This document shows, one piece after another, positions 1 to 64,000 of a stretch of DNA of 64,000 bases (the stretch's first letter is position 1; each line of letters starts with the position of its first letter). Both the position numbers and the translations under genes were made by a program. A model generated the notes under the pieces. The model was given only the letters and a program-made list of their open reading frames with translations, did not search any database and was not told where the DNA came from. The DNA is from Amycolatopsis sp. cg9 (GTDB lineage Bacteria; Actinomycetota; Actinomycetes; Mycobacteriales; Pseudonocardiaceae), in assembly GCF_041346945.1 (NCBI RefSeq), contig NZ_CP166850.1:5688501-5752500 (forward strand), given 5' to 3'.

Positions 1-305
1 AGCGCAAGTTCATCGGCGCGCTGGTGAGCCAGATCGCGAGCCCGGGCACGCTGCTCAACCCGTTCGACTTCTTCCCGCTCCTGTCCTCGGCCCCGGACGC
101 GCTGACGATGGACTCGGGCGACCACGTCCACAACCTGGCGGGCCTGGCGATCGCGATGCGCGGCATCTCCTCGGGCGGCGTGGTGACGACGACGGTGCCG
201 GTGACCAGCGGGTCGGCGGAGAACTGGGACAAGAACAAGTCGAAGCAGCTGTTCGACGCGCTGAAGAGCGACAGCGCGGTGCCGGACAGCGTCATCGTCA
301 ATTAA
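1..305 (+). CDS. LytR-CpsA-Psr (LCP) family protein, C-terminal fragment
   Basis: The reading frame is open from base 3 to a TAA at 303-305; the N-terminus lies outside the window. About 100 residues remain, beginning RKFIGALVSQIASPG and ending in a sequence rich in Ser, Asp and Val. The RKFI...GALV...NPFDFFPLL pattern is the tail of the LCP catalytic domain, the enzyme family that attaches anionic glycopolymers to peptidoglycan or arabinogalactan outside the membrane. The catalytic arginines and the membrane anchor would lie upstream and cannot be checked. The family call rests on this tail only. Confidence 0.65.
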   Translation, partial: RKFIGALVSQIASPGTLLNPFDFFPLLSSAPDALTMDSGDHVHNLAGLAIAMRGISSGGVVTTTVPVTSGSAENWDKNKSKQLFDALKSDSAVPDSVIVN

Positions 306-337
306 TTCGGACGCGCTCGATCCTCGGCCGGGGCACC

Positions 338-877
338 ATGGGAGCCATGGAGACCCCGGCCGAGAAGTACCACGTGGACGAATTCACCTTGGCCCGCTGG
401 CAGTTCGCCGACGGGCCGGAGCTCACGGCGGTCGTCGGCGGGTCCCTCGGCCACATCGGCGCGTGGATGATCTGGGCGGCCGGTGGCTACTCGGCCGACG
501 ACTCCGCCGAGTTCCTGAAGCGCACCAGGGACAACTGGGCGACCGGTGAAACCCACGACTTCGCGATCCGCGTCGACGGCGCGATCGCGGGCGCCATCGG
601 CACGATGGCCCGGGACGGCGGCATCGAGATCGGCTACTGGCTCGCGGACGGCTACACCGGCCGCGGCCTGGTCACCCGGGCCGCCGGGTTCCTGACGGCG
701 GAAGCCTTCCGGCTCGGCGCGGGCTACGTCGAGATCAAGCACGACGAGCGGAACGTCCGAAGTGGAGCGGTGCCCGCGCGTCTCGGCTTCGCGAAGGTCC
801 GCGAAGAGCCCGCCGGGAAGCCGCTGGCCCCGGCGTGCGCGGGCACCAACCACGTCTGGCGCAAGGAGAAGCCGTGA
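338..877 (+). CDS. GNAT family N-acetyltransferase
   Basis: This 179-residue protein has the size and fold signature of the RimJ/RimL-like acetyltransferases, which transfer acetyl from acetyl-CoA to an amine. The pyrophosphate-binding loop appears as GYTGRGLVTRAA, preceded by the beta strand IEIGYWLA and followed by YVEIKHDERNVRS, where the usual N-x-x-S motif reads NVRS. The tail ENVRSGAVPARLGF is typical, although the usual Asn in this stretch is Gly. The ATG at 338 has a GGGG 4-5 bases upstream; an ATG three codons later (347) is an alternative. The substrate is unknown. It ends facing the peroxiredoxin gene across a strong hairpin. Confidence 0.85.
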   Translation: MGAMETPAEKYHVDEFTLARWQFADGPELTAVVGGSLGHIGAWMIWAAGGYSADDSAEFLKRTRDNWATGETHDFAIRVDGAIAGAIGTMARDGGIEIGYWLADGYTGRGLVTRAAGFLTAEAFRLGAGYVEIKHDERNVRSGAVPARLGFAKVREEPAGKPLAPACAGTNHVWRKEKP

Positions 878-1004
878 ACTGGGGATGTGTGAGCGATCGG
901 TGGCTGTGCGAGCGAAGCCAGGTCGCGAACCGGGCCGAGCGACGCGGGAACCGCGCCGAGGCCCATGAGTACACGATCCGGCGACGCCGGCGCGACCGGC
1001 CGCG

Positions 1005-1053
1005 GGGGTGGCCGGCGGCCGGTGTGCGCCGGCCGCCGGGCTGGCCACCGCGC
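1005..1053. terminator. Strong GC hairpin between convergent genes
   Basis: A perfect 11-bp stem (CCGGCGGCCGG at 1012-1022, pairing with 1029-1039) encloses a 6-nt loop, and flanking GGTGGC/GGCCACC arms extend it with a small bulge. It sits between the ends of the convergent GNAT and peroxiredoxin genes and could terminate both. There is no T-run on either side, as is common for actinobacterial terminators. Confidence 0.5.
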
Positions 1054-1072
1054 GGGTGGCGCCGCTGATCGC

Positions 1073-1534
1073 TCAGGACACCTTGTTGCGCTCCCGCAGC
1101 ACCTTGAGCGCCTGGTCGGCGTGGACGGTGAAGTTCAGCTCGCTCTTGATCTTCTCGAGCACCTTCCGGTCCTCGCCGATCACGAAGGTGACGCGCTTGG
1201 CGTGCAGCGGCAGGAGCTTGCGCCAGACGCCGAACTGCTTCGCGACCTCGCCGTCCACATCGGACAGCAGCGGGTAGTCGAAGCCGTTGGCCTCGGAGAA
1301 CTGCCGCTGCTTGGTGACGCCGTCCGGGCTGATCCCGATCCGGTGCGCGCCGACCTCGGCGAACTCGGCGGCGAGGTCGCGGAAGTGGCAGCTCTCGGCG
1401 GTGCAGCCCCCGGTCATCGCGGCGGGGTAGAAGAACAGCACGACCGGCCCGGTGGCCAGGAAGTCCGACAGCGTGCGGTCGGCTCCCCGGTCGTCGGGCA
1501 GCGTGAAGTCGGGGGCGAGGTCTCCGGCGTCCAT
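1073..1534 (-). CDS. Peroxiredoxin, BCP/PrxQ type
   Basis: This 153-residue thiol peroxidase reduces hydroperoxides in the cytoplasm. The active-site motif PAAMTGGC places the peroxidatic cysteine at C44. A second cysteine at C49 gives the C-x4-C spacing of atypical two-cysteine PrxQ/BCP enzymes, where it acts as resolving cysteine. The start MDAGDLAPDFTLPDD and length are standard for the family. An AAGGGA ribosome binding site lies about 5 bases before the ATG. It is transcribed away from the upstream GGDEF-EAL gene on the same strand with about 90 bases between them, so it may share that transcript or have its own promoter. Confidence 0.92.
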   Translation of the reverse strand: MDAGDLAPDFTLPDDRGADRTLSDFLATGPVVLFFYPAAMTGGCTAESCHFRDLAAEFAEVGAHRIGISPDGVTKQRQFSEANGFDYPLLSDVDGEVAKQFGVWRKLLPLHAKRVTFVIGEDRKVLEKIKSELNFTVHADQALKVLRERNKVS

Positions 1535-1623
1535 GGACGTCCCTTCTCATCGGCGGCAGAACCCATCCTGCCGGTCCTTCGGAGCCACCCCGCGACCGGC
1601 TTGGTCCCGCGCCCGACGCGGGG

Positions 1624-3477
1624 TCAGGGGACCGGGTGGCGGGCGATGAGTTCGTCGACCTCGTCGCCGGTGGCCGAATCCGACACGAACGGGCCCCGCG
1701 CCGCCAGGACGCCCAGCTGCCGCAGCCGGGCCGCCTGTTCGTGCGTGCGGACGCCCTCCGCGCCCACGCGCAGCTTCAGCTCGCGGGCGCGGGTGATCAG
1801 CTGGGTCAGGTGCCGGATGTCCGCCTCCGCCGGTTCCACCGCGTCGAGCGCGTCGACCACCGGCCCGGACAGGATCACGTGACGGATCGGCAGGTCGTGC
1901 TGGGGGATCAGCTCCAGGTCCGCCGAGCCCGAAATCGTCAGGACGAGCTGCGCGCCGAGGTCGGACAGCACCGCGAACGACTCCAGGACCTCGCCGCCCG
2001 GGTCGAGGACCGAGTCGCGGTCCGTGCACAGGCGAAGCGCCTTCGCCGGCAGCTCGTGCTTGTCCAGCTGCTCCTTCACCAGCAGGACCAGGTCCGGGTC
2101 GATGGCCAGCCGCGCCGGGAGGCGGACGCAGACGTCCGGGGCCGCGTCGCCGAAGCGGGCGCGCCAGCGGGCCGTCGCCGCCAGGGACTCGGCCAGGAGC
2201 CAGCGGCCCAGCGGCACCGTCATGCCCGTCGTCCGGGCCAGCGGGTAGAACTCGTCGGAGCTCAGCTCGCCCTTCTCCGGGTGGTTCCACCGCAGCCCCG
2301 CGTTGACCGCGGCCAGCTCTTCGGTGCGGGCGAGCCGGACCGTGGGCTGGTAGACGAGCGAGAACTCGCCGTTCTCCAGCGCGCCGGCGATCACCGCGCC
2401 GAGCTGGTAGCGGCCGCGGTCGCGGGCGTCCAGCTCCGGGTCGAACAGCATCCACTGCGCCTTGCCGGCCTCCTTGGCCCGGTGCAGCGCGATCTCCGCC
2501 GCCCGCAGCAGCTCCGCCGCGCCGCCCTCGACGGCCGCGCGCACCACGATGCCCGCGCTCGCGCTGACGCCGATGCCGTGCCCGCCCAGGTAGATCGGCT
2601 CGTTGAGGTCCTCCAGCGCGCGCTCGACCAGGCCGACGACCTCGGTGGCGGCCAGCTCGCCGCGCAGCAGCACCGCGAAGCCGTCGCCGGACAGCCGGGC
2701 GACGAACCCGTCGTGGTGGCCGGTGAAGACCGCCGACAGCTTGGCCGCCACCCCGCGCAGCACCTGGTCGCCGACGCCGGCGCCGAGGCCGTCGTTGATC
2801 ACCTTGAAGCCGTCGACGTCGAGGTAGATCAGCGCGATGTCGTCGCGCGCGCCGGCGCCGAGCGCGGCTTCCAGCTTGGTCGTGAACGACGACGCGTTCG
2901 GCAGCCCGGTCAGCGGGTCGTGCACGTTCTGGTGCAGCAGCCGTTCCTGCAGCAGGTGCAGCTCGTTCGCGTCGGACACCATCAGCACCGGGTAGACCGA
3001 CCCCGGCTTGTCGCCGGGCAGCCGGGCGAGCGTGACGTCGGTCCAGAGCTGCCCGTCCTCGGCGTGGTCGAGCAGCATCCGCTCCTGGTACCGCTCGCGC
3101 GCGGTGCGCACCTGCTCGAGCCCCGCCTTGAGCCGCGAGACGTCGTGGTCGGTCGAGCCGAGGTCGGTGAGGTGCCGGCCCCGCAGCTTTTCCGGCGAGC
3201 AGCCGAGCAGCTGGCCCAGCGCGAGGTTGGCCTCCACGATGTCGCCGTCCGGGTCGGCGAGCGCGATCCCCATCGGCGACGCGGCGTAGAGCGCGGAGAA
3301 CCGCAGCAGCGCGCCGTCGTGCCGGGAGCCGGCGTGGTCGGCCGCCTCGGTCGCGACCTCCAGCAGAAGGGGTTCGAGCTCCTCCGGGGGAAGTGTTACT
3401 CCTTTGGTGTCGGCCAAGGTCGCCGCCCACCGGCGGGCCACGTCCAGCAGTCCTGGCGCGGCTCCGGGTTCAGGCAC
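1624..3477 (-). CDS. PAS-GGDEF-EAL protein with degenerate catalytic motifs
   Basis: About 617 residues: a helical N-terminus, a PAS-like sensor (about 60-170), a GGDEF domain (about 180-345) and an EAL domain (about 350-600). These domains make and break c-di-GMP, but both signatures are damaged here: GGDEF reads SGDGF (in RLSGDGFAVLL) and EAL reads NAG (in AAVNAGLRW), and the usual downstream Asn of the EAL domain is replaced (VRLPARL). I infer a signalling or nucleotide-sensing protein rather than a competent cyclase or phosphodiesterase. No membrane segment is seen. The start is uncertain: GTG at 3477 begins the conserved-looking sequence, while GTG at 3540 has a well-spaced GAGGGG and adds 21 residues. 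Confidence 0.85.
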   Translation of the reverse strand: MPEPGAAPGLLDVARRWAATLADTKGVTLPPEELEPLLLEVATEAADHAGSRHDGALLRFSALYAASPMGIALADPDGDIVEANLALGQLLGCSPEKLRGRHLTDLGSTDHDVSRLKAGLEQVRTARERYQERMLLDHAEDGQLWTDVTLARLPGDKPGSVYPVLMVSDANELHLLQERLLHQNVHDPLTGLPNASSFTTKLEAALGAGARDDIALIYLDVDGFKVINDGLGAGVGDQVLRGVAAKLSAVFTGHHDGFVARLSGDGFAVLLRGELAATEVVGLVERALEDLNEPIYLGGHGIGVSASAGIVVRAAVEGGAAELLRAAEIALHRAKEAGKAQWMLFDPELDARDRGRYQLGAVIAGALENGEFSLVYQPTVRLARTEELAAVNAGLRWNHPEKGELSSDEFYPLARTTGMTVPLGRWLLAESLAATARWRARFGDAAPDVCVRLPARLAIDPDLVLLVKEQLDKHELPAKALRLCTDRDSVLDPGGEVLESFAVLSDLGAQLVLTISGSADLELIPQHDLPIRHVILSGPVVDALDAVEPAEADIRHLTQLITRARELKLRVGAEGVRTHEQAARLRQLGVLAARGPFVSDSATGDEVDELIARHPVP

Positions 3478-3678
3478 ACTCCACCTCTTCACGCACAGGT
3501 CAGGCCAGTTCAGACGGGGTGTCGGCGGGCACGAAGCCACACTAGGTACCCCTCGCCCGCGACCGATGCCACGCCATCATGCGAGTAACGGGGTGTCTAC
3601 CGGCTGAACGAGTGAACGACTGTCCACATGAGGTGACATCTTGTCACGGCGTGTATGCCGTGGTAGACGCCGGCCGGG

Positions 3679-5139
3679 TCAGCGCGGCGTCAGCCGCACC
3701 GGCAAACCGTCGGCCGGGACCGGCAACGAGACGTAGTCCCACTTCGCGGTGTAACTCTCCGGAACCGACCAGCGGTAGGCGCGCAGCATTTCGTGCATCA
3801 GCAACTTCACCTCGAGCCCGCCGAAGTGGAGCCCGATGCACTTGTGCGCGCCACCGCCGAAGGGCATCCACGCCATCCGGTGCGACTTGTCCTCGCGGCG
3901 CGGCTCGGCGAACCGCTCCGGGTCGAAGCCGAAGGGGTTCGTCCAGCACTCCGGCGTGAAGTGGTTGATCGTCGGGGAGACGCCGACCAGGGTGTTCGCC
4001 GGGATGTAGTGCCCGAGCACCTCGGTGTCCTTCACGGTCTGGCGGGTCAGCGACGGCACCGGCGCGACCAGCCGCAGCGCCTCCTTCATGACCAGGTCGA
4101 GCGTCTCGAGCTCGTCGACGGCGTCGATGTCGAGGACGTCGTCGCCCAGCGCCAGTGACTCGGCGCGGGCGCGGTCCTGCCACTCGGGGTACTTCGCCAG
4201 GTAGTAGGCCATGGCGCTGCTGGTGATGGTCGTCGTGTCGTGCGCGGCCATCATCAGGAAGATCATGTGGTTGACGATGTCGGTGTCGGTGAACCGGTCG
4301 CCGTCCTCGGTGGTGGCGTGGCAGAGCGCGGAGAACAGGTCGTCGCCGTCGGAAGCCCGCTTGGCGGGGAGGTTCTCGCCGAAGTAGCGCTCGAGGACGC
4401 GCCGCCCGTGCAGGCCGGCGGACCAGCGCCCGCCCGGCACCGGGAACCGCACGAACGCGGTGCCGGCGCGCACGGAGTTGACGAACGCGCGGTTGATCCG
4501 GTGCGCGTCGGCGCCGCTGCGCATGCCCATGAACACGCGCGTCGCGACGTCGAGGGTCAGCTGCTTGAGCGCCCAGTACAGCCGCGGCCGCCCGCTCGAC
4601 TCCCAGCTCGCGACGCCTTCGCGCAGCGCGGGGCCCATCTCGTTGACGTAGCCGGTCAGCCGTTGCCGGGTGAAGGCCTCCTGCATGATCCGGCGGTGCA
4701 GGTGGTGCTCGCCGAAGTCCATCAGCATCAGGCCGCGCTCGAAGAACTTCTCGATGAAGAACTTCCAGCCCTCCTGGGAGAACGCCTTGTCCTTGTTGAC
4801 GAGCGCGATCTGCGTCGCCTCCGGTCCGGAGAGCGCGACGATCCGGCGCCCGAAGCCGGCGGTCCACGAGACCGGGCCGTAGAGCTCGTGGCGGCGGAGG
4901 CCGAACGCGGGGCCGAACCGCATCATCTCGAGCATGTGCCCGACCACCGGCGGGCCTTCGTCGCCGAGGACGGGCTTGAGGCCGCTGCCCGCGGGCGGCG
5001 TCGCGAGTTCCTTGACCGGCCAGCGCGACCGCAGCCAGCGTTCGTCGACCCCGCGGGGGAGGGGGAGCGCCGTCAAGGGCGGCACCCGTTCACGCAGTGC
5101 TTCGGTGGCTCGGCTCACGGTGCCCGGCAAAGTGACCAT
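3679..5139 (-). CDS. Cytochrome P450
   Basis: A 486-residue haem-thiolate monooxygenase. The haem loop reads FGGGAHKCIG with the ligand cysteine near residue 434; the I-helix oxygen-activation motif is AAHDTTT; the K-helix ExxR is EALR. At 486 residues it is longer than the common ~400-residue actinobacterial biosynthetic P450s and closer to CYP51/CYP120/CYP136-like enzymes, so a hydrophobic substrate such as a fatty acid, sterol or terpenoid is plausible but unproven. The ATG at 5139 follows GGGGAG. It begins 17 bases after the AraC regulator gene on the same strand, so the two are probably one transcript. No ferredoxin gene is adjacent. Confidence 0.93.
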   Translation of the reverse strand: MVTLPGTVSRATEALRERVPPLTALPLPRGVDERWLRSRWPVKELATPPAGSGLKPVLGDEGPPVVGHMLEMMRFGPAFGLRRHELYGPVSWTAGFGRRIVALSGPEATQIALVNKDKAFSQEGWKFFIEKFFERGLMLMDFGEHHLHRRIMQEAFTRQRLTGYVNEMGPALREGVASWESSGRPRLYWALKQLTLDVATRVFMGMRSGADAHRINRAFVNSVRAGTAFVRFPVPGGRWSAGLHGRRVLERYFGENLPAKRASDGDDLFSALCHATTEDGDRFTDTDIVNHMIFLMMAAHDTTTITSSAMAYYLAKYPEWQDRARAESLALGDDVLDIDAVDELETLDLVMKEALRLVAPVPSLTRQTVKDTEVLGHYIPANTLVGVSPTINHFTPECWTNPFGFDPERFAEPRREDKSHRMAWMPFGGGAHKCIGLHFGGLEVKLLMHEMLRAYRWSVPESYTAKWDYVSLPVPADGLPVRLTPR

Positions 5140-5156
5140 CTCCCCGCTGAGATCGG

Positions 5157-6131
5157 CTACCCCTCCACGATGCACCCTTGTTGACGGTCTGACAACACCT
5201 GGGTCGCCGTCTTTTCGGGTGGTCGATGGTTCCGGAACCCGCTCGGGTTGACGCCGCGGACGCGCTTGAAGGCGGCGCTGAAGGCGAAGGGGTCGGCGTA
5301 CCCGACTTCGCGCGCGACCGCCGCCACACTGGCGCCGTCGAGAAGGAGATCGGCGGCGAGCGTCATGCGGCGGCGGGTGAGGTAGGTCAGCGGCGGTTCG
5401 CCCATGAGGCCGGTGAAGCGCTTGGCGAGCGTCGAACGCGACACGCCGGCCCGCCCGGCCAGCGCACCGACCGTCCACGGCGCCGCGGGCTCGTCGTGCA
5501 GCAGCCGCAGCGCGGGGCCGACCACCGGGTCGCGCTGGGCGGTCCACCACGCCGGGGGCTCGCCGCCGGGCCGGTCGAACCACTCGCGCAGCGTGCAGAC
5601 GAGCATCCAGTCGAGCAGCCGGTCGAGGACGACCTGCTGCCCAGGGGTGTCGGCGGCGACTTCGGCGGCGAGGTGGTCGAGGACGGCGTCCCCGGTGCCG
5701 CCGCCGTCCACGCGCAGCACGACGGGCAGCGCGTCCAGCAGCGGGCGGCTGATCTCCCCGCCGACCGGGTAGGCCCCGACGATCAAGGTCGTGGCGCCGG
5801 CCCCGGGGTCGTACCAGCCCCGCCGGTGCCGGGTCCCGCCCAGCTCGGGCTCGGCGCAGAATTCGCCGCACGCGACGGGTTCCGCGCGGGTCCCGACCTC
5901 GTCGACGAAGCGGAAGGTCCCGGGCCCGCGCACGACGACGGTCTCGTACGCCCGCAGCGGCTCCGGCGGACCTTCCTCGGGCACGATCCACCCGGCGCCG
6001 TCGAGGACGGTGCAGAGGGTCAGCGGGGCGCCGTCGACGAAGTGCAGCGACCAGGGCGGCGACAGGGCGGAGCTGCCGAACAGCGAGCCGTGGGCCCGCA
6101 CGCCGCGGAAGAGGTCACCCAGAACGTCCAC
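5157..6131 (-). CDS. AraC family transcriptional regulator with cupin-like sensor
   Basis: 324 residues. The C-terminal ~100 residues carry the two helix-turn-helix units of AraC/XylS proteins (VGALAGRAGVSRSTLAKRF, then VAAVAREVGYADPFAFSAAFKR, and the closing NPSGFR). The N-terminal ~200 residues match the cupin-type ligand-binding domain of this subfamily, starting MDVLGDLFRGVRAHG. It lies directly upstream of and co-directional with the P450 gene, which suggests the regulator controls a P450 operon in response to the substrate. It is divergent from the small flavin-binding-fold gene at 6207 with 75 bases between the starts. Confidence 0.9.
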   Translation of the reverse strand: MDVLGDLFRGVRAHGSLFGSSALSPPWSLHFVDGAPLTLCTVLDGAGWIVPEEGPPEPLRAYETVVVRGPGTFRFVDEVGTRAEPVACGEFCAEPELGGTRHRRGWYDPGAGATTLIVGAYPVGGEISRPLLDALPVVLRVDGGGTGDAVLDHLAAEVAADTPGQQVVLDRLLDWMLVCTLREWFDRPGGEPPAWWTAQRDPVVGPALRLLHDEPAAPWTVGALAGRAGVSRSTLAKRFTGLMGEPPLTYLTRRRMTLAADLLLDGASVAAVAREVGYADPFAFSAAFKRVRGVNPSGFRNHRPPEKTATQVLSDRQQGCIVEG

Positions 6132-6206
6132 CCCTCAGACGATCGCACAGGTTTTCCGGCTTTTCACCCATGGGATCGTCCGAGCCGGGCGGGTTGAATC
6201 GGGGGC

Positions 6207-6611
6207 ATGGACACCCTGACCCCCGCGGACCTCGAGTTCCTCCGCCGCCCGCTGCACGGCTTCCTGACGGTGGCGGGCGGCCAGCCGCGCCCGATCTGGT
6301 TCGAGGCCACCGAGGCGGGCACGCTGCAGCTGTTCTCCGAACCGGACGCACCCAAGGTCCGCCGCCTCCGCCGCGACCCCCGCGCATCGATCGTCGTGGC
6401 GGCCCCGGTGGGCGAGCGCGAACGGTGGATTTCGGCCTCGGGCGAGGTCTCTCTGGAGCCCGACGGCGCCCACGCCTTGGCGGAGCGCCTGGCGGCCCGC
6501 TACTGGGACCTCGACGACCCGTCCCGCGCCGCGGACCTGAAGGAAATCCTGGCCGCGGACCAGATCCGGCTGGTCCTGCACCCGGAGCGGGTGCGCCGCT
6601 ACGCGTACTGA
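6207..6611 (+). CDS. Pyridoxamine 5'-phosphate oxidase-fold family protein (FMN/F420)
   Basis: 134 residues with the split beta-barrel pattern of small PPOX/FDOR proteins: LHGFLTVAGGQPRPIWFEA, then KVRRLRRDPRASIVVAAP, and a C-terminal IRLVLHPERVRRYAY. Members bind FMN or F420 and reduce or bind small molecules in the cytoplasm; some are only cofactor-binding. The length and the RRDPRAS motif fit the F420-dependent group common in actinomycetes. It stands alone, divergent from the AraC regulator. The substrate cannot be told from sequence. Confidence 0.82.
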   Translation: MDTLTPADLEFLRRPLHGFLTVAGGQPRPIWFEATEAGTLQLFSEPDAPKVRRLRRDPRASIVVAAPVGERERWISASGEVSLEPDGAHALAERLAARYWDLDDPSRAADLKEILAADQIRLVLHPERVRRYAY

Positions 6612-6965
6612 CCCCAGCAGGGCCGAAGTCGCGGTTTTCGGGGGTCGTTCCCACGTTTCTTCCCACGCGGAGCCGCCCCGGCTCGGCCGGCGGCGACCAC
6701 TTCACGCCGCGTCGCCGGGCGCTCGCGGGAGTCTTCTCCGCCGGCCGCGTGGGAAATGTTCCCCGAGCGGCCTCCGCGGTCAGGGGATCGAGGTGCCCTT
6801 TCGAGCCCCTGACCTGCGGCCGGGCTGCTCACCGCGGCGCCCGGTCCACGACTCGCCCGTAAGCCACCTCGAGGAACGCCGAGTTCCCCAAGGTGGCCTT
6901 CACGAACTTCGCGCCGGGAACTGTCGGACCCCGCCGCTAAACTGGAGACCGGGGGGCGCAGCCCA
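6612..6965. other. Intergenic stretch without a recognised gene
   Basis: About 350 GC-rich bases between the PPOX-fold gene and the 3' end of metE. I see no supported coding frame, tRNA or strong hairpin. A promoter-like sequence near 6915-6945 on the plus strand (TGTCGG then TAAACT about 16 bases later) points into the 3' end of metE with no gene behind it, and may be a relic. Confidence 0.4.
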
Positions 6966-9206
6966 TCACGCCAGCTCGGCCCGCACCTCCGCCGCCGCGG
7001 CCACCAGGTTGCGCAGCGCCGGTTCCACCTCCGCGTACCCGCGCGTCTTCAGGCCGCAGTCCGGGTTCACCCACACCCGCGAAGCCGGCACCGCACCCAC
7101 CGCCGTTCGCAGCGAAGCCGCCACCTCGCCGGCCGGAGGCACGCGGGGCGAGTGGATGTCGTACACCCCCGGGCCCACGCCGCGGGTGAAGCCGGCCGCG
7201 TCGAGGTCCGCCAGCACCTCCATCTTCGAGCGGGCCGCCTCGATCGACGTGACGTCCGCGTCCAGCGCGTCGATCGCCGGCAGGACCTCGCCGAACTCCG
7301 AATAGCACATGTGCGTGTGGATCTGGGTCGCGTCGGCGATCCCCGACGTCGCCAGCCGGAACGCCGAAACCGCCCACGCGAAGTACTCCGAGTGGGCAGA
7401 ACGCCGCAGCGGCAGCAGTTCCCGCAGCGCCGGCTCGTCGACCTGGACGATCCGGATGCCCGCCGCCTCCAGGTCGTGGACTTCGTCGCGGATCGCCAGC
7501 GCCACCTGCCGCGCCGTCTCGGCCAGTGGCTGGTCGTCGCGGACGAACGACCACGCCAGGATCGTCACCGGGCCGGTCAGCATCCCCTTGACCGGCTTGC
7601 GCGTCAGGCTCTGCGCGTACCGGGCCCACGAAACGGTCATCGGCGCCGGCCGCGAGACGTCGCCGTAGAGGATCGGCGGGCGGACGCAGCGGGAACCGTA
7701 GGACTGCACCCAGCCGTGCGCGGTCGCGGCGAACCCGCTCAGCTGCTCGGCGAAGTACTGCACCATGTCGTTGCGCTCCGGCTCGCCGTGCACCAGCACG
7801 TCCAGTCCGAGCTCCTCCTGCAGCCGGACGACCCGCTCGACTTCGCGGCGCATCGCGGCGTCGTAACCGGCGTCGTCGAGCGTCCCCGCCCGGTGCGCCG
7901 CCCGCGCTCGGCGCACCTCCGGAGTCTGCGGGAACGAGCCGATCGTCGTGGTCGGCAGCGGTGGCAGGCCGAGCGCGGCCCGCTGCGCGGCGGCACGCTG
8001 TTCGTAGGGCGCCCGGGGTGCGGGCTCGAGCGCGGCCAGCCGGGCCCGGACGGCCGAATCGGCCAGGTCGGCCGCCGCCGCCCGGTCCGCGACCGTCGCC
8101 CGCGCCGCGGCCAGGTCCGGGGATTCGCCGCGCAGCGCACGCCCGAGCAGCACGACCTCGTCGACCTTCTGCCGCGCGAACGCGAGCCAGCTCTTCAGCC
8201 GCGGGTGCAGGTCTTCGCGCGAGACGTCGTAGGGCACGTGCAGCAGCGAGCACGACGTAGAGACGCTCACGGACTTCGCGACGCCGAGCAGCGTCGCAGC
8301 CTTGCTCAGCGCCCGGTGCGGGTCGGTCCGCCAGACGTTGCGCCCGTCGACGACGCCGGCGACGACCTCCTTGTCCCGCAACGCCGGCTCGGCCGCCACA
8401 GCATCCACAAAGGACTCGTCGCTGACCAGGTCGACGGCGAGCGCGTCGATCGGCGCGCGGGCCAGCGCGCCGAGCCCGCGGCCCAGCCCGCCGAAGTAGC
8501 CGGCCACCAGCAGCTTCGGCCGCGCCGTCGCCTTCCCGAGCCGGTGGTACGCGCGGATCAGCGCGTTCAGCTCGGCTTCGGTGCGGTCGGCGGCGAACGC
8601 GGGCTCGTCGAGCTGGACCCACTCCGCGCCCGCGTCGTGCAGCTTCGCCAGGAGATCGACGTAGCGGGGGAGCAGCGCGTCGAGCAGGTCCAGCGGGGCG
8701 AACCCGCCGGTGCCCTTGGCCAGCAGCAGGAACGTGACCGGGCCGAGGAGCACCGGCCGCGTCTCGATCCCGAGCGCGCGGGCCTCCCGGTACTCGTCGA
8801 GGGGCTTGGTCCCGGCGAGCGTGAACTCGGTGTCCGGGCCCAGCTCGGGGACGATGTAGTGGTAGTTCGTGTCGAACCACTTCGTCATTTCCAGCGCCGG
8901 CGCGTCCTGGACGCCCCGCGCGGCGGCGAAGTACGTGTCGAGCGGCGAAAGACCCGGCCGGGCGGGCAGCGCGCCGAACAGCTCGGCGGTGTCGAGCACG
9001 TGGTCGTAGTGCGAGAACGTGTTGGACGGGATCGAGTCCAGCCCGGCGTCCCGCAGTTCGCGCCAGGTGCGTTCACGCAGGTCCCGGCCGGTGGCGAGCA
9101 ACGCGCCCGCGTCGATCCTGCCCGCCCAGTAGCGCTCGAGGGCGCGTTTGAGCTCCCGGTCCGGGCCGATCCGGGGGTAGCCGAGCACAGTGGTGCCGAT
9201 GGTCAC
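6966..9206 (-). CDS. metE: Cobalamin-independent methionine synthase
   Basis: 746 residues, the normal MetE length. It transfers the methyl group of 5-methyltetrahydropteroyl-triglutamate to homocysteine, making methionine without B12. Both halves are present: the N-terminal domain begins [19 protein letters not shown] and the catalytic half carries [23 protein letters not shown], and the C-terminal zinc-site cysteine in [12 protein letters not shown]. The GTG at 9206 is preceded by GAGGAGAG and starts exactly at the conserved N-terminus, so the open frame upstream is leader. The leader contains a cobalamin riboswitch (9318-9500), so B12 is expected to switch the gene off, implying that a B12-dependent synthase exists elsewhere. 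Confidence 0.97.
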
Positions 9207-9214
9207 AGCTCTCT

Positions 9215-9285
9215 CCTCGCGAGCTAGTCCGAAGAGCCCGGACGCGCGCGAAGGCGAGCGTTTCGGTCGTGCCCATCCCGCGAGG
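9215..9285 (-). promoter_or_regulatory. Candidate Shine-Dalgarno sequestering pair of metE leader
   Basis: Read on the minus strand, the metE ribosome binding region contains CGCGAGG (plus-strand 9215-9221), and about 60 bases upstream lies its exact complement CCTCGCG (plus-strand 9279-9285). Pairing would mask the ribosome binding site. As this segment lies between the riboswitch aptamer and the start codon, it is a plausible expression platform that inhibits translation when cobalamin is bound. The pairing is seen; the switching is inferred. Confidence 0.4.
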
Positions 9286-9317
9286 CCCGGACTCGCGCAC
9301 GCCGTCGGCGTCCGCAC

Positions 9318-9500
9318 CACGGGCAGGTCTTCGGACTCGTGGGCGAACCGCTCGCGCCTACCGGCCGTCGCTTCCCAAGCTCACGCTCAGTGCTTCTTGA
9401 CGGCTTTCGTTCCCACTCACCGCTGCGGGGCAGTCCCGGATTCGCACCGGGTTCCCTGTTGCCTCCCCGGGACGTCGACAGCCCGGCCCGGGGAACCAGT
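9318..9500 (-). ncRNA. Cobalamin (B12) riboswitch
   Basis: On the minus strand the conserved blocks occur in order: GGGAACCCGGTGCGAATCC near 9456-9438, then ACTGCCCCGCAGCGG, GGGAACGAAAGCC, CACTGAG, GGGAAGCGACGG, and the B12 box GTCCGAAGACCTGCC at 9336-9322. This is the canonical aptamer layout. It lies 112 bases upstream of metE and reads toward it. The rest of the 9501-9694 stretch, upstream of the aptamer and beyond the nrdB terminator, shows no gene; it should hold the metE promoter. Confidence 0.95.
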
Positions 9501-9694
9501 GGCGCGGCCGAGTCTAGGACATCGCCCGGGCGGGCGGTACCGGGCGAGAGCCCGGGTTCGGATCGGCACCGCGGTGGCCGAAGGCGGGCGTCCGGCACGA
9601 GGTGTGCGGCCGGACCGGTGAAGTCCTCCTCGCGAGTGGCGGGCCCGAACCGCCCGCCGGTCGTGACGCCGCCCGCAAGTACGCCCCGGGCATG

Positions 9695-9732
9695 AAAAAG
9701 CCCGGCCACGCCGACAGCGGCGTGACCGGGCT
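9695..9732 (-). terminator. Rho-independent terminator of nrdAB
   Basis: On the minus strand a 15-bp stem (AGCCCGGTCACGCCG pairing with CGGCGTGGCCGGGCT, one G-U pair) with a CTGT loop is followed by TTTT. It begins 14 bases after the nrdB stop codon, so it ends the nrdAB transcript. Confidence 0.9.
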
Positions 9733-9745
9733 CAGTACGGGGGAC

Positions 9746-10819
9746 TCAGTCCCAGTCGAGGGCGCCGCCCGACTGGTACTCGATGACGCGGGTCTCGAAG
9801 AAGTTCTTCTCCTTCTTCAGGTCCATCGCCTCGGACATCCACGGGAACGGGTTCTCGGTCTCACCGAAGATCGGGGCGAGGCCGATCTGCTGCGCGCGGC
9901 GGTCGGTGATGAAGTGCATGTACTGCTCGCACAGCTGCGCCGAGAGGCCGAGCATGCCGCGCGGCATCGTGTCGCGCGCGTAGTTGACCTCGAGCTCGCA
10001 CGCCTCCTTCAGCATGCCGCGCACCTCCTCCTGGAACTCGGGAGTCCACAGGTGCGGGTTCTCGATCTTGATCTGGTTGATGCAGTCGATGCCGAAGTTC
10101 AGGTGGATCGACTCGTCGCGCAGGATGTACTGGTACTGCTCGGCGATGCCGACCATCTTGTTCCGGCGGCCCAGCGACAGGATCTGCGCGAAGCCGGTGT
10201 AGAACCACATGCCCTCGAAGATCACGTAGAACGCGACGAGGTCGCGCAGGAACGCCTGGTCGGCCTCCGGCGTACCGGTCTCGAAGTCCGGGTTCTCCAG
10301 GTTCTGCGTGTACTTCAGCGCCCACGCGTCCTTGTCCGAAATGGACGGGACCTCGCGGTACATGTTGAACAGCTCGCCCTCGACCAGGCCGAGGCTCTCG
10401 CAGATGTACTGGAAGGTGTGCGTGTGCACGGCTTCCTCGAACGCCTGGCGCAGCAGGTACTGGCGGCACTCGGGGTTGGTGATCTGCCGGTACACCGCGA
10501 GCACGATGTTGTTGGCCACCAGGGACTCCGCGGTCGCGAAGAAGCCCAGGTTGCGCTTGAGCATCTGCCGCTCGTCCTCGGTGAGGCCGTCCGGCGACTT
10601 CCACAGCGCGATGTCGGCCTGCATGGCGACCTCGGTCGGCATCCAGTGGTTGTTGCAGCCGGCCAGGTACTTCTCCCACGCCCACTTGTACTTCATGGGC
10701 AGCAGCTGGTTGACGTCGGCGCGCGCGTTGATCATGCGCTTGTCGTCGACGTTGATCCGGGCGGCGCCGACCTCGATCTCCCCGAGGCCGGTCGCGTCCG
10801 TCGTCTCCACGTTGGTCAT
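9746..10819 (-). CDS. nrdB: Ribonucleotide reductase small subunit, class Ic-like
   Basis: 357 residues of the R2 family, which houses the dimetal cofactor that starts radical chemistry in the large subunit. The metal ligands are visible: E98 in ATAESL, E129 and H132 in EEAVHTHTF, and the second E-x2-H pair in RDESIHLNF. Aligning EAVHTHTF with the E. coli ETIHSRSY segment puts phenylalanine (F136) where class Ia enzymes have the radical tyrosine, and glutamate (E98) where E. coli has the first aspartate ligand. Both are the signature of class Ic enzymes such as that of Chlamydia, which use Mn/Fe without a tyrosyl radical. Its start follows AAAGGA, 16 bases after nrdA. Confidence 0.95.
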
Positions 10820-10835
10820 CTGTGCAGGGGTTCCT

Positions 10836-13739
10836 TTACTGGCAGGCTTCGCAGTCGGGGTCGTCGATGCGGCAGGCGGCGCCTTCGGTGGCGACGAAGT
10901 CGACGTCGGGCTCCGGCGTCGGCGCCGGGGCGGGCGCGGGCGTCGGAGCCGGCGCGGGGGCCGGGACGGCCGCGGCGGGCGCCGGGGCCGGGGTGGCCGA
11001 GACGGCGTTCAGCTTGCCGTCGGTGCCGCGCAGGGTGCTCTTCTCCACGTGCGTCGCGGACTGCGCGCGCAGGTAGTACGTGGTCTTGAGGCCCTTGTGC
11101 CACGCGTAGCGGTACAGCTGGTCGAGCTTGCGGCCGCTCGGCGCCGCGATGTACAGGTTCAGCGACTGCGCCTGGTCGATCCACTTCTGGCGCACCGAAC
11201 CGGCGTCGACGATCCACTTCGACTCGATCTCGAACGCCGTGGCGTACAGCGCCTTCAGGTCGTCCGGCACGCGGTCGATCTGGCCGAGGCTGCCGTCGAA
11301 GTACTTGAGGTCGCTGACCATGACCTCGTCCCACAGCCCGCGCTGCTTGAGCGAGCGGACCAGGTGCGGGTTGACCACGGTGAAGTCGCCGGACATGTTC
11401 GACTTGACGAACAGGTTCTGGAACAGCGGCTCGATCGACTGGCCGACCCCGGAGATGTTGGAGATCGTCGCGGTCGGCGCGATCGCCATCACGTTGGAGT
11501 TGCGCATGCCGACGGTCTTGACCCGCTCGCGCAGCGGCGCCCAGTCCAAAGTGGACGAGGTGTCGACGTCGAGGGCGTCACCCTGGCGGGCGTCGATGAG
11601 CAGCTGCAGCGAGTCGATCGGCAGGATGCCCTTGCTCCACAGCGATCCCTCGAACGACTGGTACTGGCCGCGCTCCTCGGCGAGGTCGGTCGACGCCGAG
11701 ATCGCGTAGTAGGAGAGGTGCTCCATCGAGACGTCGGCGAACTTCACGGCCTCTTCGGACGCGAAGGGGACGCCGATCTCGAACAGCGCGTCCTGGAAGC
11801 CCATGATGCCCAGGCCGACCGGGCGGTGGCGCAGGTTGGAGCGGCGCGCCTCCGGGATCGTGTAGAAGTTGATGTCGATCACGTTGTCCAGCATGCGGAC
11901 GGCCGTGCGGACGGTCTTCTCGAGCCGCGCGGTGTCCAGACCGGACGGGGTGACGTGCTTGAGCAGGTTCACCGAGCCCAGGTTGCAGACCGCGACCTCT
12001 TCGCTGTTGGTGTTCAGCGTGATCTCGGTGCACAGGTTGGACGAGTGCACGACGCCGACGTGCTGCTGCGGCGAGCGCAGGTTGCACGGGTCCTTGAACG
12101 TGATCCACGGGTGGCCGGTCTCGAACAGCATGGTCAGCATGCGGCGCCACAGCTCCACCGCGCGGATCTTGCGGAACACCTTGATCTCGCCGCGCTCGGC
12201 CTTCGCCTCGTACTCGCGGTAGCGGGCGGCGAACTCGTTGCCGTAGAGGTCGTGCAGGTCCGGGGTCTCGTTCGGCGAGAACAGCGTCCACTCGGCGTTC
12301 GCCTCGACGCGGCGGAGGAACTCGTCGGGCACCCAGTTCGCGGTGTTCATGTCGTGCGTGCGCCGGCGGTCGTCACCGGTGTTCTTGCGCAGGTCGAGGA
12401 ACTCCTCGATGTCCACGTGCCACGTCTCGAGGTACGCGCACGCCGCGCCCTTGCGCTTGCCGCCCTGGTTGACCGCGACGGCGGTGTCGTTGGCGATCTT
12501 GAGGAACGGCACGACGCCCTGCGACTGGCCGTTGGTGCCCTTGATGTGCGCGCCGAGGCCGCGGACCGGGGTCCAGTCGTTGCCGAGGCCGCCCGAGTAC
12601 TTCGCCAGCAGCGCGTTGTTCTTGTACGCCTGGAAGATCGAGTCCAGGTCGTCGTCCACCGTGGTCAGGAAGCAGGACGACAGCTGCGGGCGCGTGGTGC
12701 CCGAGTTGAACAGCGTCGGGGTGGACGCCATGAAGTGGAAGCTCGAGAGCAGTTCGTAGAACTCGATCGCGCGGGCTTCCTTGTCGGCCTCGCGGATGGC
12801 GAGCCCCATCGCGACGCGCATGAAGAACGCCTGCGGCAGCTCGAAGCGGGTGCCCTCGTGGTGCTGGAAGTACCGGTCGTACAGCGTCTGCAGGCCGAGG
12901 AACCCGAAGTCGAGGTCGCGCTCGGGCCGGATCGCGGCGGTGATCTTGTCCAGGTCGAAGCGCAGCAGCTCGGCGTCGACCAGCTCCAGCTCGACCGCGC
13001 GGCGCAGGTAGGCGCGGAAGTACGGCGCGTACTCGCCCGTCATCTCGTCCTGGCTGGCCTGGCGCGGCTTGCCGGCGAGGTAGCTCAGCGCCTCGCCGCG
13101 CAGCTTGTCCAGCAGCAGGCGGGCGGAGACGTAGGAGTAGTTCGGCTCCTGCTCGACCAGCACGCGGGCGGCCAGGACCTGCGCCAGGGCCAGCTCGTCG
13201 GCGCTGATGCCGTCGTAGAGGTTGCGCTTGGCCTCGGCCAGCACCGGCTCCGCGGAGACGTCTTCGAGGCCGGCGACGGCTTCGCCCACGACGTGGGACA
13301 CGCGCGCCCAGTCGAGCGGGCGCAGCACGCCGTCGGTGCCCTTGACGTTCAGCGTGGCCTCGGTGGTGGCGGGCTTGGCGGCCTCGCGGGCCTTGCTGCG
13401 CTCCTCGCGGTAGAGGACGTAGGCGCGGGCGACCTTGTGGTGCTCGCCGCGCATCAGCGCGAGCTCGACGATGTCCTGGATCTGCTCGATGTGCAGGGCG
13501 GTCTCGGGGCCGGCGTGGCGCAGCAGCGTCGTCTCGACCTGCTGGGTCAGCTCCGCGACGACGTGGTGCACGCGGGAGGACGCGGCGGCGTCGCCGCCCT
13601 CGACCGCGAGGAACGCCTTCGTCAGCGCGACCGAGATCTTCCCGGCGTCGAACGGCGACACGCTGCCGTCCCGCCGGATGACCCGGATCGCGGTGGGTGT
13701 GTCGGCGGCGGCGGGCCGCTGACCGGTTTCGACTGACAT
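10836..13739 (-). CDS. nrdA: Ribonucleotide reductase large subunit with ATP cone
   Basis: 967 residues. It reduces ribonucleoside diphosphates to deoxyribonucleotides. An N-terminal ATP-cone region ([18 protein letters not shown] onward) suggests allosteric activity control. Active-site blocks include [22 protein letters not shown] and [11 protein letters not shown]. The C-terminal redox pair is C-x2-C in DCEACQ, joined to the body by an unusually long Ala-Pro linker of about 30 residues. The ATG at 13739 follows GGAGAC; the open frame upstream is leader. The larger size and ATP cone match the partner NrdB rather than the NrdHIEF system. It is first in a two-gene operon. Confidence 0.96.
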
Positions 13740-13773
13740 GCGTGTCTCCAAATTTGGGCGCGTTGGATCGCCA

Positions 13774-13881
13774 CACGGCCTCACGAGGCCGTGCGCAGGT
13801 CTTTCTCCAGGCTGCTTGGCAGGTCTTGCGCAGCGGTCTCCCCGTCGCTGGGGCCTGCCGGTTCCCAGAGACTACATGTAG
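13774..13881 (-). promoter_or_regulatory. nrdA leader: hairpin and palindromic CTACATGTAG
   Basis: Upstream of nrdA the minus-strand leader holds a perfect 8-bp hairpin (CACGGCCT-CACG-AGGCCGTG, 13774-13793), two copies of AAGACCTGC in between, and the 10-bp palindrome CTACATGTAG at 13872-13881. The palindrome resembles the core of NrdR boxes, AT-rich palindromes that repress reductase genes, though only one copy is clear. The leader lacks the conserved blocks of a cobalamin riboswitch. Regulation by NrdR is an inference. Confidence 0.35.
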
Positions 13882-14007
13882 GGGTGCCTGCCCGCACGGG
13901 CCCCCAGATGGCGTGTCGCGAGTTCACTCTGACGGGATTGCGTGATCACCCAGAGAAGCACTTCAACGCGCGATCGCAGGGTCTCGCGGGTAGGTTTTCG
14001 CGGCCGC

Positions 14008-14613
14008 TCAGGCGCCGAAGCGCAACTGCGAGCCCGGGAGTTCCAGGCTCGCCACCGGGCGGCGCCCGTCGAGGTAGCCCAGCGGGCCGTCCGGGTTGAA
14101 GCTCCAGTCCGCCGACGCCGGGCGCGGGCGGATCTTCGCGCCCACCGGGGTGCGCAGCAGGCCGTCGCGCTCCTGGACCACCTCGAACGACGTCGGCACC
14201 CGCAGCGGCAGGCCCGGGCGGCGCTTGAAGGCGGCCGTCGCGATCCAGTCGCCGGACGTGGCCGCGGTCGCGGTGAAGGTGGGGCCGCTCGTGAAGTCCA
14301 GGGTGGCCAGGCCCTTCGGGATCGCCCACAGCTCGCGCCCGCCGGCCATCGACGCCTCGCTGTCGACCCAGATCTCCGTGATGGAGCACGAAACGCGCCG
14401 CGCCTTGATCGACACCGCGGCCAGCAGCTCGTGGTAGGCCAGCTGCCCGGGCGGGGTGTAGTCGATCCACGCCGTGAACACCGACGCCTGGCCCGCGACG
14501 AGCAGCGGTGCCGCACCGGGGGGCAGGGAAGGCAGCCGGGACGGCGGCACCCGCCAGATCGAGACGCGCGCGTCGGCGGTCAGGTGCCAGGGCTGCGGGG
14601 GGTAGAGGCTCAT
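14008..14613 (-). CDS. Acetoacetate decarboxylase family protein
   Basis: 201 residues of the ADC-like fold. The family core appears as FTAWIDYTPPGQLAYHELL, then SEASMAGGRELWAIPKGLATLDF, where the lysine of IPKG sits in the region of the ADC catalytic lysines, and DWSFNPDGPLGYL near the end. True acetoacetate decarboxylases have two adjacent lysines (PKK or PKR); here the second is Gly, so activity on acetoacetate is doubtful. The ATG overlaps the stop of the upstream enoyl-CoA hydratase gene (ATGA), so the two are translationally coupled. It probably belongs to the adjoining acyl-CoA catabolic cluster. Confidence 0.8.
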   Translation of the reverse strand: MSLYPPQPWHLTADARVSIWRVPPSRLPSLPPGAAPLLVAGQASVFTAWIDYTPPGQLAYHELLAAVSIKARRVSCSITEIWVDSEASMAGGRELWAIPKGLATLDFTSGPTFTATAATSGDWIATAAFKRRPGLPLRVPTSFEVVQERDGLLRTPVGAKIRPRPASADWSFNPDGPLGYLDGRRPVASLELPGSQLRFGA

Positions 14614-15449
14614 TTGTCCAACCAGGGGAGGTACGAAGGCAGGTCCTTGTCGACGCGCATGCCGAACTCCGGCGGCCGCTTCTGCAGGAACGACATGACG
14701 CCCTCGACGGCGTCGGGGCTCGCGCCCAGGCCGCCGATCAGCTTCGAATCGAGTTCGTGCACCGGGAACGGCGATTCCGCGCTCGCCATCCGGTAGAGCA
14801 GCTGGCGGGTCACCGCGACCGATACCGGCGCGGTCGTCGAGGCGATCTCGCGGGCCAGCGCGTAGGCCTCGTCGAGCACGGTGCCGTTCGGGAAGACCTG
14901 GTGCACCAAGCCCTTTGCGAGAGCTTCGGACGCGGGGAACACCCGGCCGCTGATCATCCAGTCCAGCGCGGTCCCCATCCCGACCAGCCGGGGGAGGAAC
15001 CACGCCGACGCGCCTTCGGGGTAGATTCCGCGCCGCGTGAACACGAAGCCGAAGCGCGAGTCCTCCGAGGCGAGCCGGTAGTCGCACGAGAGCGTGATCG
15101 TGACGCCGCCGCCGACCGCCGCGCCGTGCAGCGCCGCGATCACCGGCTTGTTCATCGTGAAGATCCGCTTCGAGCACCGGCCGGCGGGTTCCTGCCACGC
15201 CGCGTCCGGGCCGGTCGACGGGTCGAAGTCGAAGCCGCCCTGCGAGAGGTCGGCGCCCACGCAGAAGTCCTGGCCCGCGCCGGTCAGCACGACCACGCGG
15301 ACGTCCTCGTCGCGGTCCGCGCGGTCCATCGCGTCGCCGAGCTCGTCGGCCATCCGGATCGTGTAGCCGTTGCGCGCCCCGGGGCGGTTCAGCGTCACCG
15401 TGGCGATCCGCTCCGCGACGGCGTAGGTGATCTCGGCGTAGTCGGCCAT
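14610..15449 (-). CDS. Enoyl-CoA hydratase/isomerase (crotonase) family
   Basis: 279 residues. The crotonase fold is clear: LNRPGARNGYTIRMADEL, the oxyanion-hole segments DFCVGADLSQGGFDF and ALHGAAVGGGVTITLSCDYRLAS, and RRGIYPEGASAWFLPRLVG. It hydrates or isomerises an enoyl-CoA. The MADYAEI start at 15449 is chosen because it begins the conserved fold; the in-frame extension to 15524 lies over the operator region. It is divergent from the TIGR03084-AtuA-acyl-CoA dehydrogenase operon and is positioned like M. tuberculosis echA7 beside fadE12/accA2/accD2, so it likely serves the same pathway. Confidence 0.92.
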   Translation of the reverse strand: MADYAEITYAVAERIATVTLNRPGARNGYTIRMADELGDAMDRADRDEDVRVVVLTGAGQDFCVGADLSQGGFDFDPSTGPDAAWQEPAGRCSKRIFTMNKPVIAALHGAAVGGGVTITLSCDYRLASEDSRFGFVFTRRGIYPEGASAWFLPRLVGMGTALDWMISGRVFPASEALAKGLVHQVFPNGTVLDEAYALAREIASTTAPVSVAVTRQLLYRMASAESPFPVHELDSKLIGGLGASPDAVEGVMSFLQKRPPEFGMRVDKDLPSYLPWLDK

Positions 15450-15522
15450 GGCGACGAACGTATTGCAGACCGGCACTACTGGCAAGATGTCAATAGTGTG
15501 TCCGCAGCGTCCCGGGCGAAAC

Positions 15523-15540
15523 AATCAGGCGTGCTTGATT
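15523..15540. promoter_or_regulatory. Imperfect palindrome, likely TetR operator
   Basis: AATCAGGCGTGCTTGATT is an imperfect 18-bp palindrome (outer AATCA/TGATT arms exact, GC core partly symmetric). It lies between the divergent starts of the hydratase (15449) and TIGR03084 (15591) genes. TetR regulators of acyl-CoA gene clusters bind such sites; the TetR gene at the end of the operon (24768) is the natural candidate. Confidence 0.5.
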
Positions 15541-15590
15541 TTTCCGGCGGCCGGTGCGACGCTGGGCGCCAGGACGCAAGGAGGCGGCGG

Positions 15591-16382
15591 ATGGCGGATC
15601 TCGGCGTGATCCTCGGGGATCTCGACGCGGAGACACGGACGATCGACGACGTGGTGGCGGACCTGCCGGCGTCGGACTGGGCGCGGGCGACACCGGCGGC
15701 GCGGTGGACCGTCGCGCACCAGATCGCGCACCTGGCCTGGACCGACCGCAAGGCCCTGATCGCGGCCGCGCACCCGGAAGACTGGCAGGCCGAGGTCGAG
15801 GAGCTGCTCAAGGCGGGGGAGACCTACGTCGACGACGGCGCCGCGGCCGGGGCCGAGCGGCCGCCGCGGGAGATCCTCGAAGACTGGCGTGCCGGGCGCG
15901 CGGCACTGGCCGAAGCCCTCGCGGCCGTGCCGGACGGGCAGAAGGTGCCCTGGTACGGCCCGCCGATGAGCGCCGCCTCGATGGCCACCGCGCGGCTGAT
16001 GGAGACCTGGGCGCACGGCCAGGACGTCTTCGACGCGCTCGGGCTCACCCGTGAGCCGACCGCCCGGATCTGGCACATCGCACGCTTCGGCACGCGGACC
16101 CGCGACTTCGCCTACAAGGTCAACTCGCTCGCCCCGCCGGCCGGGGAGTTCCGCGTCGAACTCGCCGCCCCGGACGGCACGACCTGGGCGTTCGGCCCGG
16201 AGGACGCCGAGCAGAAGCTCACCGGGAGCGCGCTGGGCTTCTGCCTCGTCGTCACGCAGCGGCGGCACCCGGCCGACACCGACCTCGTGGCGCACGGCGC
16301 CGACGTCGAAGAGTGGCTGACCATCGCGCAGGCCTTCGCCGGGCCGCCCGGGGAAGGCCGGAAGCCGGGGCAGTTCGCATGA
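15591..16382 (+). CDS. TIGR03084 family DinB-like metal-binding protein
   Basis: 263 residues related to the maleylpyruvate isomerase/DinB four-helix proteins. The putative metal ligands are histidines in WTVAHQIAHLAWTD and WAHGQDVFDALG, as expected for this family of thiol-dependent metalloproteins. Its chemical role is not known; members recur beside acyl-CoA genes in actinobacteria. An AAGGAGG six bases before the ATG gives an unambiguous start. Its stop overlaps the AtuA start (ATGA), so it is the first gene of a coupled operon. Confidence 0.85.
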   Translation: MADLGVILGDLDAETRTIDDVVADLPASDWARATPAARWTVAHQIAHLAWTDRKALIAAAHPEDWQAEVEELLKAGETYVDDGAAAGAERPPREILEDWRAGRAALAEALAAVPDGQKVPWYGPPMSAASMATARLMETWAHGQDVFDALGLTREPTARIWHIARFGTRTRDFAYKVNSLAPPAGEFRVELAAPDGTTWAFGPEDAEQKLTGSALGFCLVVTQRRHPADTDLVAHGADVEEWLTIAQAFAGPPGEGRKPGQFA

Positions 16383-18067
16383 CCTACCGCATCGGCAACG
16401 CGTCCGGGTTCTACGGCGACCGGTTCTCCGCGGTCCGCGAGATGCTGACCGGCGGCCCCCTGGACGTCCTGACCGGCGACTACCTGGCCGAGCTGACCAT
16501 GCTCATCCTCGGCCGCGACCGCATGAAGGACGCCAACCGCGGCTACGCCAAGACGTTCCTGCGCCAGATGGAGGAAAACCTCGGCCTGGCGCGGGAAAAG
16601 GGCGTGAAGATCGTCGCCAACGCGGGCGGCCTCAACCCCGCCGGGCTCGCCGACGCCCTCCGCGAACTGGCGGCCAAGCTCGGGCTCGACGTGAAGATCG
16701 CGCACGTCGAAGGCGACGACCTGGTCGCGCGCGCCGAGGAGCTCGAACTCGGGAAACCGTTGACCGCCAACGCCTACCTCGGCGCCTGGGGCATCGTCGA
16801 GTGCCTGAACGCGGGCGCCGACGTCGTCGTCACCGGGCGCGTCACCGACGCCTCGGTGATCGTCGGCCCGGCCGCCGCGCACTACGGCTGGGCCCGCGAC
16901 GACTTCGACGCGCTCGCCGGCGCGGTCGCGGCCGGGCACGTCATCGAATGCGGCGCGCAGGCCACCGGCGGCAACTACGCCTTCTTCACCGAGCATTCCC
17001 TGGGCGTGCCGGGCTTCCCGATCGCCGAGATCGAGGCCGACGGCTCCAGCGTCATCACCAAGCACCCCGGCACCGGGGGCGTGGTGAACACCGGCACCGT
17101 CACCGCCCAGCTGCTGTACGAGATCACCGGCGCGCGGTACGCCGGGCCGGACGTCACGACCCGGTTCGACACGCTCTCGCTCACCGAGGACGGACCCGAC
17201 CGCGTCCGCATCTCCGGCGTGCGCGGGGAGGCGCCGCCGCCGACGCTGAAGGTCGCGCTGAACACCCTCGGCGGGTTCCGCAACGAGACGACGTTCGTCC
17301 TCACCGGACTCGACGTCGAGGCGAAAGCCGCGCTGGTGCGCGAACAACTCGAGGCGGCGCTCAAGGACCACCCGCCCGCCGACGTCCGCTGGACCCTCGC
17401 GCGCACCGACCACGCGGACGCCGACACCGAGCAGACCGCGAGCGCCCTGCTGCACGTGGCGGTGAAGGACGCCGACCCGAAGGTGGCCGGGCGGGCCTTC
17501 ACCGGGGCCGCGGTCGAGCTGGCGCTGGCCAGCTACCCCGGCTTCCACGTCACCGCGCCGCCTTCGGACGCTTCGCCGTTCGGGGTCTACACCGCGGCCT
17601 ACGTGGCCGCGGGGAAGGTGCCGCACGTCGCCGTGCTGCCGGACGGGATGCGGGTCGACACAGCGCCTTCGACGTCCACCCAGGACTTGTCCGATGTGGA
17701 CGAGCCCGCGCTGCCCGAACCCCTGGACCACGGGCCGGTGCGCCGCGTGCCCCTGGGTGCGATCGTCGGAGCCCGCAGCGGGGACAAGGGCGGCAACGCC
17801 AACCTCGGCGTCTGGGTGCGTTCCGAAGCGGCGTGGCGCTGGCTCGTGCACCGGCTCACCGTCGCCGAGTTCAAGCTGCTGCTGCCCGAGACCGCGGACC
17901 TGCCGGTGACGCGGTACCTGCTGCCGAACCTGCGGGCGGTGAACTTCGTCGTCGAGGGCATCCTCGGGCAGGGCGTCGCGTCGCAGGCGCGGTTCGACCC
18001 GCAGGCCAAGGCGTTCGGCGAATGGCTGCGCTCCCGTGAAATCGACGTCCCCGAGGTGCTCCTGTGA
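16379..18067 (+). CDS. Acyclic terpene utilization AtuA family protein (DUF1446)
   Basis: 562 residues. The N-terminal AtuA domain begins TYRIGNASGFYGDRFSA and includes KIVANAGGLNPAGLADAL and VTGRVTDASVIVGPA; the C-terminal ferredoxin-like domain has the family motif ARSGDKGGNANLGVW. AtuA is required for growth of Pseudomonas on citronellol and geraniol, but its reaction is unsettled; actinobacteria carry homologues such as Rv0976c next to accD2/fadE13. It overlaps the TIGR03084 gene upstream (ATGA) and the acyl-CoA dehydrogenase downstream (GTGA), indicating one coupled unit. Confidence 0.92.
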   Translation: MTYRIGNASGFYGDRFSAVREMLTGGPLDVLTGDYLAELTMLILGRDRMKDANRGYAKTFLRQMEENLGLAREKGVKIVANAGGLNPAGLADALRELAAKLGLDVKIAHVEGDDLVARAEELELGKPLTANAYLGAWGIVECLNAGADVVVTGRVTDASVIVGPAAAHYGWARDDFDALAGAVAAGHVIECGAQATGGNYAFFTEHSLGVPGFPIAEIEADGSSVITKHPGTGGVVNTGTVTAQLLYEITGARYAGPDVTTRFDTLSLTEDGPDRVRISGVRGEAPPPTLKVALNTLGGFRNETTFVLTGLDVEAKAALVREQLEAALKDHPPADVRWTLARTDHADADTEQTASALLHVAVKDADPKVAGRAFTGAAVELALASYPGFHVTAPPSDASPFGVYTAAYVAAGKVPHVAVLPDGMRVDTAPSTSTQDLSDVDEPALPEPLDHGPVRRVPLGAIVGARSGDKGGNANLGVWVRSEAAWRWLVHRLTVAEFKLLLPETADLPVTRYLLPNLRAVNFVVEGILGQGVASQARFDPQAKAFGEWLRSREIDVPEVLL

Positions 18068-19208
18068 CCGATCCGTTCCGGACGCCCGAACGCGCCGAGC
18101 TGCGCAAGACCGTCCGCAGGTTCGTCGAGCAGGAAGTCCTGCCGCACCTCGACGACTGGGAGCGCGCCGGCGAACTGCCCCGCGAGCTGCACCGCAAAGC
18201 CGGCGAGCTGGGCCTGCTCGGCGTCGCCTTCCCCGAGGAGATCGGCGGCGGCGACGGCAACTACCTCGACGCGCTGGTCGTCGCCGAGGAGATGCACTGC
18301 GCGGGCGGGTCCGGCGGGCTCTTCGCGTCGCTGTTCACCTGCGGCATCGCCGTCCCGCACATCGCCGAGGCGAACGACCCCGTCCAGCTCGAACGCTGGG
18401 TCCGGCCGACCCTCGCCGGCGACAAGATCGGTTCGCTCGCCGTCACCGAGCCGGACGGCGGCTCGGACGTCGCCGGGATCCGGACGACGGCGGTGCGCGA
18501 AGGCGACGAGTACGTCATCAACGGCGCCAAGACCTACATCACCTCCGGCTGCCGCGCCGACTTCGTCACGACGGTCGTGCGCACCGGTGGCGACGGTGCC
18601 CACGGGCTCTCGCTGATCGTCGTCGAGCGCGGGACGCCCGGGTTCACCGTGTCGCGCAAGCTCGAGAAGATGGGCTGGCTCTGCTCCGACACCGCCGAGT
18701 TGTCCTACGTGGACGTCCGGGTGCCGGTCGAGAACCTGGTCGGTGCCGAGAACAGCGGCTTCGCGCAGGTCGCCACCCAGTTCGTCACCGAACGGCTCTC
18801 GCTGGCCGTGCAGGCGTACGCGCACGCCCAGCGGGCGCTCGACCTGACGCTGGACTGGTGCCGGCTGCGCGAGACGTTCGGCCGGCCGCTCATCTCGCGG
18901 CAGGTCGTGCAGCACAAGCTCACCGAGATGGCGCGCAAGGTGGACGTGGCGCGGACCTACACCCGGCAGGCCGCGGTCCGGCACGTCTCGGGCGAGGAAG
19001 TCATCGCCGAGGCCTGCTTCGCCAAGAACACCGCCGTCGAGGCTGCCGAGTGGGTGGTCAACGAGGCCGTCCAGCTGCACGGCGGGCTCGGCTACATGCG
19101 CGAGTCCGAAGTGGAGCGCCACTACCGCGACGTCCGGATCCTCGGCATCGGCGGCGGCACCACCGAGATCCTCACCGGCCTGGCCGCGAAGCGATTGGGA
19201 TACACCTC

Positions 19209-19212
<4 letters not shown>
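18064..19212 (+). CDS. Acyl-CoA dehydrogenase (FadE13/AtuD-like)
   Basis: 382-residue FAD enzyme that forms an alpha,beta double bond in an acyl-CoA. FAD and substrate motifs are visible: SLAVTEPDGGSDVAGI, YVINGAKTYITSG, and near the end NEAVQLHGGLGYMRESEVERHYRDVRI. The residue that is catalytic Glu in medium-chain enzymes is Gly here (IGGGTTEIL), as in isovaleryl- and long-chain-type dehydrogenases, which place the base elsewhere; a branched or terpenoid acyl chain is therefore plausible. GTG start, overlapping the AtuA stop by four bases. Confidence 0.93.
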
Positions 19213-20807
<1,595 letters not shown>

Positions 20808-20814
20808 GTGAGCG

Positions 20815-22764
20815 ATGATCCAGAACCTGCTGGTCGCCAACCGCGGCGAGATCGCCCGCCGCGTCTTCCGCAGTTGCCGCGACGCCGGGATCGGCACGGT
20901 GGCGGTGTTCTCCGACGCCGATGCCGACGCGCCCCATGCCCTGGAAGCCGACGCGGCCGTCCGGCTGCCCGGCAACGCGCCGAGCGAGACGTACCTGCGG
21001 GCCGAGCTGCTGGTCAAGGCCGCGGCCGACACCGGCGCCGACGCCGTCCACCCGGGTTACGGCTTCCTGTCCGAGAACGCCGCGTTCGCGCGCGCCGTGC
21101 TCGACGCGGGGCTGACCTGGGTCGGGCCGCCGCCGGCGGCCATCGAGACCATGGGCTCCAAAGTGGAGTCCAAGCGGCTGATGGCCGCCGCGGGGGTCCC
21201 GGTGCTGGCCGAACTGGACCCGGCGTCGGTCACCGAAGACGACCTTCCGCTGCTGGTCAAGGCCTCCGCCGGGGGTGGTGGCCGCGGGATGCGCGTGGTC
21301 CGCTCGCTCGACGAGCTGGCCGAGGCGGTGGAGGGCGCCAGTGCGGAGGCCGGGTCCGCGTTCGGTGACCCGACCGTCTTCTGCGAGCGGTACCTGGAGA
21401 CCGGGCGCCACATCGAGGTCCAGGTCCTGGCCGACACCCACGGCACGGTGTGGGCGGTGGGGGAGCGCGAGTGCTCGATCCAGCGCCGCCACCAGAAGGT
21501 CGTCGAAGAAGCGCCTTCGCCGTTCGTCGACGACGCCTTGCGCGCGGAGCTGTTCGACGCCGCGCGCAAGGCCGCCAAGGCGATCGACTACGTCGGCGCG
21601 GGCACGGTCGAGTTCCTCGCCGGGCCCGACGGCCGGTTCTACTTCCTCGAGATGAACACGCGGTTGCAGGTCGAGCACCCGGTGACCGAGAACGTCACCG
21701 GCCTCGACCTGGTCGCGCTGCAGCTGCGCGTCGCCGAGGGCGAGCACCTCCCGGCCGATCCGCCGCCCGCGGTGGGCCACTCCATCGAGGTCCGGCTCTA
21801 CGCCGAAGACCCGGCCGCGGGCTGGCAGCCGCAGAGCGGCACGCTGCACACGTTCGAAGTACCGGACGTCGACCGGCAGTTCACCCAGGGCGCCGGGCTC
21901 CGGCTCGACTCGGGGTTCGAGAGCGGTTCGGTGGTGGGCGTCCACTACGACCCGATGCTGGCCAAGGTGATCACCTGGGCGCCGACCCGCGCCGAGGCCG
22001 CCCGGCGGCTCGCGAAGGCCTTGGCGGCGGCGAAGGTCCACGGCGTCGTCACCAACCGCGACCTCCTGGTGAACATCCTGCGGCACGAAGCCTTCCTCGC
22101 CGGGGAGACCGACACGGCGTTCTTCGACCGCCACGGTCTCGACACCCTGGCCGCGCCGCTGGCCACGCCCGACACCGAGCGGCTGTCCGCGCTGGCCGCG
22201 GCGCTGGCGGACGCGGCGGGCAACCGCGCGTCGGCGACCACGCAGGGCAGGCTGCCGAGCGGCTGGCGCAACGTGCGCTCGGCCGGGCAGCGCAAGGTCT
22301 TCACCGTCGCCGGCCGCGAGCACGAGGTCGTCTACTCGCTCACCCGGGACGGCCTGCGGGCCGAGGGGTTCGAGGCGGACCTGGTCAGCGCCGCGCCGGG
22401 CCGGGTCGTGCTGGACGTCGCCGGGGTGCGGCGCACCTTCGACGTCGCCCGCCGCGACGGGGTGTCCTACGTGGACTCGGCGCTCGGGTCGGTGGCGCTC
22501 CGGGCCGAGCCGCGGTTCGCCGACCCGGATGCCGCGCTGGCCGCGGGGTCGCTGGTCGCGCCGATGCCGGGCACCGTCGTGCGGCTCGCCGTGCAGGCCG
22601 GGGATCCGGTCAAGGCCGGTGATCCGCTGCTGTGGCTCGAAGCGATGAAGATGGAACACCGGATCGCCGCCCCCGCCGACGGCGTGGTGGCGGAACTGCC
22701 GGTGACAGTGGGACAGCAGGTCGAAGTGGGCACGATCCTCGCGGTGGTGGGAGAAGCGGAATGA
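20815..22764 (+). CDS. Acyl-CoA carboxylase alpha subunit (biotin carboxylase-BCCP fusion)
   Basis: 649 residues. The biotin carboxylase half (1 to about 445) has the opening IQNLLVANRGEIARRVFRS, the ATP-grasp glycine loop KASAGGGGRGMRVV, and EMNTRLQVEHPVTE. A linker domain follows, and a biotinyl domain closes the protein, with the biotinylation motif EAMKMEH (lysine near 612). It carboxylates its own biotin for use by the beta subunit upstream. It is equivalent in position to AccA2/AtuF. The ribosome site is weak (GAGTGAG), which suggests coupling to the preceding gene. Confidence 0.95.
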   Translation: MIQNLLVANRGEIARRVFRSCRDAGIGTVAVFSDADADAPHALEADAAVRLPGNAPSETYLRAELLVKAAADTGADAVHPGYGFLSENAAFARAVLDAGLTWVGPPPAAIETMGSKVESKRLMAAAGVPVLAELDPASVTEDDLPLLVKASAGGGGRGMRVVRSLDELAEAVEGASAEAGSAFGDPTVFCERYLETGRHIEVQVLADTHGTVWAVGERECSIQRRHQKVVEEAPSPFVDDALRAELFDAARKAAKAIDYVGAGTVEFLAGPDGRFYFLEMNTRLQVEHPVTENVTGLDLVALQLRVAEGEHLPADPPPAVGHSIEVRLYAEDPAAGWQPQSGTLHTFEVPDVDRQFTQGAGLRLDSGFESGSVVGVHYDPMLAKVITWAPTRAEAARRLAKALAAAKVHGVVTNRDLLVNILRHEAFLAGETDTAFFDRHGLDTLAAPLATPDTERLSALAAALADAAGNRASATTQGRLPSGWRNVRSAGQRKVFTVAGREHEVVYSLTRDGLRAEGFEADLVSAAPGRVVLDVAGVRRTFDVARRDGVSYVDSALGSVALRAEPRFADPDAALAAGSLVAPMPGTVVRLAVQAGDPVKAGDPLLWLEAMKMEHRIAAPADGVVAELPVTVGQQVEVGTILAVVGEAE

Positions 22765-23927
22765 ACGCCATGAACTTCATCGAGCCGGAAGAGCGGATCG
22801 CGCTCCGCAAGGCCGTCGCCGAGCTCGGGGCCAAGTACGGGCACGAGTACTACGCGCGCAAGGCCCGCGCGGACGAGAAGACCCACGAGCTGTGGGACGA
22901 GGCCGGCCGGCTGGGCTACCTCGGCGTCAACATCCCCGAGGAGTACGGCGGCGGGGGCGCGGGCATCGCCGACCTCGCCGCGGTGCTCGAAGAGCTCGCC
23001 GCCGCGGGCTCGCCGCTGCTGCTCATGGTCGTCTCGCCGGCCATCTGCGGCACCGTGATCTCCCGCTTCGGCACCGAAGAGCAGAAGAAGCAGTGGCTGC
23101 CCGGCATCGCCGACGGCAGCAAGCGGATGGTCTTCGCGATCACCGAGCCGGACGCCGGGTCGAACTCGCACAAGATCACCACCACCGCCAAGCGCGACGG
23201 CGACGGCTGGGTCCTCAGCGGACGCAAGGTCTACATCTCCGGCGTCGACGAGGCCGACGCGGTGCTCGTCGTCGGCCGCACCGAGGACGCCAAGACCGGC
23301 AAGCTCAAGCCCGCGCTGTTCATCCTGCCGACCGGCACCGAGGGCTTCGAGTACACGAAGATCCCGATGGACATCGTCGCGCCGGAGAACCAGTTCTCGC
23401 TGTTCCTCGACGACGTCAGGCTCCCGGCCGAGGCGCTGGTCGGCGAGGAGGACGCGGCCATCGCGCAGCTGTTCGCCGGCCTCAACCCGGAACGCATCAT
23501 GGGCGCGTCGTTCTCCCTCGGCATCGCCCGGTACGCGCTGGCCAAGGCCGTCGGCTACGCGAACGAGCGGCAGGTCTGGGGCGCGCCGATCGGCACCCAC
23601 CAGGGGCTCGCGCACCCGCTGGCCGAGATCAAGATCGAGCTGGAGCTCGCGAAGCTGATGACGCAGAAGGCGGCGTCGCTCTACGACTCCGGCGACGACT
23701 TCGGCGCCGGCGAGTCGGCCAACATGGCCAAGTACGCCGCCGCCGAGGTCGCGATCCGCGCGACCGACCAGGCCGTGCAGACCCACGGCGGCAACGGCCT
23801 CGCCACCGAATACGGCCTCGGCACGCTGGTCACGGCGGTGCGGCTGGGCCGGATCGCGCCGGTCAGCCGCGAGATGGTGCTCAACTTCGTCGGCCAGCAC
23901 AGCCTCGGCCTGCCCAAGTCCTACTAG
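22761..23927 (+). CDS. Acyl-CoA dehydrogenase (FadE12-like)
   Basis: 388 residues. The fold is shown by NIPEEYGGGGAGIADLAAVLEE, FAITEPDAGSNSHKITTTA, WVLSGRKVYISGVDEADA and QTHGGNGLATEYGL. The C-terminal loop that usually holds the catalytic Glu reads RIAPVSREMVLNF, which is a feature of the FadE12 branch and makes the catalytic base uncertain. ATG at 22761 overlaps the carboxylase stop (ATGA). As the cluster's second dehydrogenase it probably acts at a different chain position or substrate length than the one at 18064. Confidence 0.92.
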   Translation: MNAMNFIEPEERIALRKAVAELGAKYGHEYYARKARADEKTHELWDEAGRLGYLGVNIPEEYGGGGAGIADLAAVLEELAAAGSPLLLMVVSPAICGTVISRFGTEEQKKQWLPGIADGSKRMVFAITEPDAGSNSHKITTTAKRDGDGWVLSGRKVYISGVDEADAVLVVGRTEDAKTGKLKPALFILPTGTEGFEYTKIPMDIVAPENQFSLFLDDVRLPAEALVGEEDAAIAQLFAGLNPERIMGASFSLGIARYALAKAVGYANERQVWGAPIGTHQGLAHPLAEIKIELELAKLMTQKAASLYDSGDDFGAGESANMAKYAAAEVAIRATDQAVQTHGGNGLATEYGLGTLVTAVRLGRIAPVSREMVLNFVGQHSLGLPKSY

Positions 23928-23937
23928 GAGGGTCGAC

Positions 23938-24771
23938 ATGTCCACTCTGGACGGCAAGACCGTCATCATGTCCGGCGGCAGCCGGGGCATCGGCGAGGCG
24001 ATCGCGCTCCGGGCGGCGAAGGACGGCGCGAACATCGCCCTGCTGGCGAAGACCGCCGAGCCGCACCCGAAGCTGCCCGGCACGATCTACACCGCCGCGG
24101 AGGCCATCGAGAAGGCCGGCGGGCACGCGCTGCCGATCCTCGGCGACGTCCGCGACGACGACGGTGTCGCGGCCGCGGTGGCGAAGACCGTCGAGCAGTT
24201 CGGCGGCATCGACATCGTCGTGAACAACGCGAGCGCCATCGACCTGACGCCGACCGAGCAGGTCAGCATGAAGCGCTACGACCTGATGCAGGACATCAAC
24301 GCGCGCGGCACGTTCCTGCTGTCCAAACTGGCCATCCCGCACCTGCGGGCGTCGGCGAACGCGCACATCCTGACGCTGTCGCCGCCGATCAGCCTCGACG
24401 AGAAGTGGTTCACCGCCGGGCACCTCGCGTACAGCATCGCGAAGTACTCGATGAGCCTGGTGACCGTCGGGCTCGCCGCGGAACTGAGGAAGGACGGCGT
24501 CGCGGTCAACTCGCTGTGGCCGCGCACGACGATCGACACCGCGGCGATCCGCAACGTCGTCGGCGCCGAGCTGGCCGACCGCAGCCGCACGCCGGAGATC
24601 ATGGCCGACGCCGCGTACGCGATCCTCACCAAGCCGAGTGGCGCGGCGACCGGGAACTTCTTCCTGGACGACGAAGTGCTGCGCGGCGAGGGGATCACGG
24701 ACTTCTCGCGGTACCGCATCGGCGGCTCGGAGGAAGACCTGCAGCTGGACTTCTGGGTGGACCCGGCTTGA
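23938..24771 (+). CDS. Short-chain dehydrogenase (AtuB/AtuG/HSDL2-like)
   Basis: 277 residues with a Rossmann start SGGSRGIGEAIALRAAKDGA and the NNAS motif (VVNNASAIDLTP). The catalytic Y-x3-K is YSIAKY in AGHLAYSIAKYSMSL. Related proteins (AtuB, AtuG, HSDL2) are NAD(P)H-dependent oxidoreductases of terpenoid or fatty acyl alcohols/aldehydes. GGAGGG lies six bases before the ATG. Eleven bases separate it from the dehydrogenase upstream and its stop overlaps the TetR start (TTGA). Its place in the cluster fits oxidation of an alcohol precursor before CoA activation. Confidence 0.9.
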   Translation: MSTLDGKTVIMSGGSRGIGEAIALRAAKDGANIALLAKTAEPHPKLPGTIYTAAEAIEKAGGHALPILGDVRDDDGVAAAVAKTVEQFGGIDIVVNNASAIDLTPTEQVSMKRYDLMQDINARGTFLLSKLAIPHLRASANAHILTLSPPISLDEKWFTAGHLAYSIAKYSMSLVTVGLAAELRKDGVAVNSLWPRTTIDTAAIRNVVGAELADRSRTPEIMADAAYAILTKPSGAATGNFFLDDEVLRGEGITDFSRYRIGGSEEDLQLDFWVDPA

Positions 24772-25379
24772 CCGGCGTCCGCGAACCCCAGCAGGAACGC
24801 AGCCGCACCACGCGGCGGCGGCTGATCGAGGCCGCGCTCGACAGCTTCGGCGAGCGCGGCTGGCACGGCGTCACGGTGGCCGGGATCGCCGAGCGGGCCG
24901 GCGTGTCCCGCGGCGCCGCCCAGCACCACTTCCCGGCCCGCGAGGACCTCGTGGTGGCGGCGGTCGACCTGCTCGGCCAGTCGCAGATCGACGAGCTGCG
25001 GGCCCAGGCCGCAGACCTGCCGACGGGCGCGTCCCGGATCGAGCGCGTCGTGGAGATGGTGCTGAACCTCTACACCGGGCCGCTGTTCCGCGCGGCCCTG
25101 CAGCTCTGGTCGGTCGCGGCGACCGACGACGCCCTGCGGGACGTGCTGGTCCCGCTGGAGGCGAGGGTCGGCCGGGAGGCGCACCGGGTCACGGTGGAAC
25201 TCCTGGGCGTCGACGAGTCCCGGCCGGGCGTGCGCGAACTGGTCCAGGCCACCCTGGACCTCGGCCGCGGCCTGGGCCTGGCGAACCTGCTGACCGACGA
25301 CACCCGGCGGCGCAAGCAGATCGTGCGGGAGTGGGCGCGGGCGCTGGAACTGCGGCTCGCGGTCACCGGAAGCGCCTGA
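24768..25379 (+). CDS. TetR/AcrR family transcriptional regulator
   Basis: 203 residues. The N-terminal helix-turn-helix is plain (RLIEAALDSFGERGWHGVT, then IAERAGVSRGAAQHHFPAREDL); the remainder is an all-helical ligand-binding domain. The TTG start at 24768 overlaps the SDR stop by four bases, making the regulator the last gene of the acyl-CoA catabolic operon. I infer that it represses that operon through the palindrome at 15523-15540, with an acyl-CoA intermediate as inducer. Its 3' end overlaps the convergent PNP-NB-ARC gene by 17 bases. Confidence 0.9.
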   Translation: MTGVREPQQERSRTTRRRLIEAALDSFGERGWHGVTVAGIAERAGVSRGAAQHHFPAREDLVVAAVDLLGQSQIDELRAQAADLPTGASRIERVVEMVLNLYTGPLFRAALQLWSVAATDDALRDVLVPLEARVGREAHRVTVELLGVDESRPGVRELVQATLDLGRGLGLANLLTDDTRRRKQIVREWARALELRLAVTGSA

Positions 25380-28300
25380 GGTCTTCGCGGGCACCCGTGG
25401 TTTCGAGGTGCTCGGGTCCGAGGACGCGGTCCAGGTCCGGCAGCAGGAGTTCGAGCGCCGCCACGGCGCCCGTCCGGTCCCCGGTTTCGCCGCGCAGGGT
25501 GGCGAGGGTGTGGCGAGCCGTCAGCGTGGTGGGGTGCTCCGGCCCGAGAACGCGGTCCAGTTCCGGTACGAGGTCCGCCGAGGACGCCAGCGCTCCCGCC
25601 GGATCCCCGGCCCAGCTCCGGAAGCGCGCCAGGTTGTGGCGGGCGGTCAGCGCGTACGGGCTCCCGGGCCCGAACACACGGCCCAGGTCCGGCAGCATCC
25701 CCTCGACGACCGCCACCGCGCCCGCCGGGTCGCCGGCCTTCGCCCGCAGTGCCGCGAGGTGGTGCCGAGCGGTGAAGGTGTCGGGGTGATCGGGGCCCAG
25801 CACGCGCAGCTGGTCCCGGAGCACCGCTTCGGCCGCCGCCGCGGCCGCTGCCGGATCCCCGCTGATCCCCCGGAACCAGGCGAGCTTCAAACGGGTGCTC
25901 AACGTGACCGGGTGCTCGGGGCCGAGCACCCGCCGCAGGTCCTCCGACAGGGGTTCGAGGTCGGCGAGGCCGGCGGGGTCGCCGGAGCCGGCGCGCAGCT
26001 CGGCGAGCGCCCCGCGGGTGATCAGGGTCGTGGGGTGCTCGGGCCCGAGCACCGGCAGCAGGTCCGGCAGCAGGTTTTCGTAGGCCGCCACCGCTGCGGC
26101 GACGTCCCCCGCCTCGCCCCGCAAGCTGGCCAGCGTGCCGCGAGCGGTCAGGGTGTCGGGGTGGTGCGGCCCGAGCGCGGCCTGGCGCTCCCGGACGGAA
26201 CGCTCCAGCATCGCGATGGCCCCGGCCGAGTCACCGGTGCCGTCCCGCATGACGGCCAGGTTGAGCCGGGTGGCCGAAGTGGCCTGGTGTTCGGGACCGA
26301 GCACCCGCTCCAGTTCCGGGAGCAGGGTTTCGTAGACCGCCGCCGCCCCGGCGAAGTTCCCCGATTGGCCCAGGTACCGGGCCAGGGTGCTGCGGGCGGT
26401 CAAGGTGAGCTGGTGCGGCCGCCCCGGCGTCGCGTCGAGGTCGGCCAGCAGGGCGCTCAGCGCGGCCACCGCCGCCCGCGGATCGCCCGCGGTGCCCACG
26501 GAATCCGCCAGGTCGTGCCGGGCGATCAAGGTGTCGAGGTGGGCCGCGCCGAGCCGGTCCGCGGCGGTGCGGGACAACTGCCGGAAGTACGCGACCGCCG
26601 CCCCGGCCTGCCCGCTCTCGCGGAGACTCCGGCCCGCTTGGACCAGCACCACGTGGTACCCCCGGCGCCAGAGCTGCTCGACGTCACCGGTGGCCTGCAG
26701 CGCGAAAGTGCCGCGCCGCAACGCCTGCGCCAGCGTCCGGTCCGACTCGATCTCCGGCCACGCCTGCGCCAGCGCGTCCGCGGCGGCCCGCGTGATCCGG
26801 GAAAGGTGCTTCGGGCGCAGGTCGTCCCGGGCCGCGCGCTGGACGAGCGCGTGGACGCGGACCGTCTGCGGGTCGAGGGTGACGAGGTTCAGCCGGTGCA
26901 GGCAGCCCAGCGCGTCGCGGGCGTCGTCCGGGGTCACCCGCCGCCGGGCGGCTTTGCGCAGGAAGTCCAGGACGGCCGGTGCGGTGAGCACGGTGTACGG
27001 GATGCCGTGGGGATCGAGGACGCTCGCGAACCGCAGCAGCGGGCCGGCCAGCCGGGCGGGTTCGAGACGGTCTGCGTGGGCGATCGACAGGGACCAGGTC
27101 GCCGTCACCGTCGCCTGGTGGTCGTCGGGGAGGCTGCGCCGCTCGGGCAGGACCGCGGCCAGCTTGCGCTCCCGGAACCGCAGCCGGTACGCCGAGCAGG
27201 GGAGGTCGCGGTCGAGGACGTACGCCGTGGCCTGGGCCAGCGCCAGGGGCAGGTGCCCGAGGTCGTCCGCCAGCCCGGCGACGTCGTCGGCCAGGTGCGG
27301 CCGGCCGGCGAGCTTGCGGTTCAGGTACGCGCGGGACTCCGCGAGGGTGAACTGGCCGACGTCGACGATCCGCCGCCGGTCGCCGGCGAACGCGGCGTCG
27401 CGCCGCCGGGTGGTGAGCACGACCCGCCCGGCTTCGGCCGGCGGTGGCCAGAGTCCGTGCAGGTCAGCGGGGTGCTGCACGTCGTCGAGCACCAGCAGCC
27501 AGCGCTTCGGGGTCGTGGCCAGCCAGTCCAGGAGGCGGCGCGCGCCCTGCGCGGGGTCCGGGTCCTCGATGCCGGTGAGCGTCTTCGCCAGCTGTGCGTA
27601 GGCCGTCAGGAGCGCGTCACGGGACTCCGCCGTGATCCAGGCCAGCAGGTCGACTTCGCGGGCGGCCCACGCGCGTTCCGCCAGGTCCGCGGCCAGCTGC
27701 GTCTTGCCGACGCCGCCCAGCCCGGACAGCACCGTGGTGCCGGCGAACGTGACTTCGCGGTCCTGGAAGCCGTCCGCGCGGACGGGGACCACGCCGGACC
27801 GGTGCGGCCAGCTCAGGCCCGTCGTGACCCCGCCCGGCCGGGCCGGGATTTCGACGGCGACGGCCAGCGCGAACGCGGCGGCGTGCGCGGCCGCGGCGGC
27901 GTGCGCGCCCCCGTCGCCGATGCCCCGGACGGTCAGCACCGGCAAGCCGTGGTTGAGGTGGCCGGCCTTGGCGACGCCCGCGCTTTCCAGCTCGATCGCG
28001 GCGGCGTCGTCGTAGGTGGTGCGCAGCTGTTCGGCCAGCGGTGCGGTGCGGGAGCCGAGCACGACTTCCCCGGCGGCGATCGGCCGGAAGTGCACCGACG
28101 GCCGCGGTGCGGGGGAGTCCGGGAGCCAGCTCTCCTCCCGGGCGACGTGCCGGGCGAGCTGGTCGAGGTGGTGCGGGATCTCCCAGGCCTGCGGCCGGGT
28201 CCGGAAGCCGTCGTCGTCGGCCTTGCCGCCGTGGTAGCCGTAGACCTTGGTCGCCACGACGACGTCCCCGGGGGCGAGGTCGTCGTGGAGCGCCCCCGCG

Positions 28301-28542
28301 ATGCCGGCGAACACCAGCGCGCTGGGCGCGAAGGTGGCGATGGCGCGTTCGGTGAGGACGGCGGCGCCCTGGTTGCCCTGGCCGGTGAGCGCGAGGACGA
28401 TCGTGGCTCCGCCGGTGATCGGTTCGCCCACTTCGAACCGCGTGCCCGAGGGGTGCGTCGTCACCCGGCGGCCGGTCAGCAACGCCCGCACCGCCGCGTA
28501 TTCCACCTCCAGCGCGGTCAGCACCACGACGGTGGTGGTCAC
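25363..28542 (-). CDS. PNP-NB-ARC-TPR protein (NLR-like STAND ATPase)
   Basis: 1059 residues in three parts. Residues 1-233 are a nucleoside phosphorylase/MTAN domain (VVVLTALEVEYAAV, GIAGALHDDLAPGDVVV, IELESAG with E184/E186, and the putative catalytic D210 in RGIGD). Residues about 255-560 are an NB-ARC ATPase: Walker A GLGGVGKT (274-281), Walker B WLLVLDDV (348-355), VVLTTRR sensor and HLPLAL. The rest is about ten tetratricopeptide units of ~42 residues with the recurring LGPEHPTTLTARxxLA. This is the effector-switch-sensor plan of NLR proteins. The GTG overlaps the stop of the PNP gene upstream (GTGA). The PNP loop after D210 is 11 residues shorter than in the neighbour. Confidence 0.93.
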   Translation of the reverse strand: MTTTVVVLTALEVEYAAVRALLTGRRVTTHPSGTRFEVGEPITGGATIVLALTGQGNQGAAVLTERAIATFAPSALVFAGIAGALHDDLAPGDVVVATKVYGYHGGKADDDGFRTRPQAWEIPHHLDQLARHVAREESWLPDSPAPRPSVHFRPIAAGEVVLGSRTAPLAEQLRTTYDDAAAIELESAGVAKAGHLNHGLPVLTVRGIGDGGAHAAAAAHAAAFALAVAVEIPARPGGVTTGLSWPHRSGVVPVRADGFQDREVTFAGTTVLSGLGGVGKTQLAADLAERAWAAREVDLLAWITAESRDALLTAYAQLAKTLTGIEDPDPAQGARRLLDWLATTPKRWLLVLDDVQHPADLHGLWPPPAEAGRVVLTTRRRDAAFAGDRRRIVDVGQFTLAESRAYLNRKLAGRPHLADDVAGLADDLGHLPLALAQATAYVLDRDLPCSAYRLRFRERKLAAVLPERRSLPDDHQATVTATWSLSIAHADRLEPARLAGPLLRFASVLDPHGIPYTVLTAPAVLDFLRKAARRRVTPDDARDALGCLHRLNLVTLDPQTVRVHALVQRAARDDLRPKHLSRITRAAADALAQAWPEIESDRTLAQALRRGTFALQATGDVEQLWRRGYHVVLVQAGRSLRESGQAGAAVAYFRQLSRTAADRLGAAHLDTLIARHDLADSVGTAGDPRAAVAALSALLADLDATPGRPHQLTLTARSTLARYLGQSGNFAGAAAVYETLLPELERVLGPEHQATSATRLNLAVMRDGTGDSAGAIAMLERSVRERQAALGPHHPDTLTARGTLASLRGEAGDVAAAVAAYENLLPDLLPVLGPEHPTTLITRGALAELRAGSGDPAGLADLEPLSEDLRRVLGPEHPVTLSTRLKLAWFRGISGDPAAAAAAAEAVLRDQLRVLGPDHPDTFTARHHLAALRAKAGDPAGAVAVVEGMLPDLGRVFGPGSPYALTARHNLARFRSWAGDPAGALASSADLVPELDRVLGPEHPTTLTARHTLATLRGETGDRTGAVAALELLLPDLDRVLGPEHLETTGAREDLRRFR

Positions 28543-29279
28543 GGGAGTTCGGCCGCGAGGGCGAAGGCGAAGGCCGCCGCGTTCGCCGCCGCGACGGGCT
28601 GCCAGCCGGCCTGGTCGGCGGCGTGCTTGTGGCCGTCGGCCTTGTCGCTGATGCCGCGGATCGCGACCACCGGCAGGCCGCGGTTGAGGTGGCCGGCCTT
28701 GGCGACGCCGGCGCTTTCCATCTCGATCGCGGCGGCGTCGTCGTAGGTGGCGCGCAGCTGTTCGGCCAGCGGGGTGGTGCGCGAGTTGAGCACGACCTCC
28801 CCGGCGGCGATCGGCCGGAAGTGCACCGGCGGCCGGCGCCCGGCCGGGAACCAGTCCTCTTCGCGCGCGACGTGCCGGGCGATCTGGTCGAGCTCGTACG
28901 GGATTTCCCACGCCTGCGGCCGGGCGCGGAACCCGCCGTCCTCGTCCTTGCCGCCGTGGTAGCCGTAGACCTTGGTCCCCACGACGACGTCGCCGGGCTC
29001 GAGGTCGTCGTGCAGGGCCCCGGCGACGCCGACGAACAGCAGCGCCCGCGGCGCGAACGAGGTGATCGCGCGCTCGGCGAGGATGGCGGACGCCTGGTTG
29101 CCCTGCCCGGTCAGCGCGACGACGGCCGAGCCCCGGCCGCGCGGCGGCCGGCCCACTTCGAAGCGGGTGCCCGACGGGTGGGTCTCCACCCGGCGCTCGG
29201 CCAGCAGCGCCCGGACGGCCGCGTACTCCACCTCCAGCGCGGTCAGCACCACGATCGTGGGTTCGGGAACGCTGTTCAC
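28539..29279 (-). CDS. MTA/SAH nucleosidase-like phosphorylase (stand-alone PNP domain)
   Basis: 246 residues, a complete PNP_UDP_1 domain that would cleave the N-glycosidic bond of a purine nucleoside or related nucleotide. Motifs align with E. coli MTAN: ALEVEYAAV near the N-terminus, IEMESAG (E186, M187, E188) for ribose contacts and RGISDKAD with catalytic D212. It is closely similar along its length to the first domain of the next gene, a tandem duplication, but keeps the full loop after SDKAD. The GTG at 29279 overlaps the Nudix stop (GTGA) and its own stop overlaps the next start (GTGA). The substrate is unknown: MTA, SAH, adenosine or ATP are options. Confidence 0.92.
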   Translation of the reverse strand: MNSVPEPTIVVLTALEVEYAAVRALLAERRVETHPSGTRFEVGRPPRGRGSAVVALTGQGNQASAILAERAITSFAPRALLFVGVAGALHDDLEPGDVVVGTKVYGYHGGKDEDGGFRARPQAWEIPYELDQIARHVAREEDWFPAGRRPPVHFRPIAAGEVVLNSRTTPLAEQLRATYDDAAAIEMESAGVAKAGHLNRGLPVVAIRGISDKADGHKHAADQAGWQPVAAANAAAFAFALAAELP

Positions 29280-30013
29280 GCGGTCTCGCTTTCTGCGTCG
29301 TCCAGGTTGTGCCCGCGCAGGATCGGCGGGTGCAGGACCGTCGCCGGGCCACGCCGGTAGAGCGCGGCGGGCCGGCCGCCGTCCCGGGTCGTGCGGTCGC
29401 CGGTGGGCACGAGGAACCCGGCCACCCCGGTGATCTTGCGGTGGAAGTTGCGGTGGTCGAGGCGGTGTCCCCAGACGATCTCGTAGACGCGCCGCAGCTC
29501 GCTGATCGTGAACTCGGCCGCGCAGAACGCCGCGGCCAGCGTCGTGTACTCGAGTTTGCCGCGCGCCCGCTCGACCGCGTCGGCGATGATCAGCCGGTGG
29601 TCGAAGGCGACCGGAGCGCCCGCGCGTTCGACGTCGGCGACCGGTTCCCAGCGCGCGGCGCGCGCGTCCCCGCCCGCCGACGGGATGGGCAGGTCCGGCA
29701 CCAGCGCCAGGTAGCACACGGTCACCACCCTCCCCCGAGGATCACGGTCCGGCCCGCCGTAGGTCCGCAACTGTTCCAGATGCAGCCGTTCGGACGCCAG
29801 GCCGGTCTCCTCGGCCAGCTCGCGGGCCGCGGCGACGTCGATGTCCTCGTCCTCGGTGGCGATGAACCCGCCGGGGAGCGCCAGCTGCCCGCGGTAGGGC
29901 TCCTCGGCCCGCTCGACGAGCAGGATGTTCAGCCGCTCTTCGCGGACGGTGAGGATCGCGAGGTCGACGGCGACCGCGACCTTCGGGATCTGCCATGTCG
30001 TCTCCTGGGGCAC
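29276..30013 (-). CDS. Nudix hydrolase with NrtR-like winged-helix domain
   Basis: 245 residues. The N-terminal Nudix domain has GGF at 48-50 and an intact RELAEETGL at 64-72 (one extra residue in the loop compared with the classic box). The C-terminal ~80 residues (FTISELRRVYEIVWGHRLDHRNFHRKI) match the winged helix of NrtR-type regulators, which bind DNA and sense ADP-ribose or related compounds. In many NrtR repressors the Nudix catalytic residues are lost; here they are kept, so the protein could both hydrolyse and regulate. GTG start; no strong ribosome site. It heads the trio and faces repeats that look like its operator. Confidence 0.88.
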   Translation of the reverse strand: MPQETTWQIPKVAVAVDLAILTVREERLNILLVERAEEPYRGQLALPGGFIATEDEDIDVAAARELAEETGLASERLHLEQLRTYGGPDRDPRGRVVTVCYLALVPDLPIPSAGGDARAARWEPVADVERAGAPVAFDHRLIIADAVERARGKLEYTTLAAAFCAAEFTISELRRVYEIVWGHRLDHRNFHRKITGVAGFLVPTGDRTTRDGGRPAALYRRGPATVLHPPILRGHNLDDAESETA

Positions 30014-30031
30014 GGCACCAGCCTAGCTTCA

Positions 30032-30098
30032 TGTCAGCTTGACGCAAAGTCGGCTCGGGTCTTAACCTGATCGCAGTTAGTGTCAAATCGACGAAAAG
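30032..30098. promoter_or_regulatory. Twin 18-bp repeats with divergent promoters
   Basis: Two direct repeats of pattern TGTCA-N4-GACG-N-AAAG lie at 30032-30049 and 30081-30098; each also contains an imperfect palindrome (TGTCA-N3-TGACG and TGTCA-N3-CGACG). The first supplies a plus-strand -35 TTGACG (30039-30044), 18 bases before TAACCT (30063-30068). The second supplies a minus-strand -35 TTGACA (30086-30081), 16 bases before TAAGAC (30064-30059). So each repeat overlaps the -35 of one promoter. The Nudix/NrtR-like protein is the likely binder. Confidence 0.6.
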
Positions 30099-30105
30099 GG
30101 CTGTG

Positions 30106-30216
30106 ATGTGTGTGCACCTGCCGGTCCCGCTCGCCTTCGAGCCGGCCGCCGTCCTCCTGCTCGCCGGGCCGGCCCGCGGGTTCCGCCTCGCCCCCGCCTG
30201 CCCGGGAGGCCGGTGA
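30106..30216 (+). CDS. Possible 36-residue leader peptide
   Basis: ATG at 30106 follows AAAAGGG by six bases and opens a frame of 36 codons (MCVHLPVPLAFEPAAVLL...) ending TGA at 30214-30216, three bases before the next ATG. It starts about 31 bases after the predicted transcription start, so ribosomes would meet it first. It may couple translation to the HTH-nSTAND gene or be a hydrophobic micropeptide. It matches no family I know, and in GC-rich DNA such a frame could be chance. Confidence 0.3.
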   Translation: MCVHLPVPLAFEPAAVLLLAGPARGFRLAPACPGGR

Positions 30217-30219
30217 GCC

Positions 30220-31788
30220 ATGCCGCGCGCTGAGAACCCCCTCGACCTCGACGGCTCCCCGCTGACGGCGTTCGCGGCCGGCCTGCGGGCGCTGCGGGAG
30301 CACGCCGGGAACCCGACCTACCGCGAACTGGCGCGGCGGGCGCACTTCTCCGCCACCACGCTGTCCGACGCCGCGGGCGGGCGCCGGCTGCCGAGCCTGG
30401 CGGTGACCCTCGCCTACGTCCGCGCTTGCGACGGCGACGACGCCGAGTGGGAACGCCGCTGGCGCGCGACGGCGGCCGAGCTGACCACCCCGGCCCCGGC
30501 GGGCGAAACCGCGCCCTACCGCGGGCTCGACGCCTACGACCGCGAGGACGCCGGGTTCTTCTTCGGCCGGGACCGGCTCCTCGACACCCTGACCGCGCTG
30601 CTCCCGTCGCACCGGTGCGTGGTCGTGACCGGCCCGTCCGGTTCCGGGAAGACGTCGCTCCTGCGCGCCGGCCTGCTCCCGCGGCTGAGCGGCCCCGTCG
30701 TCTTCACCACCCCGGCCACCGCCGGGGACCTGCTCGCCGGGCCGGAAGCGGCGGTGGTCGTCCTCGACCAGTTCGAAGAGCTGTTCGCGCTCGGCCGCGA
30801 CGACGAGCGGGCGCGGTCCGTCACGGCGTTGCTCGCGGCCCGCGGCGGGCCGCGGGTGGTGCTCGCCGTGCGCGCGGACTTCGAGGACCGCTGCGCCGGG
30901 CTGCCTGGCGTGAGCGCCGCCCTCGCGCGGGCCCGGGTGGTGGTCGGGCCGATGACCGCCGACGAACTGCGCCGGGCGATCACCACCCCGGCGGCACGCG
31001 CGCGGTGCATGGTCGAGACGCCGTTGCTGACCACGGCCGTCGCGCTCGCGCACGGCCGGCCCGGGGCGCTGCCGTGGCTGTCGCACGCGTTGCTCGAGAC
31101 GTGGCGGCGCCGCAGCGGCAGCCGGTTGACCCTCGCGGGGTTCCAGGCGGCGGGGGAGCTCGGCGGGCCACTGGCCGGCGCGGCGGAAGCCGTGTTCACC
31201 GGGCTCGGCACGGCCGGGCAGGCCGTCGCACTGGACCTGTTCCGCCGGCTCGCCGACCCCGAAGAAGGTCCCACGGCCGTCGCCGACGGCGAACTCGACG
31301 ACACCCCGCTCACCGCCGACGTCGTCGGCCGGTTCGTCCGCGCCCGGGTGCTCGTGCGCGACGCCCACCGGCTCCGGCTCGCCCACGAGGCGGTGCTCGA
31401 CGCCTGGCCGCGCCTCGACGGCCGGCCCGGCGGCGCGGGGTGGCGCACCCACCGCGACCTCACCCGGGCGGCCGCCACCTGGCGGCTCCACCACCGCGAC
31501 CCGAGCCTGCTCCTGCGCGGCGCGCACCTCGCCGCCGTCCGCGCGTGGGCCCGGCACCCGCGGTACCTCACCACCCACGAGCGGGCCTACCTCGACGCCA
31601 GCACCGCCGCCGGGACCCGGCCCCGCCCGGGCTGGCCGGGACGGCACATCGCGGTGCTCGCGGCCGCGCTCCTGCTCTCGGTCCCGGCCCGGGTGGACAG
31701 CGGCGTGGCCGGCTGCGGGCCCCCGTCGGCCACCGCGGTGTCGTCCGGACCTTTGTCGTCCGGCGCGCCGGACAACGCCGAGCGCTGA
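30220..31788 (+). CDS. HTH (XRE)-nSTAND1 ATPase, lacking a repeat domain
   Basis: 522 residues: an XRE-like helix-turn-helix (about 14-70, YRELARRAHFSATTLSDAAGGRRLPSL region), then an nSTAND1 ATPase with FFFGRDRLLDTL, Walker A GPSGSGKT (138-145), Walker B VVVLDQFEE (179-187) and the winged-helix-like segment ending near HPRYLTTHERAYLDAS. A hydrophobic segment at about 476-491 and a short Ser/Pro tail end the protein. Most relatives continue into WD40 repeats that sense the trigger; none are present here. GGGAGG precedes the ATG by nine bases. It is divergent from the Nudix-PNP-NLR trio and likely belongs to the same system. Confidence 0.9.
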   Translation: MPRAENPLDLDGSPLTAFAAGLRALREHAGNPTYRELARRAHFSATTLSDAAGGRRLPSLAVTLAYVRACDGDDAEWERRWRATAAELTTPAPAGETAPYRGLDAYDREDAGFFFGRDRLLDTLTALLPSHRCVVVTGPSGSGKTSLLRAGLLPRLSGPVVFTTPATAGDLLAGPEAAVVVLDQFEELFALGRDDERARSVTALLAARGGPRVVLAVRADFEDRCAGLPGVSAALARARVVVGPMTADELRRAITTPAARARCMVETPLLTTAVALAHGRPGALPWLSHALLETWRRRSGSRLTLAGFQAAGELGGPLAGAAEAVFTGLGTAGQAVALDLFRRLADPEEGPTAVADGELDDTPLTADVVGRFVRARVLVRDAHRLRLAHEAVLDAWPRLDGRPGGAGWRTHRDLTRAAATWRLHHRDPSLLLRGAHLAAVRAWARHPRYLTTHERAYLDASTAAGTRPRPGWPGRHIAVLAAALLLSVPARVDSGVAGCGPPSATAVSSGPLSSGAPDNAER

Positions 31789-31821
31789 ACCTGTGCTCAC
31801 CGGAACCGGGGAGGGACCGCT

Positions 31822-31864
31822 GAAGGGGACTTTCCTCCGATGTGACGGGAGGAAAGTCCCCTTC
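31822..31864. repeat. Perfect 17-bp inverted repeat (REP-like or terminator)
   Basis: GAAGGGGACTTTCCTCC (31822-31838) and its exact complement (31848-31864) flank a 9-nt loop, 33 bases after the HTH-nSTAND stop. No T-run follows. A further partial copy of one arm (ACGTCCCCTTCGG) occurs about 25 bases downstream (near 31880-31893), which suggests a repetitive intergenic element rather than only a terminator. Confidence 0.6.
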
Positions 31865-32014
31865 GGCACGTCAGATGAGCGCAACGTCCCCTTCGGCCGC
31901 ACCGGACCCGGTGGAACCTCGGCCGCACCCGAAACGTCATAGTGCCGTAAGTAACACAATCGGCCCAACGGGCGAATGACTATGCGTAGTGGTTCCGAGG
32001 AGAAAGGCAATCCG

Positions 32015-32272
32015 GTGTCCGGTTCAGGAGTCGAGCTCACCCACCGCGCCATGGCGATGCTGAAGGCGGTGGCGGCGGGACGCGCGCAGATGTCGTGCAG
32101 CTGCGAGCCCGACCTCTTCATCGACGGATTCGCCTGCTGCGATCAGATGACCGCGCACGCGCTCGCCCACGGCGGCTACCTGCGGCCCGCCGTCGAAGCG
32201 GGCGCCGGGCGCGTGCCGGCCGAGCTCACCGAAGCGGGCCGGGCCGCGCTGGAGATCACCGTCGCCGCCTGA
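32015..32272 (+). CDS. Small cysteine-rich protein of unknown function
   Basis: 85 residues from the GTG at 32015 (an ATG at 31979 in the same frame would add 12). Four cysteines cluster in MSCSCEPDLF and GFACCDQ, a pattern that could bind zinc or an iron-sulfur centre; the flanks are helical and alanine-rich. AAAGG lies eight bases before the GTG, and AGGAG further up. I do not recognise a named family, though the composition resembles small conserved actinobacterial proteins. It stands alone between the nSTAND gene and the convergent methionine aminopeptidase gene. Confidence 0.65.
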   Translation: MSGSGVELTHRAMAMLKAVAAGRAQMSCSCEPDLFIDGFACCDQMTAHALAHGGYLRPAVEAGAGRVPAELTEAGRAALEITVAA

Positions 32273-32300
32273 GGCGGGTCACGCAGCGTCGCGGATTCGC

Positions 32301-33086
32301 TCAGCTGTTCCCGAGCTCCGCTTCGCGCCGGGTGAGCACGCGGGGAGCGTCTTCGGTGACGGCGACCGTGTGCTCGGAGTGGGCGGTGCGGGAGCCGTCG
32401 GCCGAGCGGATGGTCCAGCCGTCGGGGTCGAAGACGATCCGGTCGGTCGTGCGCGCGAACCAGGGCTCGAGCGCCAGGGTCAGGCCCGGCCGCAGCTTCA
32501 TCCCGCGCCCGGCCGTGCCCTTGTTGGGGACGTGCAGGTCCTCGTGCATGGTGCGGCCGATGCCGTGGCCGCCGAACTCGGTGTTGACCGGGTAGCCGTA
32601 CTCGCGGGCCACCGCCTCGATCGCCGCCGAGATGTCGCCCAGCCGGTTGCCGGGGCGGGTCACCTCGATCGCCGCTTCCAGTGCTTCCTCGGTGGCGCGG
32701 ACGATCCGCAGGTCTTCCTCGGCGGGCGTGCCGACGATGACCGTGCGCGCCGAGTCGGCCGCCCAGCCGTCGATGCTGACCGCGAGGTCGGCGGTGAGCA
32801 CGTCGCCGTCGCGCAGCACGTAGTCGTGCGGCAGGCCGTGCAGGACGGCGTCGTTGACCGACAGGCAGATGACGTTGCGGAACGGGCCCTTGCCGAAGGA
32901 CGGCGCGTAGTCCCAGTAGCACGACTCCGCCCCGCGCCGCTTGATCATGCCGCGGGCGTGGTGCTCGAGGTCCATGAGGTTGACGCCCACGTCGGCGAGC
33001 CGGCCGACCTCGGTCAGCACCTCGGCGACGAAGCGCCCGGTCACGTGCATGCGGTCGATCTCCGCCGGCGACTTCAGTTCGATCAC
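32301..33086 (-). CDS. map: Methionine aminopeptidase, type I
   Basis: 261 residues. It removes the N-terminal methionine of new proteins. All five metal ligands can be assigned: the Asp of TADLAV and of AADSART, His in FGGHGIGRTMHE, Glu in LALEPWF and Glu in AHSEHTVAV. The starting GTG follows GAGG by seven bases. It has no secretion pump or translation genes next to it, unlike the housekeeping map copy in the ribosomal protein region, so this may be an additional paralogue. The promoter region contains twin GGTAT-N4-ATACC boxes, implying regulated expression. Confidence 0.95.
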   Translation of the reverse strand: MIELKSPAEIDRMHVTGRFVAEVLTEVGRLADVGVNLMDLEHHARGMIKRRGAESCYWDYAPSFGKGPFRNVICLSVNDAVLHGLPHDYVLRDGDVLTADLAVSIDGWAADSARTVIVGTPAEEDLRIVRATEEALEAAIEVTRPGNRLGDISAAIEAVAREYGYPVNTEFGGHGIGRTMHEDLHVPNKGTAGRGMKLRPGLTLALEPWFARTTDRIVFDPDGWTIRSADGSRTAHSEHTVAVTEDAPRVLTRREAELGNS

Positions 33087-33109
33087 GAAAACCTCGCGTC
33101 ACAAGGGTC

Positions 33110-33156
33110 GGTATAGTTATACCGGGACCGTAGCACGTTTCCGGTATAGGAATACC
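33110..33156. promoter_or_regulatory. Twin GGTAT-N4-ATACC operators
   Basis: Two perfect 5-bp inverted repeats with identical arms and four-base spacers lie at 33110-33123 (GGTAT-AGTT-ATACC) and 33143-33156 (GGTAT-AGGA-ATACC), 33 bases apart centre to centre, about three helical turns. They sit between map (minus, 24 bases away) and murJ (plus), where a dimeric or tetrameric regulator could control both. The first box contains a TATAAC-like -10 on the minus strand. No regulator gene is adjacent. Confidence 0.6.
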
Positions 33157-33208
33157 AGTCGGGTCCGGAGCGGGGACGGAAACCGGTCCGACCTGGCAGG
33201 CTTGGGCC

Positions 33209-34990
33209 ATGGCGGAACCCCCACCACCCGTGGACGACGACGCGACGGTCTTCCTCCCGAGCGAACTGCGCGGCCCGCACTGGCCGACCCGCGACCCGGA
33301 CGTCTCCCGGCGGCCCTACGACGAGTTCGCCACCCAGATCGTCGCGCGCCCGCCCGCGTCCCCGGTCAGCGCGGGCCGCGGCGAGGGCGCCGGTTCGTCG
33401 CTGGCGCGCTCGAGCGGGCGGATGGCGGTCGCCTCCGCGGTCAGCCGGGTCACCGGGTTCGTCGCCAAGCTGCTGCTGGCCGCGGTGGTCGGGACCGGGG
33501 TCGTCAACGACTCCTTCACCGTCGCGAACACGCTGCCCAACATCGTCTTCGAACTGCTCTTCGGCGGCGTGCTCGCCAGCGTCGTCGTCCCGCTGCTCGT
33601 CCGCTCCCACGACGACCCGGACGGCGGCCGCGCCTACACCCAGCGGCTGATCACGATGGCGCTGGTGCTGCTCACCGTCGGCACGGCGGTCGCGGTGGCG
33701 ATCGCCCCGCTGTTCACCGCGCTCTACGTCGACAAATCGTCAGCGGAGGCCAATTCCGGGCTGACCACCGCGCTGGCGTACCTGCTGCTGCCGCAGATCC
33801 TCTTCTACGGCCTCTTCGCGCTGCTGTCCGCGATCCTCAACGCGCAGAACGTCTTCGGCCCGCCGGCCTGGGCGCCGGTGCTCAACAACGTCGTCGTCAC
33901 CGGCACGCTCGTGGTGTTCGCCGTGGTGCCGGGGGAGCTGACCCTCGACCCGGTCCGGATGAGCGACCCGAAGCTGCTCGTGCTCGGCCTCGGCACCACG
34001 CTCGGCATCGTCGCCCAGGCCGTCGTGCTGATCCCGGCGTTGCTGCGCACCGGGTTCCGGTTCCGCTGGCGCTGGGGCTTCGACCCGCGGATCAAGGAGT
34101 TCGGCGGCCTCGCCGCGTGGATCCTCGGCTACGTCGTGGTCAGCCACGTCGGGTTCGTCGTCACCACCCGGGTGCTGACCGGTGGCACTCGCGGCGGGGT
34201 CACGGCCTACAGCTACGCGTCCCTGCTTTTCCAGCTGCCGTACGGGATCCTCGGCGTTTCGCTGCTGACCGCGCTGATGCCGCGGATGAGCCGCGCCGCC
34301 GCGGACGGCGACACCGGCTCGCTCGTCGGCGACCTTTCGCTCGCTTCCCGGATGTCCACGGTGCTGTTCGTGCCCATCTCGGCGGTGCTGGCCGTGGTCG
34401 GCACCCCGATCGGGATCGCGATCTTCACCTGGGGCCGCGGCACGCTGGCGGACGCCGAGCGGCTCGGCCAGACCCTCGCCGTCTCGGCCGTCGGGCTGCT
34501 GCCGTTCGCGCTGGTCATGTTGCAGCTGCGGGTGTTCTACGCGATGAAGGACGCCCGCACGCCGACGCTCATCATGCTCGTGATGACGGCGGTGAAGATC
34601 CCGCTCCTCCTGCTCTGCCGGGGATTGCTCGACGGCGAGCACGTCGTCTACGGCGTGATGCTCGTCAACGGCGCCGGGTTCGTGGTCGGCGCCGTGCTCG
34701 GCCAGGTCTGGCTGTGGGTCCGGCTCGGGCACCTGCGCAGCAAGCGGTCGCTGCGGGTCGGCCTGATCGTGCTCGGGGCGAGCGCCCTCGGCGTCGGGGC
34801 CGCGGTGCTGGCCGGGTACGCCGTGCCCGGTTCGCTCGGCGCGATCCCCGCCGCGTGGGTGAAGCTGCCGGTCCAGACCTTGCTCGGGATGGCCGTCCCG
34901 TTCGGGTTGCTGGCGCTGCTGAAGCTCCCGGAGTTCACCCCCGTGACGCGGCGCGTGGGCGCTCTCCTGCGGCGGCTCGCTCCTCGTTGA
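33209..34990 (+). CDS. murJ: MurJ/MviN family lipid II flippase
   Basis: 593 residues. A Pro/Asp-rich cytoplasmic extension of about 70 residues precedes the membrane domain, which begins RMAVASAVSRVTGFVAKLLLAAVVG and holds about 14 transmembrane helices, including the MurJ-typical FYAMKDARTPTLIML. It would flip lipid-linked peptidoglycan precursor across the membrane. Actinomycetes usually have a MurJ with a C-terminal kinase-like domain near the replication origin; this one lacks that domain and sits beside map, so it may be a paralogue acting on another lipid-linked substrate. Confidence 0.88.
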   Translation: MAEPPPPVDDDATVFLPSELRGPHWPTRDPDVSRRPYDEFATQIVARPPASPVSAGRGEGAGSSLARSSGRMAVASAVSRVTGFVAKLLLAAVVGTGVVNDSFTVANTLPNIVFELLFGGVLASVVVPLLVRSHDDPDGGRAYTQRLITMALVLLTVGTAVAVAIAPLFTALYVDKSSAEANSGLTTALAYLLLPQILFYGLFALLSAILNAQNVFGPPAWAPVLNNVVVTGTLVVFAVVPGELTLDPVRMSDPKLLVLGLGTTLGIVAQAVVLIPALLRTGFRFRWRWGFDPRIKEFGGLAAWILGYVVVSHVGFVVTTRVLTGGTRGGVTAYSYASLLFQLPYGILGVSLLTALMPRMSRAAADGDTGSLVGDLSLASRMSTVLFVPISAVLAVVGTPIGIAIFTWGRGTLADAERLGQTLAVSAVGLLPFALVMLQLRVFYAMKDARTPTLIMLVMTAVKIPLLLLCRGLLDGEHVVYGVMLVNGAGFVVGAVLGQVWLWVRLGHLRSKRSLRVGLIVLGASALGVGAAVLAGYAVPGSLGAIPAAWVKLPVQTLLGMAVPFGLLALLKLPEFTPVTRRVGALLRRLAPR

Positions 34991-35018
34991 CGACTACGGC
35001 CGGGAACGCGATCCGGAT

Positions 35019-35039
35019 GTCTCGAAACGATTACGAGAC
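35019..35039. terminator. Short inverted repeat after murJ
   Basis: GTCTCG-N9-CGAGAC (6-bp arms) lies about 30 bases past the murJ stop. It is weak for a terminator and could instead be an operator for the downstream gene, whose -10-like TACAAT is at 35058-35063. Confidence 0.3.
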
Positions 35040-35117
35040 CGCTGCGATCAGCGCGTTTACAATTCCGGCGCGGCTTCCTACGATCCACCCGGACCAGTCA
35101 TGGGGCGGAGGTCGTGG

Positions 35118-35606
35118 ATGACGCGCAGTGCGCGCAGGCGGCGGGATCGGGTCACGGTCGACGAACTGCTGCGGGCGGCCGGTGCGCGGCCGCGCAAACC
35201 CGGTTCGCGCTCGGCCGAAACGGCGGCGCGGCGCGGCATCGAGCCCGGGCCGCGCGGTTCGGGCGGCCGGATCGCGCTGGCGCTGGCGGTCGTCGTCGTG
35301 CTGGGCGGGCTGGCGCTCGCGCTGGCGGCGCGGCCGGAACCCGTGCCGGGCTCGACGCAGTTCCCGCAGCTGCAGCCGGCCACCGGCGTCCCGTCGTCGA
35401 GCGCCGTCGCGGCGCCCACGACCACGACGACGCCGTCGCCGGTCGTGATGCACGCGCGCCAGACGCCGACCGCCACGCCGACGCCGACCGTGACGGTCGA
35501 GCTGCCACCGCCGTCGACGGCCACGGTCACCCTCCCGCCGCCCACGTACGACTGGGGCCGGTGCTACCCCTACGGCTGCCGCCGCGACGGCACGCCGGTG
35601 CGCTGA
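35118..35606 (+). CDS. Single-pass membrane protein with Ser/Thr/Pro-rich exterior
   Basis: 162 residues. A basic cytoplasmic N-terminus (TRSARRRRDRVTVDELLRAAG) is followed by one transmembrane helix (about 52-72, IALALAVVVVLGGLALALAA) and a Pro/Thr-rich region with repeated TPTVTVE-like stretches, ending in a Tyr/Cys segment (YDWGRCYPYGCRRDG). I recognise no enzyme domain. It may be a wall-spanning or anti-sigma-like anchor. GGAGG lies eight bases before the ATG at 35118. Its 3' end overlaps the convergent permease gene by 37 bases. Confidence 0.7.
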   Translation: MTRSARRRRDRVTVDELLRAAGARPRKPGSRSAETAARRGIEPGPRGSGGRIALALAVVVVLGGLALALAARPEPVPGSTQFPQLQPATGVPSSSAVAAPTTTTTPSPVVMHARQTPTATPTPTVTVELPPPSTATVTLPPPTYDWGRCYPYGCRRDGTPVR

Positions 35607-36943
35607 CGGCGCAGGAGCAGGTAGGTCCCGGCGGCGAGCACGAACCCGGCCGCGAAGGTCAGATCACCGGTGCCGGGAACCGCTTTCGGGATCGGCGCGG
35701 TGTAGAGCGCCTGGTTCGCGAACAGGCCGACGGACACCACCAGGCCGACGAGGAACGCGGTGAACCCGGCGGTGTTGCGGTGGCTCCTGTCGGCCAGCAG
35801 CGCGCCGAAGTCGGTGCCGCGCCGCAGGTGGTGGTCGGCCAGCAGCACGCCGAGCCACGGGCCGATCCAGTAGGCGATGACCAGCAGGAAGTTCTCGTAG
35901 GCGTGCCCGGCGTCGGCGAGCCCCAGCCAGGCCAGCACGAACCCGACCGCGCCGAAGGCGAGCGCGACGGCCGCGCGGCGCCAGGCCAGCGGCAGCCGGA
36001 CGCCGAGGGCGAGGAAGGCGAGCGCTCCCGAGTAGACGTTCAGGACGTTCGCCGCGACCGCCCCGAGCGTGATGGCCAGCAGCGTCGCCGCGGCGAGGAA
36101 CCCGGGCAGGTGCCCGGTGAACGCCGTCGCCGGGTTGGCGTCGCCCGCCCCGCCGATGGTCGTCGAGGCCGCGCCGGCGAGCATCAGCACGGTCGTGGAG
36201 AGGAACAGCCCGAGCCCGGCGTAGCGGCCGATCGCGCGTTTCGACGCGGTCTTGGGCAGGTAGCGGGTGTAGTCGGCGGCGTACGGGTTCCAGCCCGCGG
36301 TGTAGCCGAACGCGGTGCCGACGGTGAGCAGGAACCCGCCGACGCTCCCGGTGTTCGCGGTGGCGCCGGACTTCGTGAAGATGACGACGCTCGCCACGGC
36401 GAACACGACGGCGAGGATCGCGAAGACGTACTTTTCGTAGGCCTGCACGAGGTTGTGCCCGAAGAAGGCGATGGCGATCTGCAGCGCGACGACGAGCACG
36501 AGGCAGGCGAGCACGGGCAGCCCGGTCAGGCCGGCGAGGGCGAAAGCGCCGCTGACGCTGTTGACCGCGAACCACCCGATGCCCGCCATCACCGACATCA
36601 GCGCGGCCGGCAGGAGGTTGCCGCGGTAGCCGAACGCGGCCCGCCCGAGCACCATCTGCGGCACGCCGTAGCGCGGCCCGCGCGCGGACAGGACACCGTG
36701 CGCGAGCGCGCCCAGCCCGTTCCCGACGACGGCCGCGAGCGCGGCTTGCCAGAAGGTCAGCCCGAAGGCGGTGACGGCGAGGACGCCGACGAAGACGGTG
36801 GCGAACTCGAGGTTGGGGGAGGCCCAGGTCCAGGCCAGCTGCCGCGGTGTCCCGTGCCGGTCGGCGTCGGCGACGGGTTCGACCCCGCCGGGCTCGACGG
36901 CCACCACCTTGTCGCCGTAGCCGGCCGCTTCGGTGCTCGTCAT
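35570..36943 (-). CDS. NCS1 family purine/cytosine permease
   Basis: 457 residues with about 12 transmembrane helices in the CodB/PurP pattern: TWASPNLEFATVFVGVL in the first helix, QMVLGRAAFGYRGN in the conserved loop, and GYTAGWNPYAADYTRYLPK, the family signature. It would import a nucleobase or related compound by cation symport. A cytosine-deaminase-like gene occurs at 41126 but is not linked by operon. No regulator is adjacent. About 160 bases separate its start from the chitinase terminator. Confidence 0.9.
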   Translation of the reverse strand: MTSTEAAGYGDKVVAVEPGGVEPVADADRHGTPRQLAWTWASPNLEFATVFVGVLAVTAFGLTFWQAALAAVVGNGLGALAHGVLSARGPRYGVPQMVLGRAAFGYRGNLLPAALMSVMAGIGWFAVNSVSGAFALAGLTGLPVLACLVLVVALQIAIAFFGHNLVQAYEKYVFAILAVVFAVASVVIFTKSGATANTGSVGGFLLTVGTAFGYTAGWNPYAADYTRYLPKTASKRAIGRYAGLGLFLSTTVLMLAGAASTTIGGAGDANPATAFTGHLPGFLAAATLLAITLGAVAANVLNVYSGALAFLALGVRLPLAWRRAAVALAFGAVGFVLAWLGLADAGHAYENFLLVIAYWIGPWLGVLLADHHLRRGTDFGALLADRSHRNTAGFTAFLVGLVVSVGLFANQALYTAPIPKAVPGTGDLTFAAGFVLAAGTYLLLRRQRTGVPSRRQP

Positions 36944-37040
36944 GGGAGGACGGTAAGCGGTGAACGTTGCGCCGGTGTGACGGTTCCGCGGTTCCCGGTG
37001 AGCGGCACGGTTCCCGCTCAGCGGTACCCGAGAACCCGCG

Positions 37041-37081
37041 AAGGCCCCCTCACCGGCCCCGATGCCGGCGAGAGGGCCTCC
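37041..37081 (-). terminator. Terminator of the chitinase gene
   Basis: On the minus strand AGGCCCUCUCGCCGGC pairs with GCCGGUGAGGGGGCCU over 16 bp, including two G-U pairs that would be mismatches on the other strand, so the hairpin is directional. It lies 26 bases past the chitinase stop. No U-run. Confidence 0.75.
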
Positions 37082-37106
37082 GACAGCCCCACTACGGGAT
37101 CGAGGG

Positions 37107-38066
37107 TCAGCCGGTGTAGCCGGCGACGATCTTGGTGAACGCGTACTTGTCCTGCGTGATGCCGCTGCACTCGCCGCCGCCGCTGCAGTCGCGGTTGGTG
37201 GCCCAGAACGTGAAGCGGGCCAGGTGGTGGCTCGTGGCGTAGCTGCGGATGGAGGTGAAGTTCGCGACCGTGACGGTCTCGCCCGCGTTGTCGGTCTTGC
37301 CGTTCATCGAGGAGAGGCCGCTGTGCCGGTAGGCGGTGTCGTCCGTCCAGCCGAACGTGGTCTTGAGCTGGTTCTTCAGCCCGTCGACCGCGGACTTCGT
37401 CATGGCGGCCATGTCACCGCCGCTGGAGAAGTCGAACGGCATGACCGACCAGACGTCGACGCCCGCGCCGATCGCCTTGGCCTGGTTGATCAGGCGCTTG
37501 CCCCACGAGTCGGGGCCGGTCGTGGTGGTGCCGATGGTGATGACGACCTTGAGGTTCGGGTTCTTCTGCTTGGTCAGCTTGACCGCGTTGAGGATGCGGT
37601 CCTGCACCGTGTTGTTCTGGAACTCGTCGGTGTTCTCGATGTCGAGGTCGATCGCCTTGAGGCCGTAGGCGTCGATCACCTTCTGGTACGCGCCCGCCAG
37701 CGCCGAGGCCGACGTGCACTTCGAGCCCAGCTTCGTGCCGGACCAGCCGCCGAAGGAGGGGATCACGTCCCCGCCCGCGTTGCGGATGTTCTGGATCATC
37801 GTCTTGTCCGAGCCGGTCAGCGAACGGCTGCCGTCCCACTTCGGGTTGCAGGTGCCGTCCGACAGGACGAAGGCGAGGGTAAACGCTTTCACGCCGGTCG
37901 CGGACATCGCCGCGGTCGGGCTGGTCTGCCCGCCCCACTGGTACAGGTACGGGGAGGCGAGCACCGGATCCACCGCGGCCATGGCCTGCGGGGCGAGGCC
38001 GACCGCCGTCGCCATCGCGGCTCCGGCCGCGAGCGCGAGGGTGACCAGACGGCGCATGGATTTCAT
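37107..38066 (-). CDS. Secreted chitinase, glycoside hydrolase family 18
   Basis: 319-residue precursor. A signal peptide (basic MKSMRRLVTLA, hydrophobic core, cleavage after QAMA) exports it. The catalytic strand reads AIDLDIEN, giving the D-x-D-x-E of GH18 with Glu as acid. Other GH18 strands are VIPSFGGWSG, VVITIGTT and WSVMPFDFSS. It has one catalytic domain and no chitin-binding module. GGAGG precedes the ATG by eight bases; the ATG at 38099 in the same frame is upstream of the ribosome site. A DasR-like box (38156-38167) implies induction by chitin breakdown products. Confidence 0.93.
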   Translation of the reverse strand: MKSMRRLVTLALAAGAAMATAVGLAPQAMAAVDPVLASPYLYQWGGQTSPTAAMSATGVKAFTLAFVLSDGTCNPKWDGSRSLTGSDKTMIQNIRNAGGDVIPSFGGWSGTKLGSKCTSASALAGAYQKVIDAYGLKAIDLDIENTDEFQNNTVQDRILNAVKLTKQKNPNLKVVITIGTTTTGPDSWGKRLINQAKAIGAGVDVWSVMPFDFSSGGDMAAMTKSAVDGLKNQLKTTFGWTDDTAYRHSGLSSMNGKTDNAGETVTVANFTSIRSYATSHHLARFTFWATNRDCSGGGECSGITQDKYAFTKIVAGYTG

Positions 38067-38155
38067 GATGGGGTCCTCCAAACGAGCAGGTTGGAGCACC
38101 TCCGGTTTGAGGCGGCGGGATCATCCCGGGAGGAGCGCTGTGTGCCACCACACAG

Positions 38156-38167
38156 TGGACTAGACCA
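38156..38167 (-). promoter_or_regulatory. DasR-responsive element (dre)-like site
   Basis: TGGTCTAGTCCA on the minus strand differs by one base from the dre core TGGTCTAGACCA bound by DasR, the GntR-type repressor of chitin and N-acetylglucosamine genes in actinomycetes. It lies about 90 bases upstream of the chitinase start, just downstream of a perfect -35 TTGACA (38181-38176). Confidence 0.7.
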
Positions 38168-38297
38168 ATGTTGTGTGTCAACCCTCCTTCGGCCGGAAAA
38201 TGACACACGGTGCGCGTCCGGCTCCCGAGCGTCGGCGGCTGTGAGATTCCCCTGAAGGCGGATCGACAGCGCCGGGCATTCCGGCTACTTTGCCGAA

Positions 38298-39578
38298 ATG
38301 GTGGGGGATTCGGTCGCCGCCGGCGGGGGACGCCGCCGCCCGGGCCGGTTCCTGCCCGCCGTCGCGCTGGGGCGCTGGGCGCTGTGGCGGCTGCCGCGCC
38401 GCGGCCAGGTCCTCTACCTCGTCGCGGTCGACGTCCTCGCCGTCGCCGCCGTCGTGCTCGCCGCCGTCCGGTTCCCGCCGCTGACGGCGATGCTGGGCCC
38501 GTTCGCGCTGCTCCTGGGCGGGATGGTGGTCTCCGCCGAGCTCGCGCGGCCGGTCGAGCGCCACCGCGAGGACACCCTCCTCGGGCCCGGCGTCGACACC
38601 GCGTGGATCTTCGCCGGGGTGCTGGTGCTCCGGCCCGGCCTCGCGGTCGCCCTGATCGTGCTCTCCGCGCTGCACCAGTGGTTCCGGGTCCGCAGAAGAC
38701 CCGTCTACCGGCAGGTGTTCGGCGCCGCGGCGACGGCGCTGGCCGGTCTCGTCGCGGGCGCGTTCCTCACCGCGACCGGCGTCCGGCCGCTCGGCGCGGT
38801 CCTCGACTCCCGCACCGTCCTCCTGCTCACCGTCGCCGGCGTGGTGTTCCTCGCCGTGAACGCCGCGCTCGTGACCGCCGCCGACGGCCCCCGCAGGCCG
38901 CGTGAAGCCGCGCCCGGCCACGCTTTCGACGCCGCGATGACGGCGTTCGGCCTGCCGCTCGCCTGGGCCGCCGGGGCCGCCCCGCTCCTGGTGCCGGTGC
39001 TGGCCGGCGCCACCGTGGTGCTCCACCGCGGCGGCCTCGGCCGCGGCCGCCGCGACCACGTCACCCTCGACCCCGGCACCGGCGTGCTGACCGCCGCGTC
39101 GTGGCGCGGCGCCGCCGAAGCCCAGCTCGACCGGCTCGGCGGGCACGGCCCCGGCCCGGCCGTGCTGCTGCTCGACCTCGACCACTTCCGCCAGCTCAAC
39201 GACCGCTACGGCGTCCGCATCGGCGACGCCGTCCTGCGCGCGGTCGCCGACACGCTGCGCGACGAGGTCCGCTCGGCCGACCTGGTCGGCCGCTCCGGCG
39301 GCGAGGAGTTCGCCGTCCTGCTGGCCGGCGCCGGCCGCTTCGACGCGATGGCCATCGCCGAACGCATCCGCCTGCGCATCGCCTCGACCCTGGTGGCGCT
39401 GAAGGCCTCGGGCGACGGCCCGCAGTTCGTCGGCGTCACGGCGTCGATCGGCGTCGCCGCCTGCCCGGCCGGTGGTGGCCTGGCGGGTGCGCTCCTGGCG
39501 GCGGAAGCGGCGTTGCTGCGCGCGAAGGCGGCCGGCCGGAACCGGACGCTGTGCGCGGAGCCCGAGCCGGAGCCGTGA
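38298..39578 (+). CDS. Membrane diguanylate cyclase (GGDEF)
   Basis: 426 residues. The N-terminal ~250 residues hold about six to seven transmembrane helices; the C-terminus is a GGDEF domain with the intact active site GGEEF in LVGRSGGEEFAVLL, substrate-binding DLDHFRQLNDRYG, and a product-inhibition I-site RSAD five residues before GGEEF. It should make c-di-GMP, which in actinomycetes controls development. Unlike the GGDEF-EAL protein at 1624 its motifs are intact. It is divergent from the chitinase gene, sharing the 231-base intergenic region; there is no other partner gene. Confidence 0.92.
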   Translation: MVGDSVAAGGGRRRPGRFLPAVALGRWALWRLPRRGQVLYLVAVDVLAVAAVVLAAVRFPPLTAMLGPFALLLGGMVVSAELARPVERHREDTLLGPGVDTAWIFAGVLVLRPGLAVALIVLSALHQWFRVRRRPVYRQVFGAAATALAGLVAGAFLTATGVRPLGAVLDSRTVLLLTVAGVVFLAVNAALVTAADGPRRPREAAPGHAFDAAMTAFGLPLAWAAGAAPLLVPVLAGATVVLHRGGLGRGRRDHVTLDPGTGVLTAASWRGAAEAQLDRLGGHGPGPAVLLLDLDHFRQLNDRYGVRIGDAVLRAVADTLRDEVRSADLVGRSGGEEFAVLLAGAGRFDAMAIAERIRLRIASTLVALKASGDGPQFVGVTASIGVAACPAGGGLAGALLAAEAALLRAKAAGRNRTLCAEPEPEP

Positions 39579-39675
39579 TCCGACCGTTGGGAACGGCTCG
39601 CAACCGGTAATACCGCAGAGCGTCTTGATGGCAGGAAAGACGGTGAGGGGCCGTCAATGAACTCAGGGGGATCGA

Positions 39676-40134
39676 ATGTCCGTACTTCGTCGTGTCGCGG
39701 GAGCGGGAGCCATCGCGTCGGCGGCAATTGTCCTGTCGGCTTGCAGCGCTCCGCAGAATGCCCCGGGCGGCGCGCAGAGCACGACTGCGGCACCGACGGT
39801 GACGGCGACGACGGCCACCTCGGCCGCCACCCGTCCCACCCCGGCGGCCGAGGTGAGCGCGCCGGTGGACGCTTGTGCCTCGGCTACCAAGGCCAAGCTG
39901 GACGCGGCGCTCAAGGCCGACAAGCGGGCTTCCGGCGCGCTGCTCGTCGACGGCAAGGGGCTGCAGGGCATCGAATGCGTCGCGCCGTGGGCTTTCGCGC
40001 ACTTCTCCAATGAAATCGACGGTGGCAGCGTTTTGTTCGCACACCGGAACGGCGCTTGGGCGCCGGTGAATTGGGGCACCGGTGAATTGTGCGAAAAGGT
40101 TCCGGTCGCGACCGCGAAGCGGATTTGCGGCTGA
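39676..40134 (+). CDS. Putative lipoprotein (DUF3558-like)
   Basis: 152 residues. The N-terminus is a lipoprotein signal: basic MSVLRR, hydrophobic stretch, lipobox LSAC with the acylated cysteine at 23. A Thr/Ala-rich linker of about 40 residues leads to a small domain with two or three cysteines (DACASATK, GIECVAPWAF, GELCEKVP), probably disulfide-bonded outside the membrane. This matches small actinobacterial lipoproteins of unknown function. AGGGGG lies about six bases before the ATG. It converges on the oxygenase gene with only 3 bases between stops. Confidence 0.8.
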   Translation: MSVLRRVAGAGAIASAAIVLSACSAPQNAPGGAQSTTAAPTVTATTATSAATRPTPAAEVSAPVDACASATKAKLDAALKADKRASGALLVDGKGLQGIECVAPWAFAHFSNEIDGGSVLFAHRNGAWAPVNWGTGELCEKVPVATAKRICG

Positions 40135-40137
40135 GGG

Positions 40138-41100
40138 TCAGCCGACGGTGATCGCGGTCAGCTTTTCCCGCAGGTAGTCCGCCGCGATCACCTCGGGGTA
40201 GGTGCGCTTGCCCAGCGGCGGCGCGAGCGACGTGATCCGGGCGTCGTGGTCGGTCTCGTAGAAGAAGATCAGCGAGACCAGGTCTTCGTCCGGGGCCGCC
40301 ACCGCGGGTGGGAGGACGCGGTGGCGGGTCGACCGCCAGCGGTCGCCGGTCCAGCGGGCCATCAGGTCGCCGATGTTCACCGTGAACGCCTCCGGGTGGA
40401 ACGGCGCGTCCTCCCACTCGCCGTCGGCCGTGCAGACCTGCAGCCCGCCGACGCCGGCCTGGCGGTCGAGCACCGTCACCGTGCCGAAGTCGGTGTGCGG
40501 GCCGATCCGGAACTGGTCCGGCTCCGGCGCGCCGACGTGCGTCATCGGCGGGTACCAGTTGATGTTGAACGTGTACGTCGGGTGCGCCGTGTGCCGCGTG
40601 AAGTGGCTCTCGGCCAGGCCGAGCGCCGCGGCGAAGATCTCCAGGAGGTGGTCGGACAGCGCGCGCATCCGGCGCATGTACTCCGTCGCCACCTCGGCGA
40701 AGCCGGGCACCTCGCCGGGCCAGACGTTGGGCTGGAACCAGAACCCGTCGACGTCGGCGACGCCCACACCCTCGTCCGCCCCGGCGGAATAGGACTCCTT
40801 GAGGTCCGGCGGGGTCTCGGTGCCTTCGGCGTAGCCGTTGGCCTCGACCCCGGGCGGCAGCCAGCCGCGGCCGCCGACCGTGACCGCGTAGCGCTGCTTG
40901 ACGTCCTCGGGCAGCGCGAAGAACTCCCGCGCCAGCTCCCGCGTCCGGCGGCGCAGGTCGTCGGGCACGCCGTGCCCCGTGACCAGCAGGAAGCCGGACT
41001 CCCGCAGCGCGCGGTCGATCTGGCCGGCCACGTCGGCGCGGCCTTCGGACGTTCCCCCGAACCACGGCGAAAGGTCCACGAGCGGAACGGTTGACGGCAT
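40138..41100 (-). CDS. Isopenicillin N synthase family 2-oxoglutarate/Fe(II) oxygenase
   Basis: 320 residues. The DIOX_N domain opens STVPLVDLSPWFGG and ESGFLLVTGHGVPDD; the jelly-roll core has the iron triad HTD in GPHTDFGTVTVL and His in RWRSTRHRVLPP. Members include plant gibberellin oxidases and bacterial ethylene-forming or antibiotic enzymes; the substrate here is unknown. The ATG at 41100 follows GAGGAG by six bases. It is 25 bases downstream of a deaminase gene on the same strand, so the two may form an operon acting on a nucleobase or nitrogen compound. Confidence 0.9.
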   Translation of the reverse strand: MPSTVPLVDLSPWFGGTSEGRADVAGQIDRALRESGFLLVTGHGVPDDLRRRTRELAREFFALPEDVKQRYAVTVGGRGWLPPGVEANGYAEGTETPPDLKESYSAGADEGVGVADVDGFWFQPNVWPGEVPGFAEVATEYMRRMRALSDHLLEIFAAALGLAESHFTRHTAHPTYTFNINWYPPMTHVGAPEPDQFRIGPHTDFGTVTVLDRQAGVGGLQVCTADGEWEDAPFHPEAFTVNIGDLMARWTGDRWRSTRHRVLPPAVAAPDEDLVSLIFFYETDHDARITSLAPPLGKRTYPEVIAADYLREKLTAITVG

Positions 41101-41125
41101 ACCGGCTCCTCGCAACAGCACTGTC

Positions 41126-41584
41126 CTATTCGGACTTCTCGACCCCGATGTCCTCGAACCACAGGTCCGGGCGCGCGGCGATGAACTCGGTCATCAGCGC
41201 CGTGCAGGCGGGATCGTCGAGCAGGGTGATCCCCACGCCGAGCCCGGCGAGCCAGTCGTGCCCGCCGTGGAACGTCGTGGCCTCGCCGATGACGACGCGC
41301 CCGATCCCGAACTGACGGACGAGACCCGAGCAGTACCAGCACGGCGAGAGCGTCGTGACCATGATCGTGTCGCGGTAGTGCGGGCGGCGGCCGGCGTTGC
41401 GGAACGCCGCGGTTTCGGCGTGCATCGACGGGTCACCGTCCTGCACGCGCCGGTTGTGCCCGCGGCCCAGCAGGGTGCCCGCGCTGTCGAACAGCGCGGC
41501 CCCGATCGGCACGCCGCCTTCGGCCTTGCCCAGCTCGGCTTCCTCGCGGGCGACGGCGAGCAGGGCGTGCGGGTCGATCGGCAT
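41126..41584 (-). CDS. Nucleoside/cytosine deaminase family protein
   Basis: 152 residues of the cytidine deaminase-like zinc fold. The zinc site is complete: MHAETAAF (His plus proton-shuttling Glu) and SPCWYCSGL (two Cys). The overall length and the C-terminal FIAARPDLWFEDIG match yeast-type cytosine deaminase (FCY1/CodA-unrelated group), which turns cytosine into uracil, though related bacterial proteins act on other bases such as guanine or isocytosine. It is followed after 25 bases by the oxygenase gene. Confidence 0.9.
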   Translation of the reverse strand: MPIDPHALLAVAREEAELGKAEGGVPIGAALFDSAGTLLGRGHNRRVQDGDPSMHAETAAFRNAGRRPHYRDTIMVTTLSPCWYCSGLVRQFGIGRVVIGEATTFHGGHDWLAGLGVGITLLDDPACTALMTEFIAARPDLWFEDIGVEKSE

Positions 41585-41679
41585 GCGTCACTCTTTCCGG
41601 CCGGGGTGGTGCCTGGCAAGTGTTTGACCGCACGGCTGCACCATCCGGCGGATCGCGGACCGGAACTGTCCTCGATGTC

Positions 41680-41696
41680 TGGCACACTGCGTGCCA
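41680..41696. promoter_or_regulatory. Palindrome overlapping the WYL regulator start
   Basis: TGGCAC-ACTGC-GTGCCA, with exact 6-bp arms, ends on the first base of the WYL gene's ATG. It probably is the autoregulatory site of that protein. No ribosome binding site is seen, so the transcript may be leaderless. Confidence 0.55.
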
Positions 41697-42652
41697 TGTA
41701 CGGCACTTCGGAACGCTTGCTCCGGCTGCTCTCGCTGCTGCAGGCGCGGCGCGACTGGCCGGGCGCGGACCTCGCTTCGCGGCTCGAGGTCGACGTCCGC
41801 ACGATCCGCCGCGACGTCGAGCGGCTGCGGTCCCTCGGCTACCCGGTGCACGCCACCCCGGGCGTGGCCGGCGGCTACCGGCTCGGCGCGGGCGCCGCGC
41901 TGCCGCCGCTGCTGCTGGACGACGACGAAGCCGTCGCGGTCGCGGTCGGCCTGCGCACGGCGGCGAGCGGCACGGTCAGCGGCATCGAGGAGACGTCGGT
42001 GCGCGCGCTGGCGAAGCTGGAGCAGGTGCTGCCCGCCCGGTTGCGGCCGCGCGTCGGCGCTCTGCAGGCGGCGACGGTCTCGCTGGCCGGCGCCGGGCCG
42101 ATGGTGGACGCGTCGGTGCTGACGGCGATCGCCGCGGCCTGCCGGGACCACGAGCGCCTGCGCTTCGGCTACGGCGACCGGTCCGGCGCGGAGACGGAAC
42201 GCTCGGTCGAGCCGCTGCGCCTGGTCCACACCGGCCGCCGCTGGTACCTGGTCGCCTTCGACCTCGACCGCGCCGGCTGGCGCACCTTCCGCGTCGACCG
42301 GATCACCGGCGTGCCGGCCGCGAGCTTCCGCTTCACCCCGCGCGAACCGCCGGCCGACGACCTGGCGGCGTACGTCTCGCACCAGATCTCCTCGGCGCCG
42401 TACCCGCACCAGCTCGTGCTGCGCGTGGCCGCCTCGGCCGAGGTGCTCGCGCGGCGCATCCCGCCGACGACCGGCGCCGTCGAGCCGATCGACGAGCACA
42501 GCTGCCGGGTGCGGACCGGGGCGAACACCCTCGACACGGTCCCGTACTACCTGGCGCAGTGGGGGTACGACTTCGTGGTCGAGGAGGCGCCGCCGGGCCT
42601 GGTGGAGCGGCTGCGGGAGGTGGCGGAGCGGTTCGCCCGGGCGGTCGGTTAG
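41696..42652 (+). CDS. WYL-domain transcriptional regulator (DeoR-like HTH)
   Basis: 318 residues. The N-terminal winged helix (TSERLLRLLSLLQARRDWPG, then VDVRTIRRDVERLRSLGYPV) is followed by the WYL domain with RWYLVAFDLDRAGWRTFRVDRI and the C-terminal WCX extension ending FARAVG. WYL proteins sense single-stranded nucleic acid or nucleotides and often control DNA-damage or defence genes. The neighbours are an AlkZ-type protein convergent with it and the deaminase divergent from it. ATG at 41696 is the first plausible start; it lies inside a palindrome. Confidence 0.92.
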   Translation: MYGTSERLLRLLSLLQARRDWPGADLASRLEVDVRTIRRDVERLRSLGYPVHATPGVAGGYRLGAGAALPPLLLDDDEAVAVAVGLRTAASGTVSGIEETSVRALAKLEQVLPARLRPRVGALQAATVSLAGAGPMVDASVLTAIAAACRDHERLRFGYGDRSGAETERSVEPLRLVHTGRRWYLVAFDLDRAGWRTFRVDRITGVPAASFRFTPREPPADDLAAYVSHQISSAPYPHQLVLRVAASAEVLARRIPPTTGAVEPIDEHSCRVRTGANTLDTVPYYLAQWGYDFVVEEAPPGLVERLREVAERFARAVG

Positions 42653-43737
42653 CCCGCTTCGAGCCGGACGCGATCGCTTTCGCCGTCGGACCGGAACGAC
42701 GCCAGCTCGCCGCCTTCCGCCGCGACCTCGGTGCGTTCTGCTTTCGTGAGCCGCCGAAGGGGCTTCACGACCACCGTCTCGTCCGTCGCCTGCCACGTCG
42801 CCGCCACCCGGCCGTCGACCAGCACCACCCGCTCGCCGGCCACCGAAAGCCCGCGGTGGGCGTCGTCGATGATCCGGCTCCGGTCGTCGTAGCCGAGGAT
42901 CGCGTTGTCGAACGCGGGCAGGAACCGCACCGGCGCCGGTGTGTCCGGATCAGGGCGCGGGGCATCCGGCAGGTCCAGCAGCTCGCGGCCGCGCTCGTCG
43001 CGGAACGCGACCAGCTCCTCGCGTACGGCCTTGACCGCCGCCGGCAGCCCGGCCAGGCCGCTCCACGCGCGCAGGTCGGCCGTGGCCGCGGGCCCGTAGG
43101 CCGCCAGGTAGCGCCGGACCAGCACCTGCCCGACCGCGTCGTCCTCGGCGAGCGGGTCGACGTCGCGGCCCAGCCACGCGGGCAGCGGCAGGTTCCGCAC
43201 GCCGGCCTTCACGCGCCACAGCCCGCGCGGCGGCAGCTGCGCCACCGGGATCAGCGCGGCGATCAGCATTTCCCCGAGCGGCCGCGGCCCCGCGCCGGGC
43301 CACCGGTGGGCGACCGCGCGGGCGAGCTCGCCCATCGAGCGCGGCTCGCCGTCGGCCAGCACCGCGCGGCCCGCCGCCGCGAGCTCGCCGAGGTCGACCC
43401 CGGCGAGCTCGCGGCGGTAGGTGCCCAGGACGCGCTGGCGCAGCATCGCGTCGAACCGCGTCCGCCAGGCCAGGACGTCGTCGGCGGTGAGCAGGTGGAC
43501 GGTGCGGCGCATCAGGTGCGTCCGCACCACTCGCCGCCCGGTCAGCAGCTCCGACAGCGCCGCCGGGTCGAACGCGCGCAGCCGCGACCACAACCCGGTG
43601 AACGGTTCTTGCGGCTCCTGCGCCTGCAGGCCGCCGAGGTGCGCGACGGCGTCGTGCACCGGCAGGGCGGCGCGGTCGAGCAGCAGCTGGCGGGCGAGCG
43701 TGGCGCGGTTGAGCGTGCGCGTGTCCAGGACCGTCAC
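42649..43737 (-). CDS. AlkZ-like winged-helix DNA-binding protein (HTH_42)
   Basis: 362 residues. The family (YcaQ/AlkZ) includes DNA glycosylases that unhook interstrand crosslinks and give self-resistance to DNA-alkylating antibiotics. The QxQ active-site motif is present as GGLQAQEPQEPF near the N-terminus, followed by LMRRTVHLLTADD and FDNAILGYDDRSRI. It may excise alkylated bases, but members without a toxin gene cluster are housekeeping repair proteins. The GTG start overlaps the DinB stop (GTGA), so the two are coupled. Its stop overlaps the convergent WYL gene by four bases. Confidence 0.88.
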   Translation of the reverse strand: MTVLDTRTLNRATLARQLLLDRAALPVHDAVAHLGGLQAQEPQEPFTGLWSRLRAFDPAALSELLTGRRVVRTHLMRRTVHLLTADDVLAWRTRFDAMLRQRVLGTYRRELAGVDLGELAAAGRAVLADGEPRSMGELARAVAHRWPGAGPRPLGEMLIAALIPVAQLPPRGLWRVKAGVRNLPLPAWLGRDVDPLAEDDAVGQVLVRRYLAAYGPAATADLRAWSGLAGLPAAVKAVREELVAFRDERGRELLDLPDAPRPDPDTPAPVRFLPAFDNAILGYDDRSRIIDDAHRGLSVAGERVVLVDGRVAATWQATDETVVVKPLRRLTKAERTEVAAEGGELASFRSDGESDRVRLEAG

Positions 43738-44297
43738 GTCGCCTTCCGGCCGTCCAGCGCCTCGCGGATGATGTCCGCGTGCCCGGCGTGCTGCGCGGTC
43801 TCGGTGATGACGTGCAGCACGGCCCGCCGCGCGCTCCACACGGTGCCGGGCCGGTTCCAGGGCGCGTCGGGCAGCGGGTGCGTCACGGACAGGTCGGGCA
43901 GGCTCGTGATGACGTCCTCGCTGCGCTTGGCGACGTCCTCGTAGCGCGCGAGCACGCCGGCGAGGGTGTCGCCGGGCTGCATCCGGAACTCGTTCTGGTG
44001 GTCGATGGCCCACTGCGGGACCTCGCGCGCGGTGCCGGCCGCCAGGTCCGCCCAGGTCACGCCGTCGGGGAGGTCGTAGCGCATCGCGGCCGGGCCCTCC
44101 AGCGCGAAGCGCAGCCAGTTCTCTTCCATGCTGGCGACGTGCTTGAGCAGCCCGCCCAGGCACAGCGCGCTGACGGTCGGCTGCGCCCCGGCCTGGTCGT
44201 CGGTGAGGTCGCGCGCCGCCGCGATCAGGGCGGCGCGGGCGGCCGCCAGTTCGGCGATGAGGTCGTTGCGTTCGGTGTCGTTCTGCACGAGGACCAC
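43734..44297 (-). CDS. DinB family (DUF664) protein
   Basis: 187 residues, a four-helix-bundle DinB protein with putative metal-site histidines in LLKHVASMEENW, DHQNEF and HVITETAQHAGHADIIRE. Actinobacterial members are mycothiol-dependent transferases, so it could conjugate a reactive compound to mycothiol; this would fit the coupled DNA glycosylase-like gene as a detoxification pair. GTG at 44297 is used; GTG at 44288 is an alternative. It is 69 bases downstream of a TetR gene on the same strand. Confidence 0.87.
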   Translation of the reverse strand: MVLVQNDTERNDLIAELAAARAALIAAARDLTDDQAGAQPTVSALCLGGLLKHVASMEENWLRFALEGPAAMRYDLPDGVTWADLAAGTAREVPQWAIDHQNEFRMQPGDTLAGVLARYEDVAKRSEDVITSLPDLSVTHPLPDAPWNRPGTVWSARRAVLHVITETAQHAGHADIIREALDGRKAT

Positions 44298-44366
44298 TCT
44301 GGCAGGAATAGCGGACAGGGTGTGTCCGCTACTGCGATCGAGATCGGATGGTCGGCGACCGACCGC

Positions 44367-44996
44367 TTAGTCTGTGACCGGCGTCTCCGGCGTGACACCG
44401 AGCATTCGCAGCACCAGGCCGCCGTACTCCTTGCCGAGCGCGGTCGGCGTCTGCCGGGCGCGCTCGCTGTACCAGCGGGCGACGTCGACACCGAGGGAGA
44501 GCACCGCGCGGGCCGAGGTGTGCGGGTCCGACACGGTGAACACGCCGTCCTCGACACCGTCCGAGATCACCTTGCGCACGATCCGCTCGATCCGCCGCCG
44601 CAGCTCGGCGACGACCTCGAACTCCTGTTCGGGCAGCGCCTGCAGCTCGTACTGGACCACCCGGGCGACGGTGTGCCGCCGCGCGTGCCAGGCGACGAAG
44701 TCCTCGACGATCAGCCGGATCCGCTCGACGGGATCGGAAACCTTCGCGACGACGTTCTCCACCAGCGCGAGGGTCTGCTCGTGCCCGTACCGGCTGATCG
44801 CGAAGAGCAGCGCGGCCTTCGAAGGGAAGTGCACGTAGAGCGCAGCGGGCGACATCCCCGCGGCCCCGGCGATGTCCCGCGTGGTGGTGGCGTGGTACCC
44901 CCGCTTGGCAAAGGCTTCGACCCCGGCGAGCATGAGCCGCCGAGCGGTCTCCGGCTGCACGTCCGGCCACAGCTCGGCCGACAACGACATCGTCAT
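44367..44996 (-). CDS. TetR family transcriptional regulator
   Basis: 209 residues from the ATG at 44996, chosen because GGGAGG lies eight bases upstream (the frame is open to 45026). The helix-turn-helix is RLMLAGVEAFAKRGYHATTTRDIAGAAG, then MSPAALYVHFPSKAAL. The length and C-terminal domain resemble actinobacterial fatty acid or steroid regulators of the KstR type. A palindrome GTAAGCG-GG-CGCTAAC about 65 bases upstream is probably its own operator. The flanking DNA has no obvious divergent target gene. Confidence 0.9.
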   Translation of the reverse strand: MTMSLSAELWPDVQPETARRLMLAGVEAFAKRGYHATTTRDIAGAAGMSPAALYVHFPSKAALLFAISRYGHEQTLALVENVVAKVSDPVERIRLIVEDFVAWHARRHTVARVVQYELQALPEQEFEVVAELRRRIERIVRKVISDGVEDGVFTVSDPHTSARAVLSLGVDVARWYSERARQTPTALGKEYGGLVLRMLGVTPETPVTD

Positions 44997-45061
44997 CCGG
45001 TGATCCTCCCAGACAGCCCCGCCCAAGTGGCGGCCCCGACAGCCGACGGGACGCCACCATT

Positions 45062-45121
45062 GTAAGCGGGCGCTAACCTTCGGATCTGGGGGATGTATCC
45101 CGCAAAACGGGATAACATACC
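45062..45121. promoter_or_regulatory. Two palindromes upstream of the TetR gene
   Basis: GTAAGCG-GG-CGCTAAC (45062-45077) has 7-bp arms with one mismatch and is TetR-operator-like. A second, TATCCCG-N5-CGGGATA (45096-45114), extends outward with GGATG/CAT(A)CC to nearly 12 bp per arm (45091-45121). The second differs in sequence and could be bound by another regulator or form a hairpin. Confidence 0.5.
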
Positions 45122-45465
45122 GAAGATCCTCCTCGCAGCCACCTACGCGCTACCGCGCGCGCGGGGCCGCTTCCAGGGGCGGATTTGGGCACCGAGACGG
45201 AGGACCTGACCGACGGCGGATGATGTGGACGAATCCGCCACCGCCCAGCTTGGTCGCGAGTCCTCAGCGACGTCGTCTGGTGCACCTTGAACGCGACGTC
45301 ACACCCGCCGTACGAGGTGCGGGGCGCCCCGCATTGCCTGCCGGTACGGCAAAGCCGTGCGCTCATAGGTATGGCAGGACTTGAGCGGTGACGCATGCCG
45401 CGACGTTCGGGCGCCGGAAAACGTGGCTTTGCCCGAGCTCGTGGTCCGCCGCGGCCTTCAGCTCG
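45122..45465. other. Intergenic stretch without a recognised gene
   Basis: About 340 bases between the TetR promoter region and the LysR gene's 3' end. GC content drops slightly and no frame shows a known motif. It may be the remains of the gene once controlled by the TetR regulator. Confidence 0.4.
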
Positions 45466-46359
45466 TCAGCGAGGCTGGTATTCGCTCGCGCACACCAGGC
45501 CTTCCAGCAGCTCGACGGCGCGCCGGGCGGCGGGGTGCTGTGCGAGCGACTTCTTCACCGCGAGGCTGAGACGCCGGACCGGGGTGGGCGTCACCAGCTT
45601 GACCGTCGTCAGGTTCTCCGGAAGCTCGCCGATGCCGAGGGTCGGTACCACGGTCAGGCCGATTCCCGTTGCCACGAAGGACATCGCGGTCCGGTAGTCA
45701 TGGGTTTCCACCACGAAACCGGGGGAGAACCCGGCTTGTGCGCAGGCGTTGAGGAGCACTTGGCGGCACGGCCCTTCGCGGAGGTCGTTGTCCACCCAGT
45801 GCCGCGGGGCGAGGTCCACCAGCGGAACCTCCGGCAGCCCGGCGAGCGGGTCGTCGACGCGGACGACGGCGAGATACGGATCATCGGCGAGCCTGCGCAC
45901 GTCGACGGCGCCGGCGCGCTCGACACCGGTCTCCTCGACGAAGATGTCCACATCCGGGTCGCCCGAGGTGAACTCGGTCAGCAGCAGGTCCAGCCGCAGG
46001 TCCGGGAACTCGGCGCGCAATGCGGCGACGGTCGGCGCCAGCCAGGCCGCTCCGGCTGAGCCGAAGTAGCCGATTGACAGGCTGCCGACCCGGCCGGCGC
46101 GCAGGTCGCCGACCACCCGCTCGACCCGGCTGAATGCCTCGAACAGCGTGTCGGCCTCGGCGGCCAGGGTCCGGCCGGCTGCCGTGGGCTCGATGCCGCG
46201 CCCGGATCTTTCGAACAGCTGCAGCTCGGTCTCCCTTTGCAGCGCGGCGAGCTGCTGGCTCACCGCGGACGGTGTGTAACCCAGCGAGGAGGCGCTCGCC
46301 CGGATCGAACCCGTCGCGACCACCGCCCGCAGGACGCGGAGTCGAGGGATGTCCAGCAT
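45466..46359 (-). CDS. LysR family transcriptional regulator
   Basis: 297 residues. The winged helix-turn-helix reads RLRVLRAVVATGSIRASASSL, then GYTPSAVSQQLAALQRE; the C-terminal effector domain has SLSIGYFGSAGAAWLAP and VATGIGLTVVPTLG. It is divergent from the EamA exporter gene, which it probably controls, with two CTGTACAG palindromes in the 47 bases between the starts. Many LysR/EamA pairs export amino acids or metabolites; the effector is unknown. The ATG at 46359 begins the standard LysR start LDIPRLRVLRAV. Confidence 0.94.
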   Translation of the reverse strand: MLDIPRLRVLRAVVATGSIRASASSLGYTPSAVSQQLAALQRETELQLFERSGRGIEPTAAGRTLAAEADTLFEAFSRVERVVGDLRAGRVGSLSIGYFGSAGAAWLAPTVAALRAEFPDLRLDLLLTEFTSGDPDVDIFVEETGVERAGAVDVRRLADDPYLAVVRVDDPLAGLPEVPLVDLAPRHWVDNDLREGPCRQVLLNACAQAGFSPGFVVETHDYRTAMSFVATGIGLTVVPTLGIGELPENLTTVKLVTPTPVRRLSLAVKKSLAQHPAARRAVELLEGLVCASEYQPR

Positions 46360-46367
46360 AAGGCAAA

Positions 46368-46419
46368 CTGTACAGAGATGCTTAACAGACGTCCATAATC
46401 AATCGCTTGTGCTGTACAG
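46368..46419. promoter_or_regulatory. Paired CTGTACAG palindromes, LysR/EamA intergenic
   Basis: The 8-bp palindrome CTGTACAG occurs exactly at 46368-46375 and 46412-46419, 44 bases apart, in the region shared by the two divergent genes. This suits two dimers of the LysR tetramer. Confidence 0.55.
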
Positions 46420-47345
46420 ATCGGGCGGGTGAGGATGCTCCGGGGACCGATCTAGTCGAGACCCTCCGGCCCGCCGGCCCCAGTAAGACCGGCTTGGGCA
46501 AGATCGCGGCCGCCGCCGGGGTCGCGGTGCTGCTGTGGGGTTCGTCCTTCGTCGCCATCCGTGGCCTCGGGCACGCGCTTTCCCCCGGACCGCTGGCGCT
46601 GTTGCGGCACGGCGTCGCGGCGGTCACCCTCACCGCGATCGTGCTGGCCCGGCGGCCGGTCCGCATCCGGTTGTCACGCAAGGCGTTCCTGCTGATCGGG
46701 GCCTACGCCGTGGTGTGGCTCGCCGGCTACACCGTGGCCCTCAACGCGGGGGAGCAACACGTCGACGCCGGGACGGCGGCGTTGCTCGTCAACCTCGCGC
46801 CGCTGCTCGTCGCCGTCGCCGCCGGAAAGCTTCTCGGCGAAGGCTTCTCGCGACCTCTCATCGTCGGCTCGCTCGTCGCGCTGGGCGGAGCCGCGGTCAT
46901 CGCGACGGGAGCCACCGCGCAGCGCGACTGGGCGGGCGTCCTGCTGTGCTTGCTGGCCGCCGCGCTCTACGCCGCGGGCGTCATGATCCAGAAGGTCGCC
47001 CTGCGCCACGTCGACGGGCTCACCGCGATCTGGCTCGGCTGTGTCGTCGCCACCGTGGTCCTGCTGCCCTGGGGGCCGCAGCTGGTCGGCGAGCTGCAGG
47101 TGGCGTCCATGCCCGCGGTGCTCGGCGCCGGTTACCTCGGCGTGTTCCCCACGGCGATCGGGTTCACCGCGTGGGCATACGCGCTGCGCCGCATGGACGC
47201 CGGCCGGCTGTCGGCGGTGACCTATGCCGTTCCGGCCGCGTCGGTGCTGTTGTCGTGGCTGCTGCTCGGCGAGATTCCCTCGGCATACGGACTCGCCGGC
47301 GGCGCGCTCTGCCTGATCGGCGTCGCCATCTCCCGCAGGCGGTAG
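46407..47345 (+). CDS. EamA/DMT family transporter
   Basis: 312 residues with ten predicted transmembrane helices in two five-helix EamA repeats (IAAAAGVAVLLWGSSFVAIRGL in the first; WAGVLLCLLAAALYAAGVMIQK in the second). Drug/metabolite transporters of this type export amino acids, sugars or drugs. The start is uncertain: TTG at 46407 is the only early in-frame start before the first helix and has no ribosome site, so the true start may be a TTG about 27 codons later or the mRNA may be leaderless. Divergent from the LysR gene. Confidence 0.85.
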   Translation: MCCTDRAGEDAPGTDLVETLRPAGPSKTGLGKIAAAAGVAVLLWGSSFVAIRGLGHALSPGPLALLRHGVAAVTLTAIVLARRPVRIRLSRKAFLLIGAYAVVWLAGYTVALNAGEQHVDAGTAALLVNLAPLLVAVAAGKLLGEGFSRPLIVGSLVALGGAAVIATGATAQRDWAGVLLCLLAAALYAAGVMIQKVALRHVDGLTAIWLGCVVATVVLLPWGPQLVGELQVASMPAVLGAGYLGVFPTAIGFTAWAYALRRMDAGRLSAVTYAVPAASVLLSWLLLGEIPSAYGLAGGALCLIGVAISRRR

Positions 47346-47734
47346 TGCGCGAACACGCCGAGGGTCTTGGCGCCGGTGAACTGGTTGACTCCCCGTTGCT
47401 ACCCGGCAGTATCGTCGGTGCTTTGCTCGACACGCACTGTCGGCGTCCGGACGAGAGTGGTCGCGCTGCCCACCGAGCGGTCCGTGTCGGCCTTCGTCAT
47501 TTCAGGTCATGACCGTTGGTTCCCGCCAGTCGCACGGGTTGCGGATCGGCTCGCGGCTCCGGCTGATCACCTGGAACGTCCGGGGCCGGTTCGGTTCGTG
47601 GGAACAACGGCAGGAGCCTGGGTTCTGTCCGTACCCGAGGGTCACGAGGGTGCGCGGTCCCGGTCGAACAGGCACGCGTCGAACTCGGCAAGAGACGCCG
47701 CGCATCGGTATCGAGGCGATCTTGGTCGCGTCGA
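47346..47734. other. Intergenic stretch without a recognised gene
   Basis: About 390 bases between the EamA and TetR genes. The longer frames have no recognisable domain or ribosome site. The AT content is somewhat higher than around it, consistent with decayed or acquired sequence, but I see no end repeats of an insertion element. Confidence 0.4.
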
Positions 47735-48313
47735 CTATGGGGTGAGGGACTCGACTCCGGCTCCGACGTGCTCCAGGCATTGCCGGAGGCGCAGGAGGTA
47801 GGTGTCGAAGTCTTCGTCGGCCCGCCAGCTCTCGTAGGCAGTGGCGGACGCTGCGAGCGCGAGGTTCAGTTGCAGCGTGGCGGACATGGGATCGCCACTG
47901 CGGGGCTGGGCCAGGATCGAGGTTCGCAGGTCGGTTCGCAACTGGTCGCCGGACGCTCGGCTCGCCTGGGCGAGTGCCGGCGACTGCGTCTTGAGCCGGC
48001 GCATCAGCGGCATGCGCTCTCGCAGGCCCTCGCTGACGTCGAGCATGACGGTCGTCAGCGCGTCCCACAGCGACTCGCCGGGGTCCCGGGATTCCAGCCG
48101 GGCGCGCCAGCGGGCGCGTGCTTCGGGGTCCTGGTCGAACAGGACCGCTTCTTTGCCGGCGAAGTAGTTGAAGAAGGTGGCCCGCGACACGTCGGCGGCG
48201 GCGGCGATCTGCTCGATCGTGGTCGCTTCGTAGCCGTGTTCTTCGAAAAGCCGCAGTGCGGCGTCGCTGATGGCTCGCCAAGCGGCCAGTTTCTTCCGTT
48301 CCCGCAGGCTCAT
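47735..48313 (-). CDS. TetR family transcriptional regulator
   Basis: 192 residues from ATG 48313, preceded by AAGGAGGG at a five-base spacing (the frame is open to 48349). The helix-turn-helix is AAWRAISDAALRLFEEHGYEATTIEQIAAAADVSRATFFNYFAGKEAV. The rest is a helical ligand domain. It is divergent from an SDR gene whose promoter holds the palindrome TTTAGAC-GA-GTCTAGA, so it most likely represses the SDR-epimerase pair and itself. Confidence 0.92.
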   Translation of the reverse strand: MSLRERKKLAAWRAISDAALRLFEEHGYEATTIEQIAAAADVSRATFFNYFAGKEAVLFDQDPEARARWRARLESRDPGESLWDALTTVMLDVSEGLRERMPLMRRLKTQSPALAQASRASGDQLRTDLRTSILAQPRSGDPMSATLQLNLALAASATAYESWRADEDFDTYLLRLRQCLEHVGAGVESLTP

Positions 48314-48354
48314 CGACCCTCCTTGCCGCAGGATACAGCTTACACTCATCTAAG

Positions 48355-48370
48355 TTTAGACGAGTCTAGA
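48355..48370. promoter_or_regulatory. Palindromic TetR operator between TetR and SDR
   Basis: TTTAGAC-GA-GTCTAGA (7-bp arms, one mismatch) lies midway between the divergent TetR (48313) and SDR (48426) starts, and the preceding CTAAG extends partial symmetry. Confidence 0.6.
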
Positions 48371-48425
48371 AATTTTGGTACCGTGGTGGCAGTAGCGCAT
48401 CAAGCCCGTAACCCAGGAGTTGATC

Positions 48426-49343
48426 ATGACCGATCCGCAGTGGACCGAAAACGACGTTCCGGACCAAGGTGGCCGGGTGGCCGTCGTGACCGGCGCCAAC
48501 AGTGGTCTGGGCCTGGAGACCGCGCGAGTCCTGGCCGAGCACGGCGCGCACGTCGTCCTCGCGGTCCGCAACCTCGACAAGGGCCGGCAGGCCGTCGCCC
48601 ACATCACCGGCCGCGTGCCCGGTGCCGAGCTCGGCCTCCAGCGCCTGGATCTGGCCTCCCTCGAGTCGGTGCGCGCCGCGGCCAGTGAGCTGCGTGCGGC
48701 GCACCCGCGGATCGACCTGCTGATCAACAACGCCGGCGTGATGTACACGCCGCGGCAGAAGACGCAGGACGGTTTCGACCTGCAGTTCGGCGTCAACCAC
48801 CTCGGCCACTTCGCGCTGACCGGGCTGCTGCTCGAGGCGATGCTGCCCGCACCCGGCTCCCGCGTGGTCACCGTCAGCAGCTTCGGCCACCGCATCCGGG
48901 CCGACATCCACTTCGACGACCTGCAGTGGGACCGCTCCTACAACCGCATTGCCGCCTACGGGCAAGCCAAACTCGCCAACCTGATGTTCACCTACGAACT
49001 CCAGCGCCGGCTCGCCCCGCACGGCACCACCATCGCCGTCGCCGCCCACCCCGGGGCCGCCGCCACCGAGCTCCAGCAGAACCTGCCCGCGCCGCTGCGC
49101 GCGACCGCGAGCCTGTTCCTGCCGCTGGTCGCCCAGAGCGCCGTCATGGGCGCGCTGCCCACGCTGCGCGCGGCCACCGCCACCGCCGTCACCGGCGGCC
49201 AGTACTACGGCCCCAGCGGCATGGGCGGGACCCGGGGATACCCGCGGGTGGTGGCCTCCAGCGCCCGGTCCCACGACGAGGCCGTTCAGCAGCGCCTGTG
49301 GGCGGTGTCCGAACAGCTCACCGACGTCAAGTTCCCCGTCTGA
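48426..49343 (+). CDS. Short-chain dehydrogenase (retinol dehydrogenase-like)
   Basis: 305 residues. NAD(P)-binding VVTGANSGLGLETARVLAEHGA and NNAGVMYTP, catalytic Y-x3-K in YNRIAAYGQAKLAN. This long SDR form (with RIRADIHFDDLQWDR) resembles retinol/protochlorophyllide-type reductases used in actinomycetes on varied ketones and aldehydes; the substrate is unknown. AGGAG precedes the ATG at 48426 by six bases. It is followed by an epimerase-like gene nine bases downstream, and divergent from its likely TetR repressor. Confidence 0.92.
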   Translation: MTDPQWTENDVPDQGGRVAVVTGANSGLGLETARVLAEHGAHVVLAVRNLDKGRQAVAHITGRVPGAELGLQRLDLASLESVRAAASELRAAHPRIDLLINNAGVMYTPRQKTQDGFDLQFGVNHLGHFALTGLLLEAMLPAPGSRVVTVSSFGHRIRADIHFDDLQWDRSYNRIAAYGQAKLANLMFTYELQRRLAPHGTTIAVAAHPGAAATELQQNLPAPLRATASLFLPLVAQSAVMGALPTLRAATATAVTGGQYYGPSGMGGTRGYPRVVASSARSHDEAVQQRLWAVSEQLTDVKFPV

Positions 49344-49351
49344 GCCCGGCG

Positions 49352-50026
49352 ATGCGCGTCATCATCTTCGGTGCCACCGGCATGGTGGGCCAGGGAGTGC
49401 TGGAAGCCTGCTTGCGTGCCGACGAGGTGACCGACGTCCTCGTCATCGGCCGGACGTCCACCGGCCGCGCTCACCCCAAGCTCCGCGAACGCCATCACGA
49501 GGACTTCCTCGACTTCACGGCGATCCAGGACGAGTTTTCGGGCTACGACGCCTGCTTCTACTGCCTGGGCACCTCGGCCGCCGGCATGACCGAGGCCCGC
49601 TACCGAGTGGTCTCCCACGACTTCCCCTTGGCCGCTGCCCGCGCCCTGACAGCGGCCAGTCCCGGACTCGCCTTTTGCTACGTCTCCGGCGCCGGCACCG
49701 ACGGCTCGGGCAAGTCCCGCATGATGTGGGCGCGGGTGAAGGGGGAGACGGAGAACGCTCTCCTGGAACTGGTTCCGCGGGCCTGGATGTTCCGGCCCGC
49801 CGCCATCCTGCCGCTGCCCGGCACCAGGGCGAAGACCAAGGCTTACGTGCTGCTCTACCGCGTCCTGACCCCGCTCTACCCGGTGCTGCGGCGCATCGCG
49901 CCGCGCTACGTCACCACGAGCGTGCAGCTGGGACGGGCCATGCTCGAGGCCACTCGTAGCGGTGTGTCCCGCCGCGTCCTCGCGACGGCCGACATCAACG
50001 AACTCGCCGCCCGGTCGTCGAGCTGA
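49352..50026 (+). CDS. NAD(P)H-binding (NmrA/epimerase-like) protein
   Basis: 224 residues with the Rossmann start MRVIIFGATGMVGQGVLEACL and the short atypical-SDR layout (ACFYCLGTSAAGMTEARYR, RAWMFRPAAILPLPGTRAKT). Such proteins bind NAD(P)H and act as reductases or redox sensors; the usual Y-x3-K is not apparent, so the role is uncertain. It lies nine bases after the SDR gene in the same operon. Its 3' end overlaps the convergent molybdopterin-oxidase remnant by 32 bases. Confidence 0.85.
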   Translation: MRVIIFGATGMVGQGVLEACLRADEVTDVLVIGRTSTGRAHPKLRERHHEDFLDFTAIQDEFSGYDACFYCLGTSAAGMTEARYRVVSHDFPLAAARALTAASPGLAFCYVSGAGTDGSGKSRMMWARVKGETENALLELVPRAWMFRPAAILPLPGTRAKTKAYVLLYRVLTPLYPVLRRIAPRYVTTSVQLGRAMLEATRSGVSRRVLATADINELAARSSS

Positions 50027-50780
50027 CTCGCTCCCGCCAGAGCAGCTTGTCCAGGGTGATGGGCAGGTCGCGGACGCGGCGGCCGGTGGCGTTGTAGACC
50101 GCGTTGGCGATCGCGGCCGCGGAGCCGACGGTGCCGAGTTCGCCGATGCCGCGGGCGCCGACCGGGGTGAGGATGGTGTCGGGGTACTGCAGGAAGCGGA
50201 CGTCGATCGGCGGGACGTCCGGGTTGACGGGAAGCAGGTAGTCGGCGAGGTTGGCGTTGGCGAAGCGTCCCGTCGGCTCGAGCTGGGTGCCTTCCGGCAG
50301 CGCGTGGCCGATGCCGAAGATGACGCCACCCGCGATCTGGCTGCGCGCGGTCTTGGTGTTGACGATGAGGCCGGCGTCGACCACGGTGGTGAACCGCGAC
50401 AACCAGGGCTCTCCGGTGAAGCGGTTGACGCGGATTTCGCAGAAGTGCGCGCCGAAGGAGTGGAAGGCGAACCGTTCGGGGTCGCCGCCGGGGGCGCCGC
50501 TCTCCGTGGCTTCCACGGCCGCCGTTCCCGTGGTGTCCAGCAGGGTCCCGAAACCGATCGAACGACCGGCGGCGGAAAGGGCGCCGTCGGCGTAGCGCAC
50601 GTCTCCGGGGTTCATGCCGTGGAACGGGGAACGCGGGTGGTCGACAGCCAGCTGGATCAGCGCGCGCGTGGCGGCGTCGGCCGCGGCGCGCAGGGCCGGC
50701 GCGGCACCGGCACTGGACGTGGAGCCGAAGGCGCCGAAGTTGTTGGGCAGCAACGAATCGCCGAGATCGTGGGCACGCGC
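49995..50780 (-). pseudogene. Truncated xanthine/aldehyde dehydrogenase molybdopterin subunit
   Basis: About 260 residues match only the C-terminal third of large (~700-residue) molybdopterin-binding oxidoreductases: DLGDSLLPNNFGAFGS, FHSFGAHFCEIRVN, VVDAGLIVNTKTARSQIAGG, and LTPVGARGIGELGTVG near the end, with the terminal LPITLDKLL. The N-terminal part and the FAD and iron-sulfur subunits are missing, and the homologous frame begins only near 50780, just upstream of a cupin gene. It is therefore a remnant left by a deletion. A short product from an internal TTG (50753) is possible but unlikely to function. Confidence 0.75.
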
Positions 50781-50874
50781 CCCGCTTGCCGGACGGCGCA
50801 GCGAATCGATACCGCTCAGGAGAGGGAACGGGCGCGGACTCCGGCTGATGCGCGCCGGTGAAGGCCTTCGCGAG

Positions 50875-51282
50875 TCAGCCGCGGTGGGCGGCGCGGTATT
50901 GCTCGTCGGTCACCGGTTCGAGCCACGTGGTCCCGTCGCCACCCTCTTCCGGCCCTTCGAGCAGGGCGAGGTGGCTCATGCAGTTCGTGCTCGTGCCGCC
51001 GTGCCAGTGCTCCTCACCGGGCGGAGTCCAGACGGTATCGCCGGCGCGCATGCGGATGACCTGGCCGTCGCGGTTGACCACCAGACCGGCGCCCTCGGTG
51101 ACGTGGAGGGTCTGTCCGACGGCGTGGGAATGCCAGTTGGTGCGGGCGCCCGGGGTGAAGCGCACCAGCGAGGCCACCATGCGGGAAGGCGGCTCGGGTG
51201 TCTTGATCATCGTCAGGTAGACGTCGCCGGTGAAGCGCTCGGCCGGGGTCTTGACGGTTTCGTTGAGAGGAATGAAGTCCAC
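50875..51282 (-). CDS. Small cupin-domain protein
   Basis: 135 residues, one cupin barrel. Metal-site histidines are in NWHSHAVGQTLHVTEG and the second motif is DTVWTPPGEEHWHGG. Such single-domain cupins bind a metal and act as isomerases, dioxygenase-like or storage proteins; relatives annotated as carboxymuconolactone decarboxylase-associated cupins occur beside oxidoreductases. The GTG at 51282 follows AGGAG by seven bases. It lies 16 bases downstream of the CMD-family gene and 23 bases past the CMD stop on the same strand, so one operon with the exporter is likely. Confidence 0.9.
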   Translation of the reverse strand: MDFIPLNETVKTPAERFTGDVYLTMIKTPEPPSRMVASLVRFTPGARTNWHSHAVGQTLHVTEGAGLVVNRDGQVIRMRAGDTVWTPPGEEHWHGGTSTNCMSHLALLEGPEEGGDGTTWLEPVTDEQYRAAHRG

Positions 51283-51298
51283 GGTGTTCTCCTGGGGG

Positions 51299-51619
51299 TC
51301 AGTTGCGGAAGACTTGCTTGGCGACGGCCATGGCGGCCATCGCCTGAGGCCAGCCGGCGTAGAAGGCCAGATGGGTGATCGCCTCGATCAGCTCGGCCTC
51401 GGTGTTGCCGTTCTCCTTGGCCAGGCCGAGGTGGAAGACGAGCTGTTCGGTGTTGCCGTTGGTCGCCAGCGCGGCGACCGTGACGAGGCTGCGTTCCTTC
51501 GGCGTCAGCTCGGTGCGCTTCCACACCTCGCCGAAGAGCACGTCGTCGGTGAAGTGCACCAGCGCGGGCGCGAAGTCGCCGAACAGCTTCTCCGCGCCGG
51601 AGGGCTCCTTGTCGGACAT
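51299..51619 (-). CDS. Carboxymuconolactone decarboxylase family protein
   Basis: 106 residues with the CMD core (VWKRTELTPKERSLVTVAALATNGN, then LAKENGNTEAELIEAITHLAFYAG). The C-x2-C of AhpD-type peroxidase relatives is absent, so a redox role is unlikely; it resembles gamma-carboxymuconolactone-decarboxylase proteins of unknown substrate. AAAGGAA precedes the ATG at 51619. The gene lies between the MFS exporter (27 bases upstream) and the cupin gene. Confidence 0.9.
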   Translation of the reverse strand: MSDKEPSGAEKLFGDFAPALVHFTDDVLFGEVWKRTELTPKERSLVTVAALATNGNTEQLVFHLGLAKENGNTEAELIEAITHLAFYAGWPQAMAAMAVAKQVFRN

Positions 51620-51646
51620 GACGGGTTCCTTTCGTCGATTTCGTTC

Positions 51647-53002
51647 TTAGTGGCGGGTGCCCAGTCCCGCGACCGCTGCGAGTGCCGCGGCGGCGGCGAT
51701 CGCGGCGGCGAGCAGCAGGCTCACCCGCATTCCGGTGTCCCAGCCGGACGGTCCGGCCAGCAGTGCGCCGAAGACGGCGACGGCCAGCGCCCCGCCCAGC
51801 TGGCGGCTGGTGTTGAGCACCCCGCTCGCGGTCCCGGCGCGTCGGGCGCCGACAGCACCGAGCAGGACCGCGATGATCGGGGGGATGACCGTGGGACCAC
51901 CCACGCCGACCGGCACCATCGCCGCGGCGATCACCCAGCCGGGTGTCGTGGTGGGGAGGACCGCCAGGACGGCCAGCCCGCCGGCGATCAGCGCCAGCCC
52001 GGCCGTGACCACCGGGCGGGTGCCGGCCCGCTCGGTCACCCGCGGCACGATCGGGGTCAGCACCAGCCCGGCGAGCATCATGGGCAGGAAGACCGCTCCC
52101 GTCTCCACCGGGGACAGTCCGCGTTGCTGCAGCACCAGGCTGAGCACGAACGGCATCCCGTAGTAGCCGACCATGAACGCGAACCCGACGACCACCACCG
52201 TGACCACGGTGCGCGACCGCAGCAGCTCCAGCGGCAGCACCGGATGGGTGCTCCGGGCCTCGACCGGCACGAAGCCGGCGAGGCCCGCGACGGCGAGGGC
52301 GAAAGCGGCCACGACGTGGGGAGCGGTGAACCCGGAGCGGCCGGCTTCGATCGCGCCGTAGACCAGCGCGGCGGCGGCGACGGCGCCCACGGCCTGCCCG
52401 GTCCGGTCGAACGGGGCGCGGTGGCGCGCCGACGGAGCCACTCGGGCCAGCAGGACCACGGCCACGACGCCGACCGGCACGGTGATGAGGAAGATCCATC
52501 GCCAGCTCGCGGTGGTGAGCAGCCCGCCCAGTACCGGCCCGGCGGACGAGGCGACTGCCCCGCCCATCGCCCACACCGCGACCGCCCGCCCCCGCCTCAC
52601 CGGATCGGGGTACGCCTGCGCGATCAGCGCCATCGACGACGGCATCACCACCGCCGCGGCGGTGCCCTGGAGAAACCGGAACACCACCAGCGCCGGCAGT
52701 GTCGGCGCGACGCCGCAGGCCAGCGACGTGAGCACGAACACGCCCACACCGAGGCCGAACGCGCGCTTCGCGCCGATCCGGTCCACCAGGGACCCGGCCG
52801 AGAGCAGGAACGCGGCGAACATCAACGTGTAGCCGTCGACCACCCACTGCAGTCCGGTGATGCCACCGCCCAGGTCGGCCCGCATTTCGGGCAAGGCGAC
52901 GTTGACGATGACCGCGTCCAGCGTGACGACGAAGAAGCCGAGCAAGGCCGCCCCCAGCGTGGTGGCGGCCCGCGTGCCGGTGGTCTGCACGGAGGTGGTC
53001 AC
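51647..53002 (-). CDS. MFS drug-exporter-type transporter (DHA2, EmrB-like)
   Basis: 451 residues with 14 predicted transmembrane helices. Motifs of the 14-TMS drug:H+ antiporters are visible: LDAVIVNVALPEMRADLG in the first helix, GSLVDRIGAKRAFGLG (motif A) and FRFLQGTAAAVVMPSSMALI (motif C region). It would export a drug or metabolite. The start is between GTG 53002 (chosen because it begins the usual MTTS... sequence) and TTG 53014. It is divergent from an XRE regulator at 53104 that probably controls it, and heads an operon with the CMD and cupin genes. Confidence 0.9.
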   Translation of the reverse strand: MTTSVQTTGTRAATTLGAALLGFFVVTLDAVIVNVALPEMRADLGGGITGLQWVVDGYTLMFAAFLLSAGSLVDRIGAKRAFGLGVGVFVLTSLACGVAPTLPALVVFRFLQGTAAAVVMPSSMALIAQAYPDPVRRGRAVAVWAMGGAVASSAGPVLGGLLTTASWRWIFLITVPVGVVAVVLLARVAPSARHRAPFDRTGQAVGAVAAAALVYGAIEAGRSGFTAPHVVAAFALAVAGLAGFVPVEARSTHPVLPLELLRSRTVVTVVVVGFAFMVGYYGMPFVLSLVLQQRGLSPVETGAVFLPMMLAGLVLTPIVPRVTERAGTRPVVTAGLALIAGGLAVLAVLPTTTPGWVIAAAMVPVGVGGPTVIPPIIAVLLGAVGARRAGTASGVLNTSRQLGGALAVAVFGALLAGPSGWDTGMRVSLLLAAAIAAAAALAAVAGLGTRH

Positions 53003-53103
53003 ACCTCGATGCAACGCTCCTTCGCGAGCGCGGGGGAGGTCGCGTCTTTCCGGGTTCCGACAGAACCCCCTTGGCGCTGGGGTCGCGTCGTACCGTGGAG
53101 GAC

Positions 53104-53994
53104 GTGAACGCCAAGAGCACCGAGGTCCGCGACTTCCTCGTCACCCGCCGGGCCAAGATCACGCCCGAGCAGGCCGGACTGCAGCACTACGGCGGCAACC
53201 GCCGGGTGCCGGGCCTACGGCGCGAAGAGGTCGCGATGCTCGCCGGGGTGTCCGCCGACTACTACACGCGCGTCGAGAAGGGCAATCTCGCCGGCGTCTC
53301 CGACAGCGTCCTCGACGCGATCGCCGAAGCTCTCCAGCTCGACGAGGCCGAGCGGGTGTACCTGTTCGACCTCGCCCGCGCGGCCAACGCCGCCGGCCGG
53401 CCTCGAACCGCGGCCGCGCAGCGCCGGCGGGTGCCGCAGCGGGTCCGGCCGGTGGTGCAGCAGATCCTCGACAGCATGACCACGACGGCGGCGTTCGTCC
53501 GCAATGGACGGTTGGACATCCTGGCCACCAACCCGCTCGCCCGGGCGCTGTACTCGCCGGTGTTCGACAGCCCGACCCGCACCAGCGAAGCCGCGCTCCC
53601 GAACCTGGCCCGCTTCGGCTTCCTCGATCCCGCCGCGCGCGACTACTTCCCCGACTACGACAAGTCCTGCCACACCTCGGTGGCCATCCTGCGCACCGAA
53701 GCGGGGCGGGACCCGCACAACCGGGACCTGTCCGACCTCGTCGGCGAGCTGTCCACCCGCAGCGAGGACTTCCGCATCCGCTGGGCCGCCCACGACGTCC
53801 GGCTGCACCGGACCGGGACCAAGGAGTTTCGCCACCCGATCGTCGGCGAGCTCACGCTGGACTTCGAAGCGATGGAGCTGTCGGCCGACGCAGGGTTGAC
53901 CCTCACCGCGTACGCCGCTCCGCCTGACACGTCGTCGGCGGAGCGGCTGCGGCTGCTGGCCAGCTGGGCGGCCACGGAATCGGCGACTCGTTAG
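53104..53994 (+). CDS. XRE regulator with MmyB-like ligand domain
   Basis: 296 residues. The N-terminal helix-turn-helix (VPGLRREEVAMLAGVSADYYTRVEKGNL) and the C-terminal MmyB-like PAS-type domain (DSMTTTAAFVRNGRLDILATNPLARALY) are the standard actinobacterial pairing, which senses a fatty-acid-like or small ligand. GTG at 53104 is used; an upstream GTG (53095) is in frame. It is divergent from the MFS-CMD-cupin operon and likely regulates it. Its 3' end overlaps the convergent MFS gene by four bases. Confidence 0.92.
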   Translation: MNAKSTEVRDFLVTRRAKITPEQAGLQHYGGNRRVPGLRREEVAMLAGVSADYYTRVEKGNLAGVSDSVLDAIAEALQLDEAERVYLFDLARAANAAGRPRTAAAQRRRVPQRVRPVVQQILDSMTTTAAFVRNGRLDILATNPLARALYSPVFDSPTRTSEAALPNLARFGFLDPAARDYFPDYDKSCHTSVAILRTEAGRDPHNRDLSDLVGELSTRSEDFRIRWAAHDVRLHRTGTKEFRHPIVGELTLDFEAMELSADAGLTLTAYAAPPDTSSAERLRLLASWAATESATR

Positions 53995-55382
53995 GGCGCG
54001 GTCGAGGCGCGTGGCCGGCGGTCGTTGTCCGGCTCGTCGCTGCCGGGGGCGATCTGCGCCAGCGCCTCGCGAGACGTGTCGACGCCGGCGAACACGTTGA
54101 GCAGCGTCACGACGATGTACATGCCCGAGACGCCCAGGATCACCCCGACGACGCCGTAGCTGTTGAACAGCCACAGGACGATGAAGGGGGAGAAGATCAA
54201 GCAGATGCGTCCGACGGTCTGGGCGAAGCCGCCGCCGCGGAAGCGGAACGCGGTCGGGAAGAACTCCGGTGTGGTGCCGAGGCCCAGCGTCAGGAACGAC
54301 GCGACCGTCGCGACGAGGACGAAGCCGACGGCGATGACCAGTGCGGGCGCCTTCATGAAGGGGTAGAGGCCGGCGAAGATCGCCGAAAGGGTCCCGAACA
54401 GCACGATGCTGCGGCGCCGCCCGAGGCGGTCGACGATGAACATGCACAGCAGCGGCCCCGCGACGTAGCCGGCCATGATGGCCGCGTTGAAGCCGAGGGA
54501 CTTCGAGACGGTCATGCCCTGCTTGACGAAGAACGTGGGCATCCAGCCGGTGACGGCGTAGGAGCCGAACAGGCACGTGACGGTCAGGATCAGCGCCATC
54601 AGCGTCCGGCGGACGACCGGGCGCGAGAACAGCACCGTGACCGGCACCCACTCGGCCTTCTCGTTCTGCTGCTGCGGGGCCGGAGCCGGATCGGCCTCGT
54701 GGCGCGAAATGCCGGACTCCCGCTCGATCTGCCGGACGACGGCCTCGGCCTCCTCGTACCGCCCGCGCGACTCCAGCCACCGCGGCGACTCCGGCATACC
54801 CCGGCGCAGCCACCAGGCGATCAGCGCGCCGACGCCGCCGATGACGAACATCCCCCGCCAGGTGAACGCCGGGATGACGACCCAGCCCAGGAGCGAGGAC
54901 AGGGAGACGCCGAGTCCGGCGAAGATCCCGAGCAGGCCCAGGTACCGGCCGCGACGGGCCCGGGGGATGAACTCGGTGATCATGCCGTAGCAGATGACGT
55001 ACTCGGCGCCCATCCCGATGCTCATCACACCTCGCAGGGCGATGAGCACCTGCATGGACGGCGCCAGAGCGGCGAGCAGGGCGAGGATTCCGAAGAGCGC
55101 CAGGCTGAACTGGAAGGCGAAGCTGCGTCCGACCCGGTCGCCGAGCCAGCCGGCGAAGGCGGCTCCGATCGCCAGGCCGGCGAACGTGACCGACAGGAAG
55201 AGCGAGTTCAGTTCGAGCGTCGAGAAGCCGGTGGGCAGCATCGAGGCCAGCACCGCGGCCGAGAGCGTGTTGTCGAAGGAGTCGAAGAACATGCCCAGGC
55301 CGACCAGTACGGCGATGCGCCGGTGGAATTTGCCGATGGGGAGGTTGTCGAGCCGCAGGCCCGCGTTGAGGTGCGTGGTCAT
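53991..55382 (-). CDS. MFS transporter (AAHS/sugar-acid-type)
   Basis: 463 residues with 12 transmembrane helices and the MFS motif GDRVGRSFAFQF after the second helix, plus RFRGGGFAQTVGR after helix ten, as in aromatic-acid:H+ and sialic/sugar-acid symporters. A charged loop of about 60 residues (AEAVVRQIERE...) separates the halves. ATG at 55382 follows GGGAGG by nine bases. It diverges from the Zn-ADH gene at 55655 with the cluster operator between them, so it most likely imports the cluster's substrate. Confidence 0.9.
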   Translation of the reverse strand: MTTHLNAGLRLDNLPIGKFHRRIAVLVGLGMFFDSFDNTLSAAVLASMLPTGFSTLELNSLFLSVTFAGLAIGAAFAGWLGDRVGRSFAFQFSLALFGILALLAALAPSMQVLIALRGVMSIGMGAEYVICYGMITEFIPRARRGRYLGLLGIFAGLGVSLSSLLGWVVIPAFTWRGMFVIGGVGALIAWWLRRGMPESPRWLESRGRYEEAEAVVRQIERESGISRHEADPAPAPQQQNEKAEWVPVTVLFSRPVVRRTLMALILTVTCLFGSYAVTGWMPTFFVKQGMTVSKSLGFNAAIMAGYVAGPLLCMFIVDRLGRRRSIVLFGTLSAIFAGLYPFMKAPALVIAVGFVLVATVASFLTLGLGTTPEFFPTAFRFRGGGFAQTVGRICLIFSPFIVLWLFNSYGVVGVILGVSGMYIVVTLLNVFAGVDTSREALAQIAPGSDEPDNDRRPRASTAP

Positions 55383-55580
55383 CGAACGTTGCCTCCCGCT
55401 CGTGCCGGGCCGGGAAGACGGGTTTCGCATGGGTTCGATCGACATTGTCCGGTCATGCGCTTATTACCTTTGGCTTGGTGTTCGATGCGCAACGGCGCGA
55501 ACACGACGGTGTGTTGGTGGGCGCTTTGTGCCGGCGGATCACCGGTTGACGACGCTCAGCTCCTCGCAGCGATACTTGAC

Positions 55581-55608
55581 GATATCCTGTATTATGAGAC
55601 ATCGTCAA
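55581..55608. promoter_or_regulatory. Operator A of the catabolic cluster
   Basis: ATATCC-TGTATTATG-AGACAT-CGTCAAC shares most of its positions with the operator at 62318-62338 (ATATCC-N9-GGATAT-TGTCAATC), including ATATCCTG, TATG and GTCAA. It lies between MFS (minus) and Zn-ADH (plus), a divergent promoter pair. The second half is degenerate, so it may be the weaker site. Confidence 0.7.
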
Positions 55609-55654
55609 CAGTCGAGACCCCGCCGATGTTGGCCTCGATCGAGGAGCGTTGAAC

Positions 55655-56683
55655 GTGAAAGCTGTTCTCTTCCTGGGTGAAGGCAAGCTCGAAGTCCGTG
55701 AGCTGCCCGACCCGGTGCCCGGTCCGGATGAAGTGGTCATCCGGATGAAGGCCTCCGGCATGTGCGGGAGCGATCTCAACCACCTGCACGGCCCACCGCG
55801 CTCCGGATCCCAGCTGGTCATCGAAGGACACGAGCCCTGTGGCGTCGTCGAGCTCGTCGGCGAGGCCGTGCGGCCCGGCGAGGCCAAGGCCGGTGACCGG
55901 GTGATGGTCCACCACTACGACGGGTGCCGGACCTGCCGGTACTGCCGGTCGGGCTGGACCCAGTACTGCCCGAACGCGCGCACCGTGTACGGCGGGCTGG
56001 ACGGCGACGGCGGGCACGCGGACTTCATGAAGGTGCCCGCGCACACCCTCATCGCCTTGCCCGACTCGCTGTCGTTCAAGACCGGCGCGGCGATCTCGTG
56101 CGGCACCGGGACGGCCTTCGGGGCGATCAAAAGGGTCGGGTTGTCCGCCGACGAGACCGTGGCGGTCTTCGGGCAGGGGCCTGTCGGCCTGAGCTGCACA
56201 CTGCTGGCCAAGGCCTTCGGTGCCCGGGTGATCGCTGTCGATGTCGAGCCCTCGCGGCTGGAGATGGCGCGGAAGTTCGGTGCCGACCACGTCGTCGACG
56301 CCCGGGATCAGGATTCCGTCGCTGCCGTCCGGGAACTCACCCGCAACGGTGAAGGCGCCGACAAGTCCATCGAGTGCAGCGCGAACGTCACCGTGCGCCG
56401 TCAGGCCGTTCAGGCGCTCCGGCGCTGGGGAACGGCCTGCCTGGTCGGCGTCTTCGGCAAGATCGAACTGGACAGCGAAGAGCTCATCCAGCTGCAGAAG
56501 ACCGTCGTCGGCTCGCTCACCTTCAGCAAGAACCTGCAGGAGGAGTGCGCCCTGTTCGTCGCCGAGCGGGGTCTGGACGTCGAATCGCTGTTCACCAACG
56601 AGTTTCGGCTCGACGAGGCCGAGCACGCCTATGACCTGTTCGACCGGCGCCAGATCGGCAAGGGCGTCTTCGTTTTCGACTGA
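55655..56683 (+). CDS. Zinc-dependent alcohol dehydrogenase family protein
   Basis: 342 residues. Catalytic zinc ligands are Cys in GMCGSDLNHLHG and His-Glu in IEGHEPCGVV; the structural zinc site is the four-cysteine DGCRTCRYCRSGWTQYC. The coenzyme fold is VFGQGPVGLSCTLLAKAFGA. It oxidises an alcohol or polyol with NAD(P); sorbitol- or threonine-type relatives are similar. GGAG precedes the GTG (55655) by about eight bases. It starts a plus-strand unit with the aldehyde dehydrogenase 12 bases downstream, fitting alcohol-to-aldehyde-to-acid oxidation. Confidence 0.94.
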   Translation: MKAVLFLGEGKLEVRELPDPVPGPDEVVIRMKASGMCGSDLNHLHGPPRSGSQLVIEGHEPCGVVELVGEAVRPGEAKAGDRVMVHHYDGCRTCRYCRSGWTQYCPNARTVYGGLDGDGGHADFMKVPAHTLIALPDSLSFKTGAAISCGTGTAFGAIKRVGLSADETVAVFGQGPVGLSCTLLAKAFGARVIAVDVEPSRLEMARKFGADHVVDARDQDSVAAVRELTRNGEGADKSIECSANVTVRRQAVQALRRWGTACLVGVFGKIELDSEELIQLQKTVVGSLTFSKNLQEECALFVAERGLDVESLFTNEFRLDEAEHAYDLFDRRQIGKGVFVFD

Positions 56684-56695
56684 CGGGAAGCCGCA

Positions 56696-58186
56696 GTGAC
56701 CACTTTTCAGCAGAACTTCGCCCTGGGCGAGCAGGCCCAGGGGTTCTTGTCACGCGAGGTCCACCACCACGTCATCGACGGCAAGCGCGTTCCCGCCGCG
56801 TCGGGCCGGACGCTGAGCACGGTCAATCCCTCGACCGGTGAGGTCTTGGCGCAGCTCGCGGCGGGTGACGCGTCCGATGTGGATCAGGCGGTTCACGCCG
56901 CGCGCAGAGCATTCAGCGGTCCATGGCGTGCCTGGACGCCCTATGAGCGCCAGGCGCTGCTGACGCGCGTCGCCCAGACCCTCGACGAGCGGTTCGAGGA
57001 ACTGATCCAGATCGAGGCCACGGACATGGGCGCCCCGGTCTCGAGGTTGCGCACCACCAAGCCCGCCTTGATGAAGATGCTGTCGTTCTTCGCCGCGCAG
57101 GCGGCCACCATCAGCGGTGAGACCCTGATGAACGGCATTCCCGGCAGCGTCGCCACGATGACGCTGAAGGCACCGGTCGGAGTCATCGGCGGGATCATTC
57201 CCTGGAACGGTCCGCTCAACAGCCAGTTCTGGATCATCGGCGCCGTGCTGGCCAGCGGGTGCACCACCGTGCTGAAACCGTCCGAGGACGCCTCGCTGTC
57301 GGTACTGCGGGTGGCCGAGATCCTGCTCGAAGTCGGTGTGCCGGACGGCGTGGTCAACGTCGTCACCGGCTTGGGCAAGGAGGCGGGCCACGCGCTGGCG
57401 GCCCACCCGGACGTCGACCGCATCGCGTTCACCGGCTCGACGCAGACCGGCCGCAGCGTCATCGAAGCGTCCACGGTGAACATCAAGAAGCTGCAGCTGG
57501 AACTCGGCGGCAAGTCCGCGGATATCGTGTGCGCGGACGCAGACCTGGACAAGGCGGTGCCGGGCGCCGCGATGGGCGTGTTCGCCAACTCCGGTCAGAT
57601 CTGCTTCGCCGGCACCCGGGTGCTGGTCCAGCGTCCCGTCGTCGACGAGTTCACCGCACGGCTGCTCGAGTTCGTGAAGACCCTGCGAGTGGGGCACAGC
57701 CTGGACACCGCCGCGACGTTGGGTCCGGTGATTTCCCAGCCCCAGCTGGACAAGGTGCTGTCCTACGTCGACGTCGGCCGGACCGAGGGTGCCGACTTGC
57801 TCTGCGGCGGCCGGCGGCTCGAAGGTAGCGGCTACTTCGTGGAGCCGAGCGTTTTCGCCGGGGTGACCAACGAGATGCGGATCGCCCGCGAGGAGATCTT
57901 CGGCCCGGTGCTGTCGATCCTGCCGTTCGACGACGTGGACGAGGCCATCGCGATCGCCAACGACAGCGAGTACGGCCTCGGGGGAGCGGTGTGGTCGCAG
58001 AACCTGTCCACCGCGCTGCGGGTGGTCCACGGCGTGCACACCGGCACGATGTGGGTGAACTGCTACGGCTACATCGACCCGCTGGTCGGGTTCGGCGGGA
58101 CGAAGATGAGCGGGTACGGCTCCAAGGGGAGTGCCGCGCACATGGACACCTACCTGTACACCAAGAGCGTCTACATTCAGCTGTGA
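56696..58186 (+). CDS. Aldehyde dehydrogenase
   Basis: 496 residues of the NAD(P)-dependent ALDH superfamily: cofactor site PWNGPLNSQFW, FTGSTQTGRSV, catalytic Glu in LELGGKSADIV and nucleophile Cys in NSGQICFAG. It oxidises an aldehyde to a carboxylate. It lies 12 bases after the Zn-ADH gene and likely follows it in the pathway. A strong hairpin follows the stop by 13 bases. Confidence 0.95.
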   Translation: MTTFQQNFALGEQAQGFLSREVHHHVIDGKRVPAASGRTLSTVNPSTGEVLAQLAAGDASDVDQAVHAARRAFSGPWRAWTPYERQALLTRVAQTLDERFEELIQIEATDMGAPVSRLRTTKPALMKMLSFFAAQAATISGETLMNGIPGSVATMTLKAPVGVIGGIIPWNGPLNSQFWIIGAVLASGCTTVLKPSEDASLSVLRVAEILLEVGVPDGVVNVVTGLGKEAGHALAAHPDVDRIAFTGSTQTGRSVIEASTVNIKKLQLELGGKSADIVCADADLDKAVPGAAMGVFANSGQICFAGTRVLVQRPVVDEFTARLLEFVKTLRVGHSLDTAATLGPVISQPQLDKVLSYVDVGRTEGADLLCGGRRLEGSGYFVEPSVFAGVTNEMRIAREEIFGPVLSILPFDDVDEAIAIANDSEYGLGGAVWSQNLSTALRVVHGVHTGTMWVNCYGYIDPLVGFGGTKMSGYGSKGSAAHMDTYLYTKSVYIQL

Positions 58187-58199
58187 CCGCTATGCGAAA

Positions 58200-58234
58200 G
58201 AGCGCCCCGGGAACTCAGAGATCCCGGGGCGCTC
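58200..58234. terminator. Bidirectional terminator hairpin
   Basis: GAGCGCCCCGGGA (58200-58212) pairs perfectly with 58222-58234 around a 9-nt loop. It lies between the convergent ALDH and ketopantoate-reductase-like genes. No T-run. Confidence 0.8.
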
Positions 58235-58252
58235 GAGTAGGAGCCCGTCGGG

Positions 58253-59239
58253 TCAGCTGCCGGTGTCGTAATACTGACCCGCGGCACGGGCTCGCTGGGT
58301 CGCCAACTCGATCACCAGCTCGAGGTTGGGTGTCGGGACCTGCGCCAGCGCGGCCAAATCGAGCGGGACGCGAAGCATCGCGTCGATCTCCATCGGCCGG
58401 CTCGCGCGCAGGTCCTGCGCGATGCTCTGGAGATGGCCGGACTTCGCCAGCTTGCTAAGCCCTTCTTCGGGATCCCCCGGATCGCAGCCCAGGGCACGCG
58501 CGATGGCGGCGCCCTCGTCCGCCATCGCCTTGGCGGTACCGGCGATGGCGGGCTTGTCGAGGACGTCCTTCATCGGCGAGCCCGTCAGGACGGCGAGGGA
58601 GCCGCCGACGAGGTTCATCAGCAGCTTGGCCCAGATCGCGTCGCGGATCTTCGGCGTGACGGTGGCTTCCAGCCCGCTGGGGTTGAGCAGCGTCGCCAGT
58701 GCGTCGAGCTTTTCGTCGGGCCGGCCGTCGGGGCGGCCGATGACCAGGCGGTTGCGGGGGTTCTCGGCGCGGATCAGGCCTGGTGCGGGCACGCTGCAGG
58801 CGGTGTAGGCCACAGCGCCCACGGCCCGGTCGGGGCCGACGTGGTTCTCCAGTGCGCGTTCCGGATCGAGCCGTCGGAGGTGGGTGCCGCCCAGGGGACC
58901 GCCGTGGGAGTGGAAGTACCACCAGGGGATGCCGTTCATGACGAACAGCGCCAAGCCGTCCGGCCGCAGCAGGGAACCGACCTGCTCGGCGATGGCCGGA
59001 AGGGCCGGGGCTTTGACCGCCACGATGACGATGTCCTGCGGCTCCAGCTCGGCCGGCCGGTCGGTGGCGACCGGGTGGGAGACCAGCTCGCCCTCACGGG
59101 TCTGCACCCGCAGCCCGTGCCGGCGGATCGCGGCCAGCTGCTCGCCACGGGCGACCAGCGAGACCTCGGCGTCACGGGAGGCCAGGCGCCCGGCGATGTG
59201 CCCGCCCACAGCTCCCGCGCCGTACACGCAAATCTTCAT
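58253..59239 (-). CDS. Ketopantoate reductase (PanE/ApbA) family protein
   Basis: 328 residues. The Rossmann start is MKICVYGAGAVGGHIAGRLASRDAEVSLVAR; the C-terminal helical domain has the conserved Lys in IRDAIWAKLLMNLVGGSLAVL. The family reduces 2-oxo acids to 2-hydroxy acids with NADPH (ketopantoate to pantoate in the type enzyme). Because it sits in a catabolic cluster with an aldolase, a sugar-acid or 2-oxo-acid substrate is more likely than pantothenate synthesis. GGAGG precedes the ATG; its ATG overlaps the aldolase stop (ATGA). Confidence 0.9.
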   Translation of the reverse strand: MKICVYGAGAVGGHIAGRLASRDAEVSLVARGEQLAAIRRHGLRVQTREGELVSHPVATDRPAELEPQDIVIVAVKAPALPAIAEQVGSLLRPDGLALFVMNGIPWWYFHSHGGPLGGTHLRRLDPERALENHVGPDRAVGAVAYTACSVPAPGLIRAENPRNRLVIGRPDGRPDEKLDALATLLNPSGLEATVTPKIRDAIWAKLLMNLVGGSLAVLTGSPMKDVLDKPAIAGTAKAMADEGAAIARALGCDPGDPEEGLSKLAKSGHLQSIAQDLRASRPMEIDAMLRVPLDLAALAQVPTPNLELVIELATQRARAAGQYYDTGS

Positions 59240-60033
59240 GCGAGTCCTCCGTCGAACTGCCGGCGCTTCTGCGCCGCGGCGGCGCTGAGGAACGAGATGT
59301 CGTTGCCGGTGGAGACGTAGCCGGCGCCGAGGTCCAGGTACTGCCGGATGAGGTCCGGCCGCCCGCCCATCCCGCCGATGCCCACCGTCTTGCCGTGCGC
59401 TCGGCAGGCGTCGATGACGTGCAGGAACGCCTTGTGCACCTCCGGGTGGTCCACCTGCCCGGCGAAACCCAGCTCGCCGCTGAGGTCGCTCGCGCCCACG
59501 AGGACGATGTCCACGCCGTCCACCGCGGCGATGGCCTCCGTCGCGTCCAGGCCGGCGCGGGATTCGACCATCGCCACGACCATGGAGGTCTCGTCGAGCG
59601 CGCGGATGGTCTGGTCGCTGGGCAGTGATCGGTAGTGCAGCTGCGGCGCCGATCCCGCGAAGGAGCGTTCGCCCCACGGCGCGTGCTTCACGGCACTCAC
59701 CGCCGCGTGCGCCTGGTCGGCGGACTGCACGCCCGGCACGACGATCCCCATGGCGCCGGCGTCCATGACCCGGGCGATGAGGAACGGGTCCAAGCCGGGG
59801 ACGCGGACCAGGGGGGTGACGCCCAGGTGGGTGCAGGCCATGCAGATCTGGCCCGCGGCTTCCAGCGGAAAGCTGCTGTGCTCCAGGTCGATGTAGACGG
59901 AGTCGAAGCCCGCGGCGTGGGCGATCGCGGCGATGTCGACTGTCCGCACCAGGCGGACGGTCATCGAGAACACCGGTTCGCCCCGGGAGAGCTTTTCCTT
60001 CAAGGGATTGCGCAACAGGGGTTCGCTGGTCAT
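59236..60033 (-). CDS. HpcH/HpaI family aldolase
   Basis: 265 residues of the class II pyruvate aldolases. Catalytic His is in IDLEHSSF, substrate Arg in LVRVPG, metal-binding Glu in MVESRAGLDATEAI and Asp in VGASDLSGELG. It cleaves 4-hydroxy-2-oxo acids to pyruvate (or a keto acid) and an aldehyde. Its start and stop both overlap neighbours by four bases, so it is coupled to the ALDH upstream and the ketopantoate-reductase-like gene downstream. The aldehyde it releases would be the natural substrate of that ALDH. Confidence 0.93.
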   Translation of the reverse strand: MTSEPLLRNPLKEKLSRGEPVFSMTVRLVRTVDIAAIAHAAGFDSVYIDLEHSSFPLEAAGQICMACTHLGVTPLVRVPGLDPFLIARVMDAGAMGIVVPGVQSADQAHAAVSAVKHAPWGERSFAGSAPQLHYRSLPSDQTIRALDETSMVVAMVESRAGLDATEAIAAVDGVDIVLVGASDLSGELGFAGQVDHPEVHKAFLHVIDACRAHGKTVGIGGMGGRPDLIRQYLDLGAGYVSTGNDISFLSAAAAQKRRQFDGGLA

Positions 60034-61463
60034 GCTCGTGCCTCGTTTTCGAACCCGTACACGGACTTGACTTCGAGATATTCTTCGAACCCGAACCTGC
60101 CCATCGAGCGGCCGATGCCGGACTCCTTGTACCCGCCCATGGGGGCGTACGAATCGGTGGCCGCGCCGTTGTAGCTCACGCGTCCGGCCCGCAGCCCGTT
60201 CACGACACGGCGGGCCTTCGCCGGATCATCACCGAAAACGTAGCCACCGAGCCCGTACGGCGAATCGTTGGCGATACGCAGGGCGTCGTCCTCGTCGCGG
60301 TAGGGCAGGACGGCCAGGACGGGACCGAAGACCTCCTCGCGGGCGATCCGCATGTCGGGGGTTACCCCGGTGAACACCGTGGGCCGCACGAAGTAGCCCC
60401 GGTCCAGACCCTCCGGGCGCTCGGTGCCCCCGGTGACGAGGTGGGCGCCGTCGTCGAGGCCGCTCTGGACGAGATCGCCGATCGACTTGAACTGGGCGGC
60501 GCTGACGACCGGCCCCATGGTCGTCGCGCTGTCCAGCGGGTCGCCGAGGCGGAAGCGCCGAACTTCGTCGACGAGGAAGGGCACCACCTGCTCGACCTGG
60601 CTTTCGTGCACCAGCATCCGGCTGGGAGCGTGACAGGACTGGCCGGCGTTGAAGAAGCAGCGCTGGATGTTCCAGCGCGCGGCCCGCTCGAGGTCGGCGT
60701 CGGGCAGCACGATGTTGGCCGACTTCCCGCCCAGCTCGAGGCACACCCGCTTCACCGTGCCGGCCGCGGCGGCTCCGACCAGCTTGCCGGCGGCGGTGGA
60801 TCCGGTGAAGGAGATCATGTCGACGTCCCGGTGGCGGGAGAGCGCGTCGCCGACTTCACGGCCGGTTCCGTTCACCAGGTTGAACACGCCCGGCGGCACT
60901 TCGGCTTCGTGCAGCACCTGGGCCATGAGCGCGCCGCTCGCGGCGGAATTGAGGCTGGGCTTGGCGACCAAGGTGCACCCGGCGGCCAGGCCGTAGATCA
61001 GCTTGATCACGCCGGTCTGGATCGGCCAGTTCCACGGCGAGATCAGCGCGCAGACGCCGATCGGCTCGCGCCGGACGACGGCGCTGCCCATCCGCGTTTC
61101 GAAGGGGTAGTCGCGCAGGATGTCGCGGGCCACCCGCATGTGCTGGGCCGGGCCGGTGACCTGGGCGCGGTTGCCGACGGGAATGCCGACCTCGCGCGCG
61201 ATCAGCTCCGAGAACTCGTCGGCGTGCGACTCGTACACGTCGATGATGCGGTCGATCAGTGCGATCCGGTCGGCGGCCGAGGACACGGAGAAGGTTTCGA
61301 ACGCCTTGCGTGCCGCGGCGACCGCGCGATCCGCGTCCGCGGCGCTGCCCAGAGCCACCCGGGCGAAGACCTCTTCGCGGGTGGGGTCGATGAGCTCTGC
61401 TTCGCGCGGCTCGAGCGGTTCGGTCCACCGGCCGTCGATGTAGAGGTGCGGGTACTGCCGCAT
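60030..61463 (-). CDS. Aldehyde dehydrogenase
   Basis: 477 residues: SPWNWPIQTGVIKL, FTGSTAAGKLVGAA, Glu in LELGGKSANIV, catalytic Cys in NAGQSCHAPSRML. It oxidises an aldehyde with NAD(P). The ATG at 61463 follows GAGGAG at a spacing of about 11; upstream frame to 61610 is not homologous. The stop overlaps the aldolase start (ATGA). It is the second gene of a four-gene minus-strand unit, 20 bases after the SDR. Confidence 0.95.
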   Translation of the reverse strand: MRQYPHLYIDGRWTEPLEPREAELIDPTREEVFARVALGSAADADRAVAAARKAFETFSVSSAADRIALIDRIIDVYESHADEFSELIAREVGIPVGNRAQVTGPAQHMRVARDILRDYPFETRMGSAVVRREPIGVCALISPWNWPIQTGVIKLIYGLAAGCTLVAKPSLNSAASGALMAQVLHEAEVPPGVFNLVNGTGREVGDALSRHRDVDMISFTGSTAAGKLVGAAAAGTVKRVCLELGGKSANIVLPDADLERAARWNIQRCFFNAGQSCHAPSRMLVHESQVEQVVPFLVDEVRRFRLGDPLDSATTMGPVVSAAQFKSIGDLVQSGLDDGAHLVTGGTERPEGLDRGYFVRPTVFTGVTPDMRIAREEVFGPVLAVLPYRDEDDALRIANDSPYGLGGYVFGDDPAKARRVVNGLRAGRVSYNGAATDSYAPMGGYKESGIGRSMGRFGFEEYLEVKSVYGFENEARA

Positions 61464-61483
61464 GAGCGTGGTCTCCTCGGGGG

Positions 61484-62308
61484 TCAGCTGCTGTGGGTGT
61501 AGCCGCCGTCGCAGGCGATCGTCTGGCCGGTGATGAACGCGGACGCCGGCGTGGCCAGGAAGAACAGGACGCCGACCAGATCGGTCGGCACCATGCCGCG
61601 CGGGATGCACTGCTGCGACGCCGCGCGCGCCCGGACCTCGACGGTCGGGTTGACGGTGCGCTCGACCTCAGTGGCGACCATGCCCGGCCGCACGCAGTTG
61701 ACCGTGATCCCGTGGGGACCCAGCTCGCGCGCCAGGGAGTTGGTCATGCCGATGACGGCCGACTTGGAGGTGACGTAGTGCAGGTAGTTGACCGTGCCGC
61801 GGGTCACCGAGTCGGAGGAGATGTTGACGATGCGGCCGAAGCCCGCCGAACGCATGTGCGGAGCCACCGCCCGGACGCACAGGAAGCTCCCGGTGACGTT
61901 GACCTTCAGCACCTTTTCCCACTGCTCCAGGGGAATCTGGTCGAACGGTCCCTTTTCGATGGTCGCGAAGATCGACGCGTTGTTGACCAGCACGTCGATT
62001 CGGCCGCGGTCTTCGATGATCGTGTCGACCATCGCGGCGACGGAGGATTCGTCGGCCACGTCCACCCGGACGGCCAGTCCGTTCCCGCCGGCGTCGTGGA
62101 TCTCCTTGACCACCGCCTCCGCTTTGGCGAGGTCGAGATCGGCCACCACGGAGATGGCGCCGGCTGCGGCGAACTGGCGCGCCAGCTCGCGGCCGATGCC
62201 TTGCCCGGCGCCGGTGACGACGACTACCCGCCCCTCGACGCTGAAGTCCCGTGCCGAGGCCGGCACACCGGAGTCCTGAGGGGTGTGAGTGAGAGGCGTC
62301 GTCGTCAT
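61484..62308 (-). CDS. Short-chain dehydrogenase/reductase
   Basis: 274 residues. The N-terminus MTTTPLTHTPQDSGVPAS is followed by VVVVTGAGQGIGRELARQFA and NNAS, catalytic Ser in VNISSDSVTRG and Y-x3-K in YVTSKSAV. It is a classical SDR of the 3-oxoacyl-reductase/sugar-alcohol type. ATG 62308 is the first gene of the minus-strand unit, ten bases from the cluster's operator B. It probably oxidises a hydroxyl group early in the pathway. Confidence 0.94.
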   Translation of the reverse strand: MTTTPLTHTPQDSGVPASARDFSVEGRVVVVTGAGQGIGRELARQFAAAGAISVVADLDLAKAEAVVKEIHDAGGNGLAVRVDVADESSVAAMVDTIIEDRGRIDVLVNNASIFATIEKGPFDQIPLEQWEKVLKVNVTGSFLCVRAVAPHMRSAGFGRIVNISSDSVTRGTVNYLHYVTSKSAVIGMTNSLARELGPHGITVNCVRPGMVATEVERTVNPTVEVRARAASQQCIPRGMVPTDLVGVLFFLATPASAFITGQTIACDGGYTHSS

Positions 62309-62317
62309 GGGTTGAAC

Positions 62318-62338
62318 ATATCCTGCAATATGGGATAT
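62318..62338. promoter_or_regulatory. Operator B of the catabolic cluster
   Basis: A palindrome with exact 6-bp arms, ATATCC-N9-GGATAT, followed by TGTCAATC. It lies between the SDR (minus, 62308) and bicupin (plus, 62398) starts. It matches operator A at 55581. The symmetry and AT-rich arms suit a dimeric GntR- or IclR-type repressor; no such gene is in the window. Confidence 0.75.
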
Positions 62339-62397
62339 TGTCAATCAGGTGGCCGGTTCTGCGCCGGCCGAACGACATCGACTTTGAGGAGCGGGAG

Positions 62398-63237
62398 ATG
62401 CGCGTAAGCAAGGCGGCCGACACCGGCAGCGAGCGGGTCGGAACCATGCGCGAGGGGACGCTCGACCAGAAGCACCTGCTGTTCGGCGAAGACGGCTCGC
62501 GCAACAACTACGACCTGAACATGGGACTCACCGGCGGTGGCGGCTGGCGGACCCCGCGGCACCGGCACAACTTCGACCAGATCCGTTACGTCATCGCGGG
62601 CAAGCTGCCCTTCACCGAGACCGACGTGCTGGAACAGGGCTGGGTGGGGTACTTCCCCGAAAGTGTCCACTATGGACCACAGGAACGCCCCGAAGGACTG
62701 CGCACCATGGTTCTCCAGTGCGGTGGCGCGAGCGGCGCCGGCTACCTGAGCGTCGCGCAGCGGGAGGCGACGAACGCCGAGCTGGCCAAGACCGGCGAGT
62801 TCAAGAAGGGCAAGTACCACTACACCGACGCCGACGGTGTGGCCCGGGTAGTGGACGGCTCGCAGGCGATCTTCGAGCACGCCACGGGCGGCAAGCTGGA
62901 GTTCGCGACTCCGCGGTACACCGACGTCATCACGATGAACCCCGCGGCCTACGACTGGCTCCCGCAGGGCGATGAGGGCGTCGCGGAGAAGTGGCTCGGC
63001 AGCTTCACCGAACGCAACCTGCGCATCGGGTTCCTGCGCCTCGACGCCGGCGCGGTGTACCGGGCAGGGCAGCACCCCTCCATCGAGATCCTGTTCCAGA
63101 TCGACGGTCAAGTCTCGGCCGGCGGCGAGAAGTACGGTCCCGAAACCGGGTACGAGTTCCTCGCCAACGAGGGACCGGTGCCGGTCGAGGCCGTCGAGCC
63201 GACCGAGTTCTTCCGCGCGGTGCTGCACACGTTCTGA
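62398..63237 (+). CDS. Bicupin protein of unknown function
   Basis: 279 residues with two cupin-like halves. Metal-ligand histidines appear in WRTPRHRHNFDQIRYVIAG and, in the second half, in AGQHPSIEILFQIDG. No signature ties it to a known dioxygenase or isomerase. GAGGAG precedes the ATG at 62398. It begins the plus-strand unit controlled by operator B and lies eight bases before the FAD oxidase gene; a role in oxidising or sensing the cluster's substrate is inferred. Confidence 0.82.
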   Translation: MRVSKAADTGSERVGTMREGTLDQKHLLFGEDGSRNNYDLNMGLTGGGGWRTPRHRHNFDQIRYVIAGKLPFTETDVLEQGWVGYFPESVHYGPQERPEGLRTMVLQCGGASGAGYLSVAQREATNAELAKTGEFKKGKYHYTDADGVARVVDGSQAIFEHATGGKLEFATPRYTDVITMNPAAYDWLPQGDEGVAEKWLGSFTERNLRIGFLRLDAGAVYRAGQHPSIEILFQIDGQVSAGGEKYGPETGYEFLANEGPVPVEAVEPTEFFRAVLHTF

Positions 63238-63245
63238 GCCGGCTG

Positions 63246-64000
63246 ATGAACGATTCCCCGACGGCGTTGCTCCGGCAGCTCGCTGAAGTCGGCGTGCCCG
63301 CGGACGCGTCGCCCCGGCGCCGATCCGAGTACGCCTACGACGCCTCCAACTACCGCGTCGAACCCCTCGCGGTCGCGTTCCCGCGCTCGGTCGACGACGT
63401 CGTGGCCGCCGTCGCGGCGTGCCGGGCGACCGGTACCGCGATCATCGCCCGCGGCGGCGGCACGTCGATGGCGGGCAACGCCGTCGGTCCCGGGCTCGTC
63501 TTGGACTTCTCGCGGCACATGAACCGCGTCCTCGCGATCGACGAGGAGGCCGGGACGGTCGACGTCGAGCCCGGCGTCGTGCTCGCGGCGCTCTCTCGTG
63601 AGGTGGAGCGGGCGACCGGCGGGCGCCGCACGTTCGCGCCGGACCCGTCGTCGAAGAACCGCGCGACGATCGGGGGAGCGATCGGGAACGACGCGTGCGG
63701 CAACCACTCGGTCCGCTACGGCCGTACGTCCGACCACGTAGCCGAGATCGACGTCGTCACCTCCGACGGCGCGCGGCTGACGGCGACGGAGACGGGGCTG
63801 CGGGCCACCGATCCCGCGGACTCGTTCTCGGCCGGCCGGGCGGCGGCGCTCACGGCGTCGCTGACCCGGCTCGCCCGGGAGAACCTGAGCGCGTTCCGCG
63901 TCGAACTCGGCCGCATCCCCCGGCAGGTTTCGGGCTACCACCTCGAGAACTTGTTGCCGGAGCGGAAGTTCAACGTCGCGCGCGCCGTCGTCGGCTCCGA
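63246..64000 (+). CDS. FAD-binding oxidase/2-hydroxyacid dehydrogenase, 5' part
   Basis: Open frame from ATG 63246 to the window end, about 251 residues so far. The FAD_binding_4 (GlcD-type) domain is clear: SVDDVVAAVAACRATG, ARGGGTSMAGNAVGPG, TVDVEPGVVLAAL, and PSSKNRATIGGAIGNDACGNHSVRYGRTSDHV. This is the pattern of D-lactate, glycolate or D-2-hydroxyglutarate dehydrogenases; the large fused versions carry an iron-sulfur C-terminus that would lie beyond the window. It follows the bicupin gene by eight bases and would oxidise a 2-hydroxy acid product of the cluster. Confidence 0.85.
   Translation, partial: MNDSPTALLRQLAEVGVPADASPRRRSEYAYDASNYRVEPLAVAFPRSVDDVVAAVAACRATGTAIIARGGGTSMAGNAVGPGLVLDFSRHMNRVLAIDEEAGTVDVEPGVVLAALSREVERATGGRRTFAPDPSSKNRATIGGAIGNDACGNHSVRYGRTSDHVAEIDVVTSDGARLTATETGLRATDPADSFSAGRAAALTASLTRLARENLSAFRVELGRIPRQVSGYHLENLLPERKFNVARAVVGS

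Follow-up and report, generated by a model that had tools for sequence, protein, structure and literature searches.

The window analysed here, a stretch of 64,000 nucleotides, corresponds to G000:C1:5688501-5752500 in the 10.6 Mb genome of Amycolatopsis sp. cg9. On its minus strand lie, in this order, genes for a Nudix protein with an NrtR winged helix (245 aa), a stand-alone PNP (246 aa, the free PNP) and a PNP-NB-ARC-TPR fusion (1059 aa), with the four bases GTGA overlapping at both junctions. A divergent gene for an HTH_31-nSTAND1 protein (522 aa) is separated from the Nudix gene by 206 bp. A preliminary description of this DNA had proposed such a trio facing an HTH-nSTAND ATPase, joined by four-base overlaps, and its account of the four genes, their domains and both junctions is borne out. 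The features are as follows.

29276 to 30013, minus strand: NrtR-like Nudix protein, probable regulator, Nudix plus winged helix, 245 aa (Pfam domains)
29798 to 29872, minus strand: presumed Nudix box with the REL-EE core kept, read from the translation and matched to the Nudix consensus
28539 to 29279, minus strand: free PNP, PNP_UDP_1, MTAN/futalosine-hydrolase fold, 246 aa, without a C-terminal tail, predicted active effector
28599 to 28658, minus strand: active-site loop of the free PNP, RGISDKADGHK..., present intact at residues 208-227 (alignment)
25363 to 28542, minus strand: PNP-NB-ARC-TPR fusion, 1059 aa, GTG start overlapping the free-PNP stop by 4 bases (PNP_UDP_1, NB-ARC, TPR_12)
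27847 to 28542, minus strand: degenerate (pseudo-)PNP domain, residues 1-232, fold kept in the predicted model
27901 to 27927, minus strand: active-site loop loss, RGIGD/GGAH (alignments; gap register alignment-dependent)
26803 to 27750, minus strand: NB-ARC switch, P-loop GLGGVGKT, limits approximate (NB-ARC match at residues 271-384)
25366 to 26800, minus strand: TPR array, TPR_12/TPR_10, limits approximate
30026 to 30050, no strand: putative operator 1, perfect palindrome CTTNNNGTC-N5-GACNNNAAG, just 5' of the Nudix start (sequence only)
30075 to 30099, no strand: putative operator 2, imperfect copy of the operator 1 palindrome (likewise)
30220 to 31788, plus strand: HTH_31 plus nSTAND1 ATPase, 522 aa, divergent, inserted along with the trio
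25359 to 31908, no strand: inserted segment, approximate (comparison with G039, L183, and G052, L184)

The fusion gene likely starts at the GTG at 28542, and the 1329-aa open reading frame listed from 29352 opens with out-of-frame sequence. Three orthologous loci (L031-L033) have the same gene order and strand, with four-base overlaps at both junctions by their coordinates; this agreement in four genomes rules out a frame or assembly artefact behind the tandem PNPs. Across the four genomes dN/dS is 0.20 for the free PNP, 0.37 for the fused PNP domain, 0.20 for Nudix, 0.30 for NB-ARC, 0.34 for TPR and 0.53 for nSTAND, and two flanking genes have values of 0.08 and 0.10. The values of 0.20-0.53, together with codon-position GC, indicate that the cassette genes are real and under selection.

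Of 80 Amycolatopsis genomes, four contain the cassette of four genes, and in each the insertion is at the same site. A TetR gene from its flanks was examined in 24 genomes of the genus, two of them carriers; it adjoins a 73-aa gene in 21 of the 22 non-carriers, the other (L170) showing no 73-aa gene, and in all 12 of these 21 that were viewed in longer stretches the two genes are adjacent. G039 and G052 lack the segment from about 25359 to 31908; in its place they have roughly 190-290 bp of different sequence. Synteny in all Amycolatopsis, which the preliminary description had named as evidence against its own reading, is thus not what the genomes contain. Those neighbouring genes that were scanned serve metabolism, transport and the cell wall, and they form no defence island. 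The claim of a conflict or defence module can be kept in part: the empty site, the four carriers in 80, a like cassette elsewhere in G003 and a relative on a plasmid speak for a mobile, conflict-type element, but the scanned flanks give it no company of defence genes.

The free and fused PNPs are 75-77% identical over the aligned part and had been described as the same nucleosidase, but the active-site loop is gone from the fused copy, so that treating both as one kind of enzyme is not supported. In all four orthologues the fused copy reads RGIGD, with 11 residues fewer there than the free PNP and Ser changed to Gly, the exact gap register varying with the alignment; RG[IV]SD was found in all 12 other PNPs first compared. 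In an alignment with 43 other PNPs, 72 columns reach 90% conservation or more in those 43; five of these columns are lost in all four fused copies (Ser211, Ala214, Gly216, Lys218 and Gln227 in free-PNP numbering), all falling within residues 211-227, and at least one fused copy departs at nine. The corresponding counts for the free copies are two (residues 101 and 128) and five. A loop survey listed 120 of 128 proteins found; among the 119 whose alignment reached the loop, the deletion occurred only in P0006-P0008, that is, the window protein and two orthologue clusters, one of them (P0008) named from A. lexingtonensis. Independent loss of the Asp was seen among the proteins listed, to Gly in P0078, P0102 and P0106, to Glu in P0118 and to Asn in P0013.

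The fused copy keeps its own Asp, within RGIGD, and conserved Glu residues including that of the (L/M)ES motif; the conserved loop following the Asp in active PNP/MTAN enzymes is absent. Its predicted single-chain model (mean pLDDT 91.5, pTM 0.90) has MTAN and futalosine hydrolase as top fold matches. The fused PNP is a degenerate copy that has lost the active-site loop and kept most other conserved positions and, by the model, the fold. It is likely inactive; we go no further than that, and allow for some activity, because the Asp and the conserved Glu residues persist and the gap register depends on the alignment. The domain is under purifying selection, weaker than that on the free PNP (0.37 against 0.20 in the four genomes). 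With its N-terminal domain, NB-ARC and superstructure-forming repeats, the whole protein has the Pfam architecture of an NLR-like STAND receptor.

The PNP tree places free and fused copies in separate clades, and the duplication is therefore older than the split of the four species; no clear sister order was obtained among the free, fused, P0010, L035 and L036 PNPs. Searches for other tandem free/pseudo-PNP pairs in evenly drawn samples of 297 family genomes (nine candidates assessed in each) and 394 class genomes (seven in each) returned only the pair of the window's own genome. Single-gene PNP-NB-ARC-TPR proteins with an intact loop do exist (L040, L051 and P0010), and a PNP fused in this way therefore need not dock anything. 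The nearest PNP-NB-ARC proteins are P0009 and P0010.

The free PNP has the PNP fold and the conserved active-site residues expected of an active PNP/MTAN enzyme, judging from alignment and model. Its Asp212 aligns with the ISD Asp of MTANs, and titles of PDB entries name MTAN Asp197 and Glu12 as mutated residues, which we take to be catalytic. The single-chain model (mean pLDDT 91.7) has MTAN and futalosine hydrolase as first fold matches, and the protein is predicted to be an active effector. It ends where the domain ends, with no C-terminal tail.

Related PNPs often do have such a tail, and it resembles the N-terminus of the protein encoded next: p was 0.05 or less in 78 of 87 distinct pairs, 62 of these at the floor of 1000 shuffles, and the likeness was not significant in the other nine. 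Some genomes had been entered twice (e.g., L127/L131 and L128/L150), and distinct counts are therefore given for pairs and for upstream regions; the test left out 33 of 122 PNP rows, the window's PNP among them, that had no tail of 20-200 residues or no suitable downstream gene. When six loci were compared crosswise, cognate scores were 55-84 and non-cognate scores 19-39, except L038 with L139 at 54-55, and these two form one motif class. In G003 (L035) an nSTAND gene diverges from genes for Nudix, a single, tailed PNP and an NB-ARC-TPR protein with a matching N-terminus, in the order seen in the window; this cassette lies elsewhere in its genome, no window flanking gene being matched in L035 or L195. 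At L036, a further locus in the window's genome, a tailed PNP is found together with a NACHT-like protein of 1280 aa, and there is no Nudix gene. Matching motifs are present in L035 and L036 and absent at the window locus. The pairing in these relatives, as read from the sequences, resembles the amyloid-signalling motifs described in PMC8086366 and PMC9815663. At the window locus the PNP has no tail and the NB-ARC protein opens with a degenerate PNP, and it is from this difference from its motif-coupled relatives that docking of the free PNP on the fused copy is proposed.

The Nudix protein scores 70.9 bits with NUDIX and 59.4 bits with NrtR_WHD in Pfam, both above the cut-off, and 139.5 bits with NCBIfam NtrR, below its cut-off of 400. 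Of 115 regions upstream of Nudix genes, 97 contain GTC-N5-GAC (93 of 110 once duplicates are removed); the pattern turned up in 10.8% of 4480 random windows and in 7.7% of 2300 shuffles. The consensus approximates CTTNNNGTC-N5-GACNNNAAG, and its distance from the start codon is mostly the same. The strict palindrome occurs at two places in the whole 10.6 Mb genome, before the window Nudix gene and before the L040 module, both Nudix-PNP modules and not NAD genes, and the reversed pattern occurs nowhere. Both palindromes recur at the same offsets in the window, L031, L032, L033 and L035. The view of the Nudix protein as a regulator gains from this putative operator before its own operon, as in an NrtR-like regulator. 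Since the palindromes sit between the Nudix and nSTAND genes, one repressor could govern all four genes, and the Nudix protein is probably their shared regulator. A sigma-70 consensus scan of this intergenic region found no promoter.

The divergent nSTAND gene is less constant. Among the non-orthologues compared, that of G003 matches the window protein best (443 bits, the next 377), but from the G003 side the window protein scores 442 bits and that of L219 437, and the G003 protein has no P-loop Lys; a common origin of the two genes is therefore suggested by their similarity, and no more firmly than that. An nSTAND gene beside Nudix-PNP was seen only in the window, its three orthologues and G003, and the idea that it is a general part of such modules was dropped after none was found within 6 kb at 80 named loci, the best of 377 confirmed candidates. 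One nSTAND search scored 18 candidates per genome, and the G003 gene was not among the matches listed.

The Nudix-PNP pair itself is far more common. In 80 Amycolatopsis genomes an NrtR-like Nudix gene lay within 3 kb of 48 of 50 PNP matches (E<=1e-40) and within 1 kb of 47. Counted by locus, with the trio's two PNPs taken once, 44 of 46 have a Nudix gene near; at one of the 44 (G065) it is 2.8 kb off and placed before another PNP gene. The same genomes gave 84 Nudix matches, 44 near a PNP and 40 not near a listed one. Among 80 named actinobacterial loci, the best of 377 confirmed candidates, a Nudix gene was found within 6 kb at 72, a partner gene of 650-700 aa at 69, both at 68, and NB-ARC at four. 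The nine PNPs that seeded this search were all from Amycolatopsis, two (L034 and L036) having no Nudix gene, and the sample therefore favours close relatives. Two partner proteins scanned had no Pfam match. On the mobilizable plasmid pLBRS of Streptomyces sp. M54, genes for Nudix, PNP and a partner relative are consecutive, this partner being 36% identical to that of L043 over 650 residues.

According to precomputed Pfam assignments for the proteins listed, Nudix, NrtR_WHD and PNP occur in one chain in P0051, P0065 and P0087, and PNPs of the window family are joined in single proteins to TIR, protease, kinase or STAND domains. A TIR-macro gene lies beside a related PNP in G181 (L181). As hints, this gene and membership of the NrtR family point to NAD/ADP-ribose chemistry. 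Nudix and PNP together make up the core of a module widespread among actinobacteria, and the window locus is a variant of it. In the literature searched, which covered few subscription papers, neither a Nudix-PNP module nor a receptor with a pseudo-PNP was described.

The cassette looks like an immune-type alarm, in which an intact nucleoside-cutting enzyme stands beside a receptor that carries what seems to be a disabled copy of it. In the reading that we prefer, at not quite an even chance of being right in all its parts, it represents a variant form of a PNP conflict module under Nudix control. The effector would be the free PNP, an MTAN-like nucleosidase, and the receptor would be the NB-ARC-TPR protein, its TPRs sensing a trigger and its NB-ARC oligomerising. 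Using the interface by which PNPs oligomerise, the pseudo-PNP would bind the free PNP and so gather or activate it on the receptor, a link that in the relatives would be made by the homotypic tail motif. The NrtR-like Nudix protein would act as an autorepressor on the two palindromes, able to govern the operon and the nSTAND gene, and would probably come off the DNA when it meets an ADP-ribose-type ligand. In the end a pool of purine nucleotides or nucleosides would be lost and growth would stop. The wider evolutionary statement, that in a large Nudix-repressed family with a common operator an NLR-like receptor gave up coupling by a homotypic amyloid-type motif in favour of a dead effector copy that loads the live PNP, is offered more tentatively, as a possibility that may well prove wrong.

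The pseudo-PNP could instead be a decoy or sensor for a purine ligand or a PNP-targeting phage protein, the free PNP acting independently. Degeneration that falls mainly on the active-site loop and spares the fold, the faster evolution of the fused domain (0.37 against 0.20) and the separate clades would all suit a decoy, but the nearest relatives carry an effector-coupling motif rather than a sensor at the receptor N-terminus and the TPRs already provide a sensor surface, and we consider this unlikely. Quite unlikely is that both PNPs are active, the fused enzyme having a re-shaped site and another substrate and the free copy being a second effector: five residues conserved in at least 90% of 43 PNPs are gone from all four fused copies. 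The retained Asp of RGIGD and Glu of (L/M)ES and the existence of PNP-NB-ARC-TPR proteins with an intact loop speak for it.

A metabolic role, with an NrtR-type Nudix protein controlling a nucleosidase for NAD or methylthioadenosine/futalosine salvage and the STAND proteins as signalling partners, is suggested by the best fold matches and by the NrtR family. It seems improbable for a gene set with a patchy distribution and an empty site, with NB-ARC/NACHT partners, family PNPs that carry TIR, protease, kinase or STAND fusions and a related module on a plasmid, and with a strict palindrome that in its own genome precedes PNP modules and not NAD genes. FxSxx-COOH RiPP systems have a radical SAM maturase and an FxsA precursor alongside. 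The fusion protein exceeds the NCBIfam FxSxx_TPR cut-off (392 bits against 300), and its P0008 orthologue bears that NCBI name, but the match spans only the NB-ARC-TPR part (265-1056) and no radical SAM domain was found in eight flanking window proteins scanned; a small precursor could have escaped detection. The name rests on the NB-ARC-TPR part, the identity was rejected, and a role as an accessory protein of this kind is very remote.

If the docking reading is true, immune-type receptors can recruit an enzyme effector through its dead duplicate, with no amyloid or death-fold adaptors, and coupling devices are exchangeable within one type of cassette. The Nudix-operator-PNP core also provides a sequence handle, an operator and two genes, for collecting a widespread actinomycete PNP family, and ties PNP effectors to a probable ADP-ribose-type sensor.

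PADLOC matched the four proteins to no described anti-phage system; its partial matches linked both PNPs to the PN-superfamily effector and PDC-M60C and, weakly, the nSTAND protein to mad8/mad3, with none for Nudix. The following likenesses to described systems can be drawn. NrtR regulators are also Nudix-related, with a palindrome before their own gene, but that of M. smegmatis, GTTTTCGA-N7-TCGAAAAC, is unlike the one found here and its target is NAD+ synthesis (PMC6800001). Detocs has a PNP-family effector too, and its hallmark is the cleavage of ATP to adenine and ribose-5'-triphosphate; the nucleotide loss reported for it is no more than a proposal at the window locus, and Detocs is a three-gene two-component system (PMC11249213). 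Membership was rejected, as a Pfam scan found no kinase or receiver domain in the four window proteins. PNPase-superfamily effectors have been proposed for NTP-dependent conflict systems of multicellular prokaryotes, but the portion available deals with vWA/MoxR- and GTPase-centred systems and describes no Nudix-PNP pair (PMC7159879). BASS Bell/NLR pairs resemble the window's relatives in having a motif at the effector C-terminus and at the N-terminus of the neighbour; they differ in that Bell effectors were the starting point from which their families were identified, in that the motif is missing from the window locus, and in that the amyloid nature of the motifs in its relatives is putative (PMC8086366).

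The fungal PNP_UDP effectors that bear the PUASM amyloid motif and occur beside NACHT NLRs are alike in that a gene for a PNP-family effector adjoins an NLR gene (PMC9815663). Matching C-terminal and N-terminal motifs couple effector and NLR in these pairs, and PNP also occurs as an NLR N-terminal domain (PMC9815663). The window locus differs in being bacterial, in its Nudix regulator and putative operator, in the absence of the motif, and in bearing a degenerate PNP on the receptor.

A family of proteins of about 650-700 aa is probably the usual partner of Nudix-PNP modules. Members were identified in 69 of the 80 named actinobacterial loci (L051-L130) and also in two other loci:

L038:7153-9261, partner-family protein
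L043:10192-12231, partner-family protein

A Pfam scan of two members gave no match. By a simple count the proteins contain one to four hydrophobic stretches, and their N-terminal motif is often similar to the C-tail of the PNP just before. According to precomputed Pfam, P0051, P0065, and P0087 contain Nudix, NrtR winged helix, and PNP in one chain, and in the G048 locus (L034:8671-10122) a PNP with an intact RGISD loop is joined directly to TPRs, NB-ARC being absent. The catalytic Asp was lost separately in other long PNP-bearing proteins (P0078, P0102, P0106, P0118, and P0013), which are possibly further pseudo-PNPs.

Within the PNP-NB-ARC-TPR gene, the TPR array (window 25366-26800) has a dS of 0.415, about double the synonymous divergence of the other parts (0.19-0.21), perhaps reflecting exchange between repeats. 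The nSTAND of the similarly ordered G003 cassette (L035:6603-8456) lacks the P-loop Lys, with GPSGSGTS vs GPSGSGKT in the nSTAND of the window.

Two additional genes (about 290 and 140 aa), absent from the window, adjoin nSTAND in the three orthologous cassette loci, the smaller one in L031 matching peptidase inhibitor I36:

L031:6292-7586, two additional genes beside nSTAND
L032:6046-7340, two additional genes beside nSTAND
L033:6214-7502, two additional genes beside nSTAND

An M24 peptidase gene (window 32301-33086) is close to the cassette in all four carriers and had no match in the empty-site stretches L183-L194. Elsewhere in the window, a cobalamin riboswitch (9305-9515, 102.9 bits) has no relation to the PNP cassette.

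A 72% relative of the M24 peptidase is found close to PNP in the G181 locus (L181), where a TIR-macro gene immediately adjoins a PNP gene related to that of the window:

L181:10041-11150 and 8587-9966, TIR-macro gene and adjoining PNP gene

A candidate TIR-macro/PNP arrangement like that of L181 is suggested in L182.
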